The translations under genes were made by a program, and so were the position numbers. Source: Butyricicoccus sp. Marseille-Q5471 (lineage in GTDB: Bacteria > Bacillota > Clostridia > Oscillospirales > Butyricicoccaceae). From it: DNA of 64,000 bases. The notes beneath the pieces were generated by a model that had not been told where the DNA came from, did no database searches, and worked only from the letters and a program-made list of their open reading frames with translations. Position 1 is the first letter of the stretch; each line of letters starts with the position of its first letter. Positions 1-64,000 of the stretch are shown here, piece after piece. The stretch lies in assembly GCF_951230135.1 (NCBI RefSeq), contig NZ_CATNVC010000005.1, forward strand, positions 62,001 to 126,000. The letters run 5' to 3'.

Positions 1-2
1 CC

Positions 3-2081
3 AAGGGCAAGCTGCGCGGCGTGCCGTCCAACGGCATGATGTGCTCGTTCCAGGAGCTTGGGCTGACGCACGGCTGCGTGCCCTACGCGTGCGAGAACGG
101 CATCCTGTTCCTGCCCAAGGGCACCGCTGTCGGCGAGGACATCAAGAAGGTGCTCGGTCTGGATGACTATGTTGCCGACTTTGAAATCACCTCCAACCGT
201 CCGGACTGCCTGTCGGTCATCGGTCTTGCGCGCGAAACCGCCGCGACCTTCGGCCGCCCCTTCTCCGTGCGCGAGCCGCAGGTCAAGGGCTGCGGCGGCG
301 ATATTCGGGACGATGTTTCCGTCGAGGTGATGGACACCGACCTGTGCCCGCGCTACACCGCCCGCATCGTCAAAAACATCAAGATCGAGCCAAGCCCCGC
401 ATGGATGCGCGAGCGTCTGCATGCCTGCGGCGTGCGCCCGATCAACAACATTGTCGACATCACCAACTACGTTATGCTCGAGTACGGCCAGCCCATGCAC
501 GCGTTCGATTACGCCTGCCTGTCGGACGGCAAGATTGTCGTCCGCCGCGCAAAGGCCGGCGAAAGCATCCAGACGCTCGACGGGGTGGATCACGAGCTGA
601 CCACCGCCATGCTCGCCATCTGCGACGGAGAAAAGCCGGTTGCGGTTGCAGGCGTGATGGGCGGCGCAAACTCCGAAATTGAGGCCGATACCAAGACCGT
701 TGTGTTCGAGTCCGCCTGCTTCCACGGTGCGACCGTGCGCGTGACGGCCAAGGCGCTCGGTATGCGTACCGAGGCGTCGGGTCGCTTTGAAAAGGGACTT
801 GACCCCCGCCAGACCATGGCCGCCGTGCAGCGCGCCTGCGAGCTGGTTGAGGAGCTCGGCGCGGGCGAAGTGGTCGACGGCGTGATTGACGTCGACTCCT
901 CCGACCCCAACCCCAAGCGTCTGCCTTTCGAGCCGGAAAAGATGAACGCCCTGCTCGGCATCGACCTGACCCGCGAGGAGCAGATTGACTATCTCGCGCG
1001 CCTGTCCTTCCACGTTGAGGGCGACGAGGTCATCATCCCCTCCTTCCGTACCGATATCGCGCGCATGTGTGATTTGGCGGAAGAAGTCGCCCGCATGTAC
1101 GGCTACGACCGCATCCCGACCACGCTGTACGCCGGCGAGATGGTACAGGGCGAGTACACCGCCAAGCAGCAGATGGAGCGCACCGCTACACTGGTCTGCC
1201 GTGAGGCCGGCTTTGATGAATCAATGAGCCATTCTTTCATCTCCCCGAAATTCTACGACATGATCGGCTGGCCGGAAAACGATCCGCGCCGTGTGTCGAC
1301 CACCATTTTGAACCCGCTAGGCGAGGATTTCAGCATCATGCGCACGACCGTGCTGCCCTCGATGCTTGACAATCTTGCTCACAACCACGCGCACCGCAAC
1401 CCGACCGCGTCGCTTTACGAAATGGGTATGATTTACACGCCTGTTTTGAAGGACGGTAAGGCCGATCCCACCGTGCTGCCGCATGAGGAAAAGATTCTCA
1501 CGCTCGCCTCTTACGGCCGCCTGTCCTTCTTCGCGTTCAAGGGCGTGATTGAGGCACTGTGCCGCGAGCTGAACATCAAGGACGCTTCGTTCGTGCCTGA
1601 AAAGGAGAACCCGTCCTATCACCCCGGCCGCTGCGCGACCCTGCTCATCGGTGGCGAGACGGCAGGCGTGTTCGGCACCGTGCACCCGACCGTGTGCAAG
1701 ACCTACGGCCTGTCCGGTGAGGTGCTCGCAGCCGAGCTGTCAATTGACGCGCTCTTTGCCGCAGCCGATCCCATCAAGCTGTACCGTGCGCTGCCCAAGT
1801 TCCCGGCTTCGACCCGCGACATCGCCGTGCTGGTCGACGACGCGGTACCTGCCGCAGCCATCCAGTCCTCGATTGAAAAGGCCGCCGGCGGCATCCTCGA
1901 ATCCGCAAAGCTGTTTGACGTTTACAAGGGACAGGGCATCCCCGAGGGCAAGAAGTCGATTGCGTATTCACTCATCATGCGCGCACCCGACCGCACGCTG
2001 ACTGACGAAGAATGCGACAAGGCGATGAAGGCTGCCATTGCTGCGCTTGAGCAAGATTTTCAAGCGGTTCTTCGCGGATAA
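3..2081 (+). CDS. pheT: Phenylalanine--tRNA ligase beta subunit, 5' end cut off by window
   Basis: Beta subunit of the alpha2-beta2 enzyme that charges tRNA-Phe in the cytoplasm. The reading frame is open from base 3, giving about 692 visible residues; complete family members have about 790-800, so roughly 100 residues (start of the N-terminal OB-fold tRNA-binding domain) lie outside. Visible are the end of that domain (GVPSNGMMCSFQELGL), the B3/B4 editing and B5 domains, and the C-terminal anticodon-binding FDX-ACB domain starting at FPASTRDIAVLVDD. pheS is expected just upstream. A short gap with a promoter separates it from ireB. Confidence 0.97.
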   Translation, partial: KGKLRGVPSNGMMCSFQELGLTHGCVPYACENGILFLPKGTAVGEDIKKVLGLDDYVADFEITSNRPDCLSVIGLARETAATFGRPFSVREPQVKGCGGDIRDDVSVEVMDTDLCPRYTARIVKNIKIEPSPAWMRERLHACGVRPINNIVDITNYVMLEYGQPMHAFDYACLSDGKIVVRRAKAGESIQTLDGVDHELTTAMLAICDGEKPVAVAGVMGGANSEIEADTKTVVFESACFHGATVRVTAKALGMRTEASGRFEKGLDPRQTMAAVQRACELVEELGAGEVVDGVIDVDSSDPNPKRLPFEPEKMNALLGIDLTREEQIDYLARLSFHVEGDEVIIPSFRTDIARMCDLAEEVARMYGYDRIPTTLYAGEMVQGEYTAKQQMERTATLVCREAGFDESMSHSFISPKFYDMIGWPENDPRRVSTTILNPLGEDFSIMRTTVLPSMLDNLAHNHAHRNPTASLYEMGMIYTPVLKDGKADPTVLPHEEKILTLASYGRLSFFAFKGVIEALCRELNIKDASFVPEKENPSYHPGRCATLLIGGETAGVFGTVHPTVCKTYGLSGEVLAAELSIDALFAAADPIKLYRALPKFPASTRDIAVLVDDAVPAAAIQSSIEKAAGGILESAKLFDVYKGQGIPEGKKSIAYSLIMRAPDRTLTDEECDKAMKAAIAALEQDFQAVLRG

Positions 2082-2084
2082 GAC

Positions 2085-2113
2085 TTTACTTTTTCCGTGA
2101 TTTGCGGTATGCT
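2085..2113 (+). promoter_or_regulatory. Sigma-A type promoter for ireB
   Basis: TTTACT at 2085-2090, 17-nt spacer, TATGCT at 2108-2113. It sits in the gap between pheT and ireB, about 40 nt before the start codon. Confidence 0.55.
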
Positions 2114-2155
2114 GTTAGTAGCTAGAATCAACGCCTACCGGAAAGGAGAACAGCC

Positions 2156-2401
2156 ATGCTGGACGGCACGAGAAAATTTAGTCTTGTAGACGAAGCGAAC
2201 AAAGAGATGAAGCGCACACTCACCGCAGTGTATGATGCGCTGAAGGAGAAAGGCTATAACCCGATCAACCAAATCGTTGGATATCTCCTCTCCGAAGATC
2301 CGACCTACATCACCAACCACAACAACGCCCGCAGCCTGATTTGCAAAATCGACCGCGACGAACTGATGCAGGAACTGGTTCAATATTATCTCGATAACTA
2401 A
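2156..2401 (+). CDS. ireB: IreB family regulatory phosphoprotein (UPF0297)
   Basis: An 81-residue protein with the family hallmarks: N-terminal region with Ser/Thr near residues 2-10 (DGTRKFS), then [27 protein letters not shown] and an acidic C-terminus. In Enterococcus the homologue is a substrate of the PASTA-domain kinase IreK and influences cell-wall stress resistance; phosphorylated Thr residues lie at the N-terminus, here Thr5 is the candidate. It has a strong AAAGGAGA site 8 nt before ATG. In many Firmicutes it precedes ruvX and yrzB, but here it is monocistronic, with its own promoter and terminator. Confidence 0.9.
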
Positions 2402-2408
2402 CTGCAAA

Positions 2409-2442
2409 AAAGAACCGCTATCGGCGGTTCTTTTTGTTTTTT
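2409..2442 (+). terminator. Intrinsic terminator of ireB
   Basis: Perfect 10-bp stem (AAAGAACCGC at 2409-2418 with GCGGTTCTTT at 2424-2433), 5-nt loop, then a T-rich tail to 2442. Confidence 0.9.
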
Positions 2443-2494
2443 ATCGAAAATTAGCTTCACACACTGACAATCAGCGCACATTTGCAGATTCGCA

Positions 2495-2523
2495 TTGAAT
2501 TTTCATTCAAACTGTGATATAAT
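2495..2523 (+). promoter_or_regulatory. Extended -10 promoter for the 2556 membrane protein gene
   Basis: TTGAAT at 2495-2500, 17-nt spacer ending in TGA (extended -10), and consensus TATAAT at 2518-2523. Confidence 0.75.
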
Positions 2524-2555
2524 AGCCACCATACTTGAAAAGGCGGTGTGCCTCG

Positions 2556-3143
2556 TTGGAACAACAGAAAATTTATTCCAAGCTTCTCATCCTGTGGATT
2601 GGCCTTGTCATTAACGCAGGTGGCGTGCTGCTGAGCGATTATGCACTTCCCATGCTGATTGGGTCCATCATTTCGTTTGTTGGCATCCTGTACGCGATGG
2701 CTGCGCTGCGTTCGGTTGCGCCGCGCTTTGAAAAAGCATTTTTACACCAGATTGTCAGCGTCGTGCTCACACTGGTTGCGCTTGCCGTGCTGGCTTACTC
2801 TTCCTATCGCGGTAATCTGTCTGCGTTTGCACTTAACATGCTCTCGCTGTGCATGATGATTGGCTCAATTTTCAGTCTTCTTGCAGACTATAACCTCTTT
2901 TGGGGACTCGATGAACTGATTCTCTCCCGCGGTTACCCCTTCCCCGCGCGCCGCATCCGTTGGTGCTTTTATCTGGTGCTGCTCGGCAGTTTGGCCGCTT
3001 CGACCGTCGCTCTGTTCGATGGAGAAGGCATGATTGCTACCATGTTGGTCGCGCTGGCCTTCGCAGTGGCAAGGCTTGTGCTGCTATTCCAGTACATGCG
3101 CGCTGTCAAAACACGCGAAGACAACCCACTAAATGAACTATAA
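2556..3143 (+). CDS. Multi-pass membrane protein of unknown function
   Basis: About 195 residues with five to six hydrophobic segments (around residues 8-28, 32-52, 65-85, 90-112, 135-155, 160-180) and short charged loops. I do not recognise the family. The TTG at 2556 is preferred because AAGGCGG lies about 10 nt upstream; an in-frame TTG at 2535 would fall only a few bases from the predicted transcription start. It is a single-gene unit between a consensus promoter and a strong terminator. No catalytic or transport motif is visible. Confidence 0.7.
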   Translation: MEQQKIYSKLLILWIGLVINAGGVLLSDYALPMLIGSIISFVGILYAMAALRSVAPRFEKAFLHQIVSVVLTLVALAVLAYSSYRGNLSAFALNMLSLCMMIGSIFSLLADYNLFWGLDELILSRGYPFPARRIRWCFYLVLLGSLAASTVALFDGEGMIATMLVALAFAVARLVLLFQYMRAVKTREDNPLNEL

Positions 3144-3175
3144 AAAAAGCCAGCCCAAAAGGGCTGGCTTTTTTC
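3144..3175 (+). terminator. Intrinsic terminator after the 2556 gene
   Basis: Long stem built on AAGCCAGCCC (left arm 3144-3156) and GGGCTGGCTT (right arm 3161-3173) with an AAAA loop and T-run. Confidence 0.9.
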
Positions 3176-3206
3176 GTTTCTCGCTCCGCAGCACGCATAA
3201 AATAAC

Positions 3207-3235
3207 AAAAAGTCAGGACAAGTGCCTGACTTTTT
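3207..3235. terminator. Bidirectional hairpin, likely terminator of prfC
   Basis: AAAAAGTCAGG at 3207-3217 pairs with CCTGACTTTTT at 3225-3235. Read on the minus strand it follows the prfC stop and ends in a T-run, so it can terminate prfC. Confidence 0.8.
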
Positions 3236-3337
3236 GCCCCGGACCCGCGCAGCCGTGCGCGAAATCGGGGTATCGAAATGGATTTCCTCAGGAACCCATT
3301 TCGTATATAGGGAGTATTGCATACCCCCTATACGTCC

Positions 3338-4933
3338 TTACGCGTTCTCCGAAAACTCCGACAACCGCAGATTCTCATTGTGGTCGAGCGCCCAATTGAC
3401 GTTCCACGGCGAGGTGAACAGCAGCAGCAGATTACCCTTGAAATCGGTGACGACCTTGGTGTCGCTTGTCAGCTGCAGCGCCTTATAGTCGAACTCCTCT
3501 TCATCGTTTTCAATCCAGCGCAGATGCTCATAAGGCAGGCTGTCGCGGATGATTTCGACGTTGTACTCGTTCTTCAGACGGTATTCCAGCACTTCAAACT
3601 GCAGCACGCCGACTACGCCGACGATGACCTCTTCCATGCCTGAACCCGGCTCACGGAAAATTTGAATCGCGCCTTCCTGTGCAATCTGCTCCACGCCCTT
3701 GACAAACTGCTTGCGCTTTAACGTGTCCTTCTGGCGCACGCGTGCAAACAGCTCAGGCGCAAAGGTCGGAATGCCCGAAAACAGGCATTTATGTTTGGGG
3801 TCGCACACCGTGTCACCAATGGAAAACACGCCCGGATCGAAAATACCGATGATGTCGCCTGCATAGGCCTCATCCACGATGGAACGATCCTGCGCCATCA
3901 TCTGCTGCGGCGCGGCGAGCACCATTTTCTTACCCGTCTGCACGTGCAGCACGTCCTGACCGCGCTCAAACTTGCCCGAGCAGATACGCATAAATGCCAC
4001 TCGGTCGCGGTGCGCCTTGTTCATATTCGCCTGAATCTTGAAGACAAAGGCGGAAAAATGCTCGCTAAACGGGTCAATGACACCGATATCCGCCGTGCGC
4101 GCGGTCGGCGGCGGGGTCATCTGCAGGAATTTCTTGAGGAAGGGTTCTACGCCAAAATTGGTCAGCGCCGAGCCGAAAAACACCGGCGACAGCCGTCCCT
4201 CATGCACAGCCTTCAGGTCGAAATCATCACCCGCGCCCGAAAGCAGCTCAACGTCGTCAATCAGCGTCTGGTACTGCTCCTCGGGCAGCAGTCCCTCGAG
4301 CACCGGATCGTCGATTGACAGGTGCTGCGCCTTGACCTCATGGCGAAAGTCCGCGCCTTCAAACGCGATGACCTGATCGTCCACGCGGTCGTACACACCC
4401 TTAAACCGCTTGCCCGAGCCGATCGGCCAGTTGACCGGATAGGTGCCGATGCCCAGCTCGTTTTCAATCTCCTCAAGCAGCTCATAGGGATCGCGTGCTT
4501 CACGGTCCATCTTGTTGACAAAGGTGAAAATCGGCACGCCGCGCATCGCGCAAACCTTGAACAGCTTGCGGGTCTGTGCCTCAACGCCCTTGGACGCATC
4601 AATCACCATGACCGCCGAATCGGCCGCCATCAGCGTGCGGTAGGTATCCTCGGAAAAGTCCTGGTGACCCGGGGTATCGAGGATGTTGATGCACTTGCCC
4701 TCGTACTGGAATTGCAGCACCGATGAGGTGACCGAAATACCGCGCTGCTTCTCGATCTCCATCCAGTCGGACACGGCATGGCGTGAGTTTTTCTTACCCT
4801 TGACCATGCCCGCTTCCTGAATCGCTCCGCCGTAGAGCAGGAATTTCTCGGTTATGGTCGTTTTGCCGGCGTCAGGGTGTGAAATAATTGCAAAAGTTCG
4901 GCGGTTTTCAATTTCTCTTTTCAGGTCAGACAC
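3338..4933 (-). CDS. prfC: Peptide chain release factor 3
   Basis: Translational GTPase that recycles RF1/RF2 from the ribosome after termination; 531 residues, the normal length. G1 (HPDAGKTT, residues 19-26), G3 (DTPGH, 86-90) and NKMD are present, together with the RF3-type segment GAIQEAGMVKGKK after G1. Start is GTG at 4933, with AAGGAAG 6 nt upstream. Monocistronic; its upstream neighbour on the same strand is recR, 275 nt away, and the gap holds a candidate plus-strand RNA. Confidence 0.97.
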   Translation of the reverse strand: MSDLKREIENRRTFAIISHPDAGKTTITEKFLLYGGAIQEAGMVKGKKNSRHAVSDWMEIEKQRGISVTSSVLQFQYEGKCINILDTPGHQDFSEDTYRTLMAADSAVMVIDASKGVEAQTRKLFKVCAMRGVPIFTFVNKMDREARDPYELLEEIENELGIGTYPVNWPIGSGKRFKGVYDRVDDQVIAFEGADFRHEVKAQHLSIDDPVLEGLLPEEQYQTLIDDVELLSGAGDDFDLKAVHEGRLSPVFFGSALTNFGVEPFLKKFLQMTPPPTARTADIGVIDPFSEHFSAFVFKIQANMNKAHRDRVAFMRICSGKFERGQDVLHVQTGKKMVLAAPQQMMAQDRSIVDEAYAGDIIGIFDPGVFSIGDTVCDPKHKCLFSGIPTFAPELFARVRQKDTLKRKQFVKGVEQIAQEGAIQIFREPGSGMEEVIVGVVGVLQFEVLEYRLKNEYNVEIIRDSLPYEHLRWIENDEEEFDYKALQLTSDTKVVTDFKGNLLLLFTSPWNVNWALDHNENLRLSEFSENA

Positions 4934-5017
4934 AAGTTTCTTCCTTCCGCGTTCGTCAATTTTTTCGCTAAAACAGTAATTTTAATGAAAACTACACAAA
5001 ACGGACACAATACTCCG

Positions 5018-5180
5018 TTATAGTAATCTCGTGGAAAGCGTATAAGATCCCCCCACATGTTCTTGCTTTCTACTCTCTATCCTACCTTTTATTGCGGGAA
5101 CAGCCGGACGAAAGTCCGGCTGTTCCTGTGTACCGGCCTCTTAGGAGAGCCTCGAACGCATGGCGTTCGGGGTCTTTTTT
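5018..5180 (+). ncRNA. Candidate small RNA with GAAA-capped hairpin and intrinsic terminator
   Basis: A possible promoter (TTATAG 5018-5023, 17 nt, TATAAG 5041-5046) would start an RNA near 5053. The RNA begins with a C-rich, pyrimidine-rich stretch (5048-5092), then a perfect 13-bp hairpin (5097-5109/5114-5126) closed by a GAAA tetraloop, a small CTCT/AGAG hairpin (5135-5151) and a terminator (5150-5159/5163-5172, one G-U pair, then TCTTTTTT to 5180). No plus-strand gene follows. The two large hairpins are seen directly; promoter and function are inference. It does not match any riboswitch or sRNA class I know. Confidence 0.55.
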
Positions 5181-5208
5181 ATGCCAAAACACAGTAAAAC
5201 AGCAGGAA

Positions 5209-5808
5209 TCAGAGCTCGCGGCGACCTTCCAGTGCACGCGAAAGCGTTACCTCGTCCACAAATTCCAGATGGCCGCCGACCGGAATGCCATAGGCCAGAC
5301 GGGTGGTGCGAATCTCAAACGGTGAAAGCAGGCGGGAAATGTACATTGCCGTCGCTTCACCCTCGGTATCCGGATTGGTGGCGAGGATGACCTCTTCAGT
5401 GTTTTCCTCGGCCACGCGCTGTACCAGCTCGCGAATGCGGATGTCGTCCGGCCCGATATGGTTCATGGGAGACAGCGTGCCGTGCAGCACGTGGTACAGA
5501 CCCTTGTACTCCTTGGTGCGCTCAAACGCAATGACATCGCGCGGATCGGCCACCACGCAGATGGTCTTCTGCTCCCGCGCCGCGTTGGCGCAGATGGGGC
5601 AGATTTCACTGTCCGTCAGGTTCTGGCAGCGCTTACAGGTGAAGGTCTTGCTCTTTGCGTCGCGGATGGCGTCGGCAAAGCGCTCCGCTTCCTCACGCGG
5701 CAGGGTCAGCACGTGAAACGCGAGCCGCTGGGCGGTTTTCTGTCCGATGCCGGGCAGCTTTGCAAATTCCTCGATCAGTCGCTCGACCGGGGGCGCGAAA
5801 TAATCCAT
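5209..5808 (-). CDS. recR: Recombination mediator protein RecR
   Basis: 199 residues, standard length. RecR works with RecO/RecF to load RecA at gaps. N-terminal helix-hairpin-helix (LPGIGQKTAQRLA, residues 18-30), a zinc finger C58-x2-C61-x8-C70-x2-C73, and the Toprim domain (VVADPRDVIAFE, then ATNPDTEGEAT) followed by the C-terminal LAYGIPVGGHLE motif. Its ATG overlaps the ebfC stop (TGATG), indicating translational coupling in the dnaX-ebfC-recR operon. Confidence 0.97.
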   Translation of the reverse strand: MDYFAPPVERLIEEFAKLPGIGQKTAQRLAFHVLTLPREEAERFADAIRDAKSKTFTCKRCQNLTDSEICPICANAAREQKTICVVADPRDVIAFERTKEYKGLYHVLHGTLSPMNHIGPDDIRIRELVQRVAEENTEEVILATNPDTEGEATAMYISRLLSPFEIRTTRLAYGIPVGGHLEFVDEVTLSRALEGRREL

Positions 5809-6161
5809 CAGAACAATCCGCCGCCAAGGCCGCCCATGCCGCCGGTGATGGCCGACATCTGGCTCGACGACTTCTCCTGTGCGGCGCGGAGCGCTTCGTT
5901 GACCGCCGCCAGCACGAGATCCTGCAGCATATCCACATCGTCCGGATCGACGACCTCAGGCTTAATCACAATCGACTTGACCGCGTTCGTGCCGGTCATC
6001 GTCACCGTTACAGCGCCGCCGCCGGCTGTCGCTTCGGTCTCCATCTGCGCAATTTCTTCCTGCGCCTTTGCCATGTCGGCCTGCATTTTCTGCGCCTGCT
6101 TCATCATTGCCTGCATGTTCATGCCGCCGCCGAAGCCGCCGCCGAATTTACCCTTTGCCAT
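5808..6161 (-). CDS. ebfC: YbaB/EbfC family nucleoid-associated protein
   Basis: 117-residue DNA-binding protein, usually found between dnaX and recR. Starts at ATG 6161 after GAGGAGG; a longer upstream frame would run into dnaX. The sequence shows the Gly/Met-rich N-terminus ([21 protein letters not shown]), a long helix, the central beta region with [14 protein letters not shown], and a second helical region with a Gly/Met tail. Family members form dimers that bind DNA; role here inferred from family and context. Confidence 0.95.
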
Positions 6162-6175
6162 ATGTTTTTTCCTCC

Positions 6176-7801
6176 TCAAAGTTCTCTGATTTGAATATCG
6201 AATGCTTTTGCACGGCCAAGCAATTCGTCGACCGCATGATTGTTTTCCGGTAGAGGTTCCTCGTCCGCCTCGCGCACCTTGACCTTGATTGGTGCCCCCG
6301 CGAGCACCGCCGCCTGTTCCCGAATGACCTTCATCGTCGGCTCGGCCTTGGCGAGCATCGCGGTGATGGAATCCTCGCACAGGATGACGAGTGCGCCATC
6401 CTCCAAAATGCCCTTGGATGACAGCTTCATGTTGGTATGTGCGCCCATGTTAATCTTGCCCGTCAGCGCTTCAAGCAGACGCGGCCAGAGCAGCCAACTG
6501 TCCCCTCTCGACTTGGGAGCTGCCGCGGCAGGGGGCGCAGACTGTGCCGCATCCGGTTCTTCTCCCGTCCACGGCGGCGCTTCCTCGTCCCCCGGAAGCG
6601 GCGGACGGTCATCTGCCGCAGGCGAGGCGGCCTGTGCAGGCTGTGAAACGGCTGCCGGAATGCCGTTTTTGATTTTCTCCTCCAGCGCTTCCACGCGACC
6701 GCCTAGGCTGTCGTAATCATCCGCGCCCAGTGTGCACAGGCGCACGGCGCAAAGCTCGGCCTCAATGCGGCGGTTTGCCGCGTTTTTCATGCGGTTCAGC
6801 GCATCTCCGATGGCCTGTGACCACGCAATCAGCGTAGAGGCCGCCATGCCTTCACAGAAGCCCTGCAGGGCTTTGACCGTATACGCCGGCGAAATGAGCG
6901 CCGACACATCGGTTTTTGCCGTTTTAACGAGCAGCGCGTCTCGAATCAGTCCAAGCAGCTGGTCATACACCGCGGCGAGGTCACGCCCTGCGCGGTAATA
7001 ATCGCCGAGCAGAGCGACCGACTCGGCCAGTGCATGGTTTTTCAGATACCCTGCAAGCTGCATGGCATCGTCCTGCCCCAGAATGCCCAGCGCGGCTGTA
7101 ACGGCTTCTTCATCCACCGTGCCTGCGGCCGCCGCACGGTCGAGCATGGACAGCGCGTCGCGCATTGCGCCATCGGACAGACGGGCAATCAACCGTGCGC
7201 CGCCCTCTGAAAGGGCAATGCCCTCCTTGGCTGCCACATCCATCAGACGGCGGGCAATATCCTCCGCGCCGATGCGGCGAAAATCAAACCGCTGACAGCG
7301 GGACAGGATGGTCGCCGGGACCTTGTGAATCTCGGTCGTCGCCAGAATGAATAGCACATGTTCGGGCGGCTCCTCCAGCGTTTTGAGCAGCGCGTTGAAC
7401 GCGCCGATGGAAAGCATGTGCACCTCGTCGATGATATAAACACGCTTTTTGACCTGACCGGGTGTGTAGCGCGTTTCATCGCGCAAATCGCGGATATTGT
7501 CCACGCCGTTGTTGGACGCGGCGTCAATCTCGACCACGTCGAGCACCGAGCCATCCAAAATGCCGCGGCAGGACGGACACACACCGCAGGGGTCGCCGTC
7601 CTGCAGGTTTTCGCAGTTGACCGCGCGTGCAAGGATTTTGGCACAGGTGGTTTTACCCGTACCGCGTGTGCCGGTGAATAAGTAGGCATGGCTGAGCCTG
7701 CCCGTGCGCAGTTGCGCGCGCAGCGTATCCGTAATATGCTGCTGGCCGATTACATCGGCAAAGGTCTGCGGCCGCCATTTGCGGTATAACGCCTGGTACA
7801 A
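6176..7801 (-). CDS. dnaX: DNA polymerase III subunit gamma/tau
   Basis: Clamp-loader ATPase, 541 residues. Walker [10 protein letters not shown] (44-52), zinc-binding C63/C72/C75/C78, Walker B IIDEVH (123-128), sensor SRC (167-169). The C-terminal third carries an Ala/Pro-rich linker (about 395-425) and a terminal domain as in tau. Start is TTG at 7801 with AAGGAGGG 8 nt upstream. It is the first gene of dnaX-ebfC-recR and lies directly after the SRP RNA gene, the same order as in Bacillus. Confidence 0.96.
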
Positions 7802-7833
7802 GGCACACCCTCCTTATCCTGAATGATATCACA

Positions 7834-7858
7834 AAGAGGCGGGCGCAAGCCCGCCTCA
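7834..7858 (-). terminator. Hairpin between SRP RNA and dnaX
   Basis: GAGGCGGGC/GCCCGCCTC inverted repeat with a 4-6 nt loop followed on the minus strand by a short, imperfect T-stretch. Probably the 3' terminator of the SRP RNA with readthrough into dnaX. Confidence 0.65.
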
Positions 7859-7879
7859 AAGCGTTGTCTGATTCACTCT

Positions 7880-8182
7880 GTTCAGCGCTCCACAAGACCG
7901 CACGCGGACGATTCGAAATCGACGCTCCAATTGCCTTTCCGCACGTCGAGCTCAAAATCGGCAAATCTGCGGCACACGATGGTTTCTGCTTAATGCTGCT
8001 CGGTTCCCCGCCTGACATGGTTCGCAGTCCTCCGTTGCGCAGTACCGGTTTCTCATCGCTCCGTGGGCGGACGCCGCATCATAACGTCGTCCCTCCCCGC
8101 CCGCATCATCCCCGCTATAGCGGATTGCGGGTTCAGGGCACCGCTGCCTCCCCGATGTGTGCGGCCTTGTGCAGCGCTGAAC
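7880..8182 (-). ncRNA. ffs: Signal recognition particle RNA, large Gram-positive type (Alu plus S domain)
   Basis: Read on the minus strand, the 5' part has the Alu-domain core GGGGAGGCAGCGGTGCCCTG followed by ACCCGCAATCCGCT, and the S-domain helix 8 core ACCATGTCAGGCGGGGAACC then GAGCAGCATTAAG, near 8040-7990. The ends pair over a long helix (GTTCAGCGCT at the 5' end with AGCGCTGAAC at 7889-7880), giving about 303 nt. This matches the architecture of Bacillus scRNA. It partners with Ffh, encoded at 55.2 kb in this window. Exact ends are estimated from the closing helix. Confidence 0.95.
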
Positions 8183-8219
8183 AAGAGTTGATATTCAGTT
8201 TGTGCGGATTACTCCGCAG

Positions 8220-10607
8220 TTATGCTTCCGGATCATCCGGAAGTGTCGGTTCATCCGTTCCCGGCGGCGTCGGCTGACCGCCGGTATCCGGTTTGGTCGG
8301 CTTATCGTCGCCCGGCGTGGTTGTTCCGGCATTGCCGCCCGGCGTTGTGGTGCCTCCGCCTGCAGGCGGTGTTACGGCTTCACCCGTTTCGGGGTCGACA
8401 GTCGAGGAATCGTCCGGTTTTTCTTCCTTCGGCTTCTCTTCCTCGTCCTCATTCTCTACGTCCAGACCGTCCTTGCCCAGCAGATAGGTCGGATAGCCCT
8501 GATGCTTACACAGCTCAGTCGGCGCCTGTCCCTTCCAGAAGCGGCCGGTGGCAACGCGTCCCGCAGCGCGGCATGCGCCCGAGGGGGCAAGTCCGCTGTC
8601 CATGCAGTAGCTTGCGGTTTCAAAGTCCTCCGGATGCGAGTCGAACACCAGACCCGAATCGCCTTCGTGAATGCGGCGCATAATCTTCGTCCAAACGGTT
8701 GCCGCATCACGGCCGTACAGGCCGCTGAGCGTATAGTTCTGGTCAAAGCCCAGCCAAACCGCGGCAGCGTACTTCGGCGTCACGCCACAGAACCAGAGGT
8801 CGTAGTTGGCGCTAGTCGTACCGGTTTTACCGGCTGTCTGCACGCCCGGAATAGTCGCATTGGTGGCGGTACCGAACGAGGTAACGCCCTGCATGCACTC
8901 AAGCATATAATATGCTGTGCGCACATTTTTGAAGCCCAACTCGGTACCCGGCTGATTATCGAGAAGCACCTCTCCGTTGGAATCAAGCACCTTAGAGTAG
9001 CTGCGTGTACCGGCAAACACACCGTCGTTGATGAAAGTGGAGTAAGCACCGGCCATTTCACGCACGGTCACACCGTTGGTCATGCCGCCCAATGCAAGCG
9101 GACCATAATCGATATCGGTCTGCACCGTGCCGTCACCGTTGGTGCGGCTGGAAACAAGCGCATCATTGCCGGCCCGGAAGCCGAGGCGCTGGGTGAGATA
9201 TTCGTAGGACACCTGCGGGGTGAGCATATTGACCAGCTGCGCAGCAATTGTGTTAATCGAGCGCGCAATCGCGTTTTTGATCACAATCGGCTTGTTGGTC
9301 GTTTTGCCGGAGTCGTTTCGGGGCCAAGGATTGCCGTCAATCTCCATCAGCGCCTTGTCGTAAACCGACGAGGTGGGCACGATAATGCCCGTATCCATCG
9401 CGGGTCCGTAAGCCGACAGCGGCTTAATCGAAGAACCCGGCTGACGGCGTGCATCGGTTGCACGGCTGTAATCGAGCTTGCCGCTCTTTGCGCCGCGTCC
9501 GCCGACGATGCCGCGGATGTTACCCTGCGCATCGGTGACGACCATCGCGCTTTGCGGGCGCATACCGCCGCGCTCCATGTTTGGGAAATTCGCGTCGTTT
9601 GCGTACTCCTCGTCCATGATTTTTTGCACATCGGTATCGACAGTGGCGTAAATCTTCAGGCCGCCCGACAGCAGCAAACGCTTAGCAGCTTCCGAAGAAT
9701 AGCCCTTCTTGGTCTGCAGATCGCTCAGCACATCGTTGTACACCAAATCGGTAAAGTAGGAGTAGGGATCGTTGATCTCATCCTCGTACAAATCCTCAGA
9801 ACGGTAATTGAGTTCTTCCGCAACCGCCTGATCGTGCTCCTCCTGCGAGATCATCCCTTGCTTGAGCATCTGATCCAGAATGGTCTCCTGACGCTCCTTG
9901 ATGTTATCAGGATAGGTGTATGGATCATACTCGGAAGGATTGTTCGTGATGCCCGCGAGAATCGCGCATTCGGCGAGCGACAGGTCGGAAACCTGCTTGC
10001 CGAAGTAGGTTGCTGCGGCCGTTTTCACGCCGTAAGCGCGGCGGCCTAGGTAAATCGTATTCAGATAGCGGACGATAATTTCGTCCTTATCACCGATTGC
10101 ACGCTCCAACTCGAGCGCACGGAAAATCTCAGTGATTTTACGTTTGACCGAAAAATCATCTTCATCGGTCATGTTTTTAATGAGCTGCTGTGTGATGGTC
10201 GAGCCGCCGTAGGTTTTGCCGCCGGTCATCCAGCTGACGCTCGCGCCCAGTGTGCGCTTCCAGTCAACACCCTTGTGCTGATAAAATCGCTGATCCTCGA
10301 TTGCGACGACCGCGTTTTTCAGGTTATCGGGAATCTGGTCGCCATCGACCCATTCACGGTTTTTATCGCCCTGCAGGGTTTCATACAGCTTTTCTTCGCC
10401 GGTAGCTGGATCAATCGACCAGACGGTCGTGTTGAGATCGAGGAACATCGAGTCCAAATCGAGTTCAACCGACGGATTGACATAGGCGTGGACATAGTAC
10501 GCAAACGCAATGCCGCAGAAGCTGGCGCACAGCACGCCAATGAGCAGCAGCGTAAGCAGTACACGCGAAAATCCGCGTCCAATGCGTGTATTTCGTTTCC
10601 TTGCCAA
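8220..10607 (-). CDS. Class A penicillin-binding protein (PBP1A type)
   Basis: Bifunctional peptidoglycan glycosyltransferase/DD-transpeptidase, 795 residues. N-terminal membrane anchor (about 15-38); GT51 domain with catalytic E104 in AIEDQRFYQHKG and GGSTITQQL (134-142); transpeptidase motifs SSIK (392-395), SIN (450-452) and KTGT (594-597). From about residue 725 the protein ends in a low-complexity Glu/Lys then Thr/Pro/Gly tail, presumably extracellular and disordered. Start is TTG at 10607 with AAGGAGG 8 nt upstream. Transcribed from its own promoter. Confidence 0.95.
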   Translation of the reverse strand: MARKRNTRIGRGFSRVLLTLLLIGVLCASFCGIAFAYYVHAYVNPSVELDLDSMFLDLNTTVWSIDPATGEEKLYETLQGDKNREWVDGDQIPDNLKNAVVAIEDQRFYQHKGVDWKRTLGASVSWMTGGKTYGGSTITQQLIKNMTDEDDFSVKRKITEIFRALELERAIGDKDEIIVRYLNTIYLGRRAYGVKTAAATYFGKQVSDLSLAECAILAGITNNPSEYDPYTYPDNIKERQETILDQMLKQGMISQEEHDQAVAEELNYRSEDLYEDEINDPYSYFTDLVYNDVLSDLQTKKGYSSEAAKRLLLSGGLKIYATVDTDVQKIMDEEYANDANFPNMERGGMRPQSAMVVTDAQGNIRGIVGGRGAKSGKLDYSRATDARRQPGSSIKPLSAYGPAMDTGIIVPTSSVYDKALMEIDGNPWPRNDSGKTTNKPIVIKNAIARSINTIAAQLVNMLTPQVSYEYLTQRLGFRAGNDALVSSRTNGDGTVQTDIDYGPLALGGMTNGVTVREMAGAYSTFINDGVFAGTRSYSKVLDSNGEVLLDNQPGTELGFKNVRTAYYMLECMQGVTSFGTATNATIPGVQTAGKTGTTSANYDLWFCGVTPKYAAAVWLGFDQNYTLSGLYGRDAATVWTKIMRRIHEGDSGLVFDSHPEDFETASYCMDSGLAPSGACRAAGRVATGRFWKGQAPTELCKHQGYPTYLLGKDGLDVENEDEEEKPKEEKPDDSSTVDPETGEAVTPPAGGGTTTPGGNAGTTTPGDDKPTKPDTGGQPTPPGTDEPTLPDDPEA

Positions 10608-10701
10608 TGTGGATTCCTCCTTGCCTACAGCCCCAGCGGACGGCAGGCCTTTGCCTTATCAGACGCAACGTACATCCGATTTGTTCCCAGCATACAGCGA
10701 T

Positions 10702-10730
10702 ATTATAACACAGGGTGCGCCAAATTCCAA
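10702..10730 (-). promoter_or_regulatory. Promoter of the PBP gene
   Basis: On the minus strand TTGGAA (10730-10725), 17-nt spacer, TATAAT (10707-10702), preceded by TGT (extended -10). Confidence 0.75.
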
Positions 10731-10812
10731 ATATTTTTTCATCCGGGTCGTGAATATATCCATTTTAACTGGGAACACTTCGATAAAACGCAAATTTAAG
10801 GATGATTTAACC

Positions 10813-11148
10813 ATGATGCAAGGCTTTTACCTACTGACCATGCGGCGCATGCGCCGCCAAAAACGCATTGCCTGCGCAGCGCTCGTATTCGCTCTGGCCA
10901 GCGCGGCGTTTGCCGGAAAAACATTTTTCACCGCCGCACCCGCTATGGCGGCGACCGCTGGCTATGTTGCCACCACAGAAGACAACCGGCTGGTCATCTA
11001 TCCCGCCGGGGGAGCGGACGAACCGCTCCTGCGCACTGCAATCGACACGCGCACCCTGCCCCAGTCGGAACAGGACGCGCTGCGTCTGGGCGTGCCGCTC
11101 AGCGATGCGGAAGCGCTCGCCAAGCTGCTCGAAGACTACGGTTCATGA
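10813..11148 (+). CDS. Small exported protein resembling the BofC C-terminal domain
   Basis: 111 residues from ATG 10813 (alternatives at 10816 and 10840). A basic N-terminus and hydrophobic segment (about 20-45) form a signal peptide or anchor. The mature part reads GYVATTEDNRLVIYPAGG, then TRTLPQSEQDALRLGVPLSD and KLLEDYGS. This pattern (self-contained strand-rich stretch, then LPxxxQxxLxxGI and LLEDYxS) resembles the C-terminal domain of BofC, a regulator of sigma-K checkpoint proteolysis, and similar small clostridial proteins. Function here is not established. The AAGGA site is 10 nt from ATG. Confidence 0.6.
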   Translation: MMQGFYLLTMRRMRRQKRIACAALVFALASAAFAGKTFFTAAPAMAATAGYVATTEDNRLVIYPAGGADEPLLRTAIDTRTLPQSEQDALRLGVPLSDAEALAKLLEDYGS

Positions 11149-11176
11149 CGAGGAGGGAGACCAAACGGTCCCCCTC
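11147..11176. terminator. Imperfect hairpin between two converging genes
   Basis: GACGAGGAGGGAGACC pairs imperfectly with GGTCCCCCTCGTTGTC around an AAAC loop, placed between the converging stops at 11148 and 11183. No clear T-run, so only a possible terminator. Confidence 0.35.
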
Positions 11177-11182
11177 GTTGTC

Positions 11183-12928
11183 TTATGAGGCAATTTGCCC
11201 TGTGAGTGCGTTCATCCATGCATCCACATCGACAATCACACTGCCCTCAGCCGGGGCTTTGCGCGGCGGCTGTGCAGCGGATTTGACGCTGGTGTAAAGC
11301 TCGACCTCGGTCAGGCTCTCGTTTTTGCTGTGGATGCTCAGGCGGGCGGATGCATCGGCCGCGTTGCCCTTGAAGGACAAGGTAATCAGCGTATCCGTGT
11401 CATATGCGGTTGCGCGCCATTCAAACGCGCCCTCCGCCGCACCGGTTTTGACGTTAAACGTCATCGTTCCCTTCGCGTAGCCCGTGCCTGTAAACCACTC
11501 GTCCGACTGCGGTTCGTTCGTTTCATCGAGCGTGAAGGTATAGCGATCTCCGCTGCGAACGAGTGCACCATCGCCGATCACCGCTTCAAGCGCGGATGCT
11601 GTGTTCTGCACGTTGCTCCACAGAGCGGCACCGCTCATTTGCCCACTCTGCATCTCTTCGCTTGCAAGCAGCATCGCGCCAACGGTCGGCTCGCTTGTCA
11701 GCGTGCCGTACTGCTCGAACAGCTCCATGTAATCCATCGTATCCGCATCGATCACATCGGCCGTTTTGAGCCATGCGTTCGCCGCAATCGTCGGCACCGA
11801 ACCCGGCTCCAGCTCATTCATGATGCGGAAGATTTCCGGACAGCGGAAGTACAGCACATTGCTATCCAAATCAATAATTGCTTCAAAGCTTACGTTTTGC
11901 AGTTCGTTTTTGACCTTTTCGAGCTTTGGAACGATTTTCTCGTCATACAGCCACGACTGTTCGCCGAATAGCAGCTGAATCAGCGCATAGATATCGGCCT
12001 CCACCTTCATTTCACAGCCGCCCTCATTGCTGACCATCTCGACCGAACCGCTCATTGGATAAACCGTGTTGCCGTCAATCGAGTTAAACGCGGTGTAGGT
12101 GACCTTTGCGCCGAGCGCTGTGCGCATCGCCTGCGCCGGATCGGCCTTGGGCTGCGCGGCAAGCCACTGGTTAAACGCAGTGAACCGGGCATCTACCGAG
12201 GCAAGCAGGGCGGCGCGGTCGTACAGCACGGCGGTCTGCCGCTCTTCATCCCACTGCACCGTCAGGTTGAACGCTTCGGCAAAGAAGCGCGCCGGCACAT
12301 AGGTGCGTCCGTTTTTCTCATAGGGCGCAACGTCCATCTTCTGCGTCTGCTGACTGCCCTTTTCGTCTGTGACCGAGAGTTCGCTGCTGCCAAGTCGAAA
12401 CGAGATGGTGCGGCCGTTTGCCGCCGCATTTACCGTTCCATCCGCATAACCGACCGTTCCTCCCAGCTCTTCCAGCAGCGCGCGCAGCGGCACCATCGTG
12501 CGGTCGGCGTGCTGCTCGGGCTGTGCATCCGGGAACGTCACGGTTTTGCCATTGAGCTGCACAGAAAGCGGCGGCACGAATGCAAAAGAATCCACGACCA
12601 CCAATTGCAGCGCGGCATCCCGGAGAAAATCCTCCCGGGTGGAAAAATATTCGTCTACCATGCCCCAGTCCCAACCCTGATAGGCCGATTCAAAGGCCAA
12701 ATCCGGGTTTTGTCGCAGCTGTCCGAAGCGAATGTCGTACCGCTCGCAAATCCAGTCATAGGAAACATCACGATAAAACCAGCTGTCCATAAAATCCTGC
12801 GCCGAATCGCAGCCGAACTGCTCGTAGAGCGGCGGCGTGGTATCCGCGGCGAGGGCGGCGGGCAGTTGGCTGCACAGCAGCACCGCTGTGAGACATAGGG
12901 ACATGGTGCGTTTTAAAAACTTTTTCAT
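11183..12928 (-). CDS. Secreted stalk-domain (copper amine oxidase N-terminal-like) protein
   Basis: 581 residues with a clear signal peptide (about 1-28, ending AALA-A). Residues about 118-235 match the copper amine oxidase N-terminal/stalk domain common in clostridial surface proteins: VQLNGKTVTFPDAQP, TMVPLRALLEELGG, and YVPARFFAEAF. The remaining C-terminal 350 residues are beta-rich and unassigned; no catalytic motif of amine oxidases is present, so it is not an oxidase. Start ATG at 12928 after AAGGAGGG. Single gene. Confidence 0.85.
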   Translation of the reverse strand: MKKFLKRTMSLCLTAVLLCSQLPAALAADTTPPLYEQFGCDSAQDFMDSWFYRDVSYDWICERYDIRFGQLRQNPDLAFESAYQGWDWGMVDEYFSTREDFLRDAALQLVVVDSFAFVPPLSVQLNGKTVTFPDAQPEQHADRTMVPLRALLEELGGTVGYADGTVNAAANGRTISFRLGSSELSVTDEKGSQQTQKMDVAPYEKNGRTYVPARFFAEAFNLTVQWDEERQTAVLYDRAALLASVDARFTAFNQWLAAQPKADPAQAMRTALGAKVTYTAFNSIDGNTVYPMSGSVEMVSNEGGCEMKVEADIYALIQLLFGEQSWLYDEKIVPKLEKVKNELQNVSFEAIIDLDSNVLYFRCPEIFRIMNELEPGSVPTIAANAWLKTADVIDADTMDYMELFEQYGTLTSEPTVGAMLLASEEMQSGQMSGAALWSNVQNTASALEAVIGDGALVRSGDRYTFTLDETNEPQSDEWFTGTGYAKGTMTFNVKTGAAEGAFEWRATAYDTDTLITLSFKGNAADASARLSIHSKNESLTEVELYTSVKSAAQPPRKAPAEGSVIVDVDAWMNALTGQIAS

Positions 12929-12994
12929 CAGAATCCCTCCTTTTATTATTATTCTTATTATACAATACAGGCGGATTCTTGTCCATTATTTTCC

Positions 12995-13023
12995 TTGCAA
13001 TGTGCTTTAACGCATGATATGAT
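12995..13023 (+). promoter_or_regulatory. Promoter of the EamA transporter gene
   Basis: TTGCAA (12995-13000), 17-nt spacer ending TGA, TATGAT (13018-13023). Confidence 0.65.
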
Positions 13024-13069
13024 AGTGAAACATGTCCCATTGGGGGATTGCTGAGAAAGAGAAATTGAA

Positions 13070-13972
13070 ATGGAAAAACAAACCGCTGTCCGCGCAAAAA
13101 TAGCCTTATTCTTCACCGCCCTAATTTGGGGCAGCACGTTCTTCGTTATGAAGCTGGTAGCAGGGGTGTTCCCTACACCGTTTTTGATGGCAATTCGCTT
13201 TACCTCTGGCACGGTCGCGTTGGCGCTGCTGTTTTTTCCGCGCCTGCCCCGCATGCGGGAGAAACGCTACCTGATTGCTTCGCTCGCGACCGGCGCGACG
13301 CAGGCGCTCGGCTACCTGCTGCAAACATACGGTCTGGCGCTTGACACCTCACCCGGCAAATCCGCCTTTCTGACCGCCGCTTACTGCGTACTGGTTCCCT
13401 TTTTAAGCTGGATTCTGCTGCGCCGCCGCCCGTCCGGCTGGCAGTTTTTCGCGGCGATTATCTGTGTCACCGGTATCGGCCTGCTCTCGCTGACTGAGGA
13501 GCTGACCATTTCCCCCGGCGATTTCCTGACGCTGCTCGGCAGCATTATCTTCGCGCTCAACATTCTGGCCATCGGCCGCGCGGGCGAGCAGGGGTGCGAC
13601 CCCATCCTGCTGACCATCGGCCAGCTCGGCGTAGCAAGCGTTATCTCCTGGGGCATCACGCTGCTGACCGGCGCGTTTCCCACAAATTCACCCTCGCCGC
13701 TGTCGTGGTGGTGCCTCATCGGACTCGGTCTGGTTGCCTCCGCGCTCTGCATGGTCATGCAGTCTTACGGACAGCAGCACGTCGAAGCCTCGCAGGCCTC
13801 CATCCTGCTCTCGCTCGAATCCGTGTTCGGCGTGGTGTTCTCCGTTTTGTTTTATGGAGAAAGCGTTACGATTCGTCTGCTCCTTGGCTTTGTGTTCATT
13901 TTCGCCGCCATCATCATCAGCGAAACCAAGCTGGAATGGCTGCGCCGCAAGCCACTACAAAAGCAGGAATAA
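13070..13972 (+). CDS. DMT family (EamA) transporter
   Basis: 300-residue inner-membrane protein with ten predicted hydrophobic segments in two EamA halves: the first opens with FFTALIWGSTFFVMKL, the second with FLTLLGSIIFALNILAIGR and ends with the typical ESVFGVVFSVLFYGESV and IISE motif. EamA proteins export amino acids or other small metabolites; the substrate cannot be read from the sequence. The upstream ribosome binding site is weak (AGAAAGAGAAA). Followed at once by a hairpin and pdaA. Confidence 0.92.
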   Translation: MEKQTAVRAKIALFFTALIWGSTFFVMKLVAGVFPTPFLMAIRFTSGTVALALLFFPRLPRMREKRYLIASLATGATQALGYLLQTYGLALDTSPGKSAFLTAAYCVLVPFLSWILLRRRPSGWQFFAAIICVTGIGLLSLTEELTISPGDFLTLLGSIIFALNILAIGRAGEQGCDPILLTIGQLGVASVISWGITLLTGAFPTNSPSPLSWWCLIGLGLVASALCMVMQSYGQQHVEASQASILLSLESVFGVVFSVLFYGESVTIRLLLGFVFIFAAIIISETKLEWLRRKPLQKQE

Positions 13973-13976
13973 GCAT

Positions 13977-14010
13977 CGCCCCCTCGGCATACTGTTTGAC
14001 CGAGGGGGCG
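13977..14010 (+). terminator. Hairpin after EamA gene whose 3' arm carries the pdaA ribosome binding site
   Basis: CGCCCCCTCGG (13977-13987) pairs perfectly with CCGAGGGGGCG (14000-14010); TATTTTA follows. The pdaA Shine-Dalgarno GAGGGGG (14002-14008) is inside the 3' arm, so folding would both weaken transcription and hide the site. Confidence 0.7.
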
Positions 14011-14017
14011 TATTTTA

Positions 14018-14854
14018 ATGTTTATTACCATTACCCGCGATACCATCTACCGCGCCGCAGCCGTGGTCGCGGTCTGCCTTGTGCTGGCTGTGCTGTTCGT
14101 CCGCTTGCCGAATGACGACAGCGCCGCGCAGACCGCCGCCGCAACGGAAGACGAAGCGGTGCAGACCTCGATCAGCGACTGGGGCCTATCGTTCCAGACG
14201 GAAGGCCAGCCCCCTGTGGGCAATGTATCGGCCGATACGCTGAAGCAGTGGAACGCGTATTACGTCGGCGACACATCAAAACCCACCATCTATATTACCT
14301 TTGACGCGGGTTTTGAAAACGGCAATACCCCGGCGATTCTGGACGCGCTGAAAAAACACAACGCGCCCGCGTGCTTCTTCCTGGTTGGCAACTATATCGA
14401 CACTGCGCCCGATTTGGTCAAGCGCATGGTCGATGAGGGACACATTGTGGGCAATCACACCATGCACCATCCCGATATGTCCAAAATTGCCGATCAAGCT
14501 GCGTTTGAGCAGGAAATCAACGGCCTTGCCGACAAGTTCACGGTGCTGACCGGACAGGAAATGCAGAAATTCTACCGTCCGCCGCAGGGCAAATTCTCGG
14601 AGGAAAACCTCAAGCAGGCGCAAGCGCTCGGCTATACGACTGTGTTCTGGTCGCTTGCATATGTCGACTGGTACACGGATAACCAGCCGACCGACGAGCA
14701 GGCCTATTCCAAACTGCTGCCGCGCATCCACAACGGTGCGATTGTGTTGCTACACTCGACGAGCGAGACCAACGCCCGCATTCTCGACCAGCTTCTCACC
14801 AAATGGGAGGACGCGGGTTATACCTTCGGCAGATTGACCGATCTGCCCAAATAA
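14018..14854 (+). CDS. pdaA: Polysaccharide deacetylase, PdaA-like muramic delta-lactam enzyme
   Basis: 278 residues: membrane anchor (about 11-30), then the NodB domain. Motifs: TFDAG (metal/catalytic Asp), GNHTMHHPD (HxxxH metal ligands), RPPQGKFS, and LLHS near the C-terminus. The preceding GLSFQTEGQPPVGN and YYVGDTS segments match PdaA, which removes the acetyl group from MurNAc during spore-cortex muramic delta-lactam formation. This supports a spore-forming host. Start ATG 14018; its ribosome binding site lies in the preceding hairpin. Confidence 0.88.
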   Translation: MFITITRDTIYRAAAVVAVCLVLAVLFVRLPNDDSAAQTAAATEDEAVQTSISDWGLSFQTEGQPPVGNVSADTLKQWNAYYVGDTSKPTIYITFDAGFENGNTPAILDALKKHNAPACFFLVGNYIDTAPDLVKRMVDEGHIVGNHTMHHPDMSKIADQAAFEQEINGLADKFTVLTGQEMQKFYRPPQGKFSEENLKQAQALGYTTVFWSLAYVDWYTDNQPTDEQAYSKLLPRIHNGAIVLLHSTSETNARILDQLLTKWEDAGYTFGRLTDLPK

Positions 14855-14855
14855 G

Positions 14856-15017
14856 TCACTCGACCGCCCGCTCCTCGGCGGCCGACTGTGCACCCTTGAG
14901 CAGGGCGAGGATGAAACTCGGCGCAGTTTCATCCCCGCCCTGCTCTATTTTTTCGATTGCGGCGCTCACGTGAGCGAACAGAGTCAAATAGGCTTCTTTG
15001 TAATGCAGTTCTTCCAT
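14856..15017 (-). CDS. Small hypothetical protein divergent from an XRE regulator
   Basis: 53 residues, ATG at 15017 with an ideal GGAGGTGA 6 nt upstream, stop at 14856-14858, two bases from the pdaA stop. The product is acidic and helical (MEELHYKEAYLTLF, then SFILALLKGAQSAAEE). No family recognised. The strong ribosome binding site and the operator-bearing divergent promoter argue that it is real although it is short. A second gene pair with the same layout lies at 21.0-21.6 kb. Confidence 0.7.
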   Translation of the reverse strand: MEELHYKEAYLTLFAHVSAAIEKIEQGGDETAPSFILALLKGAQSAAEERAVE

Positions 15018-15036
15018 ATTAAATCACCTCCGTTTT

Positions 15037-15065
15037 ATTTTATAGGTAATACCTATAAAAGTCAA
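15037..15065 (-). promoter_or_regulatory. Promoter of the 53-residue gene, overlapped by an operator
   Basis: Minus-strand TTGACT (15065-15060), 17-nt spacer, TAAAAT (15042-15037). The spacer is filled by the palindrome at 15041-15057. The predicted start of transcription falls at the edge of the Shine-Dalgarno, so the leader would be very short. Confidence 0.55.
15041..15057. promoter_or_regulatory. Operator palindrome 1 of the XRE module
   Basis: Perfect 17-bp inverted repeat TATAGGT-AAT-ACCTATA. Sister site at 15066-15082; centres are 25 bp apart. Likely bound by the XRE protein encoded at 15109. Confidence 0.75.
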
Positions 15066-15082
15066 TATAGGCATTGCCTATA
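15066..15082. promoter_or_regulatory. Operator palindrome 2 of the XRE module
   Basis: Perfect 17-bp inverted repeat TATAGGC-ATT-GCCTATA, differing from site 1 by one symmetrical base pair. Confidence 0.75.
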
Positions 15083-15108
15083 AGGCATACTATTTTCAGG
15101 TGATGAAA

Positions 15109-15327
15109 ATGAAATTAGAACGACTGCGTGCTATGCGCGAAGATAGAGATTTAAAACAGCAGAAGCTTGCTCAATATCTTCATATTTCACAGGCCACATA
15201 TTCTGAATATGAAAGCGGCAAGATTAACATCCCTTTCGAAGCTTTGTGGAAAATCGCCGACTTTTACAACACCAGCGTCGACTATCTGCTCGGCAGAACA
15301 GATAACCCCGCCCCACCGCAGCAATAA
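15109..15327 (+). CDS. XRE family transcriptional regulator
   Basis: 72 residues from ATG 15109, chosen because AGGTGA lies 5 nt upstream; GTG 15100 and ATG 15103 in the same frame lack a site. It is a bare Cro/CI-type helix-turn-helix: LRAMREDRDLKQQKLAQYL, HISQATYSEYESGK, then WKIADFYNTSVDYLLGRTD. Divergent from the 53-residue gene with two palindromic operators between, so autoregulation is likely. Could be a remnant of an integrated element, but no integrase or phage genes are nearby. Confidence 0.9.
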   Translation: MKLERLRAMREDRDLKQQKLAQYLHISQATYSEYESGKINIPFEALWKIADFYNTSVDYLLGRTDNPAPPQQ

Positions 15328-15332
15328 AGCAA

Positions 15333-15364
15333 AGCGCCCCGCGTCCATCCGGACGCGGGGCGCT
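15333..15364. terminator. Bidirectional terminator between XRE gene and surface phosphoesterase gene
   Basis: Perfect 14-bp stem (15333-15346/15351-15364, AGCGCCCCGCGTCC with its complement), loop ATCC, T-rich on both sides. Confidence 0.85.
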
Positions 15365-15372
15365 GTTTGATG

Positions 15373-18300
15373 TTATGCTGCGAGACGCTGGAAAATAGTC
15401 GAAATCTCGGCACGGGTCGCTGTGCCCTGCGGGGCGAAGGTCTTGTCGGGATTGCCCTTGACCAGACCGGCCTTGACGCAGTAGGACACGCCGTCCGCCG
15501 CCCAGCTTGCAACAGAAGCGCTGTCGGTGAACGCACCGATTGCCGTGCCGTCCGCTGAAACATCCTTGCCGTCCAGCTTCGCCTTGCGGGTCAGCAGGGT
15601 CGCAAGCTCTTCGCGGGAGACAGGAGAATCGGGATTGAACTTGTTGTTGCCAACACCCTGCATGATGCCCGCCTTGGCAACCCATGCAACTGCCTTGCGT
15701 GCGGTATGGGTGACGGGCACATCGGTAAACGACGCCAGCTCAACCTTGGGCTGCCCTGCAAGGTTATACAGCGCAGACGCAACCTCGGCGCGTGTCAGCG
15801 TCTCATCGCCGCCGAACACGTAGGGCTGCTCACCCGAAATCAGGCGGCTGTCCGTCACGTACTTGGCCGCGTCATAATACCAGTCGGTAGCCTTTACATC
15901 GGTGTAATCCGAGACCTGCTTGCCGGTCTGCTGGTTGTTGCGGATTTCATAGCTGTCCACGACCTTCCAGTCGTTCCACTTTTCCGCCTCTGCCTTCGCG
16001 TCTGTGTCGTTATCCTGGCATTGATACGCCTTGGCGGAAATCTTGTCGCCCGATACTGTGATGACCGAGAAAATCTGCTGATCCTCGTCATCCGCATAGA
16101 AATCGTTGGCATAATCGCTGCGGTCGGGCATGTATTCATAGTATTTGTTGCCGACCGTGCCGCCGGTGACATAGGTTGTGCCGTCGCCGGTGTTCGCCTT
16201 GATATCGTTGCGCGCGGTCGAACGGACGTAGATATGGTCATGGCCGTTGAGGAACAGATCGACCTTGAGCGCATCAATCGAATACTCGCTGTCGTTAACG
16301 AAATAATCGAGCACATCGCTCGCCGGATGGTTGGAGGTGTACGGGCCGGCATGGGTCAGCATGATGCGCCACTTCTTGCCCGAGCTTTCGTAGCATTTCT
16401 TGGCCCACTCCAGCTGCTTCTTGAGGATTTCTGCCTTTTCATCGGGAGGCGTCACCTCAGTATTGATGACAACGATACATGCGTCGCCGTATTCAATGCA
16501 GCCGATGGTGTTGTCAAACTCGGTTCCGGTTGCGCCGCCCGGCATATTGAAGCGCTGCGCAAAGGACACAAAGCCCCAGTCGCCCTTCATTTCATGGTTG
16601 CCGGGTACGGTGATGGTCGGAATGCTCGCAAAGTAATCGCCCATGACGTCAAAGCAGGCATCCCACTCGGTCGCCTTGTAGCCGTCCTGCGTGGTATCGC
16701 CGCCCGACATAATGAACTCCGGCTTTACAAGCGTCGTGGCATAATCCATCGACTTTTTGAAGGACATATAGTCGTCCGTCGAGACCGACTGCGGATCGGC
16801 AACAAAAATGAACGAGAATTCGTCCGCATCGGCCGACTTGGGTGCCTTGAAGCTATACTCCTCACTCATAAAGGTCTTGCCATCGCCCACCTTATATACG
16901 TAGGTTGCGTCCGGAGTCAGGTTTTCCAGCACGACCTGATGGGTCGCAAGCTCCTTCCAGCCTGCGGTGACCGCGTCGACATAGCTCGTGCCCTTGGCGA
17001 TCTGCCAAGCGGACGCGCCCTTCACCCGATACTGCACGACAGATTCCTTAACCTCGGGCACGGTGACCCAGCTGAAACGCAGACCGCCCTGCTTGGTGTC
17101 GGGTGTCATGGTGATTTGGCTCGGCGCCCCAAGGATGCGTCCGTCGTCCACGTAAAGCGCAATCGGCGCGGATTTGTCATACGGCTTGCAGAGTGTTTCC
17201 GCCGCCGTCTTGATTTCGATGTAATAATACACATATTCGGCCTTATCGGTCGGGATAGCGGCCTTGTAGGTATCGCCCGAAGCCGTCATTTTGACTGCGG
17301 TATCAACCTTTGCCTGATCGTAGCCGTAGTACAGCGTCGCGCTTTCGACCTTGTCTGTGCCGACGACGCGGGCGCTGATTTCGGTCTTGGCGTTCAGCTT
17401 TGCCGTGTTGACCGCACGGGAAATGACGCGCGAGCCGCTGACGGTGTAGTCAATCTTTGCAAAGATGCTCTGGTCAAAGCCGCGCAGAATAGGCTGCTTG
17501 AGGCTGTCACTCCACGTCCAGACCTTGGAAAAATCCCAGCCGAGCGCTTCATAGGTGGCCTTGGTCTGAAGCTTTGCGGCCGAAACATCGTCCCACTTGA
17601 TAGGCTGGAACACCGGCTCATTGCCCGCAAGCTTGGTGCCTTCCCATGCGATATTGCCGGAAATGTTGGTTGCGGCCTCGTCTGCCAGCTGGCCGACGAT
17701 TTTATCGGTGTCCTTGGTGCCCGAAATGCTCGTCTGCGCCGAAACACAGTTTACAATGCGGTCCCCCGCGTTGAACGAGCCTGCAATGCCGCCTGCCGCA
17801 CCGTTTGAGCCGTAGGCTTCCACCGTACCGGCCGCGAACGAGTTGCCGACATAGCCGCCGCCGTCCTGAATGCCTGCGATGCCGCCGACATCATAGGGCG
17901 CTTCCAGTGCTGCGTTGACATAGCAGTTTTCCACATGGCCGATGATTGGGCCTTCGCCCTCCTTGACCTTGCCCGCGATGCCGCCCGCGGTGTGCGAGTT
18001 GGACAGATCGTCCACACGAACCAGACCGGTCACAACACAGCCGGTCACGGTGCCGTAGTTGACGCCCGCAATGCCGCCGACGTTCTGCTGACCGATGATT
18101 TCACAGCCCAGCATCGCGACGTCCTTGACATAAGCCTGCTCATCCTCGTTGCCGACATAGCCGAACAGACCGACATACTTCTTGGGATAGTCAATTTTCA
18201 GGTTGCGAATGGCGTGAAACTGTCCGTCAAACGTGCCGAGGTAACCCTCTTCCTTCTTGGACGCGATGGGTTTAAACCCCTCGATGCCCTTCATGTCGAT

Positions 18301-18534
18301 GTCCGCGGTCAGCACATAGTCGCCATCGCGCGGTGCGCCGTCCTTCCACGTCCCCGACAGATACAGGAGTTGGTCAGCCGTCGCAATCTCGTACTTGCCG
18401 GTCGCTGCGTTGTAGGTCGGCGGCACGCCGCGGGTCTCATCCTTCGCAAAGGACAGCGTGGTGCACATGGACAGCAGCATCGCCGCCGTCAGCAGCAGAC
18501 TGAGTGCCCGTTTTCTGGTGTTTGCCTTTTTCAT
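15373..18534 (-). CDS. SLH-anchored surface metallophosphoesterase with GLUG repeats
   Basis: 1053 residues. Signal peptide about 1-30; a beta-helix-like N-terminal region with GLUG-type repeats (GTFDGQFHAIRNLKI, VGGIAGVNYGTVTGC, AGGIAGK, VGGIAGIQDGG, about 110-290); a fibronectin-like domain typical of purple acid phosphatases (about 475-575); a calcineurin-like phosphoesterase domain with VADPQ, SGGDTTQDG, PGNHEM, LTHAGPY and NGHDHIYVRS (about 580-850); and three SLH repeats (about 880-1053, e.g. FTDVPVTHTARKAVAWVAKAGIMQGVGN in two parts). It is thus exported and bound to the cell wall, hydrolysing phosphoesters outside the cell. The gene has an elaborate control region upstream. Confidence 0.93.
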   Translation of the reverse strand: MKKANTRKRALSLLLTAAMLLSMCTTLSFAKDETRGVPPTYNAATGKYEIATADQLLYLSGTWKDGAPRDGDYVLTADIDMKGIEGFKPIASKKEEGYLGTFDGQFHAIRNLKIDYPKKYVGLFGYVGNEDEQAYVKDVAMLGCEIIGQQNVGGIAGVNYGTVTGCVVTGLVRVDDLSNSHTAGGIAGKVKEGEGPIIGHVENCYVNAALEAPYDVGGIAGIQDGGGYVGNSFAAGTVEAYGSNGAAGGIAGSFNAGDRIVNCVSAQTSISGTKDTDKIVGQLADEAATNISGNIAWEGTKLAGNEPVFQPIKWDDVSAAKLQTKATYEALGWDFSKVWTWSDSLKQPILRGFDQSIFAKIDYTVSGSRVISRAVNTAKLNAKTEISARVVGTDKVESATLYYGYDQAKVDTAVKMTASGDTYKAAIPTDKAEYVYYYIEIKTAAETLCKPYDKSAPIALYVDDGRILGAPSQITMTPDTKQGGLRFSWVTVPEVKESVVQYRVKGASAWQIAKGTSYVDAVTAGWKELATHQVVLENLTPDATYVYKVGDGKTFMSEEYSFKAPKSADADEFSFIFVADPQSVSTDDYMSFKKSMDYATTLVKPEFIMSGGDTTQDGYKATEWDACFDVMGDYFASIPTITVPGNHEMKGDWGFVSFAQRFNMPGGATGTEFDNTIGCIEYGDACIVVINTEVTPPDEKAEILKKQLEWAKKCYESSGKKWRIMLTHAGPYTSNHPASDVLDYFVNDSEYSIDALKVDLFLNGHDHIYVRSTARNDIKANTGDGTTYVTGGTVGNKYYEYMPDRSDYANDFYADDEDQQIFSVITVSGDKISAKAYQCQDNDTDAKAEAEKWNDWKVVDSYEIRNNQQTGKQVSDYTDVKATDWYYDAAKYVTDSRLISGEQPYVFGGDETLTRAEVASALYNLAGQPKVELASFTDVPVTHTARKAVAWVAKAGIMQGVGNNKFNPDSPVSREELATLLTRKAKLDGKDVSADGTAIGAFTDSASVASWAADGVSYCVKAGLVKGNPDKTFAPQGTATRAEISTIFQRLAA

Positions 18535-18600
18535 TGACTTGCCTCCTCTTTTATGTTCGACCGCTGCGCGCGGTCAGGTTCCCCCGGAAGAATTCTGTTC

Positions 18601-18614
18601 TGTAAACGCTTGTA
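18601..18614. promoter_or_regulatory. LacI/CcpA-like operator just downstream of the phosphoesterase promoter
   Basis: TGTAAACGCTTGTA matches the catabolite-responsive element pattern (TGWNANCGNTNWCA) at all but one position. It lies immediately after the -10 box of the minus-strand promoter, in the position of a repressor roadblock. Confidence 0.5.
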
Positions 18615-18625
18615 TTTACAGCATT

Positions 18626-18654
18626 ATTGTAATCATCCCCTTTCTTAAAATCAA
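18626..18654 (-). promoter_or_regulatory. Promoter of the surface phosphoesterase gene
   Basis: Minus-strand TTGATT (18654-18649), 17-nt spacer, TACAAT (18631-18626). Leader of about 85 nt to the start codon, preceded by GAGGAGG. Confidence 0.65.
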
Positions 18655-18705
18655 CAATTTTACTTATATTTTTGTTTTATTTCTCGAATATTTGCACTTA
18701 TTATT

Positions 18706-18727
18706 CAATCGTAAACGTTTACGATTG
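18706..18727. promoter_or_regulatory. Perfect 22-bp palindromic operator
   Basis: Half-site CAATCGTAAAC followed directly by its exact complement, with a central CG and AAACGTTT core, which is the hallmark of LacI-family operators. It lies about 50 bp upstream of the -35 box of the phosphoesterase promoter and about 100 bp upstream of the DUF362 gene promoter. The 350-nt gap 18535-18884 otherwise holds two promoters and AT-rich sequence. Confidence 0.7.
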
Positions 18728-18825
18728 TAAGATAAATGATACACCTCCGCTACCAACTCGTCAATGGTTTTTGTGCACAATTCACAGACCCAATCTTTGT
18801 AAATTCATTCGCCCGACACCGGTGC

Positions 18826-18854
18826 TTGCCCGATGTTCATCCGCGTGCTATACT
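18826..18854 (+). promoter_or_regulatory. Promoter of the DUF362 operon
   Basis: TTGCCC (18826-18831), 17-nt spacer, TATACT (18849-18854). Confidence 0.65.
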
Positions 18855-18884
18855 GGGTGCATGGATAAGAAAGGATGTATAAGG

Positions 18885-20003
18885 ATGGAGCACTCTAAAG
18901 TATACTTTTGTGATTTTCGCGCGACTTATCACGAGAATCTGCAGCAAAAACTGACCCGCCTGCTGAAATCGGCCGGCATGGGCGAGATCGACTTCGATAA
19001 AAAATTCACCGCTATCAAAATTCACTTCGGCGAGCCGGGCAATCTGGCGTTTCTGCGCCCGAACTGGGCCAAAACCGTGGCGGATTTTGTCCGCGAGCGC
19101 GGCGGCAAGCCGTTCCTGACCGACTGTAACACGCTTTACGTCGGCGGGCGCAAAAACGCGCTGGACCACATCGATTCCGCCTATTTGAACGGTTTTTCCC
19201 CCTTCTCAACCGGTTGCCACGTCATCATCGCGGACGGCCTGAAGGGCACGGACGAGGCCTATGTCCCTGTTGCCAGCGGCGAGTACGTTAAGGAAGCCAA
19301 AATCGGACAGGCTATTATGGATGCAGATGTTTTCATCTCGCTGACGCATTTCAAGGGACACGAGAACACAGGCTTCGGCGGCTGTCTGAAAAACATCGGC
19401 ATGGGCTGCGGCTCGCGCGCGGGCAAGATGGAGCAGCATTCCTCGGGCAAGCCGCACATCGAGCAGGCGCACTGCGTCGGCTGCGGCATGTGTCAGCGCA
19501 TCTGCGCGCACAGCGCAATCACCATCACCGACCGCAAGGCCAGCATCGACCATGATAAGTGCGTTGGCTGCGGCCGCTGCATCGGCGTGTGCCCGCAGGA
19601 CACGGTGATCCCTGCGAGCGACGAATCCAACGACATCCTCAACTGCAAAATCGCCGAATACACCAAGGCGGTCGTCGACGGCCGTCCGTGCTTCCATATT
19701 TCGCTTGTGCTCGACGTGTCGCCCAACTGCGACTGCCACGCCGAAAACGATGTGCCGATTGTACCCAACGTCGGCATGTTTGCGTCGTTCGACCCGATTG
19801 CCCTCGATCAGGCCTGCGCCGATGCGGTCAACCGCATGCCGATTAACCCCGGCTCGTGCATCAGCGACCACGCCGAGCATGCTCATGAGCATGCTCACGA
19901 TCACTTCCACCTGTCCCACCCCGACACCGACTGGCAGGTTGCGCTTGACCACGGCGAAAAGCTCGGCCTTGGCACACGCCAGTACGAACTGGTCACGATT
20001 TGA
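18885..20003 (+). CDS. DUF362 protein with two 4Fe-4S clusters and a His-rich tail
   Basis: 372 residues from ATG 18885 (AAAGGA 9 nt upstream). The N-terminal DUF362 domain shows KIHFGEPGN, LTHFKGHENTGFGG and KNIGMGCGSR; it is followed by two ferredoxin motifs, CVGCGMCQRICAHSA and CVGCGRCIGVCPQD. Near the C-terminus is a His-rich stretch (AEHAHEHAHDHFHLSH) that could bind metal. Substrate unknown; related proteins are annotated only as iron-sulfur proteins. First gene of an operon whose three members overlap by 4 nt each, so the P-loop and ECF genes are probably functionally linked. Confidence 0.9.
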   Translation: MEHSKVYFCDFRATYHENLQQKLTRLLKSAGMGEIDFDKKFTAIKIHFGEPGNLAFLRPNWAKTVADFVRERGGKPFLTDCNTLYVGGRKNALDHIDSAYLNGFSPFSTGCHVIIADGLKGTDEAYVPVASGEYVKEAKIGQAIMDADVFISLTHFKGHENTGFGGCLKNIGMGCGSRAGKMEQHSSGKPHIEQAHCVGCGMCQRICAHSAITITDRKASIDHDKCVGCGRCIGVCPQDTVIPASDESNDILNCKIAEYTKAVVDGRPCFHISLVLDVSPNCDCHAENDVPIVPNVGMFASFDPIALDQACADAVNRMPINPGSCISDHAEHAHEHAHDHFHLSHPDTDWQVALDHGEKLGLGTRQYELVTI

Positions 20004-20485
20004 TTACGGTTTTATGCGGTAAAGTCGCCGCGGGCAAGACCGCGCTTGCCTCTCGCATGCAGGCCGAGGGAGCGGTCGTCCTTTCGTGCGACGAGATGAT
20101 GCTGACCCTGTTTGACGGCTGTCTGGGTGCGGCGCACGACCGAACGGCGATGAAATGCCTGCACTATCTGTTCTCGGTCGCGGCACAGCTTGCCGAAAAG
20201 GGCTTGGATGCCGTGATTGATTACGGCTTTTGGCTGCGTGCGGAGCGCGACGCGGCGCGGGCGTATTTTGCCGAGCGCAGTTTGCCCTGCCGCGTACTTC
20301 TGGTTGAAACAGCAGAGGACAAGCGCCTGTCCCGCCTTGCCCGCCGCAACGATGCGCTGCGAAGTGCCGAGGGACGCGTCTACCTGATTGAGGGCGCACT
20401 GCTCGGTCGCATGGATGCCAAATTTGAAGCACCTGCCCCCGATGAGCACATTGAACATTTTGACAACACAGAGGATTTTATATGA
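20000..20485 (+). CDS. P-loop ATPase/kinase-like protein
   Basis: 161 residues, TTG start at 20000 overlapping the previous stop (TTGA). Walker A is GKVAAGKT at residues 7-14; SCDEMML and IDYGFWLRAERD follow the layout of small zeta-toxin/chloramphenicol-phosphotransferase-like kinases (AAA_33 type), where a conserved Asp and Arg bind substrate; RLARRN near residue 112 fits the lid. A small-molecule kinase is likely, but the substrate is unknown. Confidence 0.75.
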   Translation: MITVLCGKVAAGKTALASRMQAEGAVVLSCDEMMLTLFDGCLGAAHDRTAMKCLHYLFSVAAQLAEKGLDAVIDYGFWLRAERDAARAYFAERSLPCRVLLVETAEDKRLSRLARRNDALRSAEGRVYLIEGALLGRMDAKFEAPAPDEHIEHFDNTEDFI

Positions 20486-21003
20486 CAAATAAGTTTTCTA
20501 CCCGCCGTCTGTGCACCGCAGCTTTTCTGGTGGCGGTCGGACTGATTCTGCCGCAGATCTTTCACATGGTCGGCGGCAAGGCAGTCGGCTCGGTCTTTTC
20601 GCCGATGCACCTGCCGGTGCTGGTAAGCGGCCTGCTGCTCGGCCCCGCGCTTGGTGCGGCGGTCGGTTTTCTGACCCCGTTGCTCTCCGCGCTTGCAACC
20701 GGCATGCCGCCGATGGCGATTTTGCCCTTCATGCTGTGCGAGCTGACCGCCTACGGCGCGGTTTCGGGCGTGCTTGCGCGCAAGTTTCCGCTTTATCCGT
20801 CGCTGATTGGCGCACAGGTGGCGGGGCGCGTGGTGTACGCGGCAGCGCTGTTCGTTGGCGGCACAGTGTTCGGCATGCAGTGCGCCGCACCCGCGTCGGT
20901 GCTGACGAGTATTGTCACCGGCCTGCCCGGTATTGTGCTGCAGCTTGCGCTTGCCCCCGCGGTTGTACTGCTGCTGCACAAAGCGCTTCCGGAATCGGTA
21001 TGA
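20482..21003 (+). CDS. ECF transporter S component
   Basis: 173 residues, start ATG overlapping the previous stop (ATGA). Five to six hydrophobic segments and the S-component pattern: TRRLCTAAFLVAVGLILPQIFH, FSPMHLPVLVSGLLLGPALGAAVGF, and MLCELTAYGAVSG (each given in part). S components bind a vitamin or metal and work with a shared EcfAA'T module, which is not in this window. The substrate cannot be deduced; the PMHLPV segment is common in unassigned clostridial S components. Confidence 0.85.
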   Translation: MTNKFSTRRLCTAAFLVAVGLILPQIFHMVGGKAVGSVFSPMHLPVLVSGLLLGPALGAAVGFLTPLLSALATGMPPMAILPFMLCELTAYGAVSGVLARKFPLYPSLIGAQVAGRVVYAAALFVGGTVFGMQCAAPASVLTSIVTGLPGIVLQLALAPAVVLLLHKALPESV

Positions 21004-21008
21004 ATTGT

Positions 21009-21038
21009 AAAACACCCGCCGTTTGGCGGGTGTTTTCT
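21009..21038. terminator. Terminator of the DUF362-ECF operon
   Basis: AAAACACCCGCC (21009-21020) with GGCGGGTGTTTT (21025-21036), loop GTTT. It works in both directions and also serves the 72-residue minus-strand gene. Confidence 0.9.
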
Positions 21039-21256
21039 TATTCAAACGCCTTCATTGCCTGCTCGGCATCTAAATCACTAACTTCTCGGTGCACCAACTG
21101 TATCACCGGCTGAGGCATCGGCGGGCTGCCGCTTGCCGCCATCCACCCAGCTTTAAAGGCAATACGAATCATGGAAAACAGTGCATTTTCTGCCTTATCA
21201 TACTCTCTGCGGTCTAAGAATTCCTCAAAAGCCGTTTCAAAATCCACCTGTTTCAT
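21038..21256 (-). CDS. Small hypothetical protein divergent from a second XRE regulator
   Basis: 72 residues, ATG at 21256 with GGAGGGA 7 nt upstream. Acidic, helical protein (FETAFEEFLDRREYDKAEN, MIRIAFKAGWMAASG) ending LDAEQAMKAFE. No family recognised. Layout (small acidic gene, operator, divergent XRE gene) repeats that at 14.9-15.3 kb; the proteins share composition and a hydrophobic helix with an Ala-Ala end but not clear homology. Confidence 0.7.
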   Translation of the reverse strand: MKQVDFETAFEEFLDRREYDKAENALFSMIRIAFKAGWMAASGSPPMPQPVIQLVHREVSDLDAEQAMKAFE

Positions 21257-21271
21257 AACAATCCCTCCAAT

Positions 21272-21289
21272 TGCTCAGTATATTGAGCA
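21272..21289. promoter_or_regulatory. Operator of the second XRE module
   Basis: Perfect inverted repeat TGCTCA-N6-TGAGCA. It lies just downstream of the minus-strand -10 box, overlapping the start of the small-gene transcript. A lone TTGAGCA half-site occurs at 21336-21342, before the XRE start. Confidence 0.7.
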
Positions 21290-21300
21290 TTCTTTTTCTC

Positions 21301-21329
21301 ACCATACCATATACTTATCGAAGTTGCAA
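21301..21329 (-). promoter_or_regulatory. Promoter of the 72-residue gene
   Basis: Minus-strand TTGCAA (21329-21324), 17-nt spacer, TATGGT (21306-21301). Confidence 0.5.
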
Positions 21330-21357
21330 CCTATTTTGAGCAAAGCAGGTGGGATTT

Positions 21358-21615
21358 ATGAAAATACGGCAGGACTTAAATCTGGGAAATAATCTGCGCA
21401 CCCTTCGTAAGCAATGCGGGCTGACACAAGATCAAGTCAGCGCAAAGCTGCAATTATTGGGCTGTGATGTTTCGCGCGCTGTTTATTCCCGCTACGAAAC
21501 CGGTGAACTCAACATCCGTGTCAGTGATTTAATCGCCTTAAAGCACATTTTCAACTGTCAATATGAGGAGTTCTTTGATGGACTCTGTATAGAAAAAGAG
21601 ACTCCGCTCAACTGA
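21358..21615 (+). CDS. XRE family transcriptional regulator
   Basis: 85 residues from ATG 21358 (AGGTGGGA just upstream; the GTG at 21349 overlaps that site). Helix-turn-helix of the Cro/CI type: LGNNLRTLRKQCGLTQDQVS, then VSRAVYSRYETGELNI and LIALKHIFNCQYEEFF. Its stop lies inside the following terminator hairpin. Probably represses its own divergent region through the TGCTCA/TGAGCA site. Confidence 0.9.
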   Translation: MKIRQDLNLGNNLRTLRKQCGLTQDQVSAKLQLLGCDVSRAVYSRYETGELNIRVSDLIALKHIFNCQYEEFFDGLCIEKETPLN

Positions 21616-21629
21616 GCAGAGTCTCTTTT
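21594..21629. terminator. Bidirectional terminator of XRE gene and aroF
   Basis: AAAAGAGACTC (21594-21604) pairs with GAGTCTCTTTT (21619-21629), extended inside by GCTCA/TGAGC; it contains the XRE stop codon. Confidence 0.85.
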
Positions 21630-21637
21630 ATGCATTT

Positions 21638-22654
21638 TCAGCCTTCCATCACGCGGCCTTCGAACTCGGCGCGGCGCTTGATGTCGGCCATCACCGCGTC
21701 AAACTGCGGCAGGTCGAGCGACTGCGCGCCGTCGCACAGGGCGCAGCGCGGATTGTTGTGTGCCTCGATAATCAGGCCATCCGCACCCGCGGCAATCGCA
21801 GCGCGAGACAGCGGCTGCACCATATCGCGGCGGCCGGCAGCATGGCTGGGGTCGACGATAATCGGCAGATGGCTGAACATTTTAATCAGCGGAATCGCCG
21901 AAATGTCCAGATTGTTGCGAATCATAGACTCAAACGTGCGGATGCCGCGCTCGCAGAAAATGACATTCTGGTTGCCGCCCGCAAAAATGTACTCTGCCGC
22001 CATCAGGAACTCTTCCATGGTAGCAGACAGGCCGCGCTTGAGCAGAATCGGCTTGTTGGAGCGTCCTAGCTCCTTGAGCAGCATAAAGTTCTGCATATTG
22101 CGTGCGCCGAGCTGGATGATGTCCACATCGGCGAACAGGTCGAGGTGCTTCTCGCTCATAATCTCAGTGATGATGGGCAGACCGGTCTGGCGCTTTGCCT
22201 CGAGCAGCAGCTTAAGACCCTCGGCCTCCAGACCCTGGAACGAGTACGGCGAGGTACGGGGCTTAAATGCACCGCCGCGCAGGAAGGATGCGCCCGCACG
22301 CTTGACCGACTCGGCAACCTCGATAATCTGCTCCTCACTCTCGACCGAGCAGGGGCCTGCCATGACGTTGAAGTGACCCGCACCGATTTTGCGGCCAGCA
22401 ACTTCAATCACGGTATCATCCGGATGGAACTTGCGGTTAACGGCCTTAAACGGCTCGGAAACACGCTGCACCCGCTCGACAATCTCGTAAGCCAGCACGT
22501 CGTGCTCATCAATGCGCGAAGTATCGCCCATCAGGCCGATGATGGTGGTGTTTGCGCCTTCCGAATAGTTGATGGCAAGGCCCATATCTTCAAAGTGGCG
22601 GATCAAGCGATCAACGCGCTGTTTTTCCGGATTCTGCTTGAGAACTACGATCAT
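21638..22654 (-). CDS. aroF: 3-deoxy-7-phosphoheptulonate synthase (DAHP synthase, type I-beta)
   Basis: First enzyme of the shikimate pathway: condenses phosphoenolpyruvate and erythrose 4-phosphate. 338 residues: an N-terminal ferredoxin-like regulatory domain (about 1-68, starting MIVVLKQNPEKQ) and the TIM barrel with AGPCSVES, FKPRTSPYSFQGL, ILLKRGLSAT, FCERGIRTFE and DPSHAAGRRD (metal and substrate ligands). No other aromatic genes adjoin it, so it is a stand-alone gene; ATG at 22654 after AAAGGAG. Confidence 0.96.
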   Translation of the reverse strand: MIVVLKQNPEKQRVDRLIRHFEDMGLAINYSEGANTTIIGLMGDTSRIDEHDVLAYEIVERVQRVSEPFKAVNRKFHPDDTVIEVAGRKIGAGHFNVMAGPCSVESEEQIIEVAESVKRAGASFLRGGAFKPRTSPYSFQGLEAEGLKLLLEAKRQTGLPIITEIMSEKHLDLFADVDIIQLGARNMQNFMLLKELGRSNKPILLKRGLSATMEEFLMAAEYIFAGGNQNVIFCERGIRTFESMIRNNLDISAIPLIKMFSHLPIIVDPSHAAGRRDMVQPLSRAAIAAGADGLIIEAHNNPRCALCDGAQSLDLPQFDAVMADIKRRAEFEGRVMEG

Positions 22655-22723
22655 TCCGTTTTACTCCTTTATCAGCTGAAATTCATTCATGTTTGAGTAT
22701 AACACCAATTATCCCAAAAGAAA

Positions 22724-22752
22724 AGGGGTGATTTCTCACAAAATCACCCCGT
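22724..22752 (-). terminator. Terminator of the amidase gene
   Basis: On the minus strand GGGGTGATTTT/GAAATCACCCC stem followed by CTTTT. Confidence 0.8.
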
Positions 22753-22776
22753 AAAAACCTGCCGCTGCACACGTTG

Positions 22777-23472
22777 TTATGCGTTTTTGGCCGCATCCTC
22801 GGCTTTCATCTGCTCATACTGCGCTTCAACGCCCGCGCAGAACTCGTCCCACCGATCGTCGTTAATCAATCGCGCGGGACAAATCTTGCCCGAAAAATCC
22901 TCATGCTTGCGCAGGGCGCGCGGCTTGAGATCGTATTCAATCAGCAGCCGTGCGCACAGCTTCTGAGTGTTTTTGAGTGTCTGCTCATAGTCGCCGTCCG
23001 CGTTGACGCACATCTCAATACCGATGCCGTTGCGGTTGCCGCCGTTTTTGACCATCTGGTCGCCCGCATGATAGGCGGTTTCATTATCGGGCAGGTGGTG
23101 ATAAACCTGATGGTCATCCACCGTATAATGCCAGGAAAGCGGTTCGGTATCCGCGTTTTGATGAATGAAGGAATTGTGCGCCGCCGCATCCGCACCGGCG
23201 GCAAAGTTATCCGTTTCGTGGATGACTAAGTATTTGATTTCGCGTTTTTCCCCCGGACGCGCCTTCGTCCCTTCAGCGATGAAATCCTCGTGCACGGGCA
23301 AATCACCGATATAGCTGATATTCGCATCGCCCTGCAGATTGGGCGCCACCAGCTTGTGCACCAGTACACCCCCGCCAAAAGCCAGCGCAATAATGAAAAG
23401 CAGCAGAAGCGGTCGGTAGTTCTTCTTTTTCCTTCGCCGGCCGCCTTTGCTGTAAAATCCAAAGATTCTCAA
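22777..23472 (-). CDS. Membrane-anchored N-acetylmuramoyl-L-alanine amidase (Amidase_2/PGRP type)
   Basis: 231 residues: very basic N-terminus (GGRRRKKKNYR), one membrane segment (about 21-40), then a PGRP-like zinc amidase domain. Likely zinc ligands are H85 (VIHETDN) and the His/Cys of KHEDFSGKICPARL; H115 lies in WHYTVDD and the substrate loop reads HLPDNETAYHAGD. Cleaves the bond between MurNAc and the stem peptide at the outer face of the membrane. TTG start at 23472, with GGGGAG 8 nt upstream. Lies back-to-back with the structured RNA. Confidence 0.9.
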   Translation of the reverse strand: MRIFGFYSKGGRRRKKKNYRPLLLLFIIALAFGGGVLVHKLVAPNLQGDANISYIGDLPVHEDFIAEGTKARPGEKREIKYLVIHETDNFAAGADAAAHNSFIHQNADTEPLSWHYTVDDHQVYHHLPDNETAYHAGDQMVKNGGNRNGIGIEMCVNADGDYEQTLKNTQKLCARLLIEYDLKPRALRKHEDFSGKICPARLINDDRWDEFCAGVEAQYEQMKAEDAAKNA

Positions 23473-23605
23473 AATATACTCTCCCCACCGTCAGTTTCTG
23501 TTCTATTTTACACCCATTCGACGTTTTTTTCAAAGCCCCGCGTGTAAACTTTTTATGACCTTGTAAAAAAGCGCGTTTTCTGTGTGAAAAAGCTGTAAAA
23601 TCCCC

Positions 23606-23634
23606 TTGCATTGCGCCGTTTCCTAGGGTATAAT
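23606..23634 (+). promoter_or_regulatory. Consensus promoter of the orphan structured RNA
   Basis: TTGCAT (23606-23611), exactly 17 nt, TATAAT (23629-23634). The predicted first base is near 23641. Confidence 0.8.
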
Positions 23635-23640
23635 AAACCG

Positions 23641-24007
23641 TACATGGAGAGGCAAAGCCTTTGCCAGCAGAATTCTTTGACCGCCCCTGTTTTGAGCGGG
23701 GAGCTAAGGCCATCCGGACAGCCGGGTCAAATGCCGAAATTGGCAACTTTGTTGCCTTATTGATTGCGCCAGTGCGCAAATTTTATAAGTTGGCTGCCTA
23801 AAAGCCGTGTGCCGCAGCGCACATCACACTTGTGAAACAATCAATAAGAGTAGTAAAAGTAAATTCTTGCTATATAGACTCTTCCTCTACCATTGAAATG
23901 GCCGTTTTACCCGCGGATACCCTCGGAAAACGGCTGAGTAGGATTGCTTGGACCTCAAGTTAGATGTTCGCCGCGCGCGCCATCTGTACTTGGGGATTTT
24001 TTTATTT
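23641..24007 (+). ncRNA. Orphan structured RNA of about 365 nt ending in a terminator upstream of the polyamine operon
   Basis: Directly visible helices: GGCAAA/TTTGCC (23651-23665); TTTGACC with GGGTCAAA enclosing a multi-branch region (about 23677-23731); GGCAAC/GTTGCC (23742-23756); a 10-bp long-range helix TTATTGATTG (23757-23766) with CAATCAATAA (23838-23847) enclosing three hairpins; AAGAGT/ACTCTT; CCATT/AATGG; CCGTTTT/AAAACGG (about 23902-23934); final terminator CCTCAAGT and AGATG (23953-23966) with CATCT and ACTTGGGG (23981-23995), then a T-run. speD starts 17 nt later. It matches none of the common classes (tmRNA, RNase P, 6S, SAM, lysine, cobalamin, T-box) by their conserved cores. 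Either a stable RNA or an attenuator. Confidence 0.65.
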
Positions 24008-24023
24008 TGAAAGGGGCCTGGCA

Positions 24024-24800
24024 ATGCCGAACAAGCTCAAGCTCTACGGGTTCAACAACCTGACTAAAGCACTTTCCTTCAATATTTATGACGTGTGCTA
24101 TGCAAAAACCGAACGCGAACAGCGCGATTATATCGCCTATATCGACGAGCAGTACAACTCCGAACGACTGACCAACATCATGTTCCGCGTCACCGAAATG
24201 ATCGGTGCGCACGTGCTGCATGTGTCCAAGCAGGATTATGAGCCGCAGGGCGCATCCGTCACCTTCCTGATTGCCGAGGAGCACATGCTGCCCGCGGATG
24301 TTCAGGTGCTCGAAGCGGACACCATCGTCGCGCACCTCGACAAGAGCCACGTGACCGTGCACACCTATCCGGAGTACCATCCGGACACCTGTCTTGCGAC
24401 CTTCCGCGTCGACATCGACGTGGCAACCTGCGGCGAAATCACGCCGCTGTCCACGCTTGACTATCTGATTGGCTCGTTCGATTCGGATATCATCACGATG
24501 GACTACCGCGTGCGCGGCTTTACCCGCGACATCGAGGGCAAAAAGCTGTTTATGGATCACCATATGACTTCGATTCAGGACTTCATCGACCCCTCCACGC
24601 TTGAGCGGTACGATGCGATCGACGTCAATGTCTATCAGGCCAACCTGTTCCACACCAAAATGCTTTTAAAGGAAGTGGACCTGCAGAACTACCTGTTCAA
24701 CACGGACATTTACGAGCTGCCGCCCAAGACCCGCCTGAAAATCAACTCCGACCTGCGCAGCGAAATGATTGAGATTTTCAGCGGAAAAAACATATACTAA
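24024..24800 (+). CDS. speD: S-adenosylmethionine decarboxylase proenzyme (long, E. coli-type)
   Basis: 258 residues; makes decarboxylated SAM, the aminopropyl donor for SpeE. The self-cleavage site [14 protein letters not shown] is intact: Ser108 becomes the pyruvoyl group. Length and the [21 protein letters not shown] start (read in part) fit the long enterobacterial type rather than the short Bacillus type. ATG 24024 after AAAGGGG; the frame extends upstream but only into the RNA terminator. First gene of a tight five-gene operon. Confidence 0.95.
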
Positions 24801-24852
24801 GGAAGAAAAGGACTGTTGTCCGGCTCATTCCTTTCGAAAGGAAACCTGCCTC

Positions 24853-26313
24853 ATGGATCAATCCCGCGTGCCGATTTTGACGGCGCTCGAACAATTTAAG
24901 TCTATGCGCATCGTGCCGTTTGATGTCCCCGGACACAAACGCGGCCGCGGCAACCCCGAGCTGACCCGTTTTCTCGGCGAAGCCTGCCTTACGGTTGACG
25001 TAAACTCGATGAAGCCGCTGGACAACCTCTGTCACCCGACCACCGTCATCCGCGAGGCCGAGGAGCTGGCCGCCGATGCCTTCGGCGCACGCCACGCCTT
25101 CCTGATGGTCGGCGGCACGACCTCGTCGGTGCAGTCGATGGTGCTGTCGGTCGTCAGCCGCGGCGATGAAATCATCCTGCCGCGAAACGTGCACCGCTCG
25201 GTCATCAATGCACTGGTGCTGACCGGTGCAATTCCGGTTTACGTAAACCCCCAGATGAACGACCGGCTGGGCATTTCACTCGGCATGTCGGTTTCGGATG
25301 TCAAGGCCGCGATTGAGAAGCACCCGAACGCCAAGGCGGTGCTCGTCAACAACCCAACCTATTACGGCATCTGCTCGGACATCCGCAGCATCGTAAAGCT
25401 CGCGCATGACGCGGGCATGAAAGTGCTCGCCGACGAAGCGCACGGCACGCATTTCTATTTTGGTGATAATATGCCCTGCTCCGCCATGGCCGCAGGCGCC
25501 GATTTGGCTTCGGTTTCGATGCACAAATCGGGCGGCTCGCTGACGCAGTCAAGCTTTCTGCTGTGCGGTCAGTCGATGAACCCCGACCATGTGCGGCAGT
25601 TCATCAATCTGACGCAGACGACGAGCGGCTCGTACCTTCTGATGGTCAGCCTTGATATTTCGCGCAAAAACCTCGCCCTGCACGGCAAAGAGATTTTCCG
25701 CAAGGTGACCGACCTGACCGAATACGCCCGCGAGGAAATCAATCAGCTTGGCGACTACTACGCCTACGGGCGAGAGCTGATTAACGGCGACACCGTTTTT
25801 GACTTCGATGCGACCAAGCTTGCCGTCAACACGCTCGACCTCGGCCTTGCCGGCATCGAGGTGTACGATATTCTGCGTGATTTTTACGACATTCAGACCG
25901 AATTCGGCGATTTGGGCAACCTGCTCGCCTATGTTTCCGTCGGCGACCGTGAGCGCGATTTGGAGCGTTTGGTCGCGGCACTGTCTGACATCCGCCGCCG
26001 CTATAAACGCGACAAGGCCGAGCTGATGCGGCAGGAATACATCAATCCGCAGGTCGTCGCCGGCCCGCAGGAGGCGTTTTACGCGGAAAAGCAGTCGCTC
26101 CCGCTTGAAAACACCATTGGCCGCATCTGTGCCGAGTTTGTCATGTGCTATCCGCCCGGCATCCCGATTCTCGCGCCCGGCGAGCGCATCACACAGGATA
26201 TTCTCGATTACATCCGCTACGCCAAGGAAAAGAACTGTCTGCTGACCGGCACCGAAGATCCGTCGGTGGACACCCTGCAGGTTATCAAAGGAGTGATCAG
26301 TCCATGCATCTGA
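24853..26313 (+). CDS. Orn/Lys/Arg decarboxylase, fold type I PLP enzyme
   Basis: 486 residues of the short SpeA/YaaO-type family. PLP lysine is K225 in SVSMHKSGGSLTQSS; D194 and H197 in ADEAHGTHF hold the cofactor; DVPGHKRGRG at residues 24-33 is the family signature. Members decarboxylate arginine, lysine or ornithine, and sequence alone does not decide which. In this operon it would supply agmatine, putrescine or cadaverine. The frame is open upstream of ATG 24853, but AAAGGAAA near 24839 supports this start. Its last 10 nt overlap speE. Confidence 0.92.
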   Translation: MDQSRVPILTALEQFKSMRIVPFDVPGHKRGRGNPELTRFLGEACLTVDVNSMKPLDNLCHPTTVIREAEELAADAFGARHAFLMVGGTTSSVQSMVLSVVSRGDEIILPRNVHRSVINALVLTGAIPVYVNPQMNDRLGISLGMSVSDVKAAIEKHPNAKAVLVNNPTYYGICSDIRSIVKLAHDAGMKVLADEAHGTHFYFGDNMPCSAMAAGADLASVSMHKSGGSLTQSSFLLCGQSMNPDHVRQFINLTQTTSGSYLLMVSLDISRKNLALHGKEIFRKVTDLTEYAREEINQLGDYYAYGRELINGDTVFDFDATKLAVNTLDLGLAGIEVYDILRDFYDIQTEFGDLGNLLAYVSVGDRERDLERLVAALSDIRRRYKRDKAELMRQEYINPQVVAGPQEAFYAEKQSLPLENTIGRICAEFVMCYPPGIPILAPGERITQDILDYIRYAKEKNCLLTGTEDPSVDTLQVIKGVISPCI

Positions 26314-27164
26314 GTTTTACCGAAATGCACACGCCGACCGTCGGTCTGCAAATCGCGGTCGACCGTCAGCTTTATACCGAGCAGAGCGAGTTTCAGCGCA
26401 TTGATGTATTTGAATGCGAAGAATTCGGCCGCTTTCTGACGCTCGACGGCTACATGATGCTGACCGAGCGCGACGAATTCATCTACCACGAAATGATGGT
26501 GCACGTGCCGCTGGCTGTGCGGGGCGAGAACATCAAAAAAGTGCTCGTCATCGGCGGCGGCGACGGCGGCTGCGTGCGTGAGCTGTGCCGCTATGACCAC
26601 ATCGAGCACATCGACCTCGTTGAAATTGACGAGCGCGTGGTCAGCGTCTGCCGGGAGTATCTGCCCACAGTCGCCTGCTCGCTGTCCGACCCGCGCGTGC
26701 ATCTTTTGTTCCAGGACGGACTGAAATACATCCGCCGCGTGAGCGGAGAGTACGACCTCATCATCATCGACTCGACCGACCCCTTCGGCCCGGGCGAAGG
26801 ACTGTTCACGATGGAGTTTTACGGCAACTGCTACAAGGCGCTGACTGAGGACGGCGTTCTCGTCAACCAGCACGAAAGTCCGTTTTACAAGGACGACGCG
26901 CGCGCCTGCCAGCGGGCACACAAGAACATTGTGCACTCGTTTGAGCTTTCGCGCCTGTTTCAGGCGCATATTCCGACCTATCCGTCGGGTCACTGGCTGT
27001 TCGGCTTCTCTTCGCGCGGCATTCATCCCGTGCATGATCTAAAGGCCGACTGGTGGAATTCACTCGGCATCGAGACAAAATACTATAATACCAATCTGCA
27101 CAAGGGCGCGTTCTATCTGCCCAACTATGTTCAGAAACTTTTGGAGAAAGTGGAGGAGAATTAA
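26304..27164 (+). CDS. speE: Spermidine synthase-like aminopropyltransferase
   Basis: 286 residues. Transfers the aminopropyl group of decarboxylated SAM to a diamine or polyamine. GGGDGG (84-89), ligand VEIDERVV, and catalytic D156/D159 in IIDSTDPFGPGEGLF are intact, as is the N-terminal GRFLTLDGYMMLTERDEF. Start ATG 26304 with AAAGGAG 8 nt upstream, inside the end of the decarboxylase gene. The acceptor (putrescine, agmatine, cadaverine or spermidine) is uncertain because a second route to spermidine follows in the same operon. Confidence 0.94.
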   Translation: MHLSFTEMHTPTVGLQIAVDRQLYTEQSEFQRIDVFECEEFGRFLTLDGYMMLTERDEFIYHEMMVHVPLAVRGENIKKVLVIGGGDGGCVRELCRYDHIEHIDLVEIDERVVSVCREYLPTVACSLSDPRVHLLFQDGLKYIRRVSGEYDLIIIDSTDPFGPGEGLFTMEFYGNCYKALTEDGVLVNQHESPFYKDDARACQRAHKNIVHSFELSRLFQAHIPTYPSGHWLFGFSSRGIHPVHDLKADWWNSLGIETKYYNTNLHKGAFYLPNYVQKLLEKVEEN

Positions 27165-27166
27165 TT

Positions 27167-28426
<1,260 letters not shown>

Positions 28427-28427
28427 C

Positions 28428-29558
28428 ATGAAGTTTACCGAACTGCCCACCCCCTGTTTTTTACTGGATGAAAACAAGCTGATTCAAAACCTTGCCGTGC
28501 TGCGCGACGTGGCACAGCGCTCGGGTGCGAAGATTCTGCTCGCGCAGAAGGCCTTCTCGATGTTTTCGGTCTATCCGCTGATTGCCGAATATCTCGACGG
28601 CACCACGGCCAGCGGCCTGTTTGAGGCACGGCTCGGCAAGGAGCATTTCGGCAAGGAGACGCACGTGTTCTCCCCCGCCTATACCGAGCAGGAGTTCGGC
28701 GAGCTGCTGCAGTACGCTGACCATATTGTATTTAACTCCTTCTCCCAGTGGAAGGCTTACGGTAACTACGCCCGCATCGCCGGCAAAAGCTGCGGCCTGC
28801 GCATCAACCCCGAGTGCTCGACGCAGGACCCCGACCACGCGATGTATGATCCCTGCGGCCCAACCTCGCGCCTTGGCGTGACGCTTGAAAACTTTCAGCC
28901 TGAAATGCTAAACGGCATCGACGGCTTCCACTTCCACACCCTGTGCGAGCAGAACTCGGATGCGCTCGTGCGCACGGTTGCCGCGTTTGAAAGCAAATTC
29001 GGTGCATACATGGAAGGCATGAAGTGGCTCAACCTCGGCGGCGGCCACCATATCACGCGCGACGATTACGATGTGGAAAAGCTGGTCAGCCTGATTATCT
29101 ATCTGCGCCGCAAGTACAATGTTGAGGTTTATCTGGAACCGGGCGAGGCCGTCGTGCTTGGCGCGGGTTATTTGGTGGGAACCGTGCTGGAGATTGTGCA
29201 CAACCATGCCCACATCGCCATTCTTGACACCTCGGCCGCGTGCCATATGCCAGATGTGCTTGAGGTGCCCTACCGTCCGCCCGTGTTCCGCTCGGGTCAG
29301 CCGAATGAAAAAGCCTTTACCTATCTGCTGACCGGACGCACCTGCCTTGCGGGTGACATCATCGGCGAATACTCGTTTGACAACCGCCTGCTGGTCGGCG
29401 ATCAGGTCGTTTTTGGTGACATGGCGCTGTACACCATGGTCAAAACCAATACCTTCAACGGCATGCCGCTGCCCAATATCGCCATCCGCCGCGTGAGCGG
29501 CACGGACGAGGTTGTGCGTGCCTTCGGGTATGAAGATTTCAAAAACCGCCTGTCTTAA
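28428..29558 (+). CDS. nspC: Carboxynorspermidine/carboxyspermidine decarboxylase
   Basis: 376 residues, alanine-racemase-fold PLP enzyme. PLP lysine K41 in ILLAQKAFSMF; GFHFHTLCEQ, WLNLGGGHHITRDDYD, YLEPGEAVVLGAGYL and GRTCLAGDIIGEY are the NspC hallmarks. Removes the carboxyl group from carboxyspermidine (or carboxynorspermidine) to give the triamine. Last gene of the operon, one base after the dehydrogenase stop, and followed by a strong terminator. Confidence 0.95.
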   Translation: MKFTELPTPCFLLDENKLIQNLAVLRDVAQRSGAKILLAQKAFSMFSVYPLIAEYLDGTTASGLFEARLGKEHFGKETHVFSPAYTEQEFGELLQYADHIVFNSFSQWKAYGNYARIAGKSCGLRINPECSTQDPDHAMYDPCGPTSRLGVTLENFQPEMLNGIDGFHFHTLCEQNSDALVRTVAAFESKFGAYMEGMKWLNLGGGHHITRDDYDVEKLVSLIIYLRRKYNVEVYLEPGEAVVLGAGYLVGTVLEIVHNHAHIAILDTSAACHMPDVLEVPYRPPVFRSGQPNEKAFTYLLTGRTCLAGDIIGEYSFDNRLLVGDQVVFGDMALYTMVKTNTFNGMPLPNIAIRRVSGTDEVVRAFGYEDFKNRLS

Positions 29559-29565
29559 ATAAGCC

Positions 29566-29602
29566 AAAGGGAGCGCAATGGATGAACCATTGCGCTCCCT
29601 TT
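29566..29602. terminator. Bidirectional terminator of polyamine operon and DUF554 gene
   Basis: Perfect 16-bp stem (29566-29581/29587-29602; AAAGGGAGCGCAATGG with complement), loop ATGAA, T-rich tails on both strands. Confidence 0.92.
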
Positions 29603-29613
29603 CTTTTATCCTT

Positions 29614-30357
29614 TTACAGCGCCGCGACGGCGGGAAAAATCCTGCCCAGCAGGAAAAACAGAATCGGCACGAACATGGCCGGCAGCAGATTGCCGACCTT
29701 AACCTTCTTATCGAACATCAGGTTAAAGCCGATGGCGAAGATGAGCACCGAGCCGATGCAGGAAACCTGTCCGATCAGCGCATCCGACAACCACGGACGG
29801 ATGAACCGCGCGAGCAGCGTGATGCCGCCCTGATACACAAGCAGCGGCGCGATGGACAGATACACGCCCTTGCCGAGCGACGCTGCGAACACAATCGCCG
29901 CAATTCCGTCCAAAATAGCCTTCGCAACCAGAATAGACGGATTTCCGTTCAGACCGTCCTCCAATGAGCCGACAATCGCCATCGCGCCAACGCAGAACAG
30001 CAGCGACGCAGTGACAAAGCCCTCAACAAAGCGGCTGTCCCCGCCCGCGCCGAATTTGCGCTTGCAGGCCTCACCCATGCGGTCGAGACGGGCTTCAATG
30101 TCAATCGCCTCACCAATCAGCGCACCTATCATCAGACTGAGCACGAGCAGCATAGTGTGCTGCGTGGACAGTGCGCCGTTTTCTACCGTCACCAGCCCGC
30201 TGACCGCGCCGCCGATGCCGATGAAAAAGGTGCACAGGCCCAAAGCCTGCAAAATAGTGCGTTCAAATCGCGGCGGCAGGCCGTTTTTGAGCAGCAGGCC
30301 GACGGTCGTCCCTGCGAATACCGTGCCGACGTTTACGATGGTTCCAAGTCCGATCAT
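29614..30357 (-). CDS. DUF554 family membrane protein
   Basis: 247 residues, six to seven membrane segments. The start MIGLGTIVNVGTVFAGTTVG, the GALIGEAIDIE loop, SLLFCVGAMAIVGSLEDGL and KAILDGIAAIVFAASLGKGV are characteristic of the DUF554 (YdfK) family of putative transporters; function unknown. ATG 30357 with GAGGGGA 9 nt upstream is preferred over an upstream frame that would overlap the promoter. That Shine-Dalgarno belongs to the 3' arm of the preceding terminator. Confidence 0.88.
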   Translation of the reverse strand: MIGLGTIVNVGTVFAGTTVGLLLKNGLPPRFERTILQALGLCTFFIGIGGAVSGLVTVENGALSTQHTMLLVLSLMIGALIGEAIDIEARLDRMGEACKRKFGAGGDSRFVEGFVTASLLFCVGAMAIVGSLEDGLNGNPSILVAKAILDGIAAIVFAASLGKGVYLSIAPLLVYQGGITLLARFIRPWLSDALIGQVSCIGSVLIFAIGFNLMFDKKVKVGNLLPAMFVPILFFLLGRIFPAVAAL

Positions 30358-30364
30358 ATAAAAA

Positions 30365-30413
30365 TTCCCCTCTTTTGTGCAGTGCCACATTAGTATAGCA
30401 CAAAAGAGGGGAA
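30365..30413 (-). terminator. Terminator of the HAAS-like gene, with the DUF554 promoter inside
   Basis: Perfect 16-bp inverted repeat (30413-30398 with 30380-30365), then TTTTT on the minus strand. The loop contains the -10 box of the next promoter and the distal arm contains the next Shine-Dalgarno. Confidence 0.8.
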
Positions 30414-30420
30414 AAACCAA
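30392..30420 (-). promoter_or_regulatory. Promoter of the DUF554 gene nested in a terminator
   Basis: Minus-strand TTGGTT (30420-30415), 17-nt spacer, TATACT (30397-30392). The spacer is the proximal arm of the terminator hairpin. Confidence 0.65.
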
Positions 30421-31140
30421 TCACTGGGTTTGGCGGAAATATTCGATTGTACCGATGACACCGGTCAGCACGCCGCAGATGGGGAAAATAATCCAGCCCG
30501 GATGCCACAGGTCGGCAAAAAATCCAAGGCAGAGATAAATCATCGCGGCAATCGGGAACGACACACCCGCGAACAGTCCTGTCCAGCGATACCGAATGCC
30601 GCCGTTCGATTCGCCTGCCACAGACGAAGGCGCGCTCTCGTTCTCCCCACCCAGACCGAATACTTCCTTATAATAGCTGTCCCGCCGTCCCGACAGAATG
30701 CACAGCACAACGCCGGCCGCAACCGCGCCGAACATCAGCACCTGCCCGAGCAGCTCGCTGCGCAAAAAGGACTCGGCGCAGAGCTGATACAGGATGGGCG
30801 ATGCAATGAACAGCGCCACCGCAAGCGCGACGGTCAGATGCTTTTTGTCGTTGTACTGACGGTATTCCTCTAAAATCGCGGGGTCAATCTGCTCGCGGGA
30901 CATATGCACCGGCGCTTCGGCTACCACATCGTCCAAACCCAGTTCACTGCGCAGCTCCTCCGCCGAGCCGATGGACGCAACAACAATGCCCGCGGCTTCG
31001 TGCTCGTTTTTGCCCTCTTGCAGCAGGGCATTGAACTTTTCCTCCAGATTAAACAGCATATCTCGCTTCATCTGCACGATGTCCTCCGTCTGCGGCAGCG
31101 CGGAAAACAGCGCCTCTACATAATTTCGAACCGTTTCCAT
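30421..31140 (-). CDS. HAAS/DUF1700-like membrane protein, partner of PadR
   Basis: 239 residues. The N-terminal 75 residues (METVRNYVEALFSALP, MKRDMLFNLEEKFNALLQEGKNEHEAA, IGSAEEL; read in parts) resemble the HAAS signalling domain or permease-prefix domain that pairs with PadR regulators. Four membrane segments follow (about 100-120, 127-150, 187-207, 212-232). Cotranscribed with padR (2-nt gap). Probably a membrane stress or permease-associated regulator; no transport motif visible. Confidence 0.8.
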   Translation of the reverse strand: METVRNYVEALFSALPQTEDIVQMKRDMLFNLEEKFNALLQEGKNEHEAAGIVVASIGSAEELRSELGLDDVVAEAPVHMSREQIDPAILEEYRQYNDKKHLTVALAVALFIASPILYQLCAESFLRSELLGQVLMFGAVAAGVVLCILSGRRDSYYKEVFGLGGENESAPSSVAGESNGGIRYRWTGLFAGVSFPIAAMIYLCLGFFADLWHPGWIIFPICGVLTGVIGTIEYFRQTQ

Positions 31141-31142
31141 CT

Positions 31143-31469
31143 CTATTCCTCCTTTGCAAATGCGTCAACTACTCGCTTTAAAACCTGCCATTCAGCGCAC
31201 TTTTCGCCGAAAAACTGTCGTCCCGCATCGGTAATGGTGTAATACGTGCGCGGACGCCCCTGCGTCTCACTGCCTTGGTATGCGGCGACCAATCCCTGCT
31301 TTTCGAGCCGGCCAAACGCCGAGTATAGCGTGGTTTCCTTAATGCAGTACGCTCCTGCGGCACGCTTTTCAATCTCCTTGGAGATTTCGTAGCCGTAGGA
31401 GTCCCGCTCGGCGAGCAGGCTCAGAATCAGCATATCGTTATAGCCGCGCATCACGTCGCTTCCCAACAT
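31143..31469 (-). CDS. PadR family transcriptional regulator
   Basis: 108 residues. Winged helix with DMLILSLLAERDSYGYEISKEI (read in part), KETTLYSAFGRLEKQGLV and GRPRTYYTITDAGR, all PadR signatures. ATG 31469 after AAAGGAGGG. A 13-bp inverted repeat covers its own promoter, so it should repress itself and the downstream HAAS-like gene. Confidence 0.94.
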   Translation of the reverse strand: MLGSDVMRGYNDMLILSLLAERDSYGYEISKEIEKRAAGAYCIKETTLYSAFGRLEKQGLVAAYQGSETQGRPRTYYTITDAGRQFFGEKCAEWQVLKRVVDAFAKEE

Positions 31470-31491
31470 GGCTCGCCCTCCTTTACTTCAT

Positions 31492-31526
31492 CTGTCGTAG
31501 TAATCATAACAGAATTACTACGACAG
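31492..31526. promoter_or_regulatory. PadR operator
   Basis: Perfect inverted repeat CTGTCGTAGTAAT (31492-31504), 9-nt centre, ATTACTACGACAG (31514-31526). It spans the -10 box and the spacer of the padR promoter. Confidence 0.8.
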
Positions 31527-31531
31527 GTCAA
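31503..31531 (-). promoter_or_regulatory. Promoter of padR operon
   Basis: Minus-strand TTGACC (31531-31526), 17-nt spacer, TATGAT (31508-31503). Confidence 0.75.
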
Positions 31532-31542
31532 GTAGTTTGGAT

Positions 31543-31574
31543 AAAAAAACCGCGGCCCCGAAAAGAGCCGCGGT
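31543..31574 (-). terminator. Terminator of tmcAL and the zinc-protein gene
   Basis: ACCGCGGC/GCCGCGGT stem (31549-31556/31567-31574), followed on the minus strand by seven T. Confidence 0.85.
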
Positions 31575-31580
31575 AAAGAT

Positions 31581-31802
31581 TCAGCAAGCATCTACATCAA
31601 TGATGATTTTTTTACAGTAGGAGCAGTACCAGGCACGCGCTTCCGCGCGCTGCCCGATCCCGCAGTCCCCGATTTTCAGGCCGCCGCAGGCCCACAGGCC
31701 GAACAGCATTTCCTTGTCCTTTGGCAGCCATTTGAGCGTCTTGTGGTCGCCAAGCAGTTTCCCATCGAGCATTTCCTTGTCACAATAGGGACATTTTTGC
31801 AT
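31581..31802 (-). CDS. Small zinc-ribbon-like protein
   Basis: 73 residues with two Cys pairs, CPYCDKEM at the N-terminus and CSYCKK near the C-terminus, plus CGG and DCG in between. It resembles the PF20097-type family of small clostridial proteins, whose role is unknown; a structural zinc site is likely. ATG 31802 after GAGGTA, 18 nt downstream of tmcAL, same transcript. Confidence 0.8.
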   Translation of the reverse strand: MQKCPYCDKEMLDGKLLGDHKTLKWLPKDKEMLFGLWACGGLKIGDCGIGQRAEARAWYCSYCKKIIIDVDAC

Positions 31803-31820
31803 AACAGGTACCTCCTCAGG

Positions 31821-32984
31821 CTATTTCAGACAAAACGGAGTCTTTTGAAAATGCGTTCCGCCGCCGCGGTGGGCGGAGTCAGGCAGCGCAAGGGCAAACA
31901 AATCGTCAGCAAACGCATCGCGCAGCAGGTCGGTCTGCAATGCCTCCGGCAGCTGCTTTTCCGAAACCGGCTTGACGATGACGGGCAGGTTGTCGCTCGC
32001 CGTGCGCAGCAGCGCGGCGCCGCGTGCGCCGATGGCAAGCACGCGCAGATACTGCGGCTGCACCGCCGCGTCGCGCGGAACGGAAAGCGCGAGCCGAAGC
32101 AGCGCCCGTCGCACGCGGGCGGCGGGAAAGCAGCGGGTCTGCGCCAGTTCGACCGCGTCAGCATAGGTGACCGCACGGTAAACGGCGTTTTGCAGCCGCT
32201 CATCGAATCCGTCCGCCGACCCTGTGGTCAATCTTCCCTCATACAGCAGGCGGCGCAGCAGCGTCAGCAGCGCATGTCCCGGCACGGAAACCGGCGCACG
32301 GCCATCCTCCACCGCGCGGCGCAGCAGCACATGGCTGCTTTCAGGCAGGTAGGGCACGCAGGCGGCAAGCTGTCCCGCGCGCAGGCGCTCCCGCAACAGG
32401 CTTGCCGAGGCAAAGCCGCCTCCCGGACCGGACGCATCATGCCCCACGCCGCGCCGCTGCACCGCGACCGGGCGCATGCTCCGTCCGCGCATGGCACGGC
32501 AGTATTCGATAGCGAGGGTGTTGTTCGGCTCATCCAGCAGGTCGGCGGCGGCGTGATCGCGACGGCGCAGCGCCTGCTGCCGCGCGGCGGCATAGGACAG
32601 CCCTTTTTCCGGTATAAACGCAATTTCGTCCAACAGCTCCGCCGCATGTGCAATGGCCGAAGCATCCCCTGATTCGCAGCCGAAGGACACTGCATCGCAG
32701 CCGAGCGCGGCGAGCACGCCGATTGCCCCCTGCGCAAACCCCTCCGCCGAGGAGAGCGCAGCGGCCAGCGGCAGCTCAACTACTAAATCCGCACCGCTGC
32801 GCACCGCCATTTCGGCGCGGGTGTATTTGTCCAGCAGCGCAAACTCGCCGCGCTGCACAAAATTGCCGCTCATCGCGCAGACAAGAGGCGTATCCTCACC
32901 CAAAATCCGCCGTGTCTCGGCCAGGTGATGCGCGTGTCCCGCGTGAAACGGATTATATTCGGCGACAATACCGCAAACGCCCAT
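31821..32984 (-). CDS. tmcAL: tRNA(Met) cytidine acetate ligase
   Basis: 387 residues, nucleotidyltransferase of the YlbM/TmcAL family, which uses acetate and ATP to make N4-acetylcytidine at the wobble base of elongator tRNA-Met. N-terminal CGIVAEYNPFHAGHAHHL carries the HxGH ATP-binding motif; MSGNFVQRGEFALLDKYTRAEMA (read in parts) and VELPLAAALSSAEGFA follow; EPNNTLAIEYCRAM and RRGVGHD are family signatures. ATG 32984 after GGAGG. Use of acetate is a metabolic link to ackA, divergent next door. Confidence 0.93.
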   Translation of the reverse strand: MGVCGIVAEYNPFHAGHAHHLAETRRILGEDTPLVCAMSGNFVQRGEFALLDKYTRAEMAVRSGADLVVELPLAAALSSAEGFAQGAIGVLAALGCDAVSFGCESGDASAIAHAAELLDEIAFIPEKGLSYAAARQQALRRRDHAAADLLDEPNNTLAIEYCRAMRGRSMRPVAVQRRGVGHDASGPGGGFASASLLRERLRAGQLAACVPYLPESSHVLLRRAVEDGRAPVSVPGHALLTLLRRLLYEGRLTTGSADGFDERLQNAVYRAVTYADAVELAQTRCFPAARVRRALLRLALSVPRDAAVQPQYLRVLAIGARGAALLRTASDNLPVIVKPVSEKQLPEALQTDLLRDAFADDLFALALPDSAHRGGGTHFQKTPFCLK

Positions 32985-33038
32985 GGAAACCTCCTAAAAA
33001 CCGGTGCAAATAACGCTCACAATCGAACAAATTATCCC

Positions 33039-33067
33039 TTGTGCAATTGAGGAAAATCGTGTAATAT
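33039..33067 (+). promoter_or_regulatory. Promoter of ackA
   Basis: TTGTGC (33039-33044), 17-nt spacer, TAATAT (33062-33067), leaving a leader of about 105 nt. TTGAGG/TGATAT, 8 nt further on, is an alternative. Confidence 0.55.
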
Positions 33068-33178
33068 AGTGATATACGATTATTATATCTGCTTTTGTCT
33101 CTTAACGCAAGCGGCAAAAGAGGAGTCGCATCGCTTGTTTGCGATTCCAAAAATACGGGCATGAGGGAGTTTTTGAAA

Positions 33179-34387
33179 ATGAAAGTACTGGTAATCAACG
33201 CCGGCAGTTCTTCGCTGAAGTACCAGCTTCTCGAGACGACGAACAATGACGTAATGGCCAAGGGTCTTTGCGAGCGCATCGGCATCGATGGCGTACTGGT
33301 TCATACCGGCAACAAGTCGGACGAGAAGTTTACCATCCACACCCCGATGGCAACCCATTCCGAAGCCATCAAGGCGGTTATTGATATTCTGCTTGACCCC
33401 GACAAGGGCGTCATTGCTTCGATGAGAGAGATCGACGCAGTCGGTCACCGCGTGGTACACGGCGGCGAGTTCTTCTCGGACAGCGTTGTCATCACCGACA
33501 AGGTGCTCAAGGCGATTGAGGACTGTGTCCCGCTGGCACCCCTTCACAACCCGCCCAACCTGATCGGCATTCAGGCCTGCCGCGAGGTCATGGGTCCGGA
33601 CGTGCCGATGGTCGGCGTGTTCGACACCGCGTTCCACCAGACCATGCCGCAGTCTCACTACATGTATGCGATTCCCTACGAGTACTACAACAAGTACAAG
33701 ATTCGCCGCTACGGCTTCCACGGCACCTCGCATAAGTATGTTTCCCAGCAGGCTGCCGAAATGCTCGGCCGTCCGGCAGAAGAGCTCAAGCTCATCACCT
33801 GCCACCTGGGCAACGGCTCCTCGATCTGTGCCATCAACGGCGGCAAGTCCTTCGACACCTCGATGGGCTTCACCCCGCTCGACGGTCTGCCGATGGGCAC
33901 CCGTGCCGGTAACATTGACCCCGCTATCATCGAGTTCTTGGCTGAGAACGAAAACCTCTCTGCCGCTCAGGTCATCGATATTCTGAACAAGAAGTCCGGT
34001 ATGCTCGGCATTTCGGGCGTTTCCTCCGACTTCCGCGACCTTGACGCCGCGATTGCCGACGGCAACGCACGCGCCGCGCTGGCTAAGGATATGTTCAACC
34101 TGTCGGTTAAGAAGATTATCGGCTCTTACATCGCCGAAATGGGCGGCGTAGACGCTATCATCTTCACCGCCGGTGTGGGCGAGAATGACCGTTCGGTCCG
34201 TTGGGACGTGTGCGAGCACATGGAATACCTCGGCATCAAGGTCGATCCGGAGAAGAACAAGTACCGCGGCAAGCAGATGGATATCTCGCTCGATTACGCC
34301 CGTGTCCGCGTGCTGGTCATCCCCACCAACGAAGAGCTGATGATTGCCAAGGATACCGAGCGCCTGGTCGGCGAACTGAACAAGTAA
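33179..34387 (+). CDS. ackA: Acetate kinase
   Basis: 402 residues. Interconverts acetyl phosphate and acetate with ADP/ATP; end step of acetogenic fermentation. [15 protein letters not shown] at the N-terminus, [38 protein letters not shown] and FTAGVGEND are all intact. ATG 33179 chosen because GAGGGAG precedes it and all acetate kinases begin here. pta is not adjacent. Followed by its own terminator. Confidence 0.97.
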
Positions 34388-34403
34388 GAAGCAGCAAAAG
34401 AGA

Positions 34404-34434
34404 CAGGGCGGGGCGATTGCCTTGCCCTGTTTTT
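34404..34434 (+). terminator. Terminator of ackA
   Basis: CAGGGCGGGGC (34404-34414) pairs with GCCTTGCCCTG (34419-34429, two G-U pairs), loop GATT, then TTTTT. Confidence 0.85.
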
Positions 34435-34453
34435 GCGCCGGCTGGGAGGGTCT

Positions 34454-35356
34454 ATGGAAGAAGAGTTCAGCGTTGCGCGGGAGCGCGGATACTGTGCGCG
34501 GGTCGGCCTTGCACTGGTCTGCGTGATGGCGCTCACTTATCTCTGGCAGTTTTTTCTGAGCGCACTCTATACAGTGACGTCCTTTCGCCAAATCGGCGGC
34601 AGTGCGTATTTTGCGCTTGCACTGGTCGGCCAATATGTGTTTGCGCTCCCGATTGCCTTCCGCATCGTGCGAAGCGTACCGCGCGAACCGCTCAGTGACG
34701 AACCGGTGTCCCCCATGCGCTTCGCCCGCTGGCTTGCAGCGGGTTGTGCCATCCTATGGATTGGCGCATGGATTGGCACCGCGGCCAACAATCTGGTGTT
34801 CGCACTGCTCGACCGTCCCGCGGTGGACATTCTGAACGAAACAATGGATCAGCTTTCACCCACGGCCACACTGCTGAGCGCCTGTGTCCTTGGCCCCGCA
34901 GCTGAAGAAGCACTGTTTCGCGGCCTGATTGCCGACAGGCTCGCGCGATACGGACAGAAAACGGCGATTTTCGCCTCTTCTCTGCTGTTTGGCCTGTTCC
35001 ACGGCAATCTGTCGCAGTTTTTCTACGCATTCGGACTCGGTCTGCTGCTAGGTTATGTGTATTTGATGACCGGTCGCCTGCGTTGGCCAATCGCGCTGCA
35101 TATGCTCTTTAATCTCATTGGCTCGGGACTGATTGTCCTGCTGCCCGACACCCCCGTCGCCATCTACAGCTACGGCGTGCTGATGCTTGCGCTCGTTGTC
35201 TGCGGCGCCGTTGTGCTGGCGGGCGCGCGAGGGCGCATCGTGCTGCAGCCCGGCAGCTGCGACCTGTCCTACCGCACGGTCTGGGGCAATGCGGGCATGG
35301 CACTCGCGCTGATTGGCTGTCTCATGCAATTTTTCATCATTCTGCTGCTCGCTTGA
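34454..35356 (+). CDS. CPBP family intramembrane glutamic endopeptidase
   Basis: 300 residues, eight or so membrane segments. Abi/CAAX motifs: EEALFRG (EExxxR), FGLFHGN (FxxxH) and IALHMLFNL (HxxxN), all catalytic residues present. ATG 34454 with GGAGGG only 3 nt upstream. Such proteases process membrane proteins or act in self-immunity; the substrate is unknown. It leads a row of closely spaced genes (PHP phosphatase, ispE). Confidence 0.9.
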   Translation: MEEEFSVARERGYCARVGLALVCVMALTYLWQFFLSALYTVTSFRQIGGSAYFALALVGQYVFALPIAFRIVRSVPREPLSDEPVSPMRFARWLAAGCAILWIGAWIGTAANNLVFALLDRPAVDILNETMDQLSPTATLLSACVLGPAAEEALFRGLIADRLARYGQKTAIFASSLLFGLFHGNLSQFFYAFGLGLLLGYVYLMTGRLRWPIALHMLFNLIGSGLIVLLPDTPVAIYSYGVLMLALVVCGAVVLAGARGRIVLQPGSCDLSYRTVWGNAGMALALIGCLMQFFIILLLA

Positions 35357-35367
35357 GGAGGAACTCC

Positions 35368-36159
35368 ATGCTGATCGACCTTCATATGCACACCGGCTAT
35401 TCGGACGACGCGGCCGCCCACTCGGTCGAGGATAAGGTGCGCGCCTGCATCGACCGCGGCCTGTCCATCATCGCCATCACCGACCATCTCGATTTCTGGC
35501 ATCATCTGCCGCCGCAGGAGACCGATGTCGACGGCTGCCTGCGCGACATGAATGCCGCCAAAACGGCCTTTTCCGACCAAATCGAGCTGCTGACCGGCGT
35601 TGAAATCGGCCAAATCCACGCCGACCCGCGCGCCGCGGAATTTCTGCGCACCCGCGCATTTGATACGGTCATCGGCTCGCTGCACGGCATGCCGAACGAT
35701 GTGGACATCTATTTTCACGATTTCAAGCACATCGACTGCGATGCGTTCCTGCAGGACTACTTCGATGAGTTGCTGCACATGGTGCGCCACGGTGGCTTTG
35801 ACGTACTCGCACATATCGACTATCCCCTGCGCGTCATGCGGCACGGGGACTACATTCCTTCGTTCGACAGATTTATGACAAGCGTCGAGGCCGTGCTGCG
35901 GGAAACCGTTGCACGCGGCTATGCGCTTGAACTAAACGCGGCCGGACTGTTCGGCTGGCAAAAACGGGTCGGCCCGCCCGAAAACGTACTATATGAATTC
36001 AAACGCCTTGGCGGCGAGCGCATTTCAATCGGCAGCGATTCGCATGCGCCAAACAACGTCGGCCGCGGGATCGAGGAATGCATCGCACACGCAAAACGTG
36101 CGGGCTTCAACTCGGTGACCGTATTCCGGCAGCGCCGGGCGGAACAGGTGATGATTTAA
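35368..36159 (+). CDS. PHP-domain phosphatase, histidinol-phosphatase HisK/HisJ type
   Basis: 263 residues. Metal-binding PHP motifs: DLHMHTGYSDDA (motif I), ITDHLDF (II), GVEIG (III), VIGSLHG, VLAHIDYPLR and SIGSDSHAPNNVG. Length and spacing fit the histidinol-phosphate phosphatase of Gram-positives, but no other his genes are nearby, so another phosphoester substrate is possible. ATG 35368 after GAGGAGG, 11 nt after the CPBP stop. Confidence 0.88.
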   Translation: MLIDLHMHTGYSDDAAAHSVEDKVRACIDRGLSIIAITDHLDFWHHLPPQETDVDGCLRDMNAAKTAFSDQIELLTGVEIGQIHADPRAAEFLRTRAFDTVIGSLHGMPNDVDIYFHDFKHIDCDAFLQDYFDELLHMVRHGGFDVLAHIDYPLRVMRHGDYIPSFDRFMTSVEAVLRETVARGYALELNAAGLFGWQKRVGPPENVLYEFKRLGGERISIGSDSHAPNNVGRGIEECIAHAKRAGFNSVTVFRQRRAEQVMI

Positions 36160-37059
36160 GTGATATTTGCAAAAAAACAACCCATCACGCGCGATGAGAC
36201 CGAACTGCATGCGCGCGCCAAAATCAATCTGACGCTTGACGTGACCGGCCGCCGCGACGACGGCTACCACACCGTCAAAATGGTGATGCAGACGGTTGAG
36301 CTGCACGACGATGTACACGTTGCGCTGGTGCACGGCGAAAAAAAGCCGCAGGGCATCCGGCTGTCGTGCAACCTTCCCTATCTGCCGACCGACTCGCGCA
36401 ATCTGGCTTACCGCGCTGCTGAGCTATTTTATGAAACGACAGGCGTGCCGCTGGGCACGGTCGAGATTCACATTGAAAAGCGGATTCCGGTCGCGGCGGG
36501 ACTTGCTGGCGGCTCGACCGACGCGGCTGCCGTGCTGCGTGCGCTGTCGGCGCTCCACGCGGTCGGCCTGACGGATGACGAGCTGTGCGAAATGGGCCTC
36601 AAGCTCGGGGCTGACGTGCCCTACTGCCTGCGCGGCGGCACGATGCTGGCCGAGGGCATCGGCGAAATGCTGTCCCCCCTGCCCGCCATGCCGCACTGCT
36701 ATGTTGTGCTGTGCAAACCTCCGTTTTCGGTATCGACCAAGGAGGTTTATGAACAGATTGACTCCGTCGAAATCGAAACGCGGCCTGATGCGGACGGCAT
36801 GATTCAGGCGCTTGAGCAGGGCGATTTTCCGGGCGTGTGCAGCCACCTGTACAACGTGATGGAGGATGTGACCGGCAAAAAGCGCCGCCAGATTGCTGAA
36901 ATCCGCACCTTTCTGACTGAAAACGGCGCGGACGGCACGCTGATGAGCGGCTCGGGACCGACCGTCTTCGGCCTGTTTTCCGATGAGCATCGCGCCAAAA
37001 GCGCGGCGAAAATGCTCAGTCACCGCTTCTCGGATACCTTTTTCACTGAAACCGTATAA
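36160..37059 (+). CDS. ispE: 4-(cytidine 5'-diphospho)-2-C-methyl-D-erythritol kinase
   Basis: 299 residues, GHMP kinase of the MEP isoprenoid pathway. ARAKINLTLDVTGRRDDGYH (catalytic Lys region), VAAGLAGGSTDAAAVLRAL (ATP loop) and LMSGSGPTVFGLF are intact. GTG start at 36160 directly after the preceding TAA, with AGGTGATG overlapping the end of the upstream gene, so translation is coupled. The rest of the pathway is elsewhere. Confidence 0.94.
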   Translation: MIFAKKQPITRDETELHARAKINLTLDVTGRRDDGYHTVKMVMQTVELHDDVHVALVHGEKKPQGIRLSCNLPYLPTDSRNLAYRAAELFYETTGVPLGTVEIHIEKRIPVAAGLAGGSTDAAAVLRALSALHAVGLTDDELCEMGLKLGADVPYCLRGGTMLAEGIGEMLSPLPAMPHCYVVLCKPPFSVSTKEVYEQIDSVEIETRPDADGMIQALEQGDFPGVCSHLYNVMEDVTGKKRRQIAEIRTFLTENGADGTLMSGSGPTVFGLFSDEHRAKSAAKMLSHRFSDTFFTETV

Positions 37060-37061
37060 AT

Positions 37062-37113
37062 AAGCGCCCTTCGGGTCATACTTGTGTCATCGAGTATGAA
37101 CCGGAGGGCGTTT
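37062..37113 (+). terminator. Long hairpin between ispE and a small gene, sequestering its ribosome binding site
   Basis: 21-nt arms (37062-37082 and 37093-37113) pair almost perfectly: one G-T wobble, one G-T, one mismatch. The 3' arm contains GGAGGG (37103-37108) of the gene at 37117. Tail TTTGAC is weak for termination. Confidence 0.6.
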
Positions 37114-37116
37114 GAC

Positions 37117-37329
37117 ATGAAAAAGACCGACAGACAAGCGATTTGCGCCGTAATAACCGCACTGACCCTGATGATTACCGGCGCATGGTATCCCGCGCCG
37201 CGCGCCGGGTGGTGGTGCACGGCATTCGCCGTTGTGTGCGACGAGGCTGCACAGCCCGAGCCCGCCGATCAGGGACAAATCGTTTTTAAGTGGAAGGTTG
37301 TCGAGCTTTGGGACGCGTGGTTCGCGTAA
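37117..37329 (+). CDS. Small Cys/Trp-rich exported protein of unknown function
   Basis: 70 residues from ATG 37117 (GGAGGG 8 nt upstream). A hydrophobic segment (about 8-26) suggests a signal peptide or anchor, followed by PAPRAGWWCTAFAVVCDEA, with two Cys, and an acidic then KWKVVELWDAWFA end. No family recognised. Its ribosome binding site is buried in the preceding hairpin. Confidence 0.55.
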   Translation: MKKTDRQAICAVITALTLMITGAWYPAPRAGWWCTAFAVVCDEAAQPEPADQGQIVFKWKVVELWDAWFA

Positions 37330-37343
37330 AAGCGCGAAAAGCC

Positions 37344-37372
37344 TTGTTCCGCCTGCTTTGCTGTGCTATAAT
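37344..37372 (+). promoter_or_regulatory. Promoter of the DUF4330 / O-antigen-ligase-like pair
   Basis: TTGTTC (37344-37349), 17-nt spacer ending TGC, consensus TATAAT (37367-37372). Confidence 0.75.
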
Positions 37373-37411
37373 GGCAAAGAAGTATGAAATCCTGTACAAT
37401 GGAGGAACAAC

Positions 37412-37918
37412 ATGAAAGTTATTAACGAAAAAGGCAAGCTGTTCGGCGTCATCAACATCGTCGACCTGCTTGTGCTGATTGCCGCCATCGCGGTTGTCGC
37501 GGGCGTCGGCTATAAGCTGTTTGGTGCGCAGATTCAGCAGGCAACCTCGCCGCAGGTTGAGATGACCGCCGTCATCCGCGTGCGCGGCGCAACCCCCTTC
37601 CTCGTTTCCGAGTTACAGCGCAACGATCAGGTCGGCAAGCAGCTGGTCAGCGGCAATGAATTTGTCGACGCGACCATCGAGTCGATGAACATTGAGGACT
37701 ACATCCAGCAAGTGACAACGGCGGACGGCCGCATCGTCGATGCGCTCGACGGCACCAAGAAGGATTTGGTGTTTACCATCAAGACCAAGGTCGCCAAGGA
37801 CACGGCTGCCCCCAAGATCGGCACGCAGGAAGTGCGTGCAGGTCGTACCTTCATCCTCAAGACCAACGATTTTGAAACCACCGGCAACATCGATTCGGTC
37901 AACATTGCAAAGGATTAA
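37412..37918 (+). CDS. DUF4330-like membrane-anchored protein
   Basis: 168 residues: short cytoplasmic N-terminus, one membrane segment (about 13-36, GVINIVDLLVLIAAIAVVAGV read in part), and an extracellular beta-rich domain (VEMTAVIRVRGATPF, LVSGNEFVDATIESM, VRAGRTFILKTNDFETTG). Start and fold pattern match DUF4330, which usually sits beside polysaccharide polymerase or export genes, as here. Function unknown. SD GGAGGA 8 nt before ATG; 3-nt gap to the next gene. Confidence 0.82.
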   Translation: MKVINEKGKLFGVINIVDLLVLIAAIAVVAGVGYKLFGAQIQQATSPQVEMTAVIRVRGATPFLVSELQRNDQVGKQLVSGNEFVDATIESMNIEDYIQQVTTADGRIVDALDGTKKDLVFTIKTKVAKDTAAPKIGTQEVRAGRTFILKTNDFETTGNIDSVNIAKD

Positions 37919-37921
37919 GCG

Positions 37922-39511
37922 ATGAAAGCTATCTTTCAAAGCAGCCTGATCGCGCGGGCGCTCAGCCGCGTGGGTGAATGGTATCACCAAGGAGCAATCG
38001 CGGGGTTTTTCCGAAAAATTCACGATGCCTATCCCGATTCGCAGTTTCGCCGCGTTTGGGATCGCTTCTGTGCCTCCTCACTGCCCAGTCCGGCCACCAG
38101 TCTTTACGCGCGCATCATGGCGGCGTTTCGCCGCGGCGTGGAGAATCTGGGCGATATCACCAGGCAGAGCCTGATCTACCGCGGCTGCATCGCGGTTTGG
38201 AAGCCGGTTTCAACCTTCCTCGGCGGCGGTGTGATTGGCCGTGCGGTGCGGTTTTTCGGCATGCGCGGCCTGCTGCTGACAGCGCTCGCCTTCTATCTGC
38301 CGATCGACTATCTGCTGCGAAGCGTGGTGCAAATCGGCTTTCTGGCGTCCGTCTGGGACGAATGCCTGATGCTTGTCGCCTTTGGGTACATTCTGTGGCA
38401 CACGGCCATGCGCCGCGCGCCGCTGCAAAGCCGCGTCACCCCGGTGGATGCATATTTGATGCTGTTTGTCGGCGTGGCTTTCTTCCTGATGTGCGCGGTT
38501 TCGCCTTATCCGTCCATCGCACTGGACGGACTGCGCGCGGTGGTCCAGTATCTGTTCTGGTTCTTCCTCGTCACCCGTTTGATTGAGGATGACCGCGATT
38601 TTTCCATTTTCTACGGTGCTCTGGTCGTCATGGCAATTGCCATCGGCCTGCACGGCATCTATCAGTTCATCGTTGCCGCGCCGATTCCGGCAAGCTGGGT
38701 CTCGCAGACCGAGGAAAGTGTGCGCACACGCGTCTACTCCATCACGGGCAGTCCTAATGTCATGGGCAGTCTGCTTGTACTGTTTGCCCCGATGGTCGCG
38801 GGCATTGCATACTACTCCAAGAAAACCTGGGTCAAGATTTGCGCCATCGGCGCGACCGGCATGATGTGTCTGTCCATTATCTTCACCTTTTCCAAGGGCG
38901 CCTGGGGCGGATTGTTTGTGGCGGTTGTCATCTTCGCAGCCTTCCTTGACCGCCGTCTGATTGCATTGATGGGCGCGGGCGGTGCCACGGCGCTGATTGC
39001 CATTCCCTCCATCGCAAACCGCATCACCTATCTGTTCACGACGGATTATGTCGAGGCCAGTCAGCGTGCGGGACGCATGGTGCGATGGGAAACCGGCCTA
39101 AACCTGCTGCACGAGTCCAACCCCTGGCTTGGATTCGGCCTTGGCCGGTTCGGCGGTGCGGTTGCCATGCAGAACAAGATTATTGAGGAATCGGACGCCT
39201 TTTCCTACTTCTATATGGACAACTATTACCTCAAAACACTGGTAGAGATGGGATACATCGGCCTGATTTTCTTTATCATCCTGCTGATTGGACTGGTCAT
39301 CTGGTGTCTGCGCTCGATTGGCCGCACCAAGCTGTGCGAAACCGACCGCAGCCGCGTGCTGGCGGTGTCGATGTTCGCGGGCATGATGGGCGTGCTGACG
39401 CACTGCTACTTTGAAAACATTTTCGAAGTCCCTTACATGACGGCTTATTTCTGGAGCATGGGGGCGGCTGTTCTCTATCTCGGCTACTTCCGCAAGCGAC
39501 GGCAAAACTGA
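37922..39511 (+). CDS. O-antigen ligase / Wzy-like polymerase family membrane protein
   Basis: 529 residues with about 11 membrane segments. An unusual soluble N-terminal region of about 110 residues precedes the first membrane segment. The O-antigen ligase signature lies near residues 390-420: RMVRWETGLNLLHESNPWLGFGLGRFG (read in parts) with the large loop that follows. Related proteins polymerise or attach surface polysaccharides, sporulation-linked in some Clostridia. Cotranscribed with the DUF4330 gene; no glycosyltransferases adjoin, so the substrate is open. Confidence 0.85.
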   Translation: MKAIFQSSLIARALSRVGEWYHQGAIAGFFRKIHDAYPDSQFRRVWDRFCASSLPSPATSLYARIMAAFRRGVENLGDITRQSLIYRGCIAVWKPVSTFLGGGVIGRAVRFFGMRGLLLTALAFYLPIDYLLRSVVQIGFLASVWDECLMLVAFGYILWHTAMRRAPLQSRVTPVDAYLMLFVGVAFFLMCAVSPYPSIALDGLRAVVQYLFWFFLVTRLIEDDRDFSIFYGALVVMAIAIGLHGIYQFIVAAPIPASWVSQTEESVRTRVYSITGSPNVMGSLLVLFAPMVAGIAYYSKKTWVKICAIGATGMMCLSIIFTFSKGAWGGLFVAVVIFAAFLDRRLIALMGAGGATALIAIPSIANRITYLFTTDYVEASQRAGRMVRWETGLNLLHESNPWLGFGLGRFGGAVAMQNKIIEESDAFSYFYMDNYYLKTLVEMGYIGLIFFIILLIGLVIWCLRSIGRTKLCETDRSRVLAVSMFAGMMGVLTHCYFENIFEVPYMTAYFWSMGAAVLYLGYFRKRRQN

Positions 39512-39525
39512 ACAAATTCCACGTC

Positions 39526-39563
39526 AAAAGCACGGTGAAGCACAGACTTCACCGTGCTTTTTT
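39526..39563 (+). terminator. Terminator of the O-antigen-ligase-like gene
   Basis: Perfect 15-bp stem AAAAGCACGGTGAAG (39526-39540) with CTTCACCGTGCTTTT (39547-39561), loop CACAGA, T-run. Confidence 0.92.
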
Positions 39564-39569
39564 GCGCAC

Positions 39570-39643
39570 TTTACACAAGGTTATGCGCTTTACGCGGATT
39601 TTACACGGTCTTGCTTTTAGATTTTACACGCAGTTTTTATCAT
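39570..39643 (+). promoter_or_regulatory. Pho-box-like repeats and -10 box upstream of pstS
   Basis: TTTACAC at 39570, 39600 and 39623, with weaker TTATGC (39581), TTTACG (39589) and TTGCTT (39611) between, spaced about 11 bp in the second block. This matches PhoP boxes (TTHACA repeats). TATCAT at 39638-39643 is a plausible -10 without a good -35, as expected for an activated promoter. Confidence 0.6.
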
Positions 39644-39687
39644 GGAATATGTAAACAACAGATGGAAACAAAAAGGAGAGCAATACT

Positions 39688-40593
39688 ATGAAGAAACTCG
39701 TATCCGCCCTGCTCGCAGGCGCTCTGCTGTGCGGCGCACTGGCCGGCTGCGGCAGCAGCACCACGCAGACCCCAGCCGCAAACGGCGCAGGCAATGAAGC
39801 GACCGCGATGTCGGGTGCAATCACGGTCATCTCCCGCGAGGACGGCTCGGGCACACGCGGCGCATTCGTCGAACTGACCGGCGTCGAAGAGAAGAACGCA
39901 GAAGGCAAAAAGGTGGACAACACCACCGCGGACGCCGAGGTTGTCAACAAGACCGACGTCGTGCTGACCAGCGTTTCGGGCAACGAAAAGGCAATCGGCT
40001 ATGTTTCGCTCGGCGCGCTCAACAACACCGTCAAGGCTGTCAAGGTGGACGGTACGGAAGCCACGACCGACAACGTAAAGTCCGGCGCTTACACGCTCGC
40101 CCGTCCCTTCAACATTGCAACCAAGGGCACGCCGACCGGCCTTGCGGCCGACTTTCTGAACTTCGTTCTCTCCAAGGACGGTCAGGCCGTCGTTGTGGAT
40201 AACAAGTACATCGAGGTAAACGATGCGGCAGCAGCCTTCGTTTCCGACGGTTCTACCGGCAAAATCTCCATCGGCGGCTCGTCCTCGGTGTCTCCGGTGA
40301 TGGAGAAGCTCATCGAGGCCTATAAGGCGCTCAATCCCAACGCACAGATTGACCTCCAGACCTCTGACTCGACCGCAGGCATGACGGGCGCCATGGACGG
40401 CACGTTTGACATCGGCATGGCCTCGCGCGAGCTGAAGGATTCCGAATCAGCCGAGCTGACCGGCACTGCCATCGCACTGGACGGCATCGCGGTTATCATC
40501 AATCCGGCAAACACGGTGGACTCGCTGACCACCGAGCAAATCAAGGAAATCTACGTCGGCAATGTGACCGACTGGGCCGAACTCGCCGCTTAA
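39688..40593 (+). CDS. pstS: Phosphate ABC transporter substrate-binding lipoprotein, circularly permuted PstS
   Basis: 301 residues; lipobox LAGC with Cys21. It shows the PstS sequence blocks in exchanged order: the normally C-terminal half comes first (ISREDGSGTRGAF at 48-60, GNEKAIGYVSLGAL, LARPFNIATKG, LNFVLSKDGQ to about 180), then the normally N-terminal half (GGSSSVSPVMEKLIEAY at 196-212, DIGMASRELKD, LDGIAVIINPAN, IKEIYVGNVTDWAEL to the end). Both phosphate-binding loops are retained. SD AAAAGGAGAG before ATG 39688. First gene of the pst operon behind a Pho box. Confidence 0.93.
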   Translation: MKKLVSALLAGALLCGALAGCGSSTTQTPAANGAGNEATAMSGAITVISREDGSGTRGAFVELTGVEEKNAEGKKVDNTTADAEVVNKTDVVLTSVSGNEKAIGYVSLGALNNTVKAVKVDGTEATTDNVKSGAYTLARPFNIATKGTPTGLAADFLNFVLSKDGQAVVVDNKYIEVNDAAAAFVSDGSTGKISIGGSSSVSPVMEKLIEAYKALNPNAQIDLQTSDSTAGMTGAMDGTFDIGMASRELKDSESAELTGTAIALDGIAVIINPANTVDSLTTEQIKEIYVGNVTDWAELAA

Positions 40594-40611
40594 ACTGCGG
40601 TTAAAGGGCTG

Positions 40612-40639
40612 AAGGGCGAACACCGTTTCGCCCTTTTCC
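40612..40639 (+). terminator. Intra-operon attenuating hairpin between pstS and pstC
   Basis: AAGGGCGAA (40612-40620) with TTCGCCCTT (40627-40635), then TTCCC. A partial terminator here would give more pstS than pstCAB, as is common in this operon. Confidence 0.65.
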
Positions 40640-40660
40640 CTATATCTATGGGGTGAAAAC

Positions 40661-41524
40661 ATGAAAAACTTCCGAGAAAAACTGATGCACGGCGTGTTCT
40701 TTGTCTGTGCACTGGTATCCATCCTCGCGGTTGTGCTGATTTGCGTGTTCCTATTTGCAAACGGCGTGCCCGCCATGCAGAAAATCGGGCTCGACAACTT
40801 CCTGCTCGGCACCACGTGGAAGCCGGGCAACGACCTGTACGGCATCCTTCCCATGATTTTGGGCAGCGTGTACATCACGGCGGGCGCGATTGTCGTCGGC
40901 GTGCCGATTGGCCTGCTGACCGCGATTTTTATGGCCTTCTATTGCCCGAAGCGCATCTACGGCTTTTTGAAGCCCTGCACCGAGCTGCTCGCCGGCATTC
41001 CTTCCATTGTATACGGTTTCTTCGGCATGGTGATTATCGTACCGCTCATCCGCGATATCGCCGCCTTCTTCGGCCGGGATATTTCAGGCTCCTCTATTCT
41101 TGCCGCCTCTATTCTGCTTGGCATTATGATTCTGCCCACCATCATCGGCGTGTCCGAAGCTGCGCTGCGCGCCGTGCCGGGCAGCTACTATGAAGGCTCG
41201 GTTGCCATGGGCGCAACGCATGAACGCGCGGTGTTCTCAGTCGTGCTGCCGGCGGCAAAGTCCGGCGTGCTGGCATCGATTGTGCTCGGCATCGGCCGCG
41301 CAATCGGTGAGACAATGGCTGTGATCATGGTTGCGGGCAATCAGCCGCGTGTGACCGGCGATATGCTCAAGGGCATCCGCACCATGACCGCCAACATTGT
41401 CACCGAAATGGGCTACGCCGCCGATCTGCACCGCGAGGCGCTCATTGCGACCGGTGTGGTGCTGTTCGTCTTTATCCTCATCATCAACCTGTCGTTCTCT
41501 GTGCTCAAAAGGAGGAAGGATTAA
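40661..41524 (+). CDS. pstC: Phosphate ABC transporter permease PstC
   Basis: 287 residues, six membrane segments, one of two permeases of the high-affinity phosphate importer. TTWKPGNDLYGILPMILGS and the cytoplasmic EAA loop (ALRAVPGSYYEGSVAMGATHERAV, read in parts) are typical. ATG after GGGGTGAAAAC; stop abuts pstA. Confidence 0.95.
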   Translation: MKNFREKLMHGVFFVCALVSILAVVLICVFLFANGVPAMQKIGLDNFLLGTTWKPGNDLYGILPMILGSVYITAGAIVVGVPIGLLTAIFMAFYCPKRIYGFLKPCTELLAGIPSIVYGFFGMVIIVPLIRDIAAFFGRDISGSSILAASILLGIMILPTIIGVSEAALRAVPGSYYEGSVAMGATHERAVFSVVLPAAKSGVLASIVLGIGRAIGETMAVIMVAGNQPRVTGDMLKGIRTMTANIVTEMGYAADLHREALIATGVVLFVFILIINLSFSVLKRRKD

Positions 41525-42400
41525 GTGGAAGATATCAGAATGCGCCCGATTTCCATCGCGGGCAAACGTCAGCCGGTGCGCCTGCATGGCCGCGTCAAAT
41601 CACGCGTGCAGCGGGGGTTGGTCTACGGCGCGGCTGCACTCACCTTTGCCGTGCTGCTCTTCCTGATTTCTTATATCCTGGTGCGCGGCGTCCCCAATCT
41701 GAAGCCATCGCTGTTTTCCTGGACCTACTCCTCGGAGAATGTGTCGATGGTGCCCGCCATCATCACCACCGTTGAAATGACACTGCTCGCCCTGCTGCTC
41801 GCCGTGCCCTTTGGCCTGTTCACGGCCATCTACCTCAACGAATACGCCGCGCGCGGTAACAAGCTGGTAAACATCATCCGCATCACAACCGAAACGCTCT
41901 CCGGCATTCCCTCGATTGTGTATGGCCTGTTTGGCATGCTGTTCTTCGTTACTTACCTGCACTGGGGTTATTCGATGGCGTCCGGCGCGATGACCCTTGC
42001 CATCATGATTCTGCCGCTCATCATGCGCACGGCAGAGGAAGCGCTGATGAGCGTGCCTGACTCCTTCCGCGAGGCCTCCTTCGGCCTCGGCGCGGGGCGG
42101 CTGCGCACGGTGTTTCGCATCGTACTGCCCAGCGCAATGCCCGGCATTCTGTCCGGTATCATCCTGAGCATCGGCCGCATCGTCGGCGAAACCGCGGCGC
42201 TCATCTTCACCGCAGGCACCATGGCACAGATTCCGAGTCTGCTTCAATCCGGCCGCACGCTTGCCATCCATATGTATGTGCTGTCCGGCGAAGGACTGCA
42301 CATGAACGAAGCATATGCGACCGCGGTGGTGCTGCTGATTGTTGTGCTGCTGATGAACGCGCTTTCGGCACTCGTGGCCAAGCGCCTGACCAAAAAGTAA
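41525..42400 (+). CDS. pstA: Phosphate ABC transporter permease PstA
   Basis: 291 residues from GTG 41525, directly after the pstC TAA; GGAGGAAGGA precedes it. Six membrane segments after a basic cytoplasmic N-terminus; family motifs [44 protein letters not shown] (read in parts, the EAA loop) and [17 protein letters not shown]. Confidence 0.95.
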
Positions 42401-42413
42401 GGAGTATTCCCTC

Positions 42414-43162
<749 letters not shown>

Positions 43163-43163
<1 letters not shown>

Positions 43164-43801
43164 TGAGAAACCGATTTGACACCCAGCTTGCAGAGCTGAA
43201 TAAAGAGCTGATTGCGATGGGCGCACTATGTGAAAACTCCATTGCAAGCGCGGTCAAGGCGCTGCTTTCCGGCGACCTCAAGCTCGCCCAGAACGCCATT
43301 GCGGTAGAGGGCGAGATTGACCGCAAGGAACGCGAGATTGAGTCGATGTGCCTAAAGCTGCTGCTGCAGCAGCAACCGGTTGCCAGTGATTTGCGCCTGA
43401 TTTCCTCGGTGCTCAAAATGATTACCGATATTGAGCGCATTGGCGATCAGGGCAGCGACATTGCCGAAATCGTCAGCTACATGCCGGGCGAGGGCGTACA
43501 GAACCCCCACATCAGCGACATGGCGAAGGCGACGATTAAAATGGTCACCGACAGCTTGGATGCATTCGTGCGCCGCGACCTGACCCTCGCATGGAGCGTC
43601 ATCGAGTATGACGACGTGGTGGACGATTTATTCTCCCGCTGCAAGCAGGATTTGATCGCCGAAATTGCAGCCGATCCCGCCAGCGGCGAGCGCGTGCTCG
43701 ACCTGCTGATGATTGCCAAATACCTCGAGCGCATCGGCGACCATGCCACCAACATTGCCGAGTGGGTTGAATTTTCCATCACCGGCACACACAAATCTTA
43801 A
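43163..43801 (+). CDS. phoU: Phosphate signalling complex protein PhoU
   Basis: 212 residues, two PhoU helical repeats (FDTQLAELNKELIAMG start; ASDLRLISSVLKMITDIERIGDQ read in part; second YLERIGDHATNIAEWV). Couples Pst transport state to the PhoR kinase and keeps the regulon off when phosphate is ample. Translationally coupled to pstB. Confidence 0.95.
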
Positions 43802-43838
43802 ACGAAATCCGTCCTCGCGGCGGGAGAGGAGGCACCCC

Positions 43839-44522
43839 ATGATCTACTGCGTCGAGGACGACAACAGCATCCGCGAACTGGTCGTCTACACGCTGCAAAA
43901 CACCGGTTTTGACGCGCAAGGCTGCCCCGACGGCGGCGCGCTTTTTGCCGCCCTGCGCGAGCAGAAGCCCGAACTGATTCTGTTGGACATCATGCTGCCC
44001 GGCGAGGACGGCGTGTCCATCCTGCGCCGGCTGCGCTCGCTGCCCGACACGGCGGATATCCCCGTCATCCTGCTGACCGCTAAAACCTCGGAGTATGACA
44101 AGGTGGTCGGGCTTGACAGCGGCGCGGACGACTATATCGCCAAGCCCTTCGGCATGATGGAGCTGATTGCCCGCATTCGCGCCGTGCTGCGCCGCGCACA
44201 GACCAAGGCACAGACCGAGCAGAGCCGTCCTCTTGCGTTGGGCGGCATCTGTGTCGACGAGCGCGCACACACCGTGTTTGTCGGCGAAGAAACCGTGCAG
44301 CTTACGCTCAAGGAATTCCAACTGCTCTGCCTGCTGATGAAAAACCGCGGCGCGGTGCTGACGCGTGACGTGCTGCTCGAGACCATCTGGGGCTACGGCA
44401 CCGAAAACGAGACCCGCACGGTCGATGTACACATCCGCACGCTGCGCCAAAAGCTCGGTGACTGCGGCGAGCTGATCGAAACCGTTCGCGGCGTAGGTTA
44501 TCGCATGGGGGATCGTGCATGA
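43839..44522 (+). CDS. PhoB/PhoP-like response regulator (OmpR family)
   Basis: 227 residues from ATG 43839 (GAGAGGAGG upstream). Receiver with acidic pocket VEDD, phosphoacceptor D50 (LILLDIMLPGEDG), Thr in LLTAKTS and Lys in DDYIAKPF; C-terminal winged helix with LTLKEFQLLCLLMKN and TVDVHIRTLRQKLG. Adjacent to pst/phoU and the kinase, so it is the likely activator at the TTTACAC repeats upstream of pstS. ATGA overlap with the kinase gene. Confidence 0.92.
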   Translation: MIYCVEDDNSIRELVVYTLQNTGFDAQGCPDGGALFAALREQKPELILLDIMLPGEDGVSILRRLRSLPDTADIPVILLTAKTSEYDKVVGLDSGADDYIAKPFGMMELIARIRAVLRRAQTKAQTEQSRPLALGGICVDERAHTVFVGEETVQLTLKEFQLLCLLMKNRGAVLTRDVLLETIWGYGTENETRTVDVHIRTLRQKLGDCGELIETVRGVGYRMGDRA

Positions 44523-46168
44523 GAAAACGCGTCTTCGGCAGCATCTGCCTGACCAGCTTCGTCACACTGCTGCTGACCGCAGCGCTGCTGATGATCGCCG
44601 TCTATTCGGGCATGGAAAGCGATGTGCGCGACAGGCTGAAAAACGAAAGCATTCATCTGGTCGATGTGTCGGAAGATCGTACGCTGCTTGAGCGCATCGG
44701 CCGAAGCTATGCCGAACGCATCACCCTAATTGCCGAGAACGGCGACGTATTATACGACAATCAAGGCGATGCCAGCCAGATGGAAAACCATCTGTCACGC
44801 CCCGAAGTGGCGCAGGCCATTAAAACGGGGGTTGGACAGGGGCAGCGTCTGTCTCACACGCTTGACCGCAAGACCTATTACTACGCCGTTCGCCTGCCGG
44901 ACGGCGCTGTGCTTCGTCTGGGCAGCACAGCGGACAGTGCCTTCGGCGCACTGCGCACCGTGTCGCCGTGGATTGTGCTTGTGCTGCTGCTCACACTGTT
45001 GGTCGCGGCGCTGCTCGCCAGTTGGCTGACGCATATCCTGCTCGCGCCTATTATCGCTCTCGACCTCAGGCAGCCGCTCAAAAATGCGGCCTATGATGAG
45101 CTTTCTCCCCTGCTGCACCGCATGGCGGCGCAAAACAAGAAAATCGATGCGCAGATGGACGAACTCAAGCGCCGCCAGGCTGAGTTTGACGACATCACCA
45201 CGCGCATGGATGAGGGACTGGTGCTGCTGAGCGCACAGGGCGAAATCCTGTTTGCCAACCACGCGTCCCGCCGACTGTTCCCCAAGGAGGAGGCACACGG
45301 CACATATCTGACCCTGTGCCGCGATCCGGAATATATACGCGTGGTCGAGCAGGCGCTCAGCGGCGAAAGCACGCGCGGCAAGCTGGAACGCGACGGCCGC
45401 GCCTATGCGCTGACCGCAAGCTCGGTCGCGGGTGAGGGACAAGGACATGCAGCCGTACTGTTCATCGTCGATGTGACCGAGCGCGAACAGGCCGAACGGC
45501 AGCGGCAGGAATTTTCGGCCAATGTCTCGCACGAACTGAAAACGCCGCTGACCTCGATTATGGGCATTGCCGAAATCATGGAAAACGGCATCGTGCGTCC
45601 CGAGGATATCGGCCGTTTCGCGGGCAGCATCCGCTCAGAAGCGACGCGCCTGCTCGCACTGATTGAGGACATCATTCGGCTGTCCCGTCTGGACGAGGGC
45701 GGTATGCAGGAAAGTTTTGAGCCGGTCGATTTGTACGCGGTGTGCGTCAGCGTGCGCGACAGACTGCAGCAGAAGGCGTTACAAAACCGGATTGCCCTCA
45801 CACTCGAAGGCGAGATGGCGGTGGTATCCGGCGTGCGGCAGACGCTTGAGCAGATGGCCTTCAACCTCTGCGACAACGCAATCACCTATAACCGGCCGGA
45901 CGGCAGCGTAACCCTGTTCGCGGGCATCGCGTGCGGTCAACCCGTGCTGCGCGTAAGCGACACCGGCATCGGCATTGCCCCGGCCGATCAGGCACGCGTG
46001 TTTGAGCGTTTTTACCGCGTGGACAAGAGCCACGCCAAGTCCACCGGCGGCACCGGTCTGGGTTTGTCAATCGTCAAGCACGGTGCGCAGCTCCACGGAG
46101 CCGAGGTCAGCATGCAAAGCGTATTAGACCGCGGGACGACCATCGAAATTCGCTTTCCCAAGGGATAA
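44519..46168 (+). CDS. phoR: PhoR-like sensor histidine kinase
   Basis: 549 residues. Two membrane segments (about 9-30 and 151-178) flank an extracellular domain of about 120 residues; then a PAS-like domain (about 222-322), HisKA with H338 in NVSHELKTPLTS, and HATPase with FNLCDNAITYN (N box), SDTGIGIA (G1), FERFYRVDKS (F box) and GGTGLGLSIVKH (G2). Cognate of the preceding response regulator; an operon position after phoU indicates phosphate sensing. Confidence 0.92.
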   Translation: MRKRVFGSICLTSFVTLLLTAALLMIAVYSGMESDVRDRLKNESIHLVDVSEDRTLLERIGRSYAERITLIAENGDVLYDNQGDASQMENHLSRPEVAQAIKTGVGQGQRLSHTLDRKTYYYAVRLPDGAVLRLGSTADSAFGALRTVSPWIVLVLLLTLLVAALLASWLTHILLAPIIALDLRQPLKNAAYDELSPLLHRMAAQNKKIDAQMDELKRRQAEFDDITTRMDEGLVLLSAQGEILFANHASRRLFPKEEAHGTYLTLCRDPEYIRVVEQALSGESTRGKLERDGRAYALTASSVAGEGQGHAAVLFIVDVTEREQAERQRQEFSANVSHELKTPLTSIMGIAEIMENGIVRPEDIGRFAGSIRSEATRLLALIEDIIRLSRLDEGGMQESFEPVDLYAVCVSVRDRLQQKALQNRIALTLEGEMAVVSGVRQTLEQMAFNLCDNAITYNRPDGSVTLFAGIACGQPVLRVSDTGIGIAPADQARVFERFYRVDKSHAKSTGGTGLGLSIVKHGAQLHGAEVSMQSVLDRGTTIEIRFPKG

Positions 46169-46183
46169 GCGAAGATAAACAGC

Positions 46184-46230
46184 AAAACACCCGATTTCCC
46201 TCGTTTTCGAGGCGAAACCGGGTGTTTCTT
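46184..46230 (+). terminator. Terminator of the pst-pho operon
   Basis: AAAACACCCGATTTC...CCTCG pairs with CGAGG...GAAACCGGGTGTTT around a TTTT loop (46184-46227), then CTTTTCG. Confidence 0.85.
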
Positions 46231-46289
46231 TTCGTGTGCTCAGCCGTTTACGCACACCGTCTGCATGGCATCAGACGATGCAGGATGCA

Positions 46290-46751
46290 TCACACCATCT
46301 GATTAATTGTCTTATATTTATACATCTTCTCGGCGTGATTTTGCTCCTCGGTCTCAATATCGTTGAGCAGCTTTCTAACGTCCGAGTTGCCAAACTGGAA
46401 CAGGTCAAAGTTATAGGCCGAAGCCACATACTTTTCAGTCGAAATGGCATCGGTGCACAGGAACTTATCGCTGTCCTTATCTGCCAGATTGCAGTTGCCC
46501 GCATAGGTCGGCGCCGGATTATAGTCCTGCCCCGCCTTGTCGGCACTGTTCACCGCAGGAATAGTGCCATTGAGCAGCTGACCAAGTGAATCATAGTGCT
46601 TTTGCTCATCCTGCTTGATGGAGCAGAACAGGTTCTGCAGCACGGTATCCTTTGCCGCTCGCTCATTTTTTTCATATTTTTCGATGCATAGCTTCTCCTG
46701 ATCCTGCAAATCCTGAATCAGAAAACGTTCTTTTTCGGAAAGATTATACAT
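46290..46751 (-). CDS. Ferritin-like CotF-type spore coat protein
   Basis: 153 residues. Long amphipathic helices with spaced Glu/His (MYNLSEKERFLIQDLQDQE, CIEKYEKNE, IKQDEQKHYDSLGQLL, IETEEQNHAEKMYKYK) give a four-helix, ferritin-like pattern as in CotF and similar coat proteins. The function in coat assembly is inferred. No good ribosome binding site precedes ATG 46751; the frame is blocked further upstream by a TAA, so the start is fixed but translation may be weak or stage-specific. Confidence 0.75.
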   Translation of the reverse strand: MYNLSEKERFLIQDLQDQEKLCIEKYEKNERAAKDTVLQNLFCSIKQDEQKHYDSLGQLLNGTIPAVNSADKAGQDYNPAPTYAGNCNLADKDSDKFLCTDAISTEKYVASAYNFDLFQFGNSDVRKLLNDIETEEQNHAEKMYKYKTINQMV

Positions 46752-46856
46752 GCATTCTTCGCATATAAACGCAGGCTGGTGCCCCGCCGTTTACACACTA
46801 CCTCCTTCATTTTAGTCCAACGGTAGTATGTCATCGGCTGCGTTTTTGTATGCAAA

Positions 46857-46888
46857 CAGGCGCACAGGACATTCCTCCTGTGCGCCTG
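46857..46888. terminator. Terminator of obgE (minus strand)
   Basis: Perfect 13-bp stem CAGGCGCACAGGA (46857-46869) with TCCTGTGCGCCTG (46876-46888), 6-nt loop. Confidence 0.75.
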
Positions 46889-46930
46889 CTATTTTCCATG
46901 CATCAATAAAATTCGGGATTTTGCGGTGCA

Positions 46931-48202
46931 TTAATAGACGTATTCGAACTCCAAATCGCCGATTACAACGAAATCGCCTTCCTGTACGCCCATCTGCTCC
47001 AGTTTGTCGTACACGCCTGCATTTTTCAGCATGCGGTCCATATACTGGCGGGATTCGTAATCATCGGTATTGACCGAAGACATGATTTTATCCACCCACG
47101 CGCCGGAAACGACATAGTAATCCTCAACCTTGTCGACTTGCCAGTCGCGCTCTGTAATCTCTTCCTCAACCGGCACGAAGTCGGGCTCGTACACAAACAC
47201 GGGCGGCAGCTCGCGCAGCTCGTCCCACGCCATGCGCATCAGCTCGCGCACGCCCTGACCGGTCGCCGCCGACAGCTCCGCAAAACGGAAACCGTGCTCG
47301 TCAGCATACTTTTTGAGCTTTTTGACCGGCTCGCGGTCGTCGCCCAGCAAATCGGTCTTGTTGGCAACGATAATCTGCGGACGCGCCGCCAAAAATTCGC
47401 TGTAGCCCACAAGCTCCTGGTTGATCTTCTCGATATCCTCCAGCGGATCACGACCCTCGCTGCCCGCGGCATCTACCAGATGCAGCAGCAGACGGCAGCG
47501 GTCGATGTGGCGCAGGAAATCGTGTCCCAGACCCGCGCCCTCAGCCGCGCCCTCTATAATACCGGGGATGTCGGCCATGACGAAGGACTGCTCCTCACCC
47601 ACCGACACCACGCCCAGATTGGGCACAAGCGTCGTAAAGTGGTAGTTTGCAATCTTCGGACGCGCGGCGGATACCATGCTCAGCAGCGTAGACTTGCCGA
47701 CGTTCGGGAAGCCAACCAGACCGACATCGGCCAGCAGCTTGAGTTCCAGCACGATTTCAAGCTCCACACCCGGCTGACCCGGCTTTGCAAAGCGGGGCGC
47801 CTGACGGGTCGGCGTTGCAAAATGCGAGTTGCCCCAGCCGCCGTTGCCGCCCTTTGCCGCAACAAACGGCTCATCGTCCGACAAATCCTTGATGACCTGT
47901 CCGCTTTTCTGATCGCGGATAATCGTGCCGCGCGGCACGCGGATGACGAGATCTGCGCCATCCTTGCCCTTGCAGCGCTTGCTGCCGCCGTTTTCACCCG
48001 GAGCCGCCACGTATTTCTTCTTGTAGCGGAAGTCGAGCAGGGTGGACAGGTTATCGTCCACCTTGAAAATGACAGAGCCGCCGCGGCCGCCGTCACCGCC
48101 GTCCGGGCCGCCGGCTGCAACGTACTTTTCGCGGTGGAAATTCACCTTGCCGTCGCCACCCTTACCGGATGCGATTTTGATTCTTGTAATATCAATAAAC
48201 AT
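46931..48202 (-). CDS. obgE: GTPase Obg/CgtA
   Basis: 423 residues from ATG 48202 (AAAGGAGGAG upstream). Gly-rich Obg fold (about 1-158: KIASGKGGDGKVNFHREK, GGDGGRGGSVIF), G domain with GFPNVGKSTLLS and DIPGIIEGAAEGAGLG and NKTDLL, and a C-terminal OCT domain to the end. Ribosome-assembly and stress GTPase. Follows rpmA with a terminator and a leader hairpin between. Confidence 0.97.
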   Translation of the reverse strand: MFIDITRIKIASGKGGDGKVNFHREKYVAAGGPDGGDGGRGGSVIFKVDDNLSTLLDFRYKKKYVAAPGENGGSKRCKGKDGADLVIRVPRGTIIRDQKSGQVIKDLSDDEPFVAAKGGNGGWGNSHFATPTRQAPRFAKPGQPGVELEIVLELKLLADVGLVGFPNVGKSTLLSMVSAARPKIANYHFTTLVPNLGVVSVGEEQSFVMADIPGIIEGAAEGAGLGHDFLRHIDRCRLLLHLVDAAGSEGRDPLEDIEKINQELVGYSEFLAARPQIIVANKTDLLGDDREPVKKLKKYADEHGFRFAELSAATGQGVRELMRMAWDELRELPPVFVYEPDFVPVEEEITERDWQVDKVEDYYVVSGAWVDKIMSSVNTDDYESRQYMDRMLKNAGVYDKLEQMGVQEGDFVVIGDLEFEYVY

Positions 48203-48227
48203 ATTTCTCCTCCTTTCACAGGGGTTA

Positions 48228-48269
48228 GGTAACACCGCAGGGCATCAAAGACGTCCTTGCGCGGTGTTG
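48228..48269 (-). other. Leader hairpin before obgE
   Basis: AACACCGC and GCGGTGTT arms pair across about 20 nt in the rpmA-obgE gap. With the stronger hairpin at 48279-48306 it would modulate readthrough into obgE. No T-run on the minus strand, so probably not a terminator itself. Confidence 0.35.
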
Positions 48270-48278
48270 TTTTAAAAC

Positions 48279-48306
48279 AAAATCCCAGACCATAGTCTGG
48301 GATTTT
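48279..48306 (-). terminator. Terminator of rplU-prp-rpmA
   Basis: Perfect 12-bp stem AAAATCCCAGAC (48279-48290) with GTCTGGGATTTT (48295-48306), then GTTTT on the minus strand. Confidence 0.88.
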
Positions 48307-48319
48307 ATCGCTCTTTTTA

Positions 48320-48598
48320 TTACTGCGGGTAAACGGAAACCTTCTTGCGGTCCTTGCCCACGCGCTCGAAGCGAACAACGCCCTCAACCTTGGCGAACAG
48401 GGTGTCGTCCTTGCCACGGCCCACATTGGTACCGGGGTGGATCTTCGTGCCGCGCTGACGAACCAGAATGTTGCCAGCCGGTACGGTCTGACCGTCTGCG
48501 CGCTTAACGCCCAGGCGCTTGGACTCGGAATCACGGCCGTTCTTGGTCGAGCCTACGCCCTTCTTATGAGCGAAAAACTGTAAGCTAATCTTCAGCAT
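48320..48598 (-). CDS. rpmA: 50S ribosomal protein L27, with cleavable N-terminal extension
   Basis: 92 residues. Begins [21 protein letters not shown]; the extension before AHKKG ends in the LQFF cleavage motif recognised by the Prp protease, as in Firmicutes. Removal exposes the L27 tail that reaches the peptidyl-transferase centre. Its SD (GGAGGTG) and ATG lie in the end of prp (14-nt overlap). Confidence 0.97.
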
Positions 48599-48926
48599 CT
48601 GTGTGCACCTCCATTACGTTGATAAATTCAGAATAATCATTTTCCAGCTCGGAAAAGTGCATACGGAGCGCACGGAGTGCGTCCTGCCCTTTTTCGAAAT
48701 TCCCGCCTTGCGGCAGGGTGATGCGGATATGTGCGCCTTCGTCTTCGATGAGCGTATCAACCGGGATATGCTGTACATCGAACAGTAACGCATGCGTCAG
48801 CATGACCGCACTGGAGATCGCCGCGCAGACGATGTCCTCCCCCTCTTCTGCGTATCCCGCATGACCGAGGATGTCCACCGATCGAATCGACTGATCCGAC
48901 GCGAGCGAAAATGTGACGCGTGTCAT
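48585..48926 (-). CDS. prp: Ribosomal-processing cysteine protease Prp
   Basis: 113 residues. Catalytic pair: His in DILGHAGYA and Cys in [13 protein letters not shown]. Cleaves the N-terminal extension of L27, encoded by the next gene. Located between rplU and rpmA as usual. Weak own ribosome binding site; start lies 4 nt after the rplU stop, so coupling is likely. Confidence 0.94.
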
Positions 48927-48930
48927 GGCC

Positions 48931-49242
48931 TTAGGCCTTGATTGCGCCGATGGTCACCTTGGTAAACGGCTGACGGTGACCCTGACGTTTGCGGTAACCC
49001 TTCTTAGGCTTCATCTTGAAGATGTTAATCTTCTTGCCCTTGCCGGTCTTCTCGACCGTACCGGTTACGGTAGCGCCAGAAACGTAAGGAGCGCCGACGG
49101 TCAGGCTTTCGCCCTCGCCTACTGCCAGAACCTCGTCAAATACGACGGTTGCGCCGTCTTCCATGCCGAGCTTCTCGACGTAGATCACGTCGCCCTCAGA
49201 TACCTTATACTGCTTGCCACCAGTTTTCAGGATTGCGTACAT
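48931..49242 (-). CDS. rplU: 50S ribosomal protein L21
   Basis: 103 residues, normal length: [18 protein letters not shown] start, [16 protein letters not shown] and FTKVTIGAI end. [13 protein letters not shown] upstream. First gene of rplU-prp-rpmA. Confidence 0.98.
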
Positions 49243-49337
49243 TTGGATTTTCCCTCTCTTTCATAGTAGAGTCACGCTTGGCGGGGCGGCGATCCGTTTC
49301 CGGGCGCACTTCAAGAGAGCCTTCGCACAATGCGGCT
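49243..49337 (-). promoter_or_regulatory. Probable L21 leader
   Basis: About 95 nt of transcribed leader between the predicted start of transcription and rplU, with pairing segments (CCGCATTGTGCGAAGG, GCGCCCGG...CGGATCG). Firmicutes commonly carry an autoregulatory L21 leader here; the match is by position and general structure only. Confidence 0.45.
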
Positions 49338-49343
49338 TTTAAC

Positions 49344-49372
49344 AGCATAGCACGAACGGCGAAGCCTGTCAA
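49344..49372 (-). promoter_or_regulatory. Promoter of rplU operon
   Basis: Minus-strand consensus TTGACA (49372-49367), 17-nt spacer ending TGC, TATGCT (49349-49344). Confidence 0.8.
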
Positions 49373-49394
49373 GCCTCGCCGCGCGTTTTTTTGA

Positions 49395-50072
49395 TTATTT
49401 CGAAGCGTTTTCGATGATTTTAACGCCTTCTGCGGTCGTGCCGACAATCATGCGCTTGCACATGTTGAGGAACAGGCCGTGCTCGAGTACGCCGACGATG
49501 CCCGCGAGCTTCTCCTTGACATCCGCAATGTCAAAGCCTGCGCCGAGGTGCAGGTCAGCGATGTAGTTGCCGTTGTCGGTAACGAAGGTTGCGCCGTCCT
49601 TGACGCGGAGCACCGGATGGAAGCCAAAGTCCTCCATCTTCTTCATCGCCTGCTTTGAGCCGTACTGCGCAATCTCAACCGGCAGATGGAACGCGCCGAT
49701 TTTGTCAACCAGCTTGGACTCGTCCATAATCCAGATGACCTCGTCCGCCAGCGTTGCCACAACCTTTTCGCGATACAGCGCACCGCCGCCGCCCTTGATT
49801 GCGTTGAATGCGGGGTCGATTTCGTCCACGCCGTCAATCGCCAGATCAATGTGATCGACCTCGTCGATGGTCAGCAGCGGAATGCCCAGCTCACGTGCCT
49901 GCTTTTCGGTCGCCTTCGAGGTCGGGATTGCCCTGAGGTTCATGCCGTTCTTGACCAGTGCGCCCACGGCGTTTACCAGGTGGTACGCGGTCGAACCTGT
50001 GCCCAGACCCAGTACCATTCCATCCTTTACGTACTCGGCGGCCTTGTCGCCCGCCATCTTCTTCATATCCAT
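49395..50072 (-). CDS. rpiA: Ribose-5-phosphate isomerase A
   Basis: 225 residues from ATG 50072 (GGGAGG 9 nt upstream; a longer frame to 50132 overlaps the promoter). Interconverts ribulose 5-phosphate and ribose 5-phosphate. GLGTGSTAYHLV, AIPTSKAT, DGVDEIDPAFNAIKGGGGAL with catalytic Asp/Glu, and the final GTTAEGVK are typical. Single gene. Confidence 0.96.
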   Translation of the reverse strand: MDMKKMAGDKAAEYVKDGMVLGLGTGSTAYHLVNAVGALVKNGMNLRAIPTSKATEKQARELGIPLLTIDEVDHIDLAIDGVDEIDPAFNAIKGGGGALYREKVVATLADEVIWIMDESKLVDKIGAFHLPVEIAQYGSKQAMKKMEDFGFHPVLRVKDGATFVTDNGNYIADLHLGAGFDIADVKEKLAGIVGVLEHGLFLNMCKRMIVGTTAEGVKIIENASK

Positions 50073-50103
50073 TGCAGCTTTCCTCCCTGTTGTTGGTAAC
50101 TTT

Positions 50104-50132
50104 ATTATAAGATGTTGGTGCAAAAAGGTCAA
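50104..50132 (-). promoter_or_regulatory. Promoter of rpiA
   Basis: Minus-strand TTGACC (50132-50127), 17-nt spacer, consensus TATAAT (50109-50104). Confidence 0.82.
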
Positions 50133-50144
50133 CTATCTTCGTGC

Positions 50145-50173
50145 AAAAGCGCCCGTAAAACGGGCGCTTTTGT
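50145..50173. terminator. Terminator of the ymfF-ymfH-lgt-folD transcript
   Basis: AAAAGCGCCCG (50145-50155) with CGGGCGCTTTT (50161-50171), loop TAAAA; T-rich on both strands. Confidence 0.9.
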
Positions 50174-50175
50174 GT

Positions 50176-51033
50176 TTATTCCGAAATACCGCGCTGTACC
50201 TTAGCTGCCTTGAGCGTGTTTTTCATCAGCATCGTGATGGTCATCGGGCCTGCGCCTCCCGGAACGGGGGTCATGAAGCTTGCCTTGTCCAGAACCGCAG
50301 CATCCACGTCGCCGCAGACCTTGCCCTCGGCGTTGCGGTTGATGCCCACGTCGATGACGACAGCACCCTCCTTGACCATATCCGGCGTGACGAAACCGGC
50401 CTTGCCCACCGCGGCAACCAGAATGTCCGCGCGGCGGCAAACCTCCGCCAAATCCTTGGTGCGGCTGTGGCAGATGGTGACCGTGCCGTGCTTGTGCAGC
50501 AGCAGCATGCTCATCGGCTTGCCGACGATGTTCGAGCGGCCGATGACGACACACTCCTTGCCCTTGGGGTCAATTTTATACTCCTCAAGCAGCTCCATCA
50601 CGCCTGCGGGTGTACAGGGCACAAAGTCAAAATTGCCGACCATAATTTTGCCGACGTTGACCGGATGGAACGCATCCACATCCTTGCGCGGGTCGATTGC
50701 GTCGATGACCGCCTGCTCGGAAATGTGCTTCGGCACCGGCATCTGACACAGGATGCCCGAAATCTGCGGGCTTTCGTTGAGCTGAGCAATCAGGCCAAGC
50801 AGCTGCTCTTCGGTCGTTTCCTCAGGCAGGGCGTACTTTTCGCTGTAAAATCCGCATTCTACGCACGCCTTTTCCTTGTTGCGGACATAAATCTCGCTCG
50901 CCGGGTCGTTGCCGACGATAATGACCGCTAGACCGGGCGTGATGCCCTGTGCTTTCAGCTTTTCGGTCTCGGCCAGAATGCTGCCGCGCACCTTTGCGCT
51001 CAGCGCCTTGCCATCCATCTTTACTGCACTCAT
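50176..51033 (-). CDS. folD: Bifunctional methylenetetrahydrofolate dehydrogenase/cyclohydrolase
   Basis: 285 residues. Catalytic YVRNK (Y49, K53), GILCQMPVPKHI, DVDAFHPVN, the NADP loop VIGRSNIVGKPM and the end motif TPVPGGAGPMTITML are intact. One-carbon metabolism in the cytoplasm. Start ATG overlaps the lgt stop (ATGA); SD AAGGAGG. Confidence 0.97.
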   Translation of the reverse strand: MSAVKMDGKALSAKVRGSILAETEKLKAQGITPGLAVIIVGNDPASEIYVRNKEKACVECGFYSEKYALPEETTEEQLLGLIAQLNESPQISGILCQMPVPKHISEQAVIDAIDPRKDVDAFHPVNVGKIMVGNFDFVPCTPAGVMELLEEYKIDPKGKECVVIGRSNIVGKPMSMLLLHKHGTVTICHSRTKDLAEVCRRADILVAAVGKAGFVTPDMVKEGAVVIDVGINRNAEGKVCGDVDAAVLDKASFMTPVPGGAGPMTITMLMKNTLKAAKVQRGISE

Positions 51034-52031
51034 TCCTTGTTGTCCTCCTTCTTAACTGTCGGTGCGGGGGTTGCGCCCTCCCGCTCGGGCGTGGGTTTGG
51101 GGTCGGGTTGGGACGCGGGCGACGGCGACTGCTCGGGCAGCGGCATCGCTTCGGTCTCCGGCGTCGGCTCGGCCGTTACCTCGGTCGGCTGATTGGCAGG
51201 TTCTGGCGCAGGCGGCTCGGTCGGTGTGACATAAAAGGCCTTGGCGACCTTGATTTTACGATATTGACGCACGAGCACGCACACCGCGGCGATACAGCTG
51301 ACGATGGCCAGCACCTGCGACACGCGCAGAGCGCTGAAAACATATAGGCTGTCCGTGCGCAGACCCTCGATCCACGCGCGGCCAAGGCCGTACCACGCAA
51401 CATACAGCAGCGCGATTTCACCCTTGAATTTACGGTGCTTGGAGTAAAAGTGTATCGCGATGAAACCGATGAGGTTCCAGAGTGACTCGTATAAAAAGGT
51501 CGGATGCACCGGGTCTCCGCCGTCGATTGACATACCCCACGGCAGCGAAGTCGGGCCGCCGTGCGCTTCGGCGTTGACAAAGTTGCCCCACCGGCCGACA
51601 AGCTGACCGATGAGCAGCCCCATGGCGGCCAAATCGCACATGCTGATGAACGACACCTTTTTCACGCGGCTGTAGCCCCACAGCATGAGCAGCACGCCGA
51701 TAATCGAGCCGTAAATCGCGATCCCGCCGTTCCAAATGGCGATAATCTCATTTAAATGCTGGCGGTAGTAGTCCCACTCAAACGCGACATAGTAAATGCG
51801 CGCGCAGATGATTCCGGCGGGTACACCGAGCAGCATGCAGTCAACCAGGTTGTCCGAGGTAAAGCCGAACTCCTTAACGCGGGAGTTCAGGTACAGCGCA
51901 CCGAGCACAAAGCCGATGCAGATGATGATGCCGTACCAGTAAATATTCTTGCCGAACACCTCGAAGGCGACGCGGTTGATGGTAAAATCCAGCCCCAAAC
52001 CGGGGAATGAAATCGCATGTTCCACTGTCAA
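51030..52031 (-). CDS. lgt: Prolipoprotein diacylglyceryl transferase with long disordered tail
   Basis: 333 residues, TTG start at 52031. Seven membrane segments; Lgt motifs YGIIICIGFVLG, WNGGIAIYGSIIG, GRWGNFVNAEAHGG and DPVHPTFLYESLWN are present. Adds diacylglycerol to the lipobox Cys (such as PstS in this window). From about residue 270 a 65-residue Pro/Glu/Thr-rich tail extends beyond the usual 260-280 length. Sits between ymfH and folD; overlaps folD by 4 nt. Confidence 0.95.
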   Translation of the reverse strand: MTVEHAISFPGLGLDFTINRVAFEVFGKNIYWYGIIICIGFVLGALYLNSRVKEFGFTSDNLVDCMLLGVPAGIICARIYYVAFEWDYYRQHLNEIIAIWNGGIAIYGSIIGVLLMLWGYSRVKKVSFISMCDLAAMGLLIGQLVGRWGNFVNAEAHGGPTSLPWGMSIDGGDPVHPTFLYESLWNLIGFIAIHFYSKHRKFKGEIALLYVAWYGLGRAWIEGLRTDSLYVFSALRVSQVLAIVSCIAAVCVLVRQYRKIKVAKAFYVTPTEPPAPEPANQPTEVTAEPTPETEAMPLPEQSPSPASQPDPKPTPEREGATPAPTVKKEDNKE

Positions 52032-52049
52032 TTCCTCTTTTTTGTCAAA

Positions 52050-53312
52050 TTATTTCGGTTCGATGACCGACATGGTCGAACGATTCGGCTGCATCCAGCG
52101 TGCAAACATGTGCTGCACGTCGGAGGCCTCAATCGTGTCGTAAAGCGCGGCAAAGTCAAGATAATCCTCGCCGCCGAACACGGCTTCAATCTGCGCGCGC
52201 GTCAGCTCCTCCGGCTGGTCGAGGACACGCAGGCGCAGGCCGTAGACCGCTTTTTTCATGCGGCTGAACAGCTTTTTATCCACACCCTCACGCGCCAAAC
52301 GCGCAACCTCGCGCTCAATTGCTTCCCGCGCAGCTTCGGGATCGCGGCTCTCGCCGCCCATGACCACATTCGCGCCCTCGGGAATGATGGCGTAGTCGGT
52401 TTCAAAATAGCGGTTAATCAGGTGCTTTTCATACAGCTCGCTGTATAGCGGCGCGGTATCACCACAGAGCACGCGCACGGCGAGCTCGCCCAGCAGATTG
52501 CGGCGCAGGCGGCTTTCGCCCTCACGCAGCGGGTCATCCTTAAAGCCGAGCAAGAACTGCGGCTGCGATACCTGCATGCTGCGCTTGACCAGACTCTGGT
52601 GCACGGTTTGACGGCGCTTGCCGTAATGCCGCTCACCGATAACGGTCGGCACGCGGGGTGACAGCCGCTCCGCCATTTGGCAGACCGCATCAAAATCCGC
52701 TTGACCGCACACGACAAGCGCCATGTTACTCGGCGAGTAAAACGCCTTGTGACAGGTGTATAACGTTTCGGGTGTGATCTGCGCGATGCTGTCCACACTG
52801 CCCGCGATGGACACGCGCACCGGATGCTCGGCAAACAGACCCTCGAACAGGCCCACATAGGCCTGCCAGCCGGGCGTATCCTCCATCATGCCGATTTCCT
52901 GCCCGATGATGCCGCGTTCCTTTTCCACGTTTTCCTCGGTGAAATAGGGCGTGAACACAAATTTGAGCAGAATTTCAAGATTGCGCTCAAACTGTTCGGT
53001 GCAGGAGAAATAGTAGGCCGTCATCGTCTGACTGGTGAAGGCATTTGGGCTTGCGCCCGTTTCGGAAAACTTTTGCAGCGCATTGCCGTCCTCGTCCTCA
53101 AACATCTTGTGCTCCAGAAAATGTGCTACACCCGCGGGGGTGTCATATCGCTTGCCGTCAAGCGTAAACGAAGCGTCAACCGAGCCAAAGTCGGTTGCAA
53201 GCACGGCAAAGGTCTTGGAAAAGCCCTCCTTCGGGATATAGCTGACACGCAGGCCGTTTTCGAGCACGCGGCTCTCCATGCGTTCATGCAGGGCGGAATA
53301 CGTCTTGCTCAT
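52050..53312 (-). CDS. ymfH: M16 family zinc peptidase, YmfH-like (catalytic member)
   Basis: 420 residues from ATG 53312 (the frame runs upstream inside ymfF). Inverted zinc motif HFLEH with downstream Glu in KERGIIGQEIGM, so catalytically competent; C-terminal M16 repeat with an Arg/Tyr region. Pairs with the YmfF-like protein encoded just upstream (ATGA overlap). In Bacillus the pair is conserved and has been linked to EF-P lysine modification or peptide processing; the role here is inferred from family. Confidence 0.88.
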   Translation of the reverse strand: MSKTYSALHERMESRVLENGLRVSYIPKEGFSKTFAVLATDFGSVDASFTLDGKRYDTPAGVAHFLEHKMFEDEDGNALQKFSETGASPNAFTSQTMTAYYFSCTEQFERNLEILLKFVFTPYFTEENVEKERGIIGQEIGMMEDTPGWQAYVGLFEGLFAEHPVRVSIAGSVDSIAQITPETLYTCHKAFYSPSNMALVVCGQADFDAVCQMAERLSPRVPTVIGERHYGKRRQTVHQSLVKRSMQVSQPQFLLGFKDDPLREGESRLRRNLLGELAVRVLCGDTAPLYSELYEKHLINRYFETDYAIIPEGANVVMGGESRDPEAAREAIEREVARLAREGVDKKLFSRMKKAVYGLRLRVLDQPEELTRAQIEAVFGGEDYLDFAALYDTIEASDVQHMFARWMQPNRSTMSVIEPK

Positions 53313-54589
53313 TTGCCCACCCCTTTCAGGAAGTACACGGTGTCCAGCGCGGTTGCGTTTGCCGCAGCAATCACGCGCTCCTGCGTGACCGTTTGTACGG
53401 CTTCGATGCGCTCCTCCGGCTGCGTCATCGTGCCCGCAATCGCCTGTGCAAGCCAATAGCGCTCCAATTGAACCGGCTCGTCAAGCATGGCGCGCCATGC
53501 GCTGATGAGCGTGCGGCGGGCGTTCTCAATCTCGTCTGCCGAAATATCGCCATCCCTGCAAAGCTGCAACTGATGCAGAATTTCACGCTTTGTTACCTCA
53601 TATTTATCATTTTCAATGCCGGAATTTACAATCATCAGTCCCTTGGCCGAAATAAACTGCGCGCTTGCATAGTAGCAGAGCGACAGCTTCTCGCGCACGT
53701 TCAGGAAGAGCTTGGCGCTCGTCGAGCCGCCGTACAGCACCTGAAACATCCAATAGGCCAGCGGATCGCCGCCCGTCAGGCTGTTGCCGCCCGTGCGGAA
53801 GCCCATCGACAGCTTGCCTTGTGTGACCGGCAGTTCCTCGGTCACCTCACGCACCTCATTCTTGGGCTGTGCGACCACTTCGGTGTGCGGGGCATAGAGG
53901 TTGTCCGTTCTGCGCTCGGGCAGCGCTTTCAAAAACAGCTCTTCAATGGTATCCGGCGGCATGGTGCCGCAGTAAAACAGCTCCATTCGCCCCTCGCTGA
54001 GCGCGCGCTGATAGGCAGCAAACAGCTTTTGCTCCGTGATACGCTCGGCCTGTGCGGCAGTGCCGAGCACGCTTTGTCCGAAGGCTTCGCCCTCGCACAT
54101 CAGCTCGGTCAGGCGCTTGGGCGCGTAGGCACGCGGATCGTTTTTCTGCGCCGCGATGCGATCCATCAGGTTAACGCGCTCGCCCGCCGTATAATCCGGA
54201 CTGAACACGCCGTCCTGCACATAGGGGTCATACAGCAGGTCAGCCAGCAGGCGAACGACGCGCTCCGTCAATCCCTCTGCGCCCGACGCGTATTTTTCGT
54301 CAATCACATCGGACAAAAAGCCGATAACAAGGTTGTCGCCTTCCTTGCTCACCATGGCTTCAATCCGTGCGCCATACATCTCATCGAGTGCTGCACCGAA
54401 TGCGCGCAGGTCAGGCAGACGCACCGTTCCCCGCCGCAGCACATGCGGAAGCGCCGCCCGCAGCGCCGCATCCGGCCCGCCAAGGGGCAGCACGAGCGCC
54501 GCGCGCAGCACGGCACGCTTAAACTTCGGCGTGGTGACACAGGTTAAACCGATTCCCGCGCCGAGTTTTTTTCTCGTCACTTGTTGCAT
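53309..54589 (-). CDS. ymfF: M16 family protein, YmfF-like (non-catalytic partner)
   Basis: 426 residues. M16 fold (LRAALPHVLRRGT, DMYGARIEAMVSKEGD region), but the position of HxxEH reads PHVLRRG, so no zinc site. The C-terminal half has the GGSTSAKLFLNVREKLSLCYYASA motif (read in parts), which supplies the Arg/Tyr residues that complete the active site of the partner. ATG 54589 with GAGG upstream; own promoter. Confidence 0.88.
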   Translation of the reverse strand: MQQVTRKKLGAGIGLTCVTTPKFKRAVLRAALVLPLGGPDAALRAALPHVLRRGTVRLPDLRAFGAALDEMYGARIEAMVSKEGDNLVIGFLSDVIDEKYASGAEGLTERVVRLLADLLYDPYVQDGVFSPDYTAGERVNLMDRIAAQKNDPRAYAPKRLTELMCEGEAFGQSVLGTAAQAERITEQKLFAAYQRALSEGRMELFYCGTMPPDTIEELFLKALPERRTDNLYAPHTEVVAQPKNEVREVTEELPVTQGKLSMGFRTGGNSLTGGDPLAYWMFQVLYGGSTSAKLFLNVREKLSLCYYASAQFISAKGLMIVNSGIENDKYEVTKREILHQLQLCRDGDISADEIENARRTLISAWRAMLDEPVQLERYWLAQAIAGTMTQPEERIEAVQTVTQERVIAAANATALDTVYFLKGVGK

Positions 54590-54627
54590 AGAATGCCTCG
54601 TTTCGTGGATAATTTTTCTTAGAAGTT

Positions 54628-54656
54628 ATTATATCATTAAATGAATAGGCGCGCAA
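54628..54656 (-). promoter_or_regulatory. Promoter of ymfF operon
   Basis: Minus-strand TTGCGC (54656-54651), 17-nt spacer ending TGA, consensus TATAAT (54633-54628). Confidence 0.7.
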
Positions 54657-54776
54657 TTGAACATTTGATGAACACGCATGGGGTCTGTATCTCGGAAGAA
54701 TGCCCCAAATACACCAACACCAAACGCTTTCCCCCTGTTCTGCTTTTTATTTTATCCAAAAAACCGTTTTTTACCC

Positions 54777-54805
54777 TTGACAAGCGCCGCCCGATACGGT
54801 ATGAT
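54777..54805 (+). promoter_or_regulatory. Promoter of ylxM-ffh operon
   Basis: Consensus TTGACA (54777-54782), 17-nt spacer, TATGAT (54800-54805). A small hairpin TGTAAAG/CTTTACA lies in the leader before the SD. Confidence 0.8.
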
Positions 54806-54859
54806 AATCACATTCGATGTAAAGGCTTCTAGCTTTACAGGCAAAGAAGGAGGCCGAAC

Positions 54860-55222
54860 ATGACAAGCAAACCGCTCGAAATGAGCCTGCTGTTCGACTT
54901 CTACGGTGAAACGCTGACCCAAAACCAGCGCGAGCTGTTTGATCTATACTATAACGAAGATCTTTCCCTGACCGAGATTGCCGAGCATGTCGGCATCACC
55001 CGCCAAGGCGTGCGGGACGGCGTCAAGCGCGCCGAACACACGCTGCGCGAGATGGAAACAAAGCTCGGTCTGGTCGCCCGCTACGGCGACACGGAAAAAT
55101 GCGCCGACGGCATCGCCCGCGAGGTCGAAGCCCTGCGCACCCTCAATGAAGATACGCTGCACTCCGCCGCCCTCGGTGACATCGCCGACCGGCTGACGCA
55201 GCTGCTCACACAGCTTCGATAA
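54860..55222 (+). CDS. ylxM: YlxM-like helix-turn-helix protein of the SRP operon
   Basis: 120 residues. Sigma-70 region-4-like HTH: LTQNQRELFDLYYNEDLSLTEIA (read in parts), GITRQGVRDGVKRAEHTL. YlxM proteins bind the SRP GTPase/RNA system in some Firmicutes and always precede ffh. SD AAGGAGG; 10-nt gap to ffh. Confidence 0.93.
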   Translation: MTSKPLEMSLLFDFYGETLTQNQRELFDLYYNEDLSLTEIAEHVGITRQGVRDGVKRAEHTLREMETKLGLVARYGDTEKCADGIAREVEALRTLNEDTLHSAALGDIADRLTQLLTQLR

Positions 55223-55232
55223 GGAGTTTGCT

Positions 55233-56594
55233 ATGGCATTTGAAGGCCTGACTACTAAAATTTCATCCGCTTTCAAAAACCTCAGAAGCAAGGGCCGCCT
55301 GTCCGAGGCTGACGTTAAGGAGGCCATGCGCGAAATCCGCATGGCGCTGCTCGAAGCAGACGTCAACTTCAAGGTTGCGAAGGATTTTGTAAAGTCCGTC
55401 ACCGAAAAGGCGACCGACGCTGAAATTCTTGAAAGCCTCTCTCCCGCTCAGCAGGTCATCAAAATCGTAAACGAAGAGTTGACCGCGCTGCTCGGCGGGC
55501 AAAACGCCCGGCTGACCATTGCCCCCAACCCGCCGACGATTGTCATGATGGCTGGTCTGCAGGGTGCGGGTAAAACCACCAACTGCGCCAAGCTTGCCGG
55601 TCTGCTGCGCAAGCAGCAGCAGCGCCGCCCCCTGCTCGTCGCGTGTGACGTATACCGTCCCGCCGCGATTGAACAGCTGAAGGTTGTCGGCCGCCAGCTG
55701 GACATCCGCGTATTTGATGAAGGCCAGGGCGACCCGGTCGAAATCGCAAAGCACGGCATCGACTTCGCCAAGAAGAACGGCTTTGATTTGGTGTTCCTTG
55801 ACACCGCAGGCCGTCTGCACATCGACGAAAAGCTGATGGACGAGCTGAAAAACATCAAAAAGACCGTAAACCCCACCGAAATCATCCTCGTCGTTGACGC
55901 GATGACCGGTCAGGACGCGGTGAACGTTTCCCAAACCTTTGACGAAGCCCTCGGCATCGACGGCGTGCTGATGTCCAAGATGGACGGCGATGCACGCGGC
56001 GGCGCGGCGCTTTCGGTCAAGGCCGTAACCGGTAAGCCGATTAAATTCATCGGCACGGGCGAAAAGCTCGGCGATATCGAGCCGTTCCACCCCGACCGCA
56101 TGGCTAGCCGCATCCTCGGCATGGGCGACGTGCTGACGCTGATTGAAAAGGCGCAGCAGAACTTCGATCAAAAGCAGGCTGCCGAAACCGCCAAAAAGAT
56201 GGCAACCGGCAAGCTGACCTTAACCGATTTTTACGATCAGCTCCAGCAGATGAAAAATATGGGCTCGATGGAGGAAATGCTCGGCATGCTGCCGGGTGTG
56301 GATGCCAAGGCCTTGGCCGGAGCAAAGATTGACGAAAAGCAGATGGCGCATACCGAGGCCATCATCCAGTCCATGACCCCCAAGGAAAGGGACAACCCGA
56401 GCGTCATCAATTTCTCCCGCAAAAAGCGCATCGCCGCCGGCTGCGGTCTGACGGTTGAGGAGGTCAACAAGCTGCTCAAGCAGTTTGAATCCATGCAGAA
56501 GATGACCAAACAGCTGACCGGCATGGCAAAATCCAAGGGCAAGAAAAAGCGCCGCGGCTTTGGCGGTCTAGGCGGTCTGAAGCTGCCGTTTTAA
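55233..56594 (+). CDS. ffh: Signal recognition particle protein Ffh
   Basis: 453 residues: N domain, GTPase domain with [27 protein letters not shown] and TKMDGD-type motif (here [10 protein letters not shown]), and Met-rich M domain with the RNA-binding helices, ending in a basic [11 protein letters not shown] tail. Binds the SRP RNA encoded at 7880-8182 and targets membrane proteins. Confidence 0.98.
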
Positions 56595-56655
56595 TGCATT
56601 GTTTGTAAATTTCAAGTTTACAATAGAGAGTTTAGATACAGGAGGTGAATATAGA

Positions 56656-56895
56656 ATGGTAAAGATCAGACTGCGTCGTCTGGGCGCGAAGAAGGCTCCC
56701 TTCTACCGCATCGTCGTTGCTGATTCCCGTTACCCGCGTGACGGCCGTTTCATCGAAGAAATCGGCACGTACAACCCGCTGAACGACCCCGCTACTATCG
56801 CGGTCGACGCTGAGCGTGCTCAGGCGTGGATCAAGAACGGTGCGCAGCCGACTGACACTGTCCGCGGCATCCTGAAGAAGGCCGGCGTGCTGTGA
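56656..56895 (+). CDS. rpsP: 30S ribosomal protein S16
   Basis: 79 residues from ATG 56656, with ideal GGAGGTGA 7 nt upstream. [20 protein letters not shown] start and [17 protein letters not shown] are diagnostic. A weak TTGTAAA/TTTACAA hairpin (56603-56623) lies in the ffh-rpsP gap. Confidence 0.98.
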
Positions 56896-56915
56896 GTATG
56901 AGTGAGGTTGTCGAA

Positions 56916-57146
56916 ATGAAAGAGTTATTGACCTACATTGTCAAAAATCTGGTTTCCGAGCCGGATGCGATTGCCATCACCGAGGAGATCGACGGCGATA
57001 ATGTCACCTACTCCCTGCGCGTAGCGCCGGGGGACATGGGCCGCGTCATCGGTCGTCACGGCCGCATCGCGAAGGAAATCCGCACACTCATGAAAGCGGC
57101 AGGCAATCGCGAAAACAAGCGCGTCACTGTCGATATTCTCGACTAA
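56916..57146 (+). CDS. khpA: KH-domain RNA-binding protein KhpA
   Basis: 76 residues from ATG 56916 (GAGG 8 nt upstream; in-frame GTG 56892 and ATG 56898 overlap or touch rpsP). KH motif GRVIGRHGRIAKEIRTLMKA. Partner of KhpB in RNA binding; always between rpsP and rimM. Confidence 0.94.
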   Translation: MKELLTYIVKNLVSEPDAIAITEEIDGDNVTYSLRVAPGDMGRVIGRHGRIAKEIRTLMKAAGNRENKRVTVDILD

Positions 57147-57152
57147 AACGCC

Positions 57153-57181
57153 AAACGACCTGTATCATACAGGTCGTTTTT
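57153..57181 (+). terminator. Hairpin between khpA and rimM
   Basis: AAACGACCTGTA (57153-57164) with TACAGGTCGTTT (57168-57179), then TT. Likely partial terminator that lowers rimM-trmD expression relative to rpsP. Confidence 0.75.
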
Positions 57182-57205
57182 CATATCATTTCGGAGGATA
57201 ACCCT

Positions 57206-57712
57206 ATGCAGAAGAAATTTTTAGAAGCCGGCAAAATTGTGAGCACCCACGGCGTACGCGGCGACCTGCGCGTGCAGAGCTGGTGCGACAGTCCCGAGGT
57301 GCTGTGCGATTTTGACACACTCTATCTGGACGAAAACACGCCCATAACCGTGGAAAAAGCCTTTGTGCACAAGGGCGACATTGTCGTGATGCACCTTCAA
57401 GGTGTGGATACAATGGAGGCCGCCGAGGCGCTCAAGAACCGTGTACTGCTCCTGGACCGCGCAGACGCCGAGCTGCCTGAGGATTTGGTGTTCATTCAGG
57501 ATATTCTGGGCTTCAAGGTATACGACCTGCGCTCGGACAGCATGATCGGACTGGTGCAGGATGTGCTGACCTCGAACCCGGCGCATGATATGTACGAGAT
57601 CAAGAGCGCGGACAACCGACTGATTTATATTCCGGCCATCAAGCCCTTCCTCAAGAGAATTGACATGGAAGCCGGCGTGATTTACGTGGAGACCATCGAG
57701 GGTCTGCTATGA
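57206..57712 (+). CDS. rimM: Ribosome maturation factor RimM
   Basis: 168 residues: EAGKIVSTHGVRGDLRVQS start, VDTMEAAEALKNRVLLLDR, and the PRC barrel DILGFKVYD to the IPAIKPFLKRID end. Assists 16S rRNA head maturation. Overlaps trmD by 4 nt (ATGA). Confidence 0.96.
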   Translation: MQKKFLEAGKIVSTHGVRGDLRVQSWCDSPEVLCDFDTLYLDENTPITVEKAFVHKGDIVVMHLQGVDTMEAAEALKNRVLLLDRADAELPEDLVFIQDILGFKVYDLRSDSMIGLVQDVLTSNPAHDMYEIKSADNRLIYIPAIKPFLKRIDMEAGVIYVETIEGLL

Positions 57713-58443
57713 GAATCGACATCATGACCCTGTTCCCCGAGATGATTGAAGCCGTCATGCGGGAGAGCATCATCGGCCGCGCACAGGACAAGGGTCTGGT
57801 CGAGGTGCGCGCGACCAACATCCGCGACTACGCGCTAGACAAGCACCGCAAGGCGGACGACGCCCCCTACGGCGGCGGACGCGGGCAGGTCATGCTGGCA
57901 GAGCCGCTGTATCTGTGCCATCAGGCACTCTGCGGCGGCGAAAAGGTGCACACGGTGTTTTTGTCTGCGCAGGGCAAGCCGTTTGACCAACAGAAGGCGC
58001 GCGATTTACTTGCGAAGGAACGCTTTATTCTGGTTTGCGGCCACTATGAAGGCATCGACCAACGGTTTATCGACGAGTGCGTCGACGAAGAAATCTCCAT
58101 CGGTGACTTTGTGCTGACCGGCGGTGAGATTCCGGCGATGGCAGTGGCCGACGCGGTCTGCCGCATGGTGCCGGGCGTACTGCCTGACGAGGATGCCTTC
58201 ACCGCCGAAAGCCATTGGGACGGACTGCTGGAGCATCCGCACTATACCCGTCCGGAAAACTGGCGCGGCCGCGCCGTGCCTGAGGTGCTGCTCTCCGGCC
58301 ACCATCTCAATATCGAAAGCTGGCGGCGTGAAATGAGCCTGCGCCGCACTAAGGCCGACCGCCCCGACCTGTTCGCGCAGTTCACCCCCGCGGACAAGCG
58401 CGACCGGAAACTTCTGGACAAAATTGAACAACCCGACGGTTAA
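57709..58443 (+). CDS. trmD: tRNA (guanosine(37)-N1)-methyltransferase
   Basis: 244 residues, SPOUT fold: MRIDIMTLFPEMIEAVM start, DDAPYGGGRGQVM, knot with LVCGHYEGIDQRFID and SIGDFVLTGGEIPAM, and HYTRPENW. Methylates G37 to prevent frameshifting. Last gene of the ylxM-ffh block. Confidence 0.97.
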   Translation: MRIDIMTLFPEMIEAVMRESIIGRAQDKGLVEVRATNIRDYALDKHRKADDAPYGGGRGQVMLAEPLYLCHQALCGGEKVHTVFLSAQGKPFDQQKARDLLAKERFILVCGHYEGIDQRFIDECVDEEISIGDFVLTGGEIPAMAVADAVCRMVPGVLPDEDAFTAESHWDGLLEHPHYTRPENWRGRAVPEVLLSGHHLNIESWRREMSLRRTKADRPDLFAQFTPADKRDRKLLDKIEQPDG

Positions 58444-58462
58444 CAGCCGCCGGGTTTTCTTT
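58430..58462 (+). terminator. Terminator of trmD
   Basis: AACCCG-A-CGG pairs with CCG-C-CGGGTT, then TTCTTTTG; the stop codon lies in the loop. Confidence 0.75.
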
Positions 58463-58490
58463 TGTTTGTCCGATTGTTTGCAGAAAAGCA

Positions 58491-58519
58491 TTTACAAGCT
58501 CTCTTTAATTTTGTAAAAT
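58491..58519 (+). promoter_or_regulatory. Promoter of the fruK-like gene
   Basis: TTTACA (58491-58496), 17-nt spacer, TAAAAT (58514-58519). Confidence 0.55.
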
Positions 58520-58558
58520 ATAAGTATACTGTTTCAAGCAATCAGGAGGGATGCTCCC

Positions 58559-59500
58559 ATGATTATTACGATAACGCTTAACACCGCGCTCGACCGCACG
58601 CTGCGTATTGAGCAGCCGCTCGTCGTCGGCAAACTCAACCGCGCGACCTCGTCTCACCTTGAACCCGGCGGCAAAGGCATCAATGTATCCCGCGCGATCA
58701 AGGCTCTGGGCGGGGACAGCGTTGCGCTGGGCTTCTGCGCCGGCACCAACGGCCGCATCATGAAGGATGCGCTGACCTCGGCCGACATTCACCATGACTT
58801 CGTCGACCTGATGGGCCAGACCCGTGTCAACACCCAGATTATCGACGCGCAGGGCGGCCATACCGAGGTCAACGAACCTGGTTCGAAGCTGGACGATGCC
58901 GATTTTCTCCGTCTGCTTGACCGGATGGATCAATATCTGGACGAGGGAAACATTTTCGTGCTGGCCGGTTCGTGCCCGCCCGAATTCCCGATGAAGAACT
59001 ATCGCAAGCTTTGCAAGACGATCAAAAAAGCCGGCTGCAAGCTGATTATCGACGCGCAGGGCGAAATGCTGCTTGCTGCGCTCGAGTTTGAGCCGGACTT
59101 CATCAAGCCCAATATTTTCGAGCTTGCTGAGGCTGTCGGCGAAAAGCCTTCGGTCGATCCCGAGGTCGTCGTGGTTTCCGCACGCAAAATGCTCGATATG
59201 GGCGCAAAGGCGGTCTGTGTCTCGATCTCGCAAGAAGGCGCCGTTCTGGTTGCCAAAAACGAGCCTGAGTCCCTGTACTGCAACTGCAACCCCAAGATTT
59301 ATGATGAAGGCGCGGTCGGTACGGGCGACGCAATGGTCGGCGCGATTGCAAACTCTATGCATAAGGGTCTGAAATTTGACGAAATGGCGCGCTATGCTGT
59401 CGCCGCGAGCCGCGCATCCGCGCGGATTGCAGGCACGGAGATGGCAACGCTCAAAAAGGTCTATGAAGTGTACGAAACCACTGAGGTTTACGTGCTGTAA
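58559..59500 (+). CDS. PfkB family hexose kinase, 1-phosphofructokinase-like
   Basis: 313 residues. MIITITLNTALDRTLRIEQ start, PGGKGINVSRAIKALGG (substrate side), VLAGSCPPEFP and EGAVGTGDAMVGAIA (catalytic Asp, anion hole). The layout is that of 1-phosphofructokinase/tagatose-6-phosphate kinase. No fruR or PTS gene is adjacent, so the exact sugar phosphate is uncertain. SD CAGGAGGG before ATG 58559; own promoter and terminator. Confidence 0.9.
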   Translation: MIITITLNTALDRTLRIEQPLVVGKLNRATSSHLEPGGKGINVSRAIKALGGDSVALGFCAGTNGRIMKDALTSADIHHDFVDLMGQTRVNTQIIDAQGGHTEVNEPGSKLDDADFLRLLDRMDQYLDEGNIFVLAGSCPPEFPMKNYRKLCKTIKKAGCKLIIDAQGEMLLAALEFEPDFIKPNIFELAEAVGEKPSVDPEVVVVSARKMLDMGAKAVCVSISQEGAVLVAKNEPESLYCNCNPKIYDEGAVGTGDAMVGAIANSMHKGLKFDEMARYAVAASRASARIAGTEMATLKKVYEVYETTEVYVL

Positions 59501-59515
59501 CAGCTACATAGCTGC

Positions 59516-59555
59516 AAAAAGGCTGGTATCGGTTCGCCGATACCAGCCTTTTTCA
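59516..59555. terminator. Bidirectional terminator after the fruK-like gene and the lipase-like gene
   Basis: Perfect 17-bp stem (59516-59532/59537-59553) with TTCG loop and T/A tails. Confidence 0.92.
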
Positions 59556-59564
59556 GGTTGTCTG

Positions 59565-60353
59565 TCAAAATCCCTTGATCCCCAATTCATGCACAAGCTG
59601 TGCATAAAACCTGCGGACATGGAAGTACGGCAGGTCGTGCTCCAATACGTCGGTCAGCTCCTGATGGCTCACACCCGCAAGCGTGCCGCGATACACGCCC
59701 CATCGAGCCGATGCAGGCGACACGAGCCCATCACTCTCCCCCTGCACCGCGTAGGCTGCCGCACGGCACGCCGCCATGGCAGGATCGGAGCGGCTTTTTC
59801 CAAGCACTGCGCCCCAGCTCTGGTAATATACACAGTTTGCATCCGGATTGTCGCGGTTAAAGCGCTCCAGATATGCCGGCGTGAGCTGCTCGGCGACGCG
59901 GAAAAAGTCCGGATTCTCATCGCCCTTTCTGCGCCAGTACTCGTTGTTGCACGTGCCCCACACCCAGACTGCCGGATAGGCGCGGCGCAGAAGCACGCGC
60001 GCGATATGCGAGCCGCGATTGGGCGTTGCAATCATCGAAAGAGAGGCCACGTGCCGTCCCATACCAAGCGATGAAATCAGATACCGCGCCTCCAGACCGC
60101 CCTTGGAGTGCGCGATGATATTGACGCGGTCACACCCCTGCTCGCGCAGCATTTGCTGAACCCGGTCACGCAGAACCAGTGCGTTTTTCTCAATGCCGCC
60201 CCAAGCGTCCTGCCCGCCAAAGTAGAGCACTGCACCGTTCGCGCGCAGGAAATCAGGCACCCGCCCCCAATATCGCCCGCGTTCCCCATCGCAGACGTTC
60301 AGGCCGTGCACCAGCAGAATCGGATATTTGGTTTTACAGTATGCCCCTGCCAT
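59565..60353 (-). CDS. Alpha/beta hydrolase, lipase-like
   Basis: 262 residues from ATG 60353, one base after the rlmH stop. YPILLVHGLNVCDGE (oxyanion region), nucleophile elbow IIAHSKGGLEARY with Ser, Asp in VQGESDGLVSP, and His in AGVSHQELTDVL complete a triacylglycerol-lipase-type triad. No signal peptide, so probably cytoplasmic or membrane-associated. Last gene of the wal-murA transcript. Confidence 0.85.
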   Translation of the reverse strand: MAGAYCKTKYPILLVHGLNVCDGERGRYWGRVPDFLRANGAVLYFGGQDAWGGIEKNALVLRDRVQQMLREQGCDRVNIIAHSKGGLEARYLISSLGMGRHVASLSMIATPNRGSHIARVLLRRAYPAVWVWGTCNNEYWRRKGDENPDFFRVAEQLTPAYLERFNRDNPDANCVYYQSWGAVLGKSRSDPAMAACRAAAYAVQGESDGLVSPASARWGVYRGTLAGVSHQELTDVLEHDLPYFHVRRFYAQLVHELGIKGF

Positions 60354-60354
60354 A

Positions 60355-60837
60355 TCACTTGTGGTACTTGCCGCCGCCCACAATATTGAGCGCACGGTAC
60401 AGCTGCTCGAGCACCATAACACGCGCGAGATGGTGCGGGAAGGTCATGGGCGACATGGAAAGCCGCAGGTTTGCCCGCTGCTTGATGCTCTCCTCCATGC
60501 CGCATGAGCCGCCGATGAGCACGCACAGCCGGCTTGTGCCGCGCACCGTCAGGTCGGACACATAATCGGCCAGCTGCTCAGACGACATCGGCTTGCCCTC
60601 GACGCACATAGCGATTACCGCCGCGCCCGACGGGATTTTAGCCGCAATCAGTTCACTTTCCTTTTTGAGCGCCGCGTCAATCTCCCCCTGTGAGGGCGTT
60701 TGCGGCAGCCGCTGCTCGGGCAGCTCCAAAATTTCCAGTTTGCAGTATCCGCCCAGTCGCTTTTCGTACTCAGCAGCGGCCTGCGCCCAGAATTTTTCGC
60801 CGAGCTTGCCCACGCAAATCAGTCGAACAGACAGCAT
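60355..60837 (-). CDS. rlmH: 23S rRNA (pseudouridine(1915)-N3)-methyltransferase RlmH
   Basis: 160 residues, normal length. VRLICVGKLGEKFW start, FLIGGSCG-type knot motif (here VLIGGSCGMEES), LRLSMSPMTFPHHLARVMVLEQLYRA (read in parts) and the C-terminal GGKYHK. Overlaps walJ by 19 nt. Confidence 0.97.
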   Translation of the reverse strand: MLSVRLICVGKLGEKFWAQAAAEYEKRLGGYCKLEILELPEQRLPQTPSQGEIDAALKKESELIAAKIPSGAAVIAMCVEGKPMSSEQLADYVSDLTVRGTSRLCVLIGGSCGMEESIKQRANLRLSMSPMTFPHHLARVMVLEQLYRALNIVGGGKYHK

Positions 60838-61628
60838 TGCTCACCCTCCTCCAGCAGAATCGGCGCTTCCATATGCCCCTTGGGCGCAACGATGATGCGG
60901 CAGGGCGCAAGACCGCGCACAGCCGACTTGGTTTGCTGCAGCGCCAGCTCCGGCATGTTGTTTTTCTCACTCAGGTGCGCCAAAATCAGCGTTTTCGTGC
61001 CGTTTTTCACCAAATCTGCCGCGCAAATCGCGCAATCCGGATTGGAAAGATGCCCATTCGGCCCGGCCACGCGCTGCTTGAGCGGATACGGATACGGCCC
61101 TGCCTGCAGCATATGCGGATCGTGGTTGCTCTCGAGCACAACCGTGTCGCAGCCGCGCAGCCTGTCCGCAATGTCAACCGGGACAAAGCCCAAGTCGGTC
61201 GCAAACCCAAAGCGGCGACCCTCATGCGAGAGCACGTAGCCCACGCTCTGCGCCGCGTCGTGCGGGGTTTCAAACGCGTGCACGCCGATTGCACCAACCG
61301 CAAAGTCCTCACCCGCCTGAAATACGGTCACGCGACCCTGCGAGGCCGGGTTTTTGATCGACAGCGCAAGCGCCGTCTCACGCGAAGCATAGATGGGTGC
61401 AGACGATTTTTTCAGGAACATATCCAGTCCCTTCACATGGTCGATGTGCTCATGGGTAATCAGCACACCCGCGATGCGGTCGAGCGTGAGACCCAGTCCG
61501 GCGAGCGCGGTCGTAATTCTGCGCAGAGACACCCCCAGATCAATCAGCACGGCGGTATCCCCCGCCACGTACAGACCACAGTTGCCCGATGAGCCGCTTG
61601 CGATGCTGTAATAAAAACGCTGCTCCAT
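60819..61628 (-). CDS. walJ: MBL-fold hydrolase, WalJ/YycJ-like
   Basis: 269 residues. Metal motif THEHIDHVKGL, plus FATDLGFVP, ESNHDPHML and HLSEKNN. YycJ proteins are 5'-3' exonuclease-like MBL enzymes located in the walRK-HI-J cluster and implicated in DNA repair/cell-cycle coordination. ATG 61628. Location after walI and murA supports the assignment. Confidence 0.88.
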   Translation of the reverse strand: MEQRFYYSIASGSSGNCGLYVAGDTAVLIDLGVSLRRITTALAGLGLTLDRIAGVLITHEHIDHVKGLDMFLKKSSAPIYASRETALALSIKNPASQGRVTVFQAGEDFAVGAIGVHAFETPHDAAQSVGYVLSHEGRRFGFATDLGFVPVDIADRLRGCDTVVLESNHDPHMLQAGPYPYPLKQRVAGPNGHLSNPDCAICAADLVKNGTKTLILAHLSEKNNMPELALQQTKSAVRGLAPCRIIVAPKGHMEAPILLEEGEQCCLFD

Positions 61629-61699
61629 GATTTTGAAAACTCCTTTTATGTACGGTAAAAGGGCGAGGGAAGCCTTCCCCCGCCCTGCTGCTCTCTGTT

Positions 61700-62995
61700 T
61701 TAGTTGGCCGCCGGGATTGCGTTGCCGTCCGGAATTTCGGAACGATACATATCCGCACCCAGTGCTACAAACTTCTCGACCAATGTCTCATAGCCGCGCT
61801 CGATGTTCTGCACCTGCTCGACCTCGGTCACGCCCTTGGCCGCAAGACCGGCAATGACCATGGCCGCGCCCGCGCGCAGGTCATGTGCGCGCACCGGCGC
61901 GCCCTTAAACTCCTTAACGCCTTCGACTACGGCAATCTTGCCGTCGACCCGGATGTTCGCGCCCATGCGCACCAGTTCCTCCGCATAGCGATAGCGGCTG
62001 TCCCACACGCCCTCAGTCACGATGCTGGTGCCTTCGGCAAGACACAGCGCGGTCGTCATCTGCGGCTGCATGTCGGTCGGGAATCCGGGATAGGGCAGAG
62101 TTTTTATGTTGGTTTTGGTAATCGGTCCAACACGGCGAACCAGCACCGAATCGTCAAATTCGGTGATTTCAACGCTCATTTCCTTGAGCTTTGCCGTGAT
62201 GCACTCCAAATGCTTGGGAATGACATTCTTGACCAGTACAGAGCCGCCGCACGCAGCAACAGCCGCCATAAATGTGCCGGCTTCGATCTGGTCGGGAATG
62301 ATGGAGTAGCTGCCGCCGCGCAGTTTTTCCACACCGCGAATCTTGATGACATCAGTGCCCGCGCCCTTGACGTCTGCGCCCATGGCATTCAAAAAGTTCG
62401 CGAGATCGACGATATGCGGCTCTTTTGCGCAGTTTTCCAGAATGGTCTGTCCCTTGGCGAGCACAGCTGCAAGCATGACGTTCATCGTCGCGCCGACGGT
62501 TACCACGTCAAAGTAGATATGCGCGCCGTGCAGACCTTCCGCCGGTGCTTCCGCGCGGATGTAACCGCCCTTGGGCAGCGTAACGGTAGCGCCGAGGGCT
62601 TCAAAGCCCTTGATGTGCTGATCGATCGGGCGCACGCCGCCGAAATTGCAGCCGCCCGGCATGGCGACCTCTGCAAAGCCGTATTTGCTCAGCAGTACGC
62701 CGAGCAGGTAATAGGATGCACGCAGCTTGCGTTCCAGCTCGTGCGGCTTCAGGCTGGGCTTGTTGGCATTTTCGATCTCAACCGTGGTTGCATTCACCAG
62801 ACGGATCTGTGCGCCCAGCTCGCGCATAATCTCAAGCTGCAGCGTCACATCAATGATCTTGGGCACGTTTTCGATGCGTACCGGACCGTCGGCCAGCAGC
62901 GCCGCGGGTACGATTGCCACCGCCGCGTTCTTTGCGCCCGAAATGGTGACCTCACCATTCAGGGTCTTGCCGCCGTTGATTACATATTTGGTCAA
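61700..62995 (-). CDS. murA: UDP-N-acetylglucosamine 1-carboxyvinyltransferase
   Basis: 431 residues. First committed step of peptidoglycan synthesis. K22/N23 in ISGAKNAA, catalytic C116 in MPGGCNFGGVRP (the fosfomycin target Cys is present), DVVTVGATMNVMLAAVLA and GFPTDMQPQ. TTG start at 62995 with AGGAGTAGG upstream. Placed between walI and walJ. Confidence 0.96.
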   Translation of the reverse strand: MTKYVINGGKTLNGEVTISGAKNAAVAIVPAALLADGPVRIENVPKIIDVTLQLEIMRELGAQIRLVNATTVEIENANKPSLKPHELERKLRASYYLLGVLLSKYGFAEVAMPGGCNFGGVRPIDQHIKGFEALGATVTLPKGGYIRAEAPAEGLHGAHIYFDVVTVGATMNVMLAAVLAKGQTILENCAKEPHIVDLANFLNAMGADVKGAGTDVIKIRGVEKLRGGSYSIIPDQIEAGTFMAAVAACGGSVLVKNVIPKHLECITAKLKEMSVEITEFDDSVLVRRVGPITKTNIKTLPYPGFPTDMQPQMTTALCLAEGTSIVTEGVWDSRYRYAEELVRMGANIRVDGKIAVVEGVKEFKGAPVRAHDLRAGAAMVIAGLAAKGVTEVEQVQNIERGYETLVEKFVALGADMYRSEIPDGNAIPAAN

Positions 62996-63159
62996 AGCCT
63001 ACCTACTCCTCACTATTACGTCGCGCGGCGCATGCGCCGCGATTCTTCCCTTATCTTCATCTTATGTAGCGCGGCGCGGTTGGTGCAGCCAGCGCAAAAT
63101 CTCACGGATATATTTTACCACAAGATTATCGAATTGCAAAGATATTTTCGTTTCCCAGA

Positions 63160-63975
63160 CTAAATTGTCGTTTTTTTGGCACAATCCACCAAGAAATCTA
63201 TCGAATCTGTTTTGATTTTCCAAGTCGGCACCAATTGCAGGCGGCGGCTCGAGTCTGTCAGCAGGCGATAGCCCAAATCCATGCCGTAAACGTTCTTTAC
63301 TTCAGGGTGCTCCGCGACAAAAGCAAGCAGCGCATCGGCCGCCGAACAGCTCACCCCGGTTTCGCTCGCAAGCGTGTACGGCACGCCGAAACTCCAGTAG
63401 CCGGTCAGCTGCACCGTGCCGTCCTCACCGAAGAACAGCGTCAAATGGCGGTTGTGCACGGCCATGCCGGCTACCGGGCCGGACAGCGTGGCAATGCTGT
63501 GCTCCACGACCTCAATTGTTCCGTCTCCCGGCTTCAGCCCCCAGCGTTCAAACAGCTGCCGCGCACGGCGCAGTGCTTCGCGATCATCGGCCGGCACGCC
63601 CTCGTCCTGCCGAATGCTGCCCTGCACAGTGCCGTCACCGCTCCAGGTGACCATGCCGCGCGTGCTTTCATAACGAACATTGCCCTCATCATCCTCACTG
63701 CGCGCAGCGTCGGTACCCAGCATGGCAAACGCGACCTGCTCCTCCTCCGTACGGCTGCGGTCGACGGAAAGCTGCGGCAGCACCAAATCATCCGGCAGCA
63801 CAAACCCGTCGTCAAGCGCGATGCCGCGCGCTTCGAGCAGCGTCTGCACATCGCGCCGCAATTCGACCGCGCGGTGGTGGTCATTATAGGATTTCAGGGC
63901 GAGATTGCCCAGCATGAACAAATTGACCGCAAGCAATATCACAATCAGGATATTTTTAACCTTGTCCCATTGCAT
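63160..63975 (-). CDS. walI: WalI/YycI-like two-component system regulatory protein
   Basis: 271 residues: short cytoplasmic N-terminus MQWDKVKNILI, one membrane segment (about 8-28), and an extracellular YycI-type domain (LPDDLVLPQLSVDRSRT, GYWSFGVPYTLASETGVS, KNVYGMDLGYRLL, LVPTWKIKT). YycI proteins bind the WalK kinase that controls wall metabolism; walK and walR are expected just beyond the window. SD AGGAGG before ATG 63975. The gap 62996-63159 holds only a GCGGCGCATGCGCCGC palindrome near 63024-63041. Confidence 0.88.
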   Translation of the reverse strand: MQWDKVKNILIVILLAVNLFMLGNLALKSYNDHHRAVELRRDVQTLLEARGIALDDGFVLPDDLVLPQLSVDRSRTEEEQVAFAMLGTDAARSEDDEGNVRYESTRGMVTWSGDGTVQGSIRQDEGVPADDREALRRARQLFERWGLKPGDGTIEVVEHSIATLSGPVAGMAVHNRHLTLFFGEDGTVQLTGYWSFGVPYTLASETGVSCSAADALLAFVAEHPEVKNVYGMDLGYRLLTDSSRRLQLVPTWKIKTDSIDFLVDCAKKTTI

Positions 63976-64000
63976 GTCCGGGCATACCTCCTATTTCAAA

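Follow-up and report, generated by a model that had tools for sequence, protein, structure and literature searches.

A widespread leader RNA upstream of polyamine genes, a likely transcription attenuator and candidate polyamine riboswitch

Introduction

Directly upstream of the polyamine operon headed by speD in Butyricicoccus sp. Marseille-Q5471, within the 64,000-nt stretch of DNA that was analysed (the window), lies a conserved, structured leader RNA that we hold very likely to be a real and widespread cis attenuator. More specifically, we consider it probable that this RNA is a cis-acting transcription-attenuation leader, most likely functioning as a riboswitch that responds to spermidine or to a polyamine close to it. 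The search for polyamine riboswitches was a long one (PMC10853860), and the spermidine riboswitch of Salvail et al. (2023; PMC10853860) is, according to the available part of that paper, a close SAM-I aptamer variant that is terminator-based and turned OFF by spermidine, such variants being described there as rare. The validated polyamine riboswitch is, on that account, a rare SAM-I variant, whereas the leader RNA described here spans many genera and several classes. Now that the limits of the RNA, its helices and the strands proposed to switch are mapped, binding and termination tests become possible on the right construct; one trimmed to the 54 positions of Rfam family RF02440 would leave out the switch and the greater part of the RNA.

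Results and discussion

A long leader RNA around an Rfam core

All coordinates are window positions and, unless stated otherwise, refer to the plus strand. Inspection of the sequence confirmed the sigma-70-type promoter recorded in the initial annotation (TTGCAT-17-TATAAT, 23606-23634, with TTGCAT at 23606-23611, a 17-nt spacer and TATAAT at 23629-23634). The conserved leader RNA that follows occupies 23641-23882, its start being placed from the promoter and its end at the last conserved position, ACUCU. Beyond it come a linker (23883-23952), which appears unconserved by eye and whose first 37 nt show no preference for their own terminator arm, and the intrinsic terminator before speD (23953-24008), also noted initially, with its hairpin at 23953-23995 and ATTTTTTTATTTT at 23996-24008. 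The operon itself comprises speD, with AAAGGGG in front (SAM decarboxylase of the E. coli type, 24024-24800; TIGR03331, 410 bits), a gene of the Orn/Lys/Arg decarboxylase family (ORF limits 24769-26313; PF01276), speE for spermidine synthase (ORF limits 26145-27164, the domain beginning about 50 residues in), a carboxynorspermidine synthase-like gene (27167-28426; NF043000, 420 bits, below the NCBIfam cut-off of 800) and nspC for carboxynorspermidine decarboxylase (28428-29558; TIGR01047).

Folded on its own, the leader (23641-23885, ~245 nt) has a minimum free energy (MFE) of -81.4 kcal/mol, against a mean of -64.9 (sd 4.55) for shuffled sequences (z -3.62); one shuffle in 200 did as well. 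This fold, computed with no relatives, contains helices P1, P2, P2a, P4, P5, P6, P7 and P8 and lacks P2b (GGC/GCC), P3 and P9; the terminator appears in it once 23641-24008 is taken.

The initial annotation had found no class for the RNA, a claim that a covariance search of Rfam (cmscan) overturned: RF02440 (SpF59_sRNA, ldcC RNA) matches 23678-23737 with 62.6 bits (cut-off 37.2) over model positions 1-54 of 54. The leader therefore has a family, about a quarter of it being covered by the 54-position model. The window gave two matches only in this search, the other being the large SRP RNA, and between 23500 and 24100 no further Rfam family was found at E<=10, which rules out the SAM families, T-box, speF and other Rfam leaders there. 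Whereas 23678-23737 fits the whole RF02440 model above its cut-off, the conserved leader extends beyond it by a 5' strand and by ~145 nt 3' of the core. Rfam types the family as 'Gene; sRNA' and its line names no ligand; read as a free-standing RNA of model length, that type differs from what we found, namely a core inside a longer conserved RNA, and the data point instead to a cis attenuator. A possible source of the ldcC name is Weinberg et al. 2017. Novelty is limited by the pre-existing RF02440 name; among the literature matches listed, no title or abstract start concerned this RNA, which does not establish its absence from print.

Comparative evidence for the helices

Loci for the P1, duplex, terminator and gene tests were those retained by an earlier 3'-domain criterion, an 18-mer with up to 5 edits (222 of 228 loci), which is lenient (94 of 666 shuffled windows also satisfy it); a more stringent 32-mer is present in 218 of the 222. 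The loci include repeat genomes (L033/L152, L041/L078). In a MAFFT alignment of 67 of 71 loci (A1; L003, L036, L048 and L058 omitted), the core is followed by ~145 conserved nt arranged as UUAUUGAUUGAG, a hairpin, AAAUUUUAUAAGUUGG, two hairpins, ACUUGUGAAACGGUCAAUAAGAGUAGUAAAAGUA and UUGCUAUAUAGACUCU. Because RNAalifold on A1 gave 29 pairs with P4, P5 and P7 missing, the structure was assigned manually on a second alignment, A2, with 60 sequences and 36 pairs. For A2, 199 usable sequences were reduced to 89 diverse ones, of which the first 75 were taken and 15 removed by hand, mostly for long indels (L022, L027, L039, L043, L045, L053, L054, L068, L071, L086, L102, L114, L115, L116, L148). In A2, 96.0% of 2150 cells pair, compared with 33-53% when partners are slid by 1-3 columns, a count tilted toward a clean result by the removal of those 15 indel-rich sequences. 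Changes on both sides affect ten pairs, among them pairs of P5, P7 and P9, and 18 cells, versus 1.9 in shuffles (0/500); since a slide by -1 also yields 10 doubly changed pairs (15 cells), this measure alone cannot discriminate. No pair of P4 or P6 is changed on both sides among the 60 sequences of A2; in the divergent L243 the P4 strands read, by eye, GUUGAU/GUCAAC where they are elsewhere AUUGAU/GUCAAU.

P1 joins AGCAGAAUU (23666-23674) to AAUUCUUGCU (23862-23871), as seen both in the window fold and in a duplex test between the 3' end and the 32 nt that precede the core. All anchors for this test were found in 203 of the 222 loci, and across 174 unique pairs the own duplex averaged -15.15 kcal/mol, the swapped -12.26 and the shuffled -7.2 (0/5000). 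The window's own duplex was weak in the test (-7.8, in another register), and its MFE fold shows nine P1 pairs. A different P1, AGAGUC/GACUCU, was rejected: the window's genus is without the 5' AGAGUC, and AGCA/GAAUU fits there.

The RF02440 core (23678-23737) comprises P2, P2a, the P2b hairpin with its CGGAC loop and a UGCCGA tail. The loop is present as CGGAC in 221 and as RCGGAC in 220 of the 222 loci, the exceptions to the latter being the window (CCGGAC) and L068 (ACGGAU), counts inflated by the choice of 118 loci through an exact core pattern holding that loop. In L229 the P2b stem is inverted (GCCU/AGGC). At position 23714, the window is the sole locus with CCGGAC; ACGGAC or GCGGAC occurs in 220 of 222, many pre-selected by an ACGGAC pattern.

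Next comes P3 (23742-23756), a hairpin GGCAAC..GUUGCC whose halves fit their own partner best in own-versus-swapped comparison (z -13.6, n=122); the window MFE fold pairs UGCCG (23732-23736) with UGGCA (23741-23745) where the comparison favours P3. The 10-bp long-range helix of the initial annotation, here P4 (23757-23766 with 23838-23847), is in the sequence as claimed and is supported by A2 and the fold, which holds 8 of its 10 pairs. It encloses, as had been proposed, three hairpins: P5 (23765-23778) and P7 (23792-23806), both in A2 and in the fold, and P8 (23807-23822), variable in sequence yet paired according to the fold and to the fit of its halves to their own partner (z -12.2, n=134). 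A further long helix, P6, also lies inside P4 and pairs UUUUAUAAGU (23781-23790) with ACUUGUGAAA (23828-23837) in both A2 and the fold. P9 (AGAGUAGUA..UGCUAU..ACUCU, 23847-23882) is a local hairpin backed by double changes and by L016 and L030. P1 and P9 share a 3' strand and would therefore compete or form a pseudoknot. Covariation in relatives, which had been put forward as the check on these helices, is thus seen in the P1 duplex test, the P3 and P8 halves and the double changes of P5, P7 and P9, the swapping tests among these being run with relatedness among loci left in. Hairpin P5 is present in the window; in all ten same-genus relatives retrieved (L027, L032-L040) it is absent and the P4 5' strand is shorter (UUAUUGAAUUUUAUAAG).

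Distribution and the 3' domain beyond the Rfam model

Genomes with an RF02440 hit number 87 of 394 in the order, 18 of 398 in the phylum, 7 of 82 in another class and 24 of 299 in the class of a genome that BLAST assigned as Paenibacillus-like. At least 118 stretches match the exact core pattern in named genomes; among the matches listed, record titles name Faecalibacterium, Gemmiger, Agathobaculum, Blautia, Paenibacillus, Bacillus, Neobacillus, Acidaminococcus and Phascolarctobacterium, together with single MAGs labelled Spirochaetes and Synergistaceae. The same-genus relative G172 (L033, L152) has the same leader and terminator. The genome of the window holds one copy, whether searched with RF02440 or with R1, a covariance model built from 60 sequences of the conserved 3' domain.

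We used R1 for the reported count of the 3' domain because the 18-mer criterion is lenient. At E<=0.01 it matches 222 of 229 sources (the window and L002-L229), the 60 training sequences matching by construction; L229, from the class search, scores 49.6 bits. The seven sources unmatched by R1 are L088, L164, L097, L127, L134, L146 and L192. For L088 and L164 the stretch stops no more than 77 nt past the core; in L127 and L146 a related 3' part is visible by eye. L134, the MAG labelled Spirochaetes, has the core and CUUGUGAAAC, with no R1 match and no convincing P4 by eye. Within the phylum sample R1 matches 24 of 398 genomes, namely all 18 with RF02440, of which 8 had contributed to the training set, together with six others, L240 and L242-L246.

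These six loci keep the 3' part while the 5' part departs from RF02440. In L240, which precedes a decarboxylase-like gene, the 3' domain is intact and the core diverged, possibly reflecting a different specificity; L242, L243 and L244 likewise keep the 3' part behind a diverged 5' part. A short form in L245 and L246, upstream of a speD-like gene, is without the RF02440 core and P5-P7 and keeps, by eye, a P1 strand, ACUUGUGAA and P9; the P6 5' strand is missing and the 3' part retained. L249, a third genome of the L245/L246 genus, gave an R1 match. From such loci we put forward, tentatively, a second class of polyamine riboswitch, much more widely distributed than the first, in which sensing would fall mainly to the part outside Rfam (P1/P9 with CUUGUGAAAC..UCAAUAAGAGUAGUAAAAGUA) and the RF02440 core would be an accessory, lost in L245 and L246 or rebuilt in L240.

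A candidate antiterminator competes with the terminator

A scripted search found a hairpin and T-run in 211 of the 222 loci and none in eleven; L032, L034 and L040 are among the loci where the script picked a hairpin that is not at the window's position. After dropping loci for lack of a terminator, a distance over 270 or duplication, 177 of the 222 entered the terminator-arm test. CARG occurs in the 5' arm of 126 of these unique cases and in the 3' arm of 6, and CYTG shows the reverse (5' arm 3, 3' arm 123). Because a free hairpin could take either orientation, this arm bias argues for a partner outside the hairpin, with relatedness contributing too. Consistent with such a partner, the strand CAUC..ACUUG of the leader pairs better with its own terminator arm (duplex energy -12.59) than with swapped (-11.35) or shuffled (-7.87) arms (z -7.0, 0/2000, n=165), whereas five other segments (linker, P2, P3, the P4-P6 5' side and P9) gave z values from -1.6 to +1.3 against their own arm (n=165); the 3' arm control was slightly positive too (-9.25 vs -8.90, 53/5000).

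In the window, the candidate antiterminator strand is CAUCACACUUG (23822-23832), comprising the end of P8 and the start of the P6 3' strand, which can pair with the terminator 5' arm CAAGUUAGAUG (23956-23966). Comparison of loci thus supports mutually exclusive pairings that would constitute a terminator/antiterminator expression platform, as in riboswitches. When five antiterminator pairs are imposed on the window, the fold reaches -117.8 kcal/mol, 7.4 kcal/mol short of the terminated one (-125.2), so that an ON state would need to arise kinetically.

A plausible course of events is that RNA polymerase starts at ~23641 and produces the ~245-nt RNA. With polyamine plentiful, the sensor fold would be stable and hold CAUCACACUUG in P8/P6, the terminator would form and transcription would stop near 24005; with the sensor fold unstabilised, CAUCACACUUG would pair with CAAGUUAGAUG as the antiterminator, and transcription would run on into speD and the genes behind it. 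The OFF direction is suggested by this anatomy, and direct binding of a ligand is what we infer. The short form in L245 and L246, with its 3' part and no P6 5' strand, is not explained by the proposed switch.

Downstream genes and the probable ligand

Within 700 nt downstream of the 222 loci, the nearest homologue of a window-operon gene is speD in 82, the decarboxylase in 56 and the carboxynorspermidine synthase in 51; no such homologue lies there in 25, and 8 stretches are too short. Among 8 of those 25 that were scanned, 7 pass the potA cut-off (TIGR01187), and by eye 16 of the remaining 17 show a PotA-like N-terminus. Two leaders precede an M28-type peptidase rather than a polyamine gene, L045 by Pfam and L058 by eye. 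Genes of one pathway thus lie downstream of a conserved structured 5' leader (23641-23882, from the comparative data), as would be expected of a riboswitch, and sequence comparison supports the gene association, the structure and the competing pairing alike.

The same data bear on whether the RNA instead acts on its own. A trans-acting or housekeeping small RNA with its own terminator, from which readthrough into speD is incidental, would agree with the Rfam type and with the strength of the promoter and terminator; we regard it as very unlikely, given the position directly before polyamine genes across several classes and the locus-specific pairing of the RNA with the terminator arm, and a terminated leader would likewise show up as an sRNA. 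The initial annotation had offered an abundant stable RNA as one option, and this has become the weaker one, given the fit of each terminator arm to the RNA of its own locus and the almost universal presence of polyamine genes downstream; the same two observations speak against a stand-alone abundant RNA. Its other option, a structured RNA that senses polyamines or SAM and on whose readthrough the operon depends, gains comparative support for the structured RNA, for the dependence on readthrough and for a putative polyamine sensor. SAM is less likely as its ligand because the leader also precedes decarboxylase, carboxynorspermidine-synthase and importer operons.

A non-polyamine ligand for the same attenuator (SAM, dcSAM, MTA, arginine, lysine or ornithine) would accord with speD as the commonest nearest gene (82/222) and the decarboxylase as the second (56/222), but the carboxynorspermidine-synthase operons (51/222) and PotA importers (7 of 8 scanned) have spermidine or putrescine in common, not SAM, and we judge such a ligand unlikely. 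A polyamine is preferred to SAM because the common denominator of these operons is spermidine supply.

Quite unlikely, in our estimate, is an attenuator worked without a specific pocket, by a protein, by the ribosome on a leader peptide or by bulk stabilisation of the fold by polyamines. Polyamines do bind RNA generally (according to the available part of PMC10853860), and 245 nt is a great length for an RNA that would recognise a small cation; on the other side, bases outside the helices are highly conserved (CGGAC in 221/222, inflated by the exact-pattern choice of 118 loci) and no T-box or other Rfam leader matches. A reading frame across the inner spacer of P9 is argued against by that spacer's taking every length from 2 to 8 nt in the 131 of 165 loci in which it was measurable.

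The favoured polyamine riboswitch would act like the SAM-I-variant spermidine riboswitch, with which it shares terminator control and polyamine genes downstream (speE, speB, speD and ldcC there, in the available part of PMC10853860), yet would not be a member of that class: the SAM-I aptamer fold was looked for through the SAM families of Rfam, none of which matches the region at E<=10. Other leaders or candidate leaders of polyamine genes, as given in the accessible parts of the sources, are the potE motif from Veillonella and the odc1 motif from alphaproteobacteria (PMC8632094) and the speF motif from alphaproteobacteria (PMC11477304). The speF motif is set apart from the window RNA by the Rfam search of 23500-24100, in which it gave no match, and the potE and odc1 motifs by their described hosts rather than by sequence.

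Elsewhere in the window, a DAHP synthase is encoded at 21638-22654 on the minus strand, opposite to the polyamine operon, and the large bacterial SRP RNA (RF01854, 158 bits) lies at 7898-8164, also on the minus strand.
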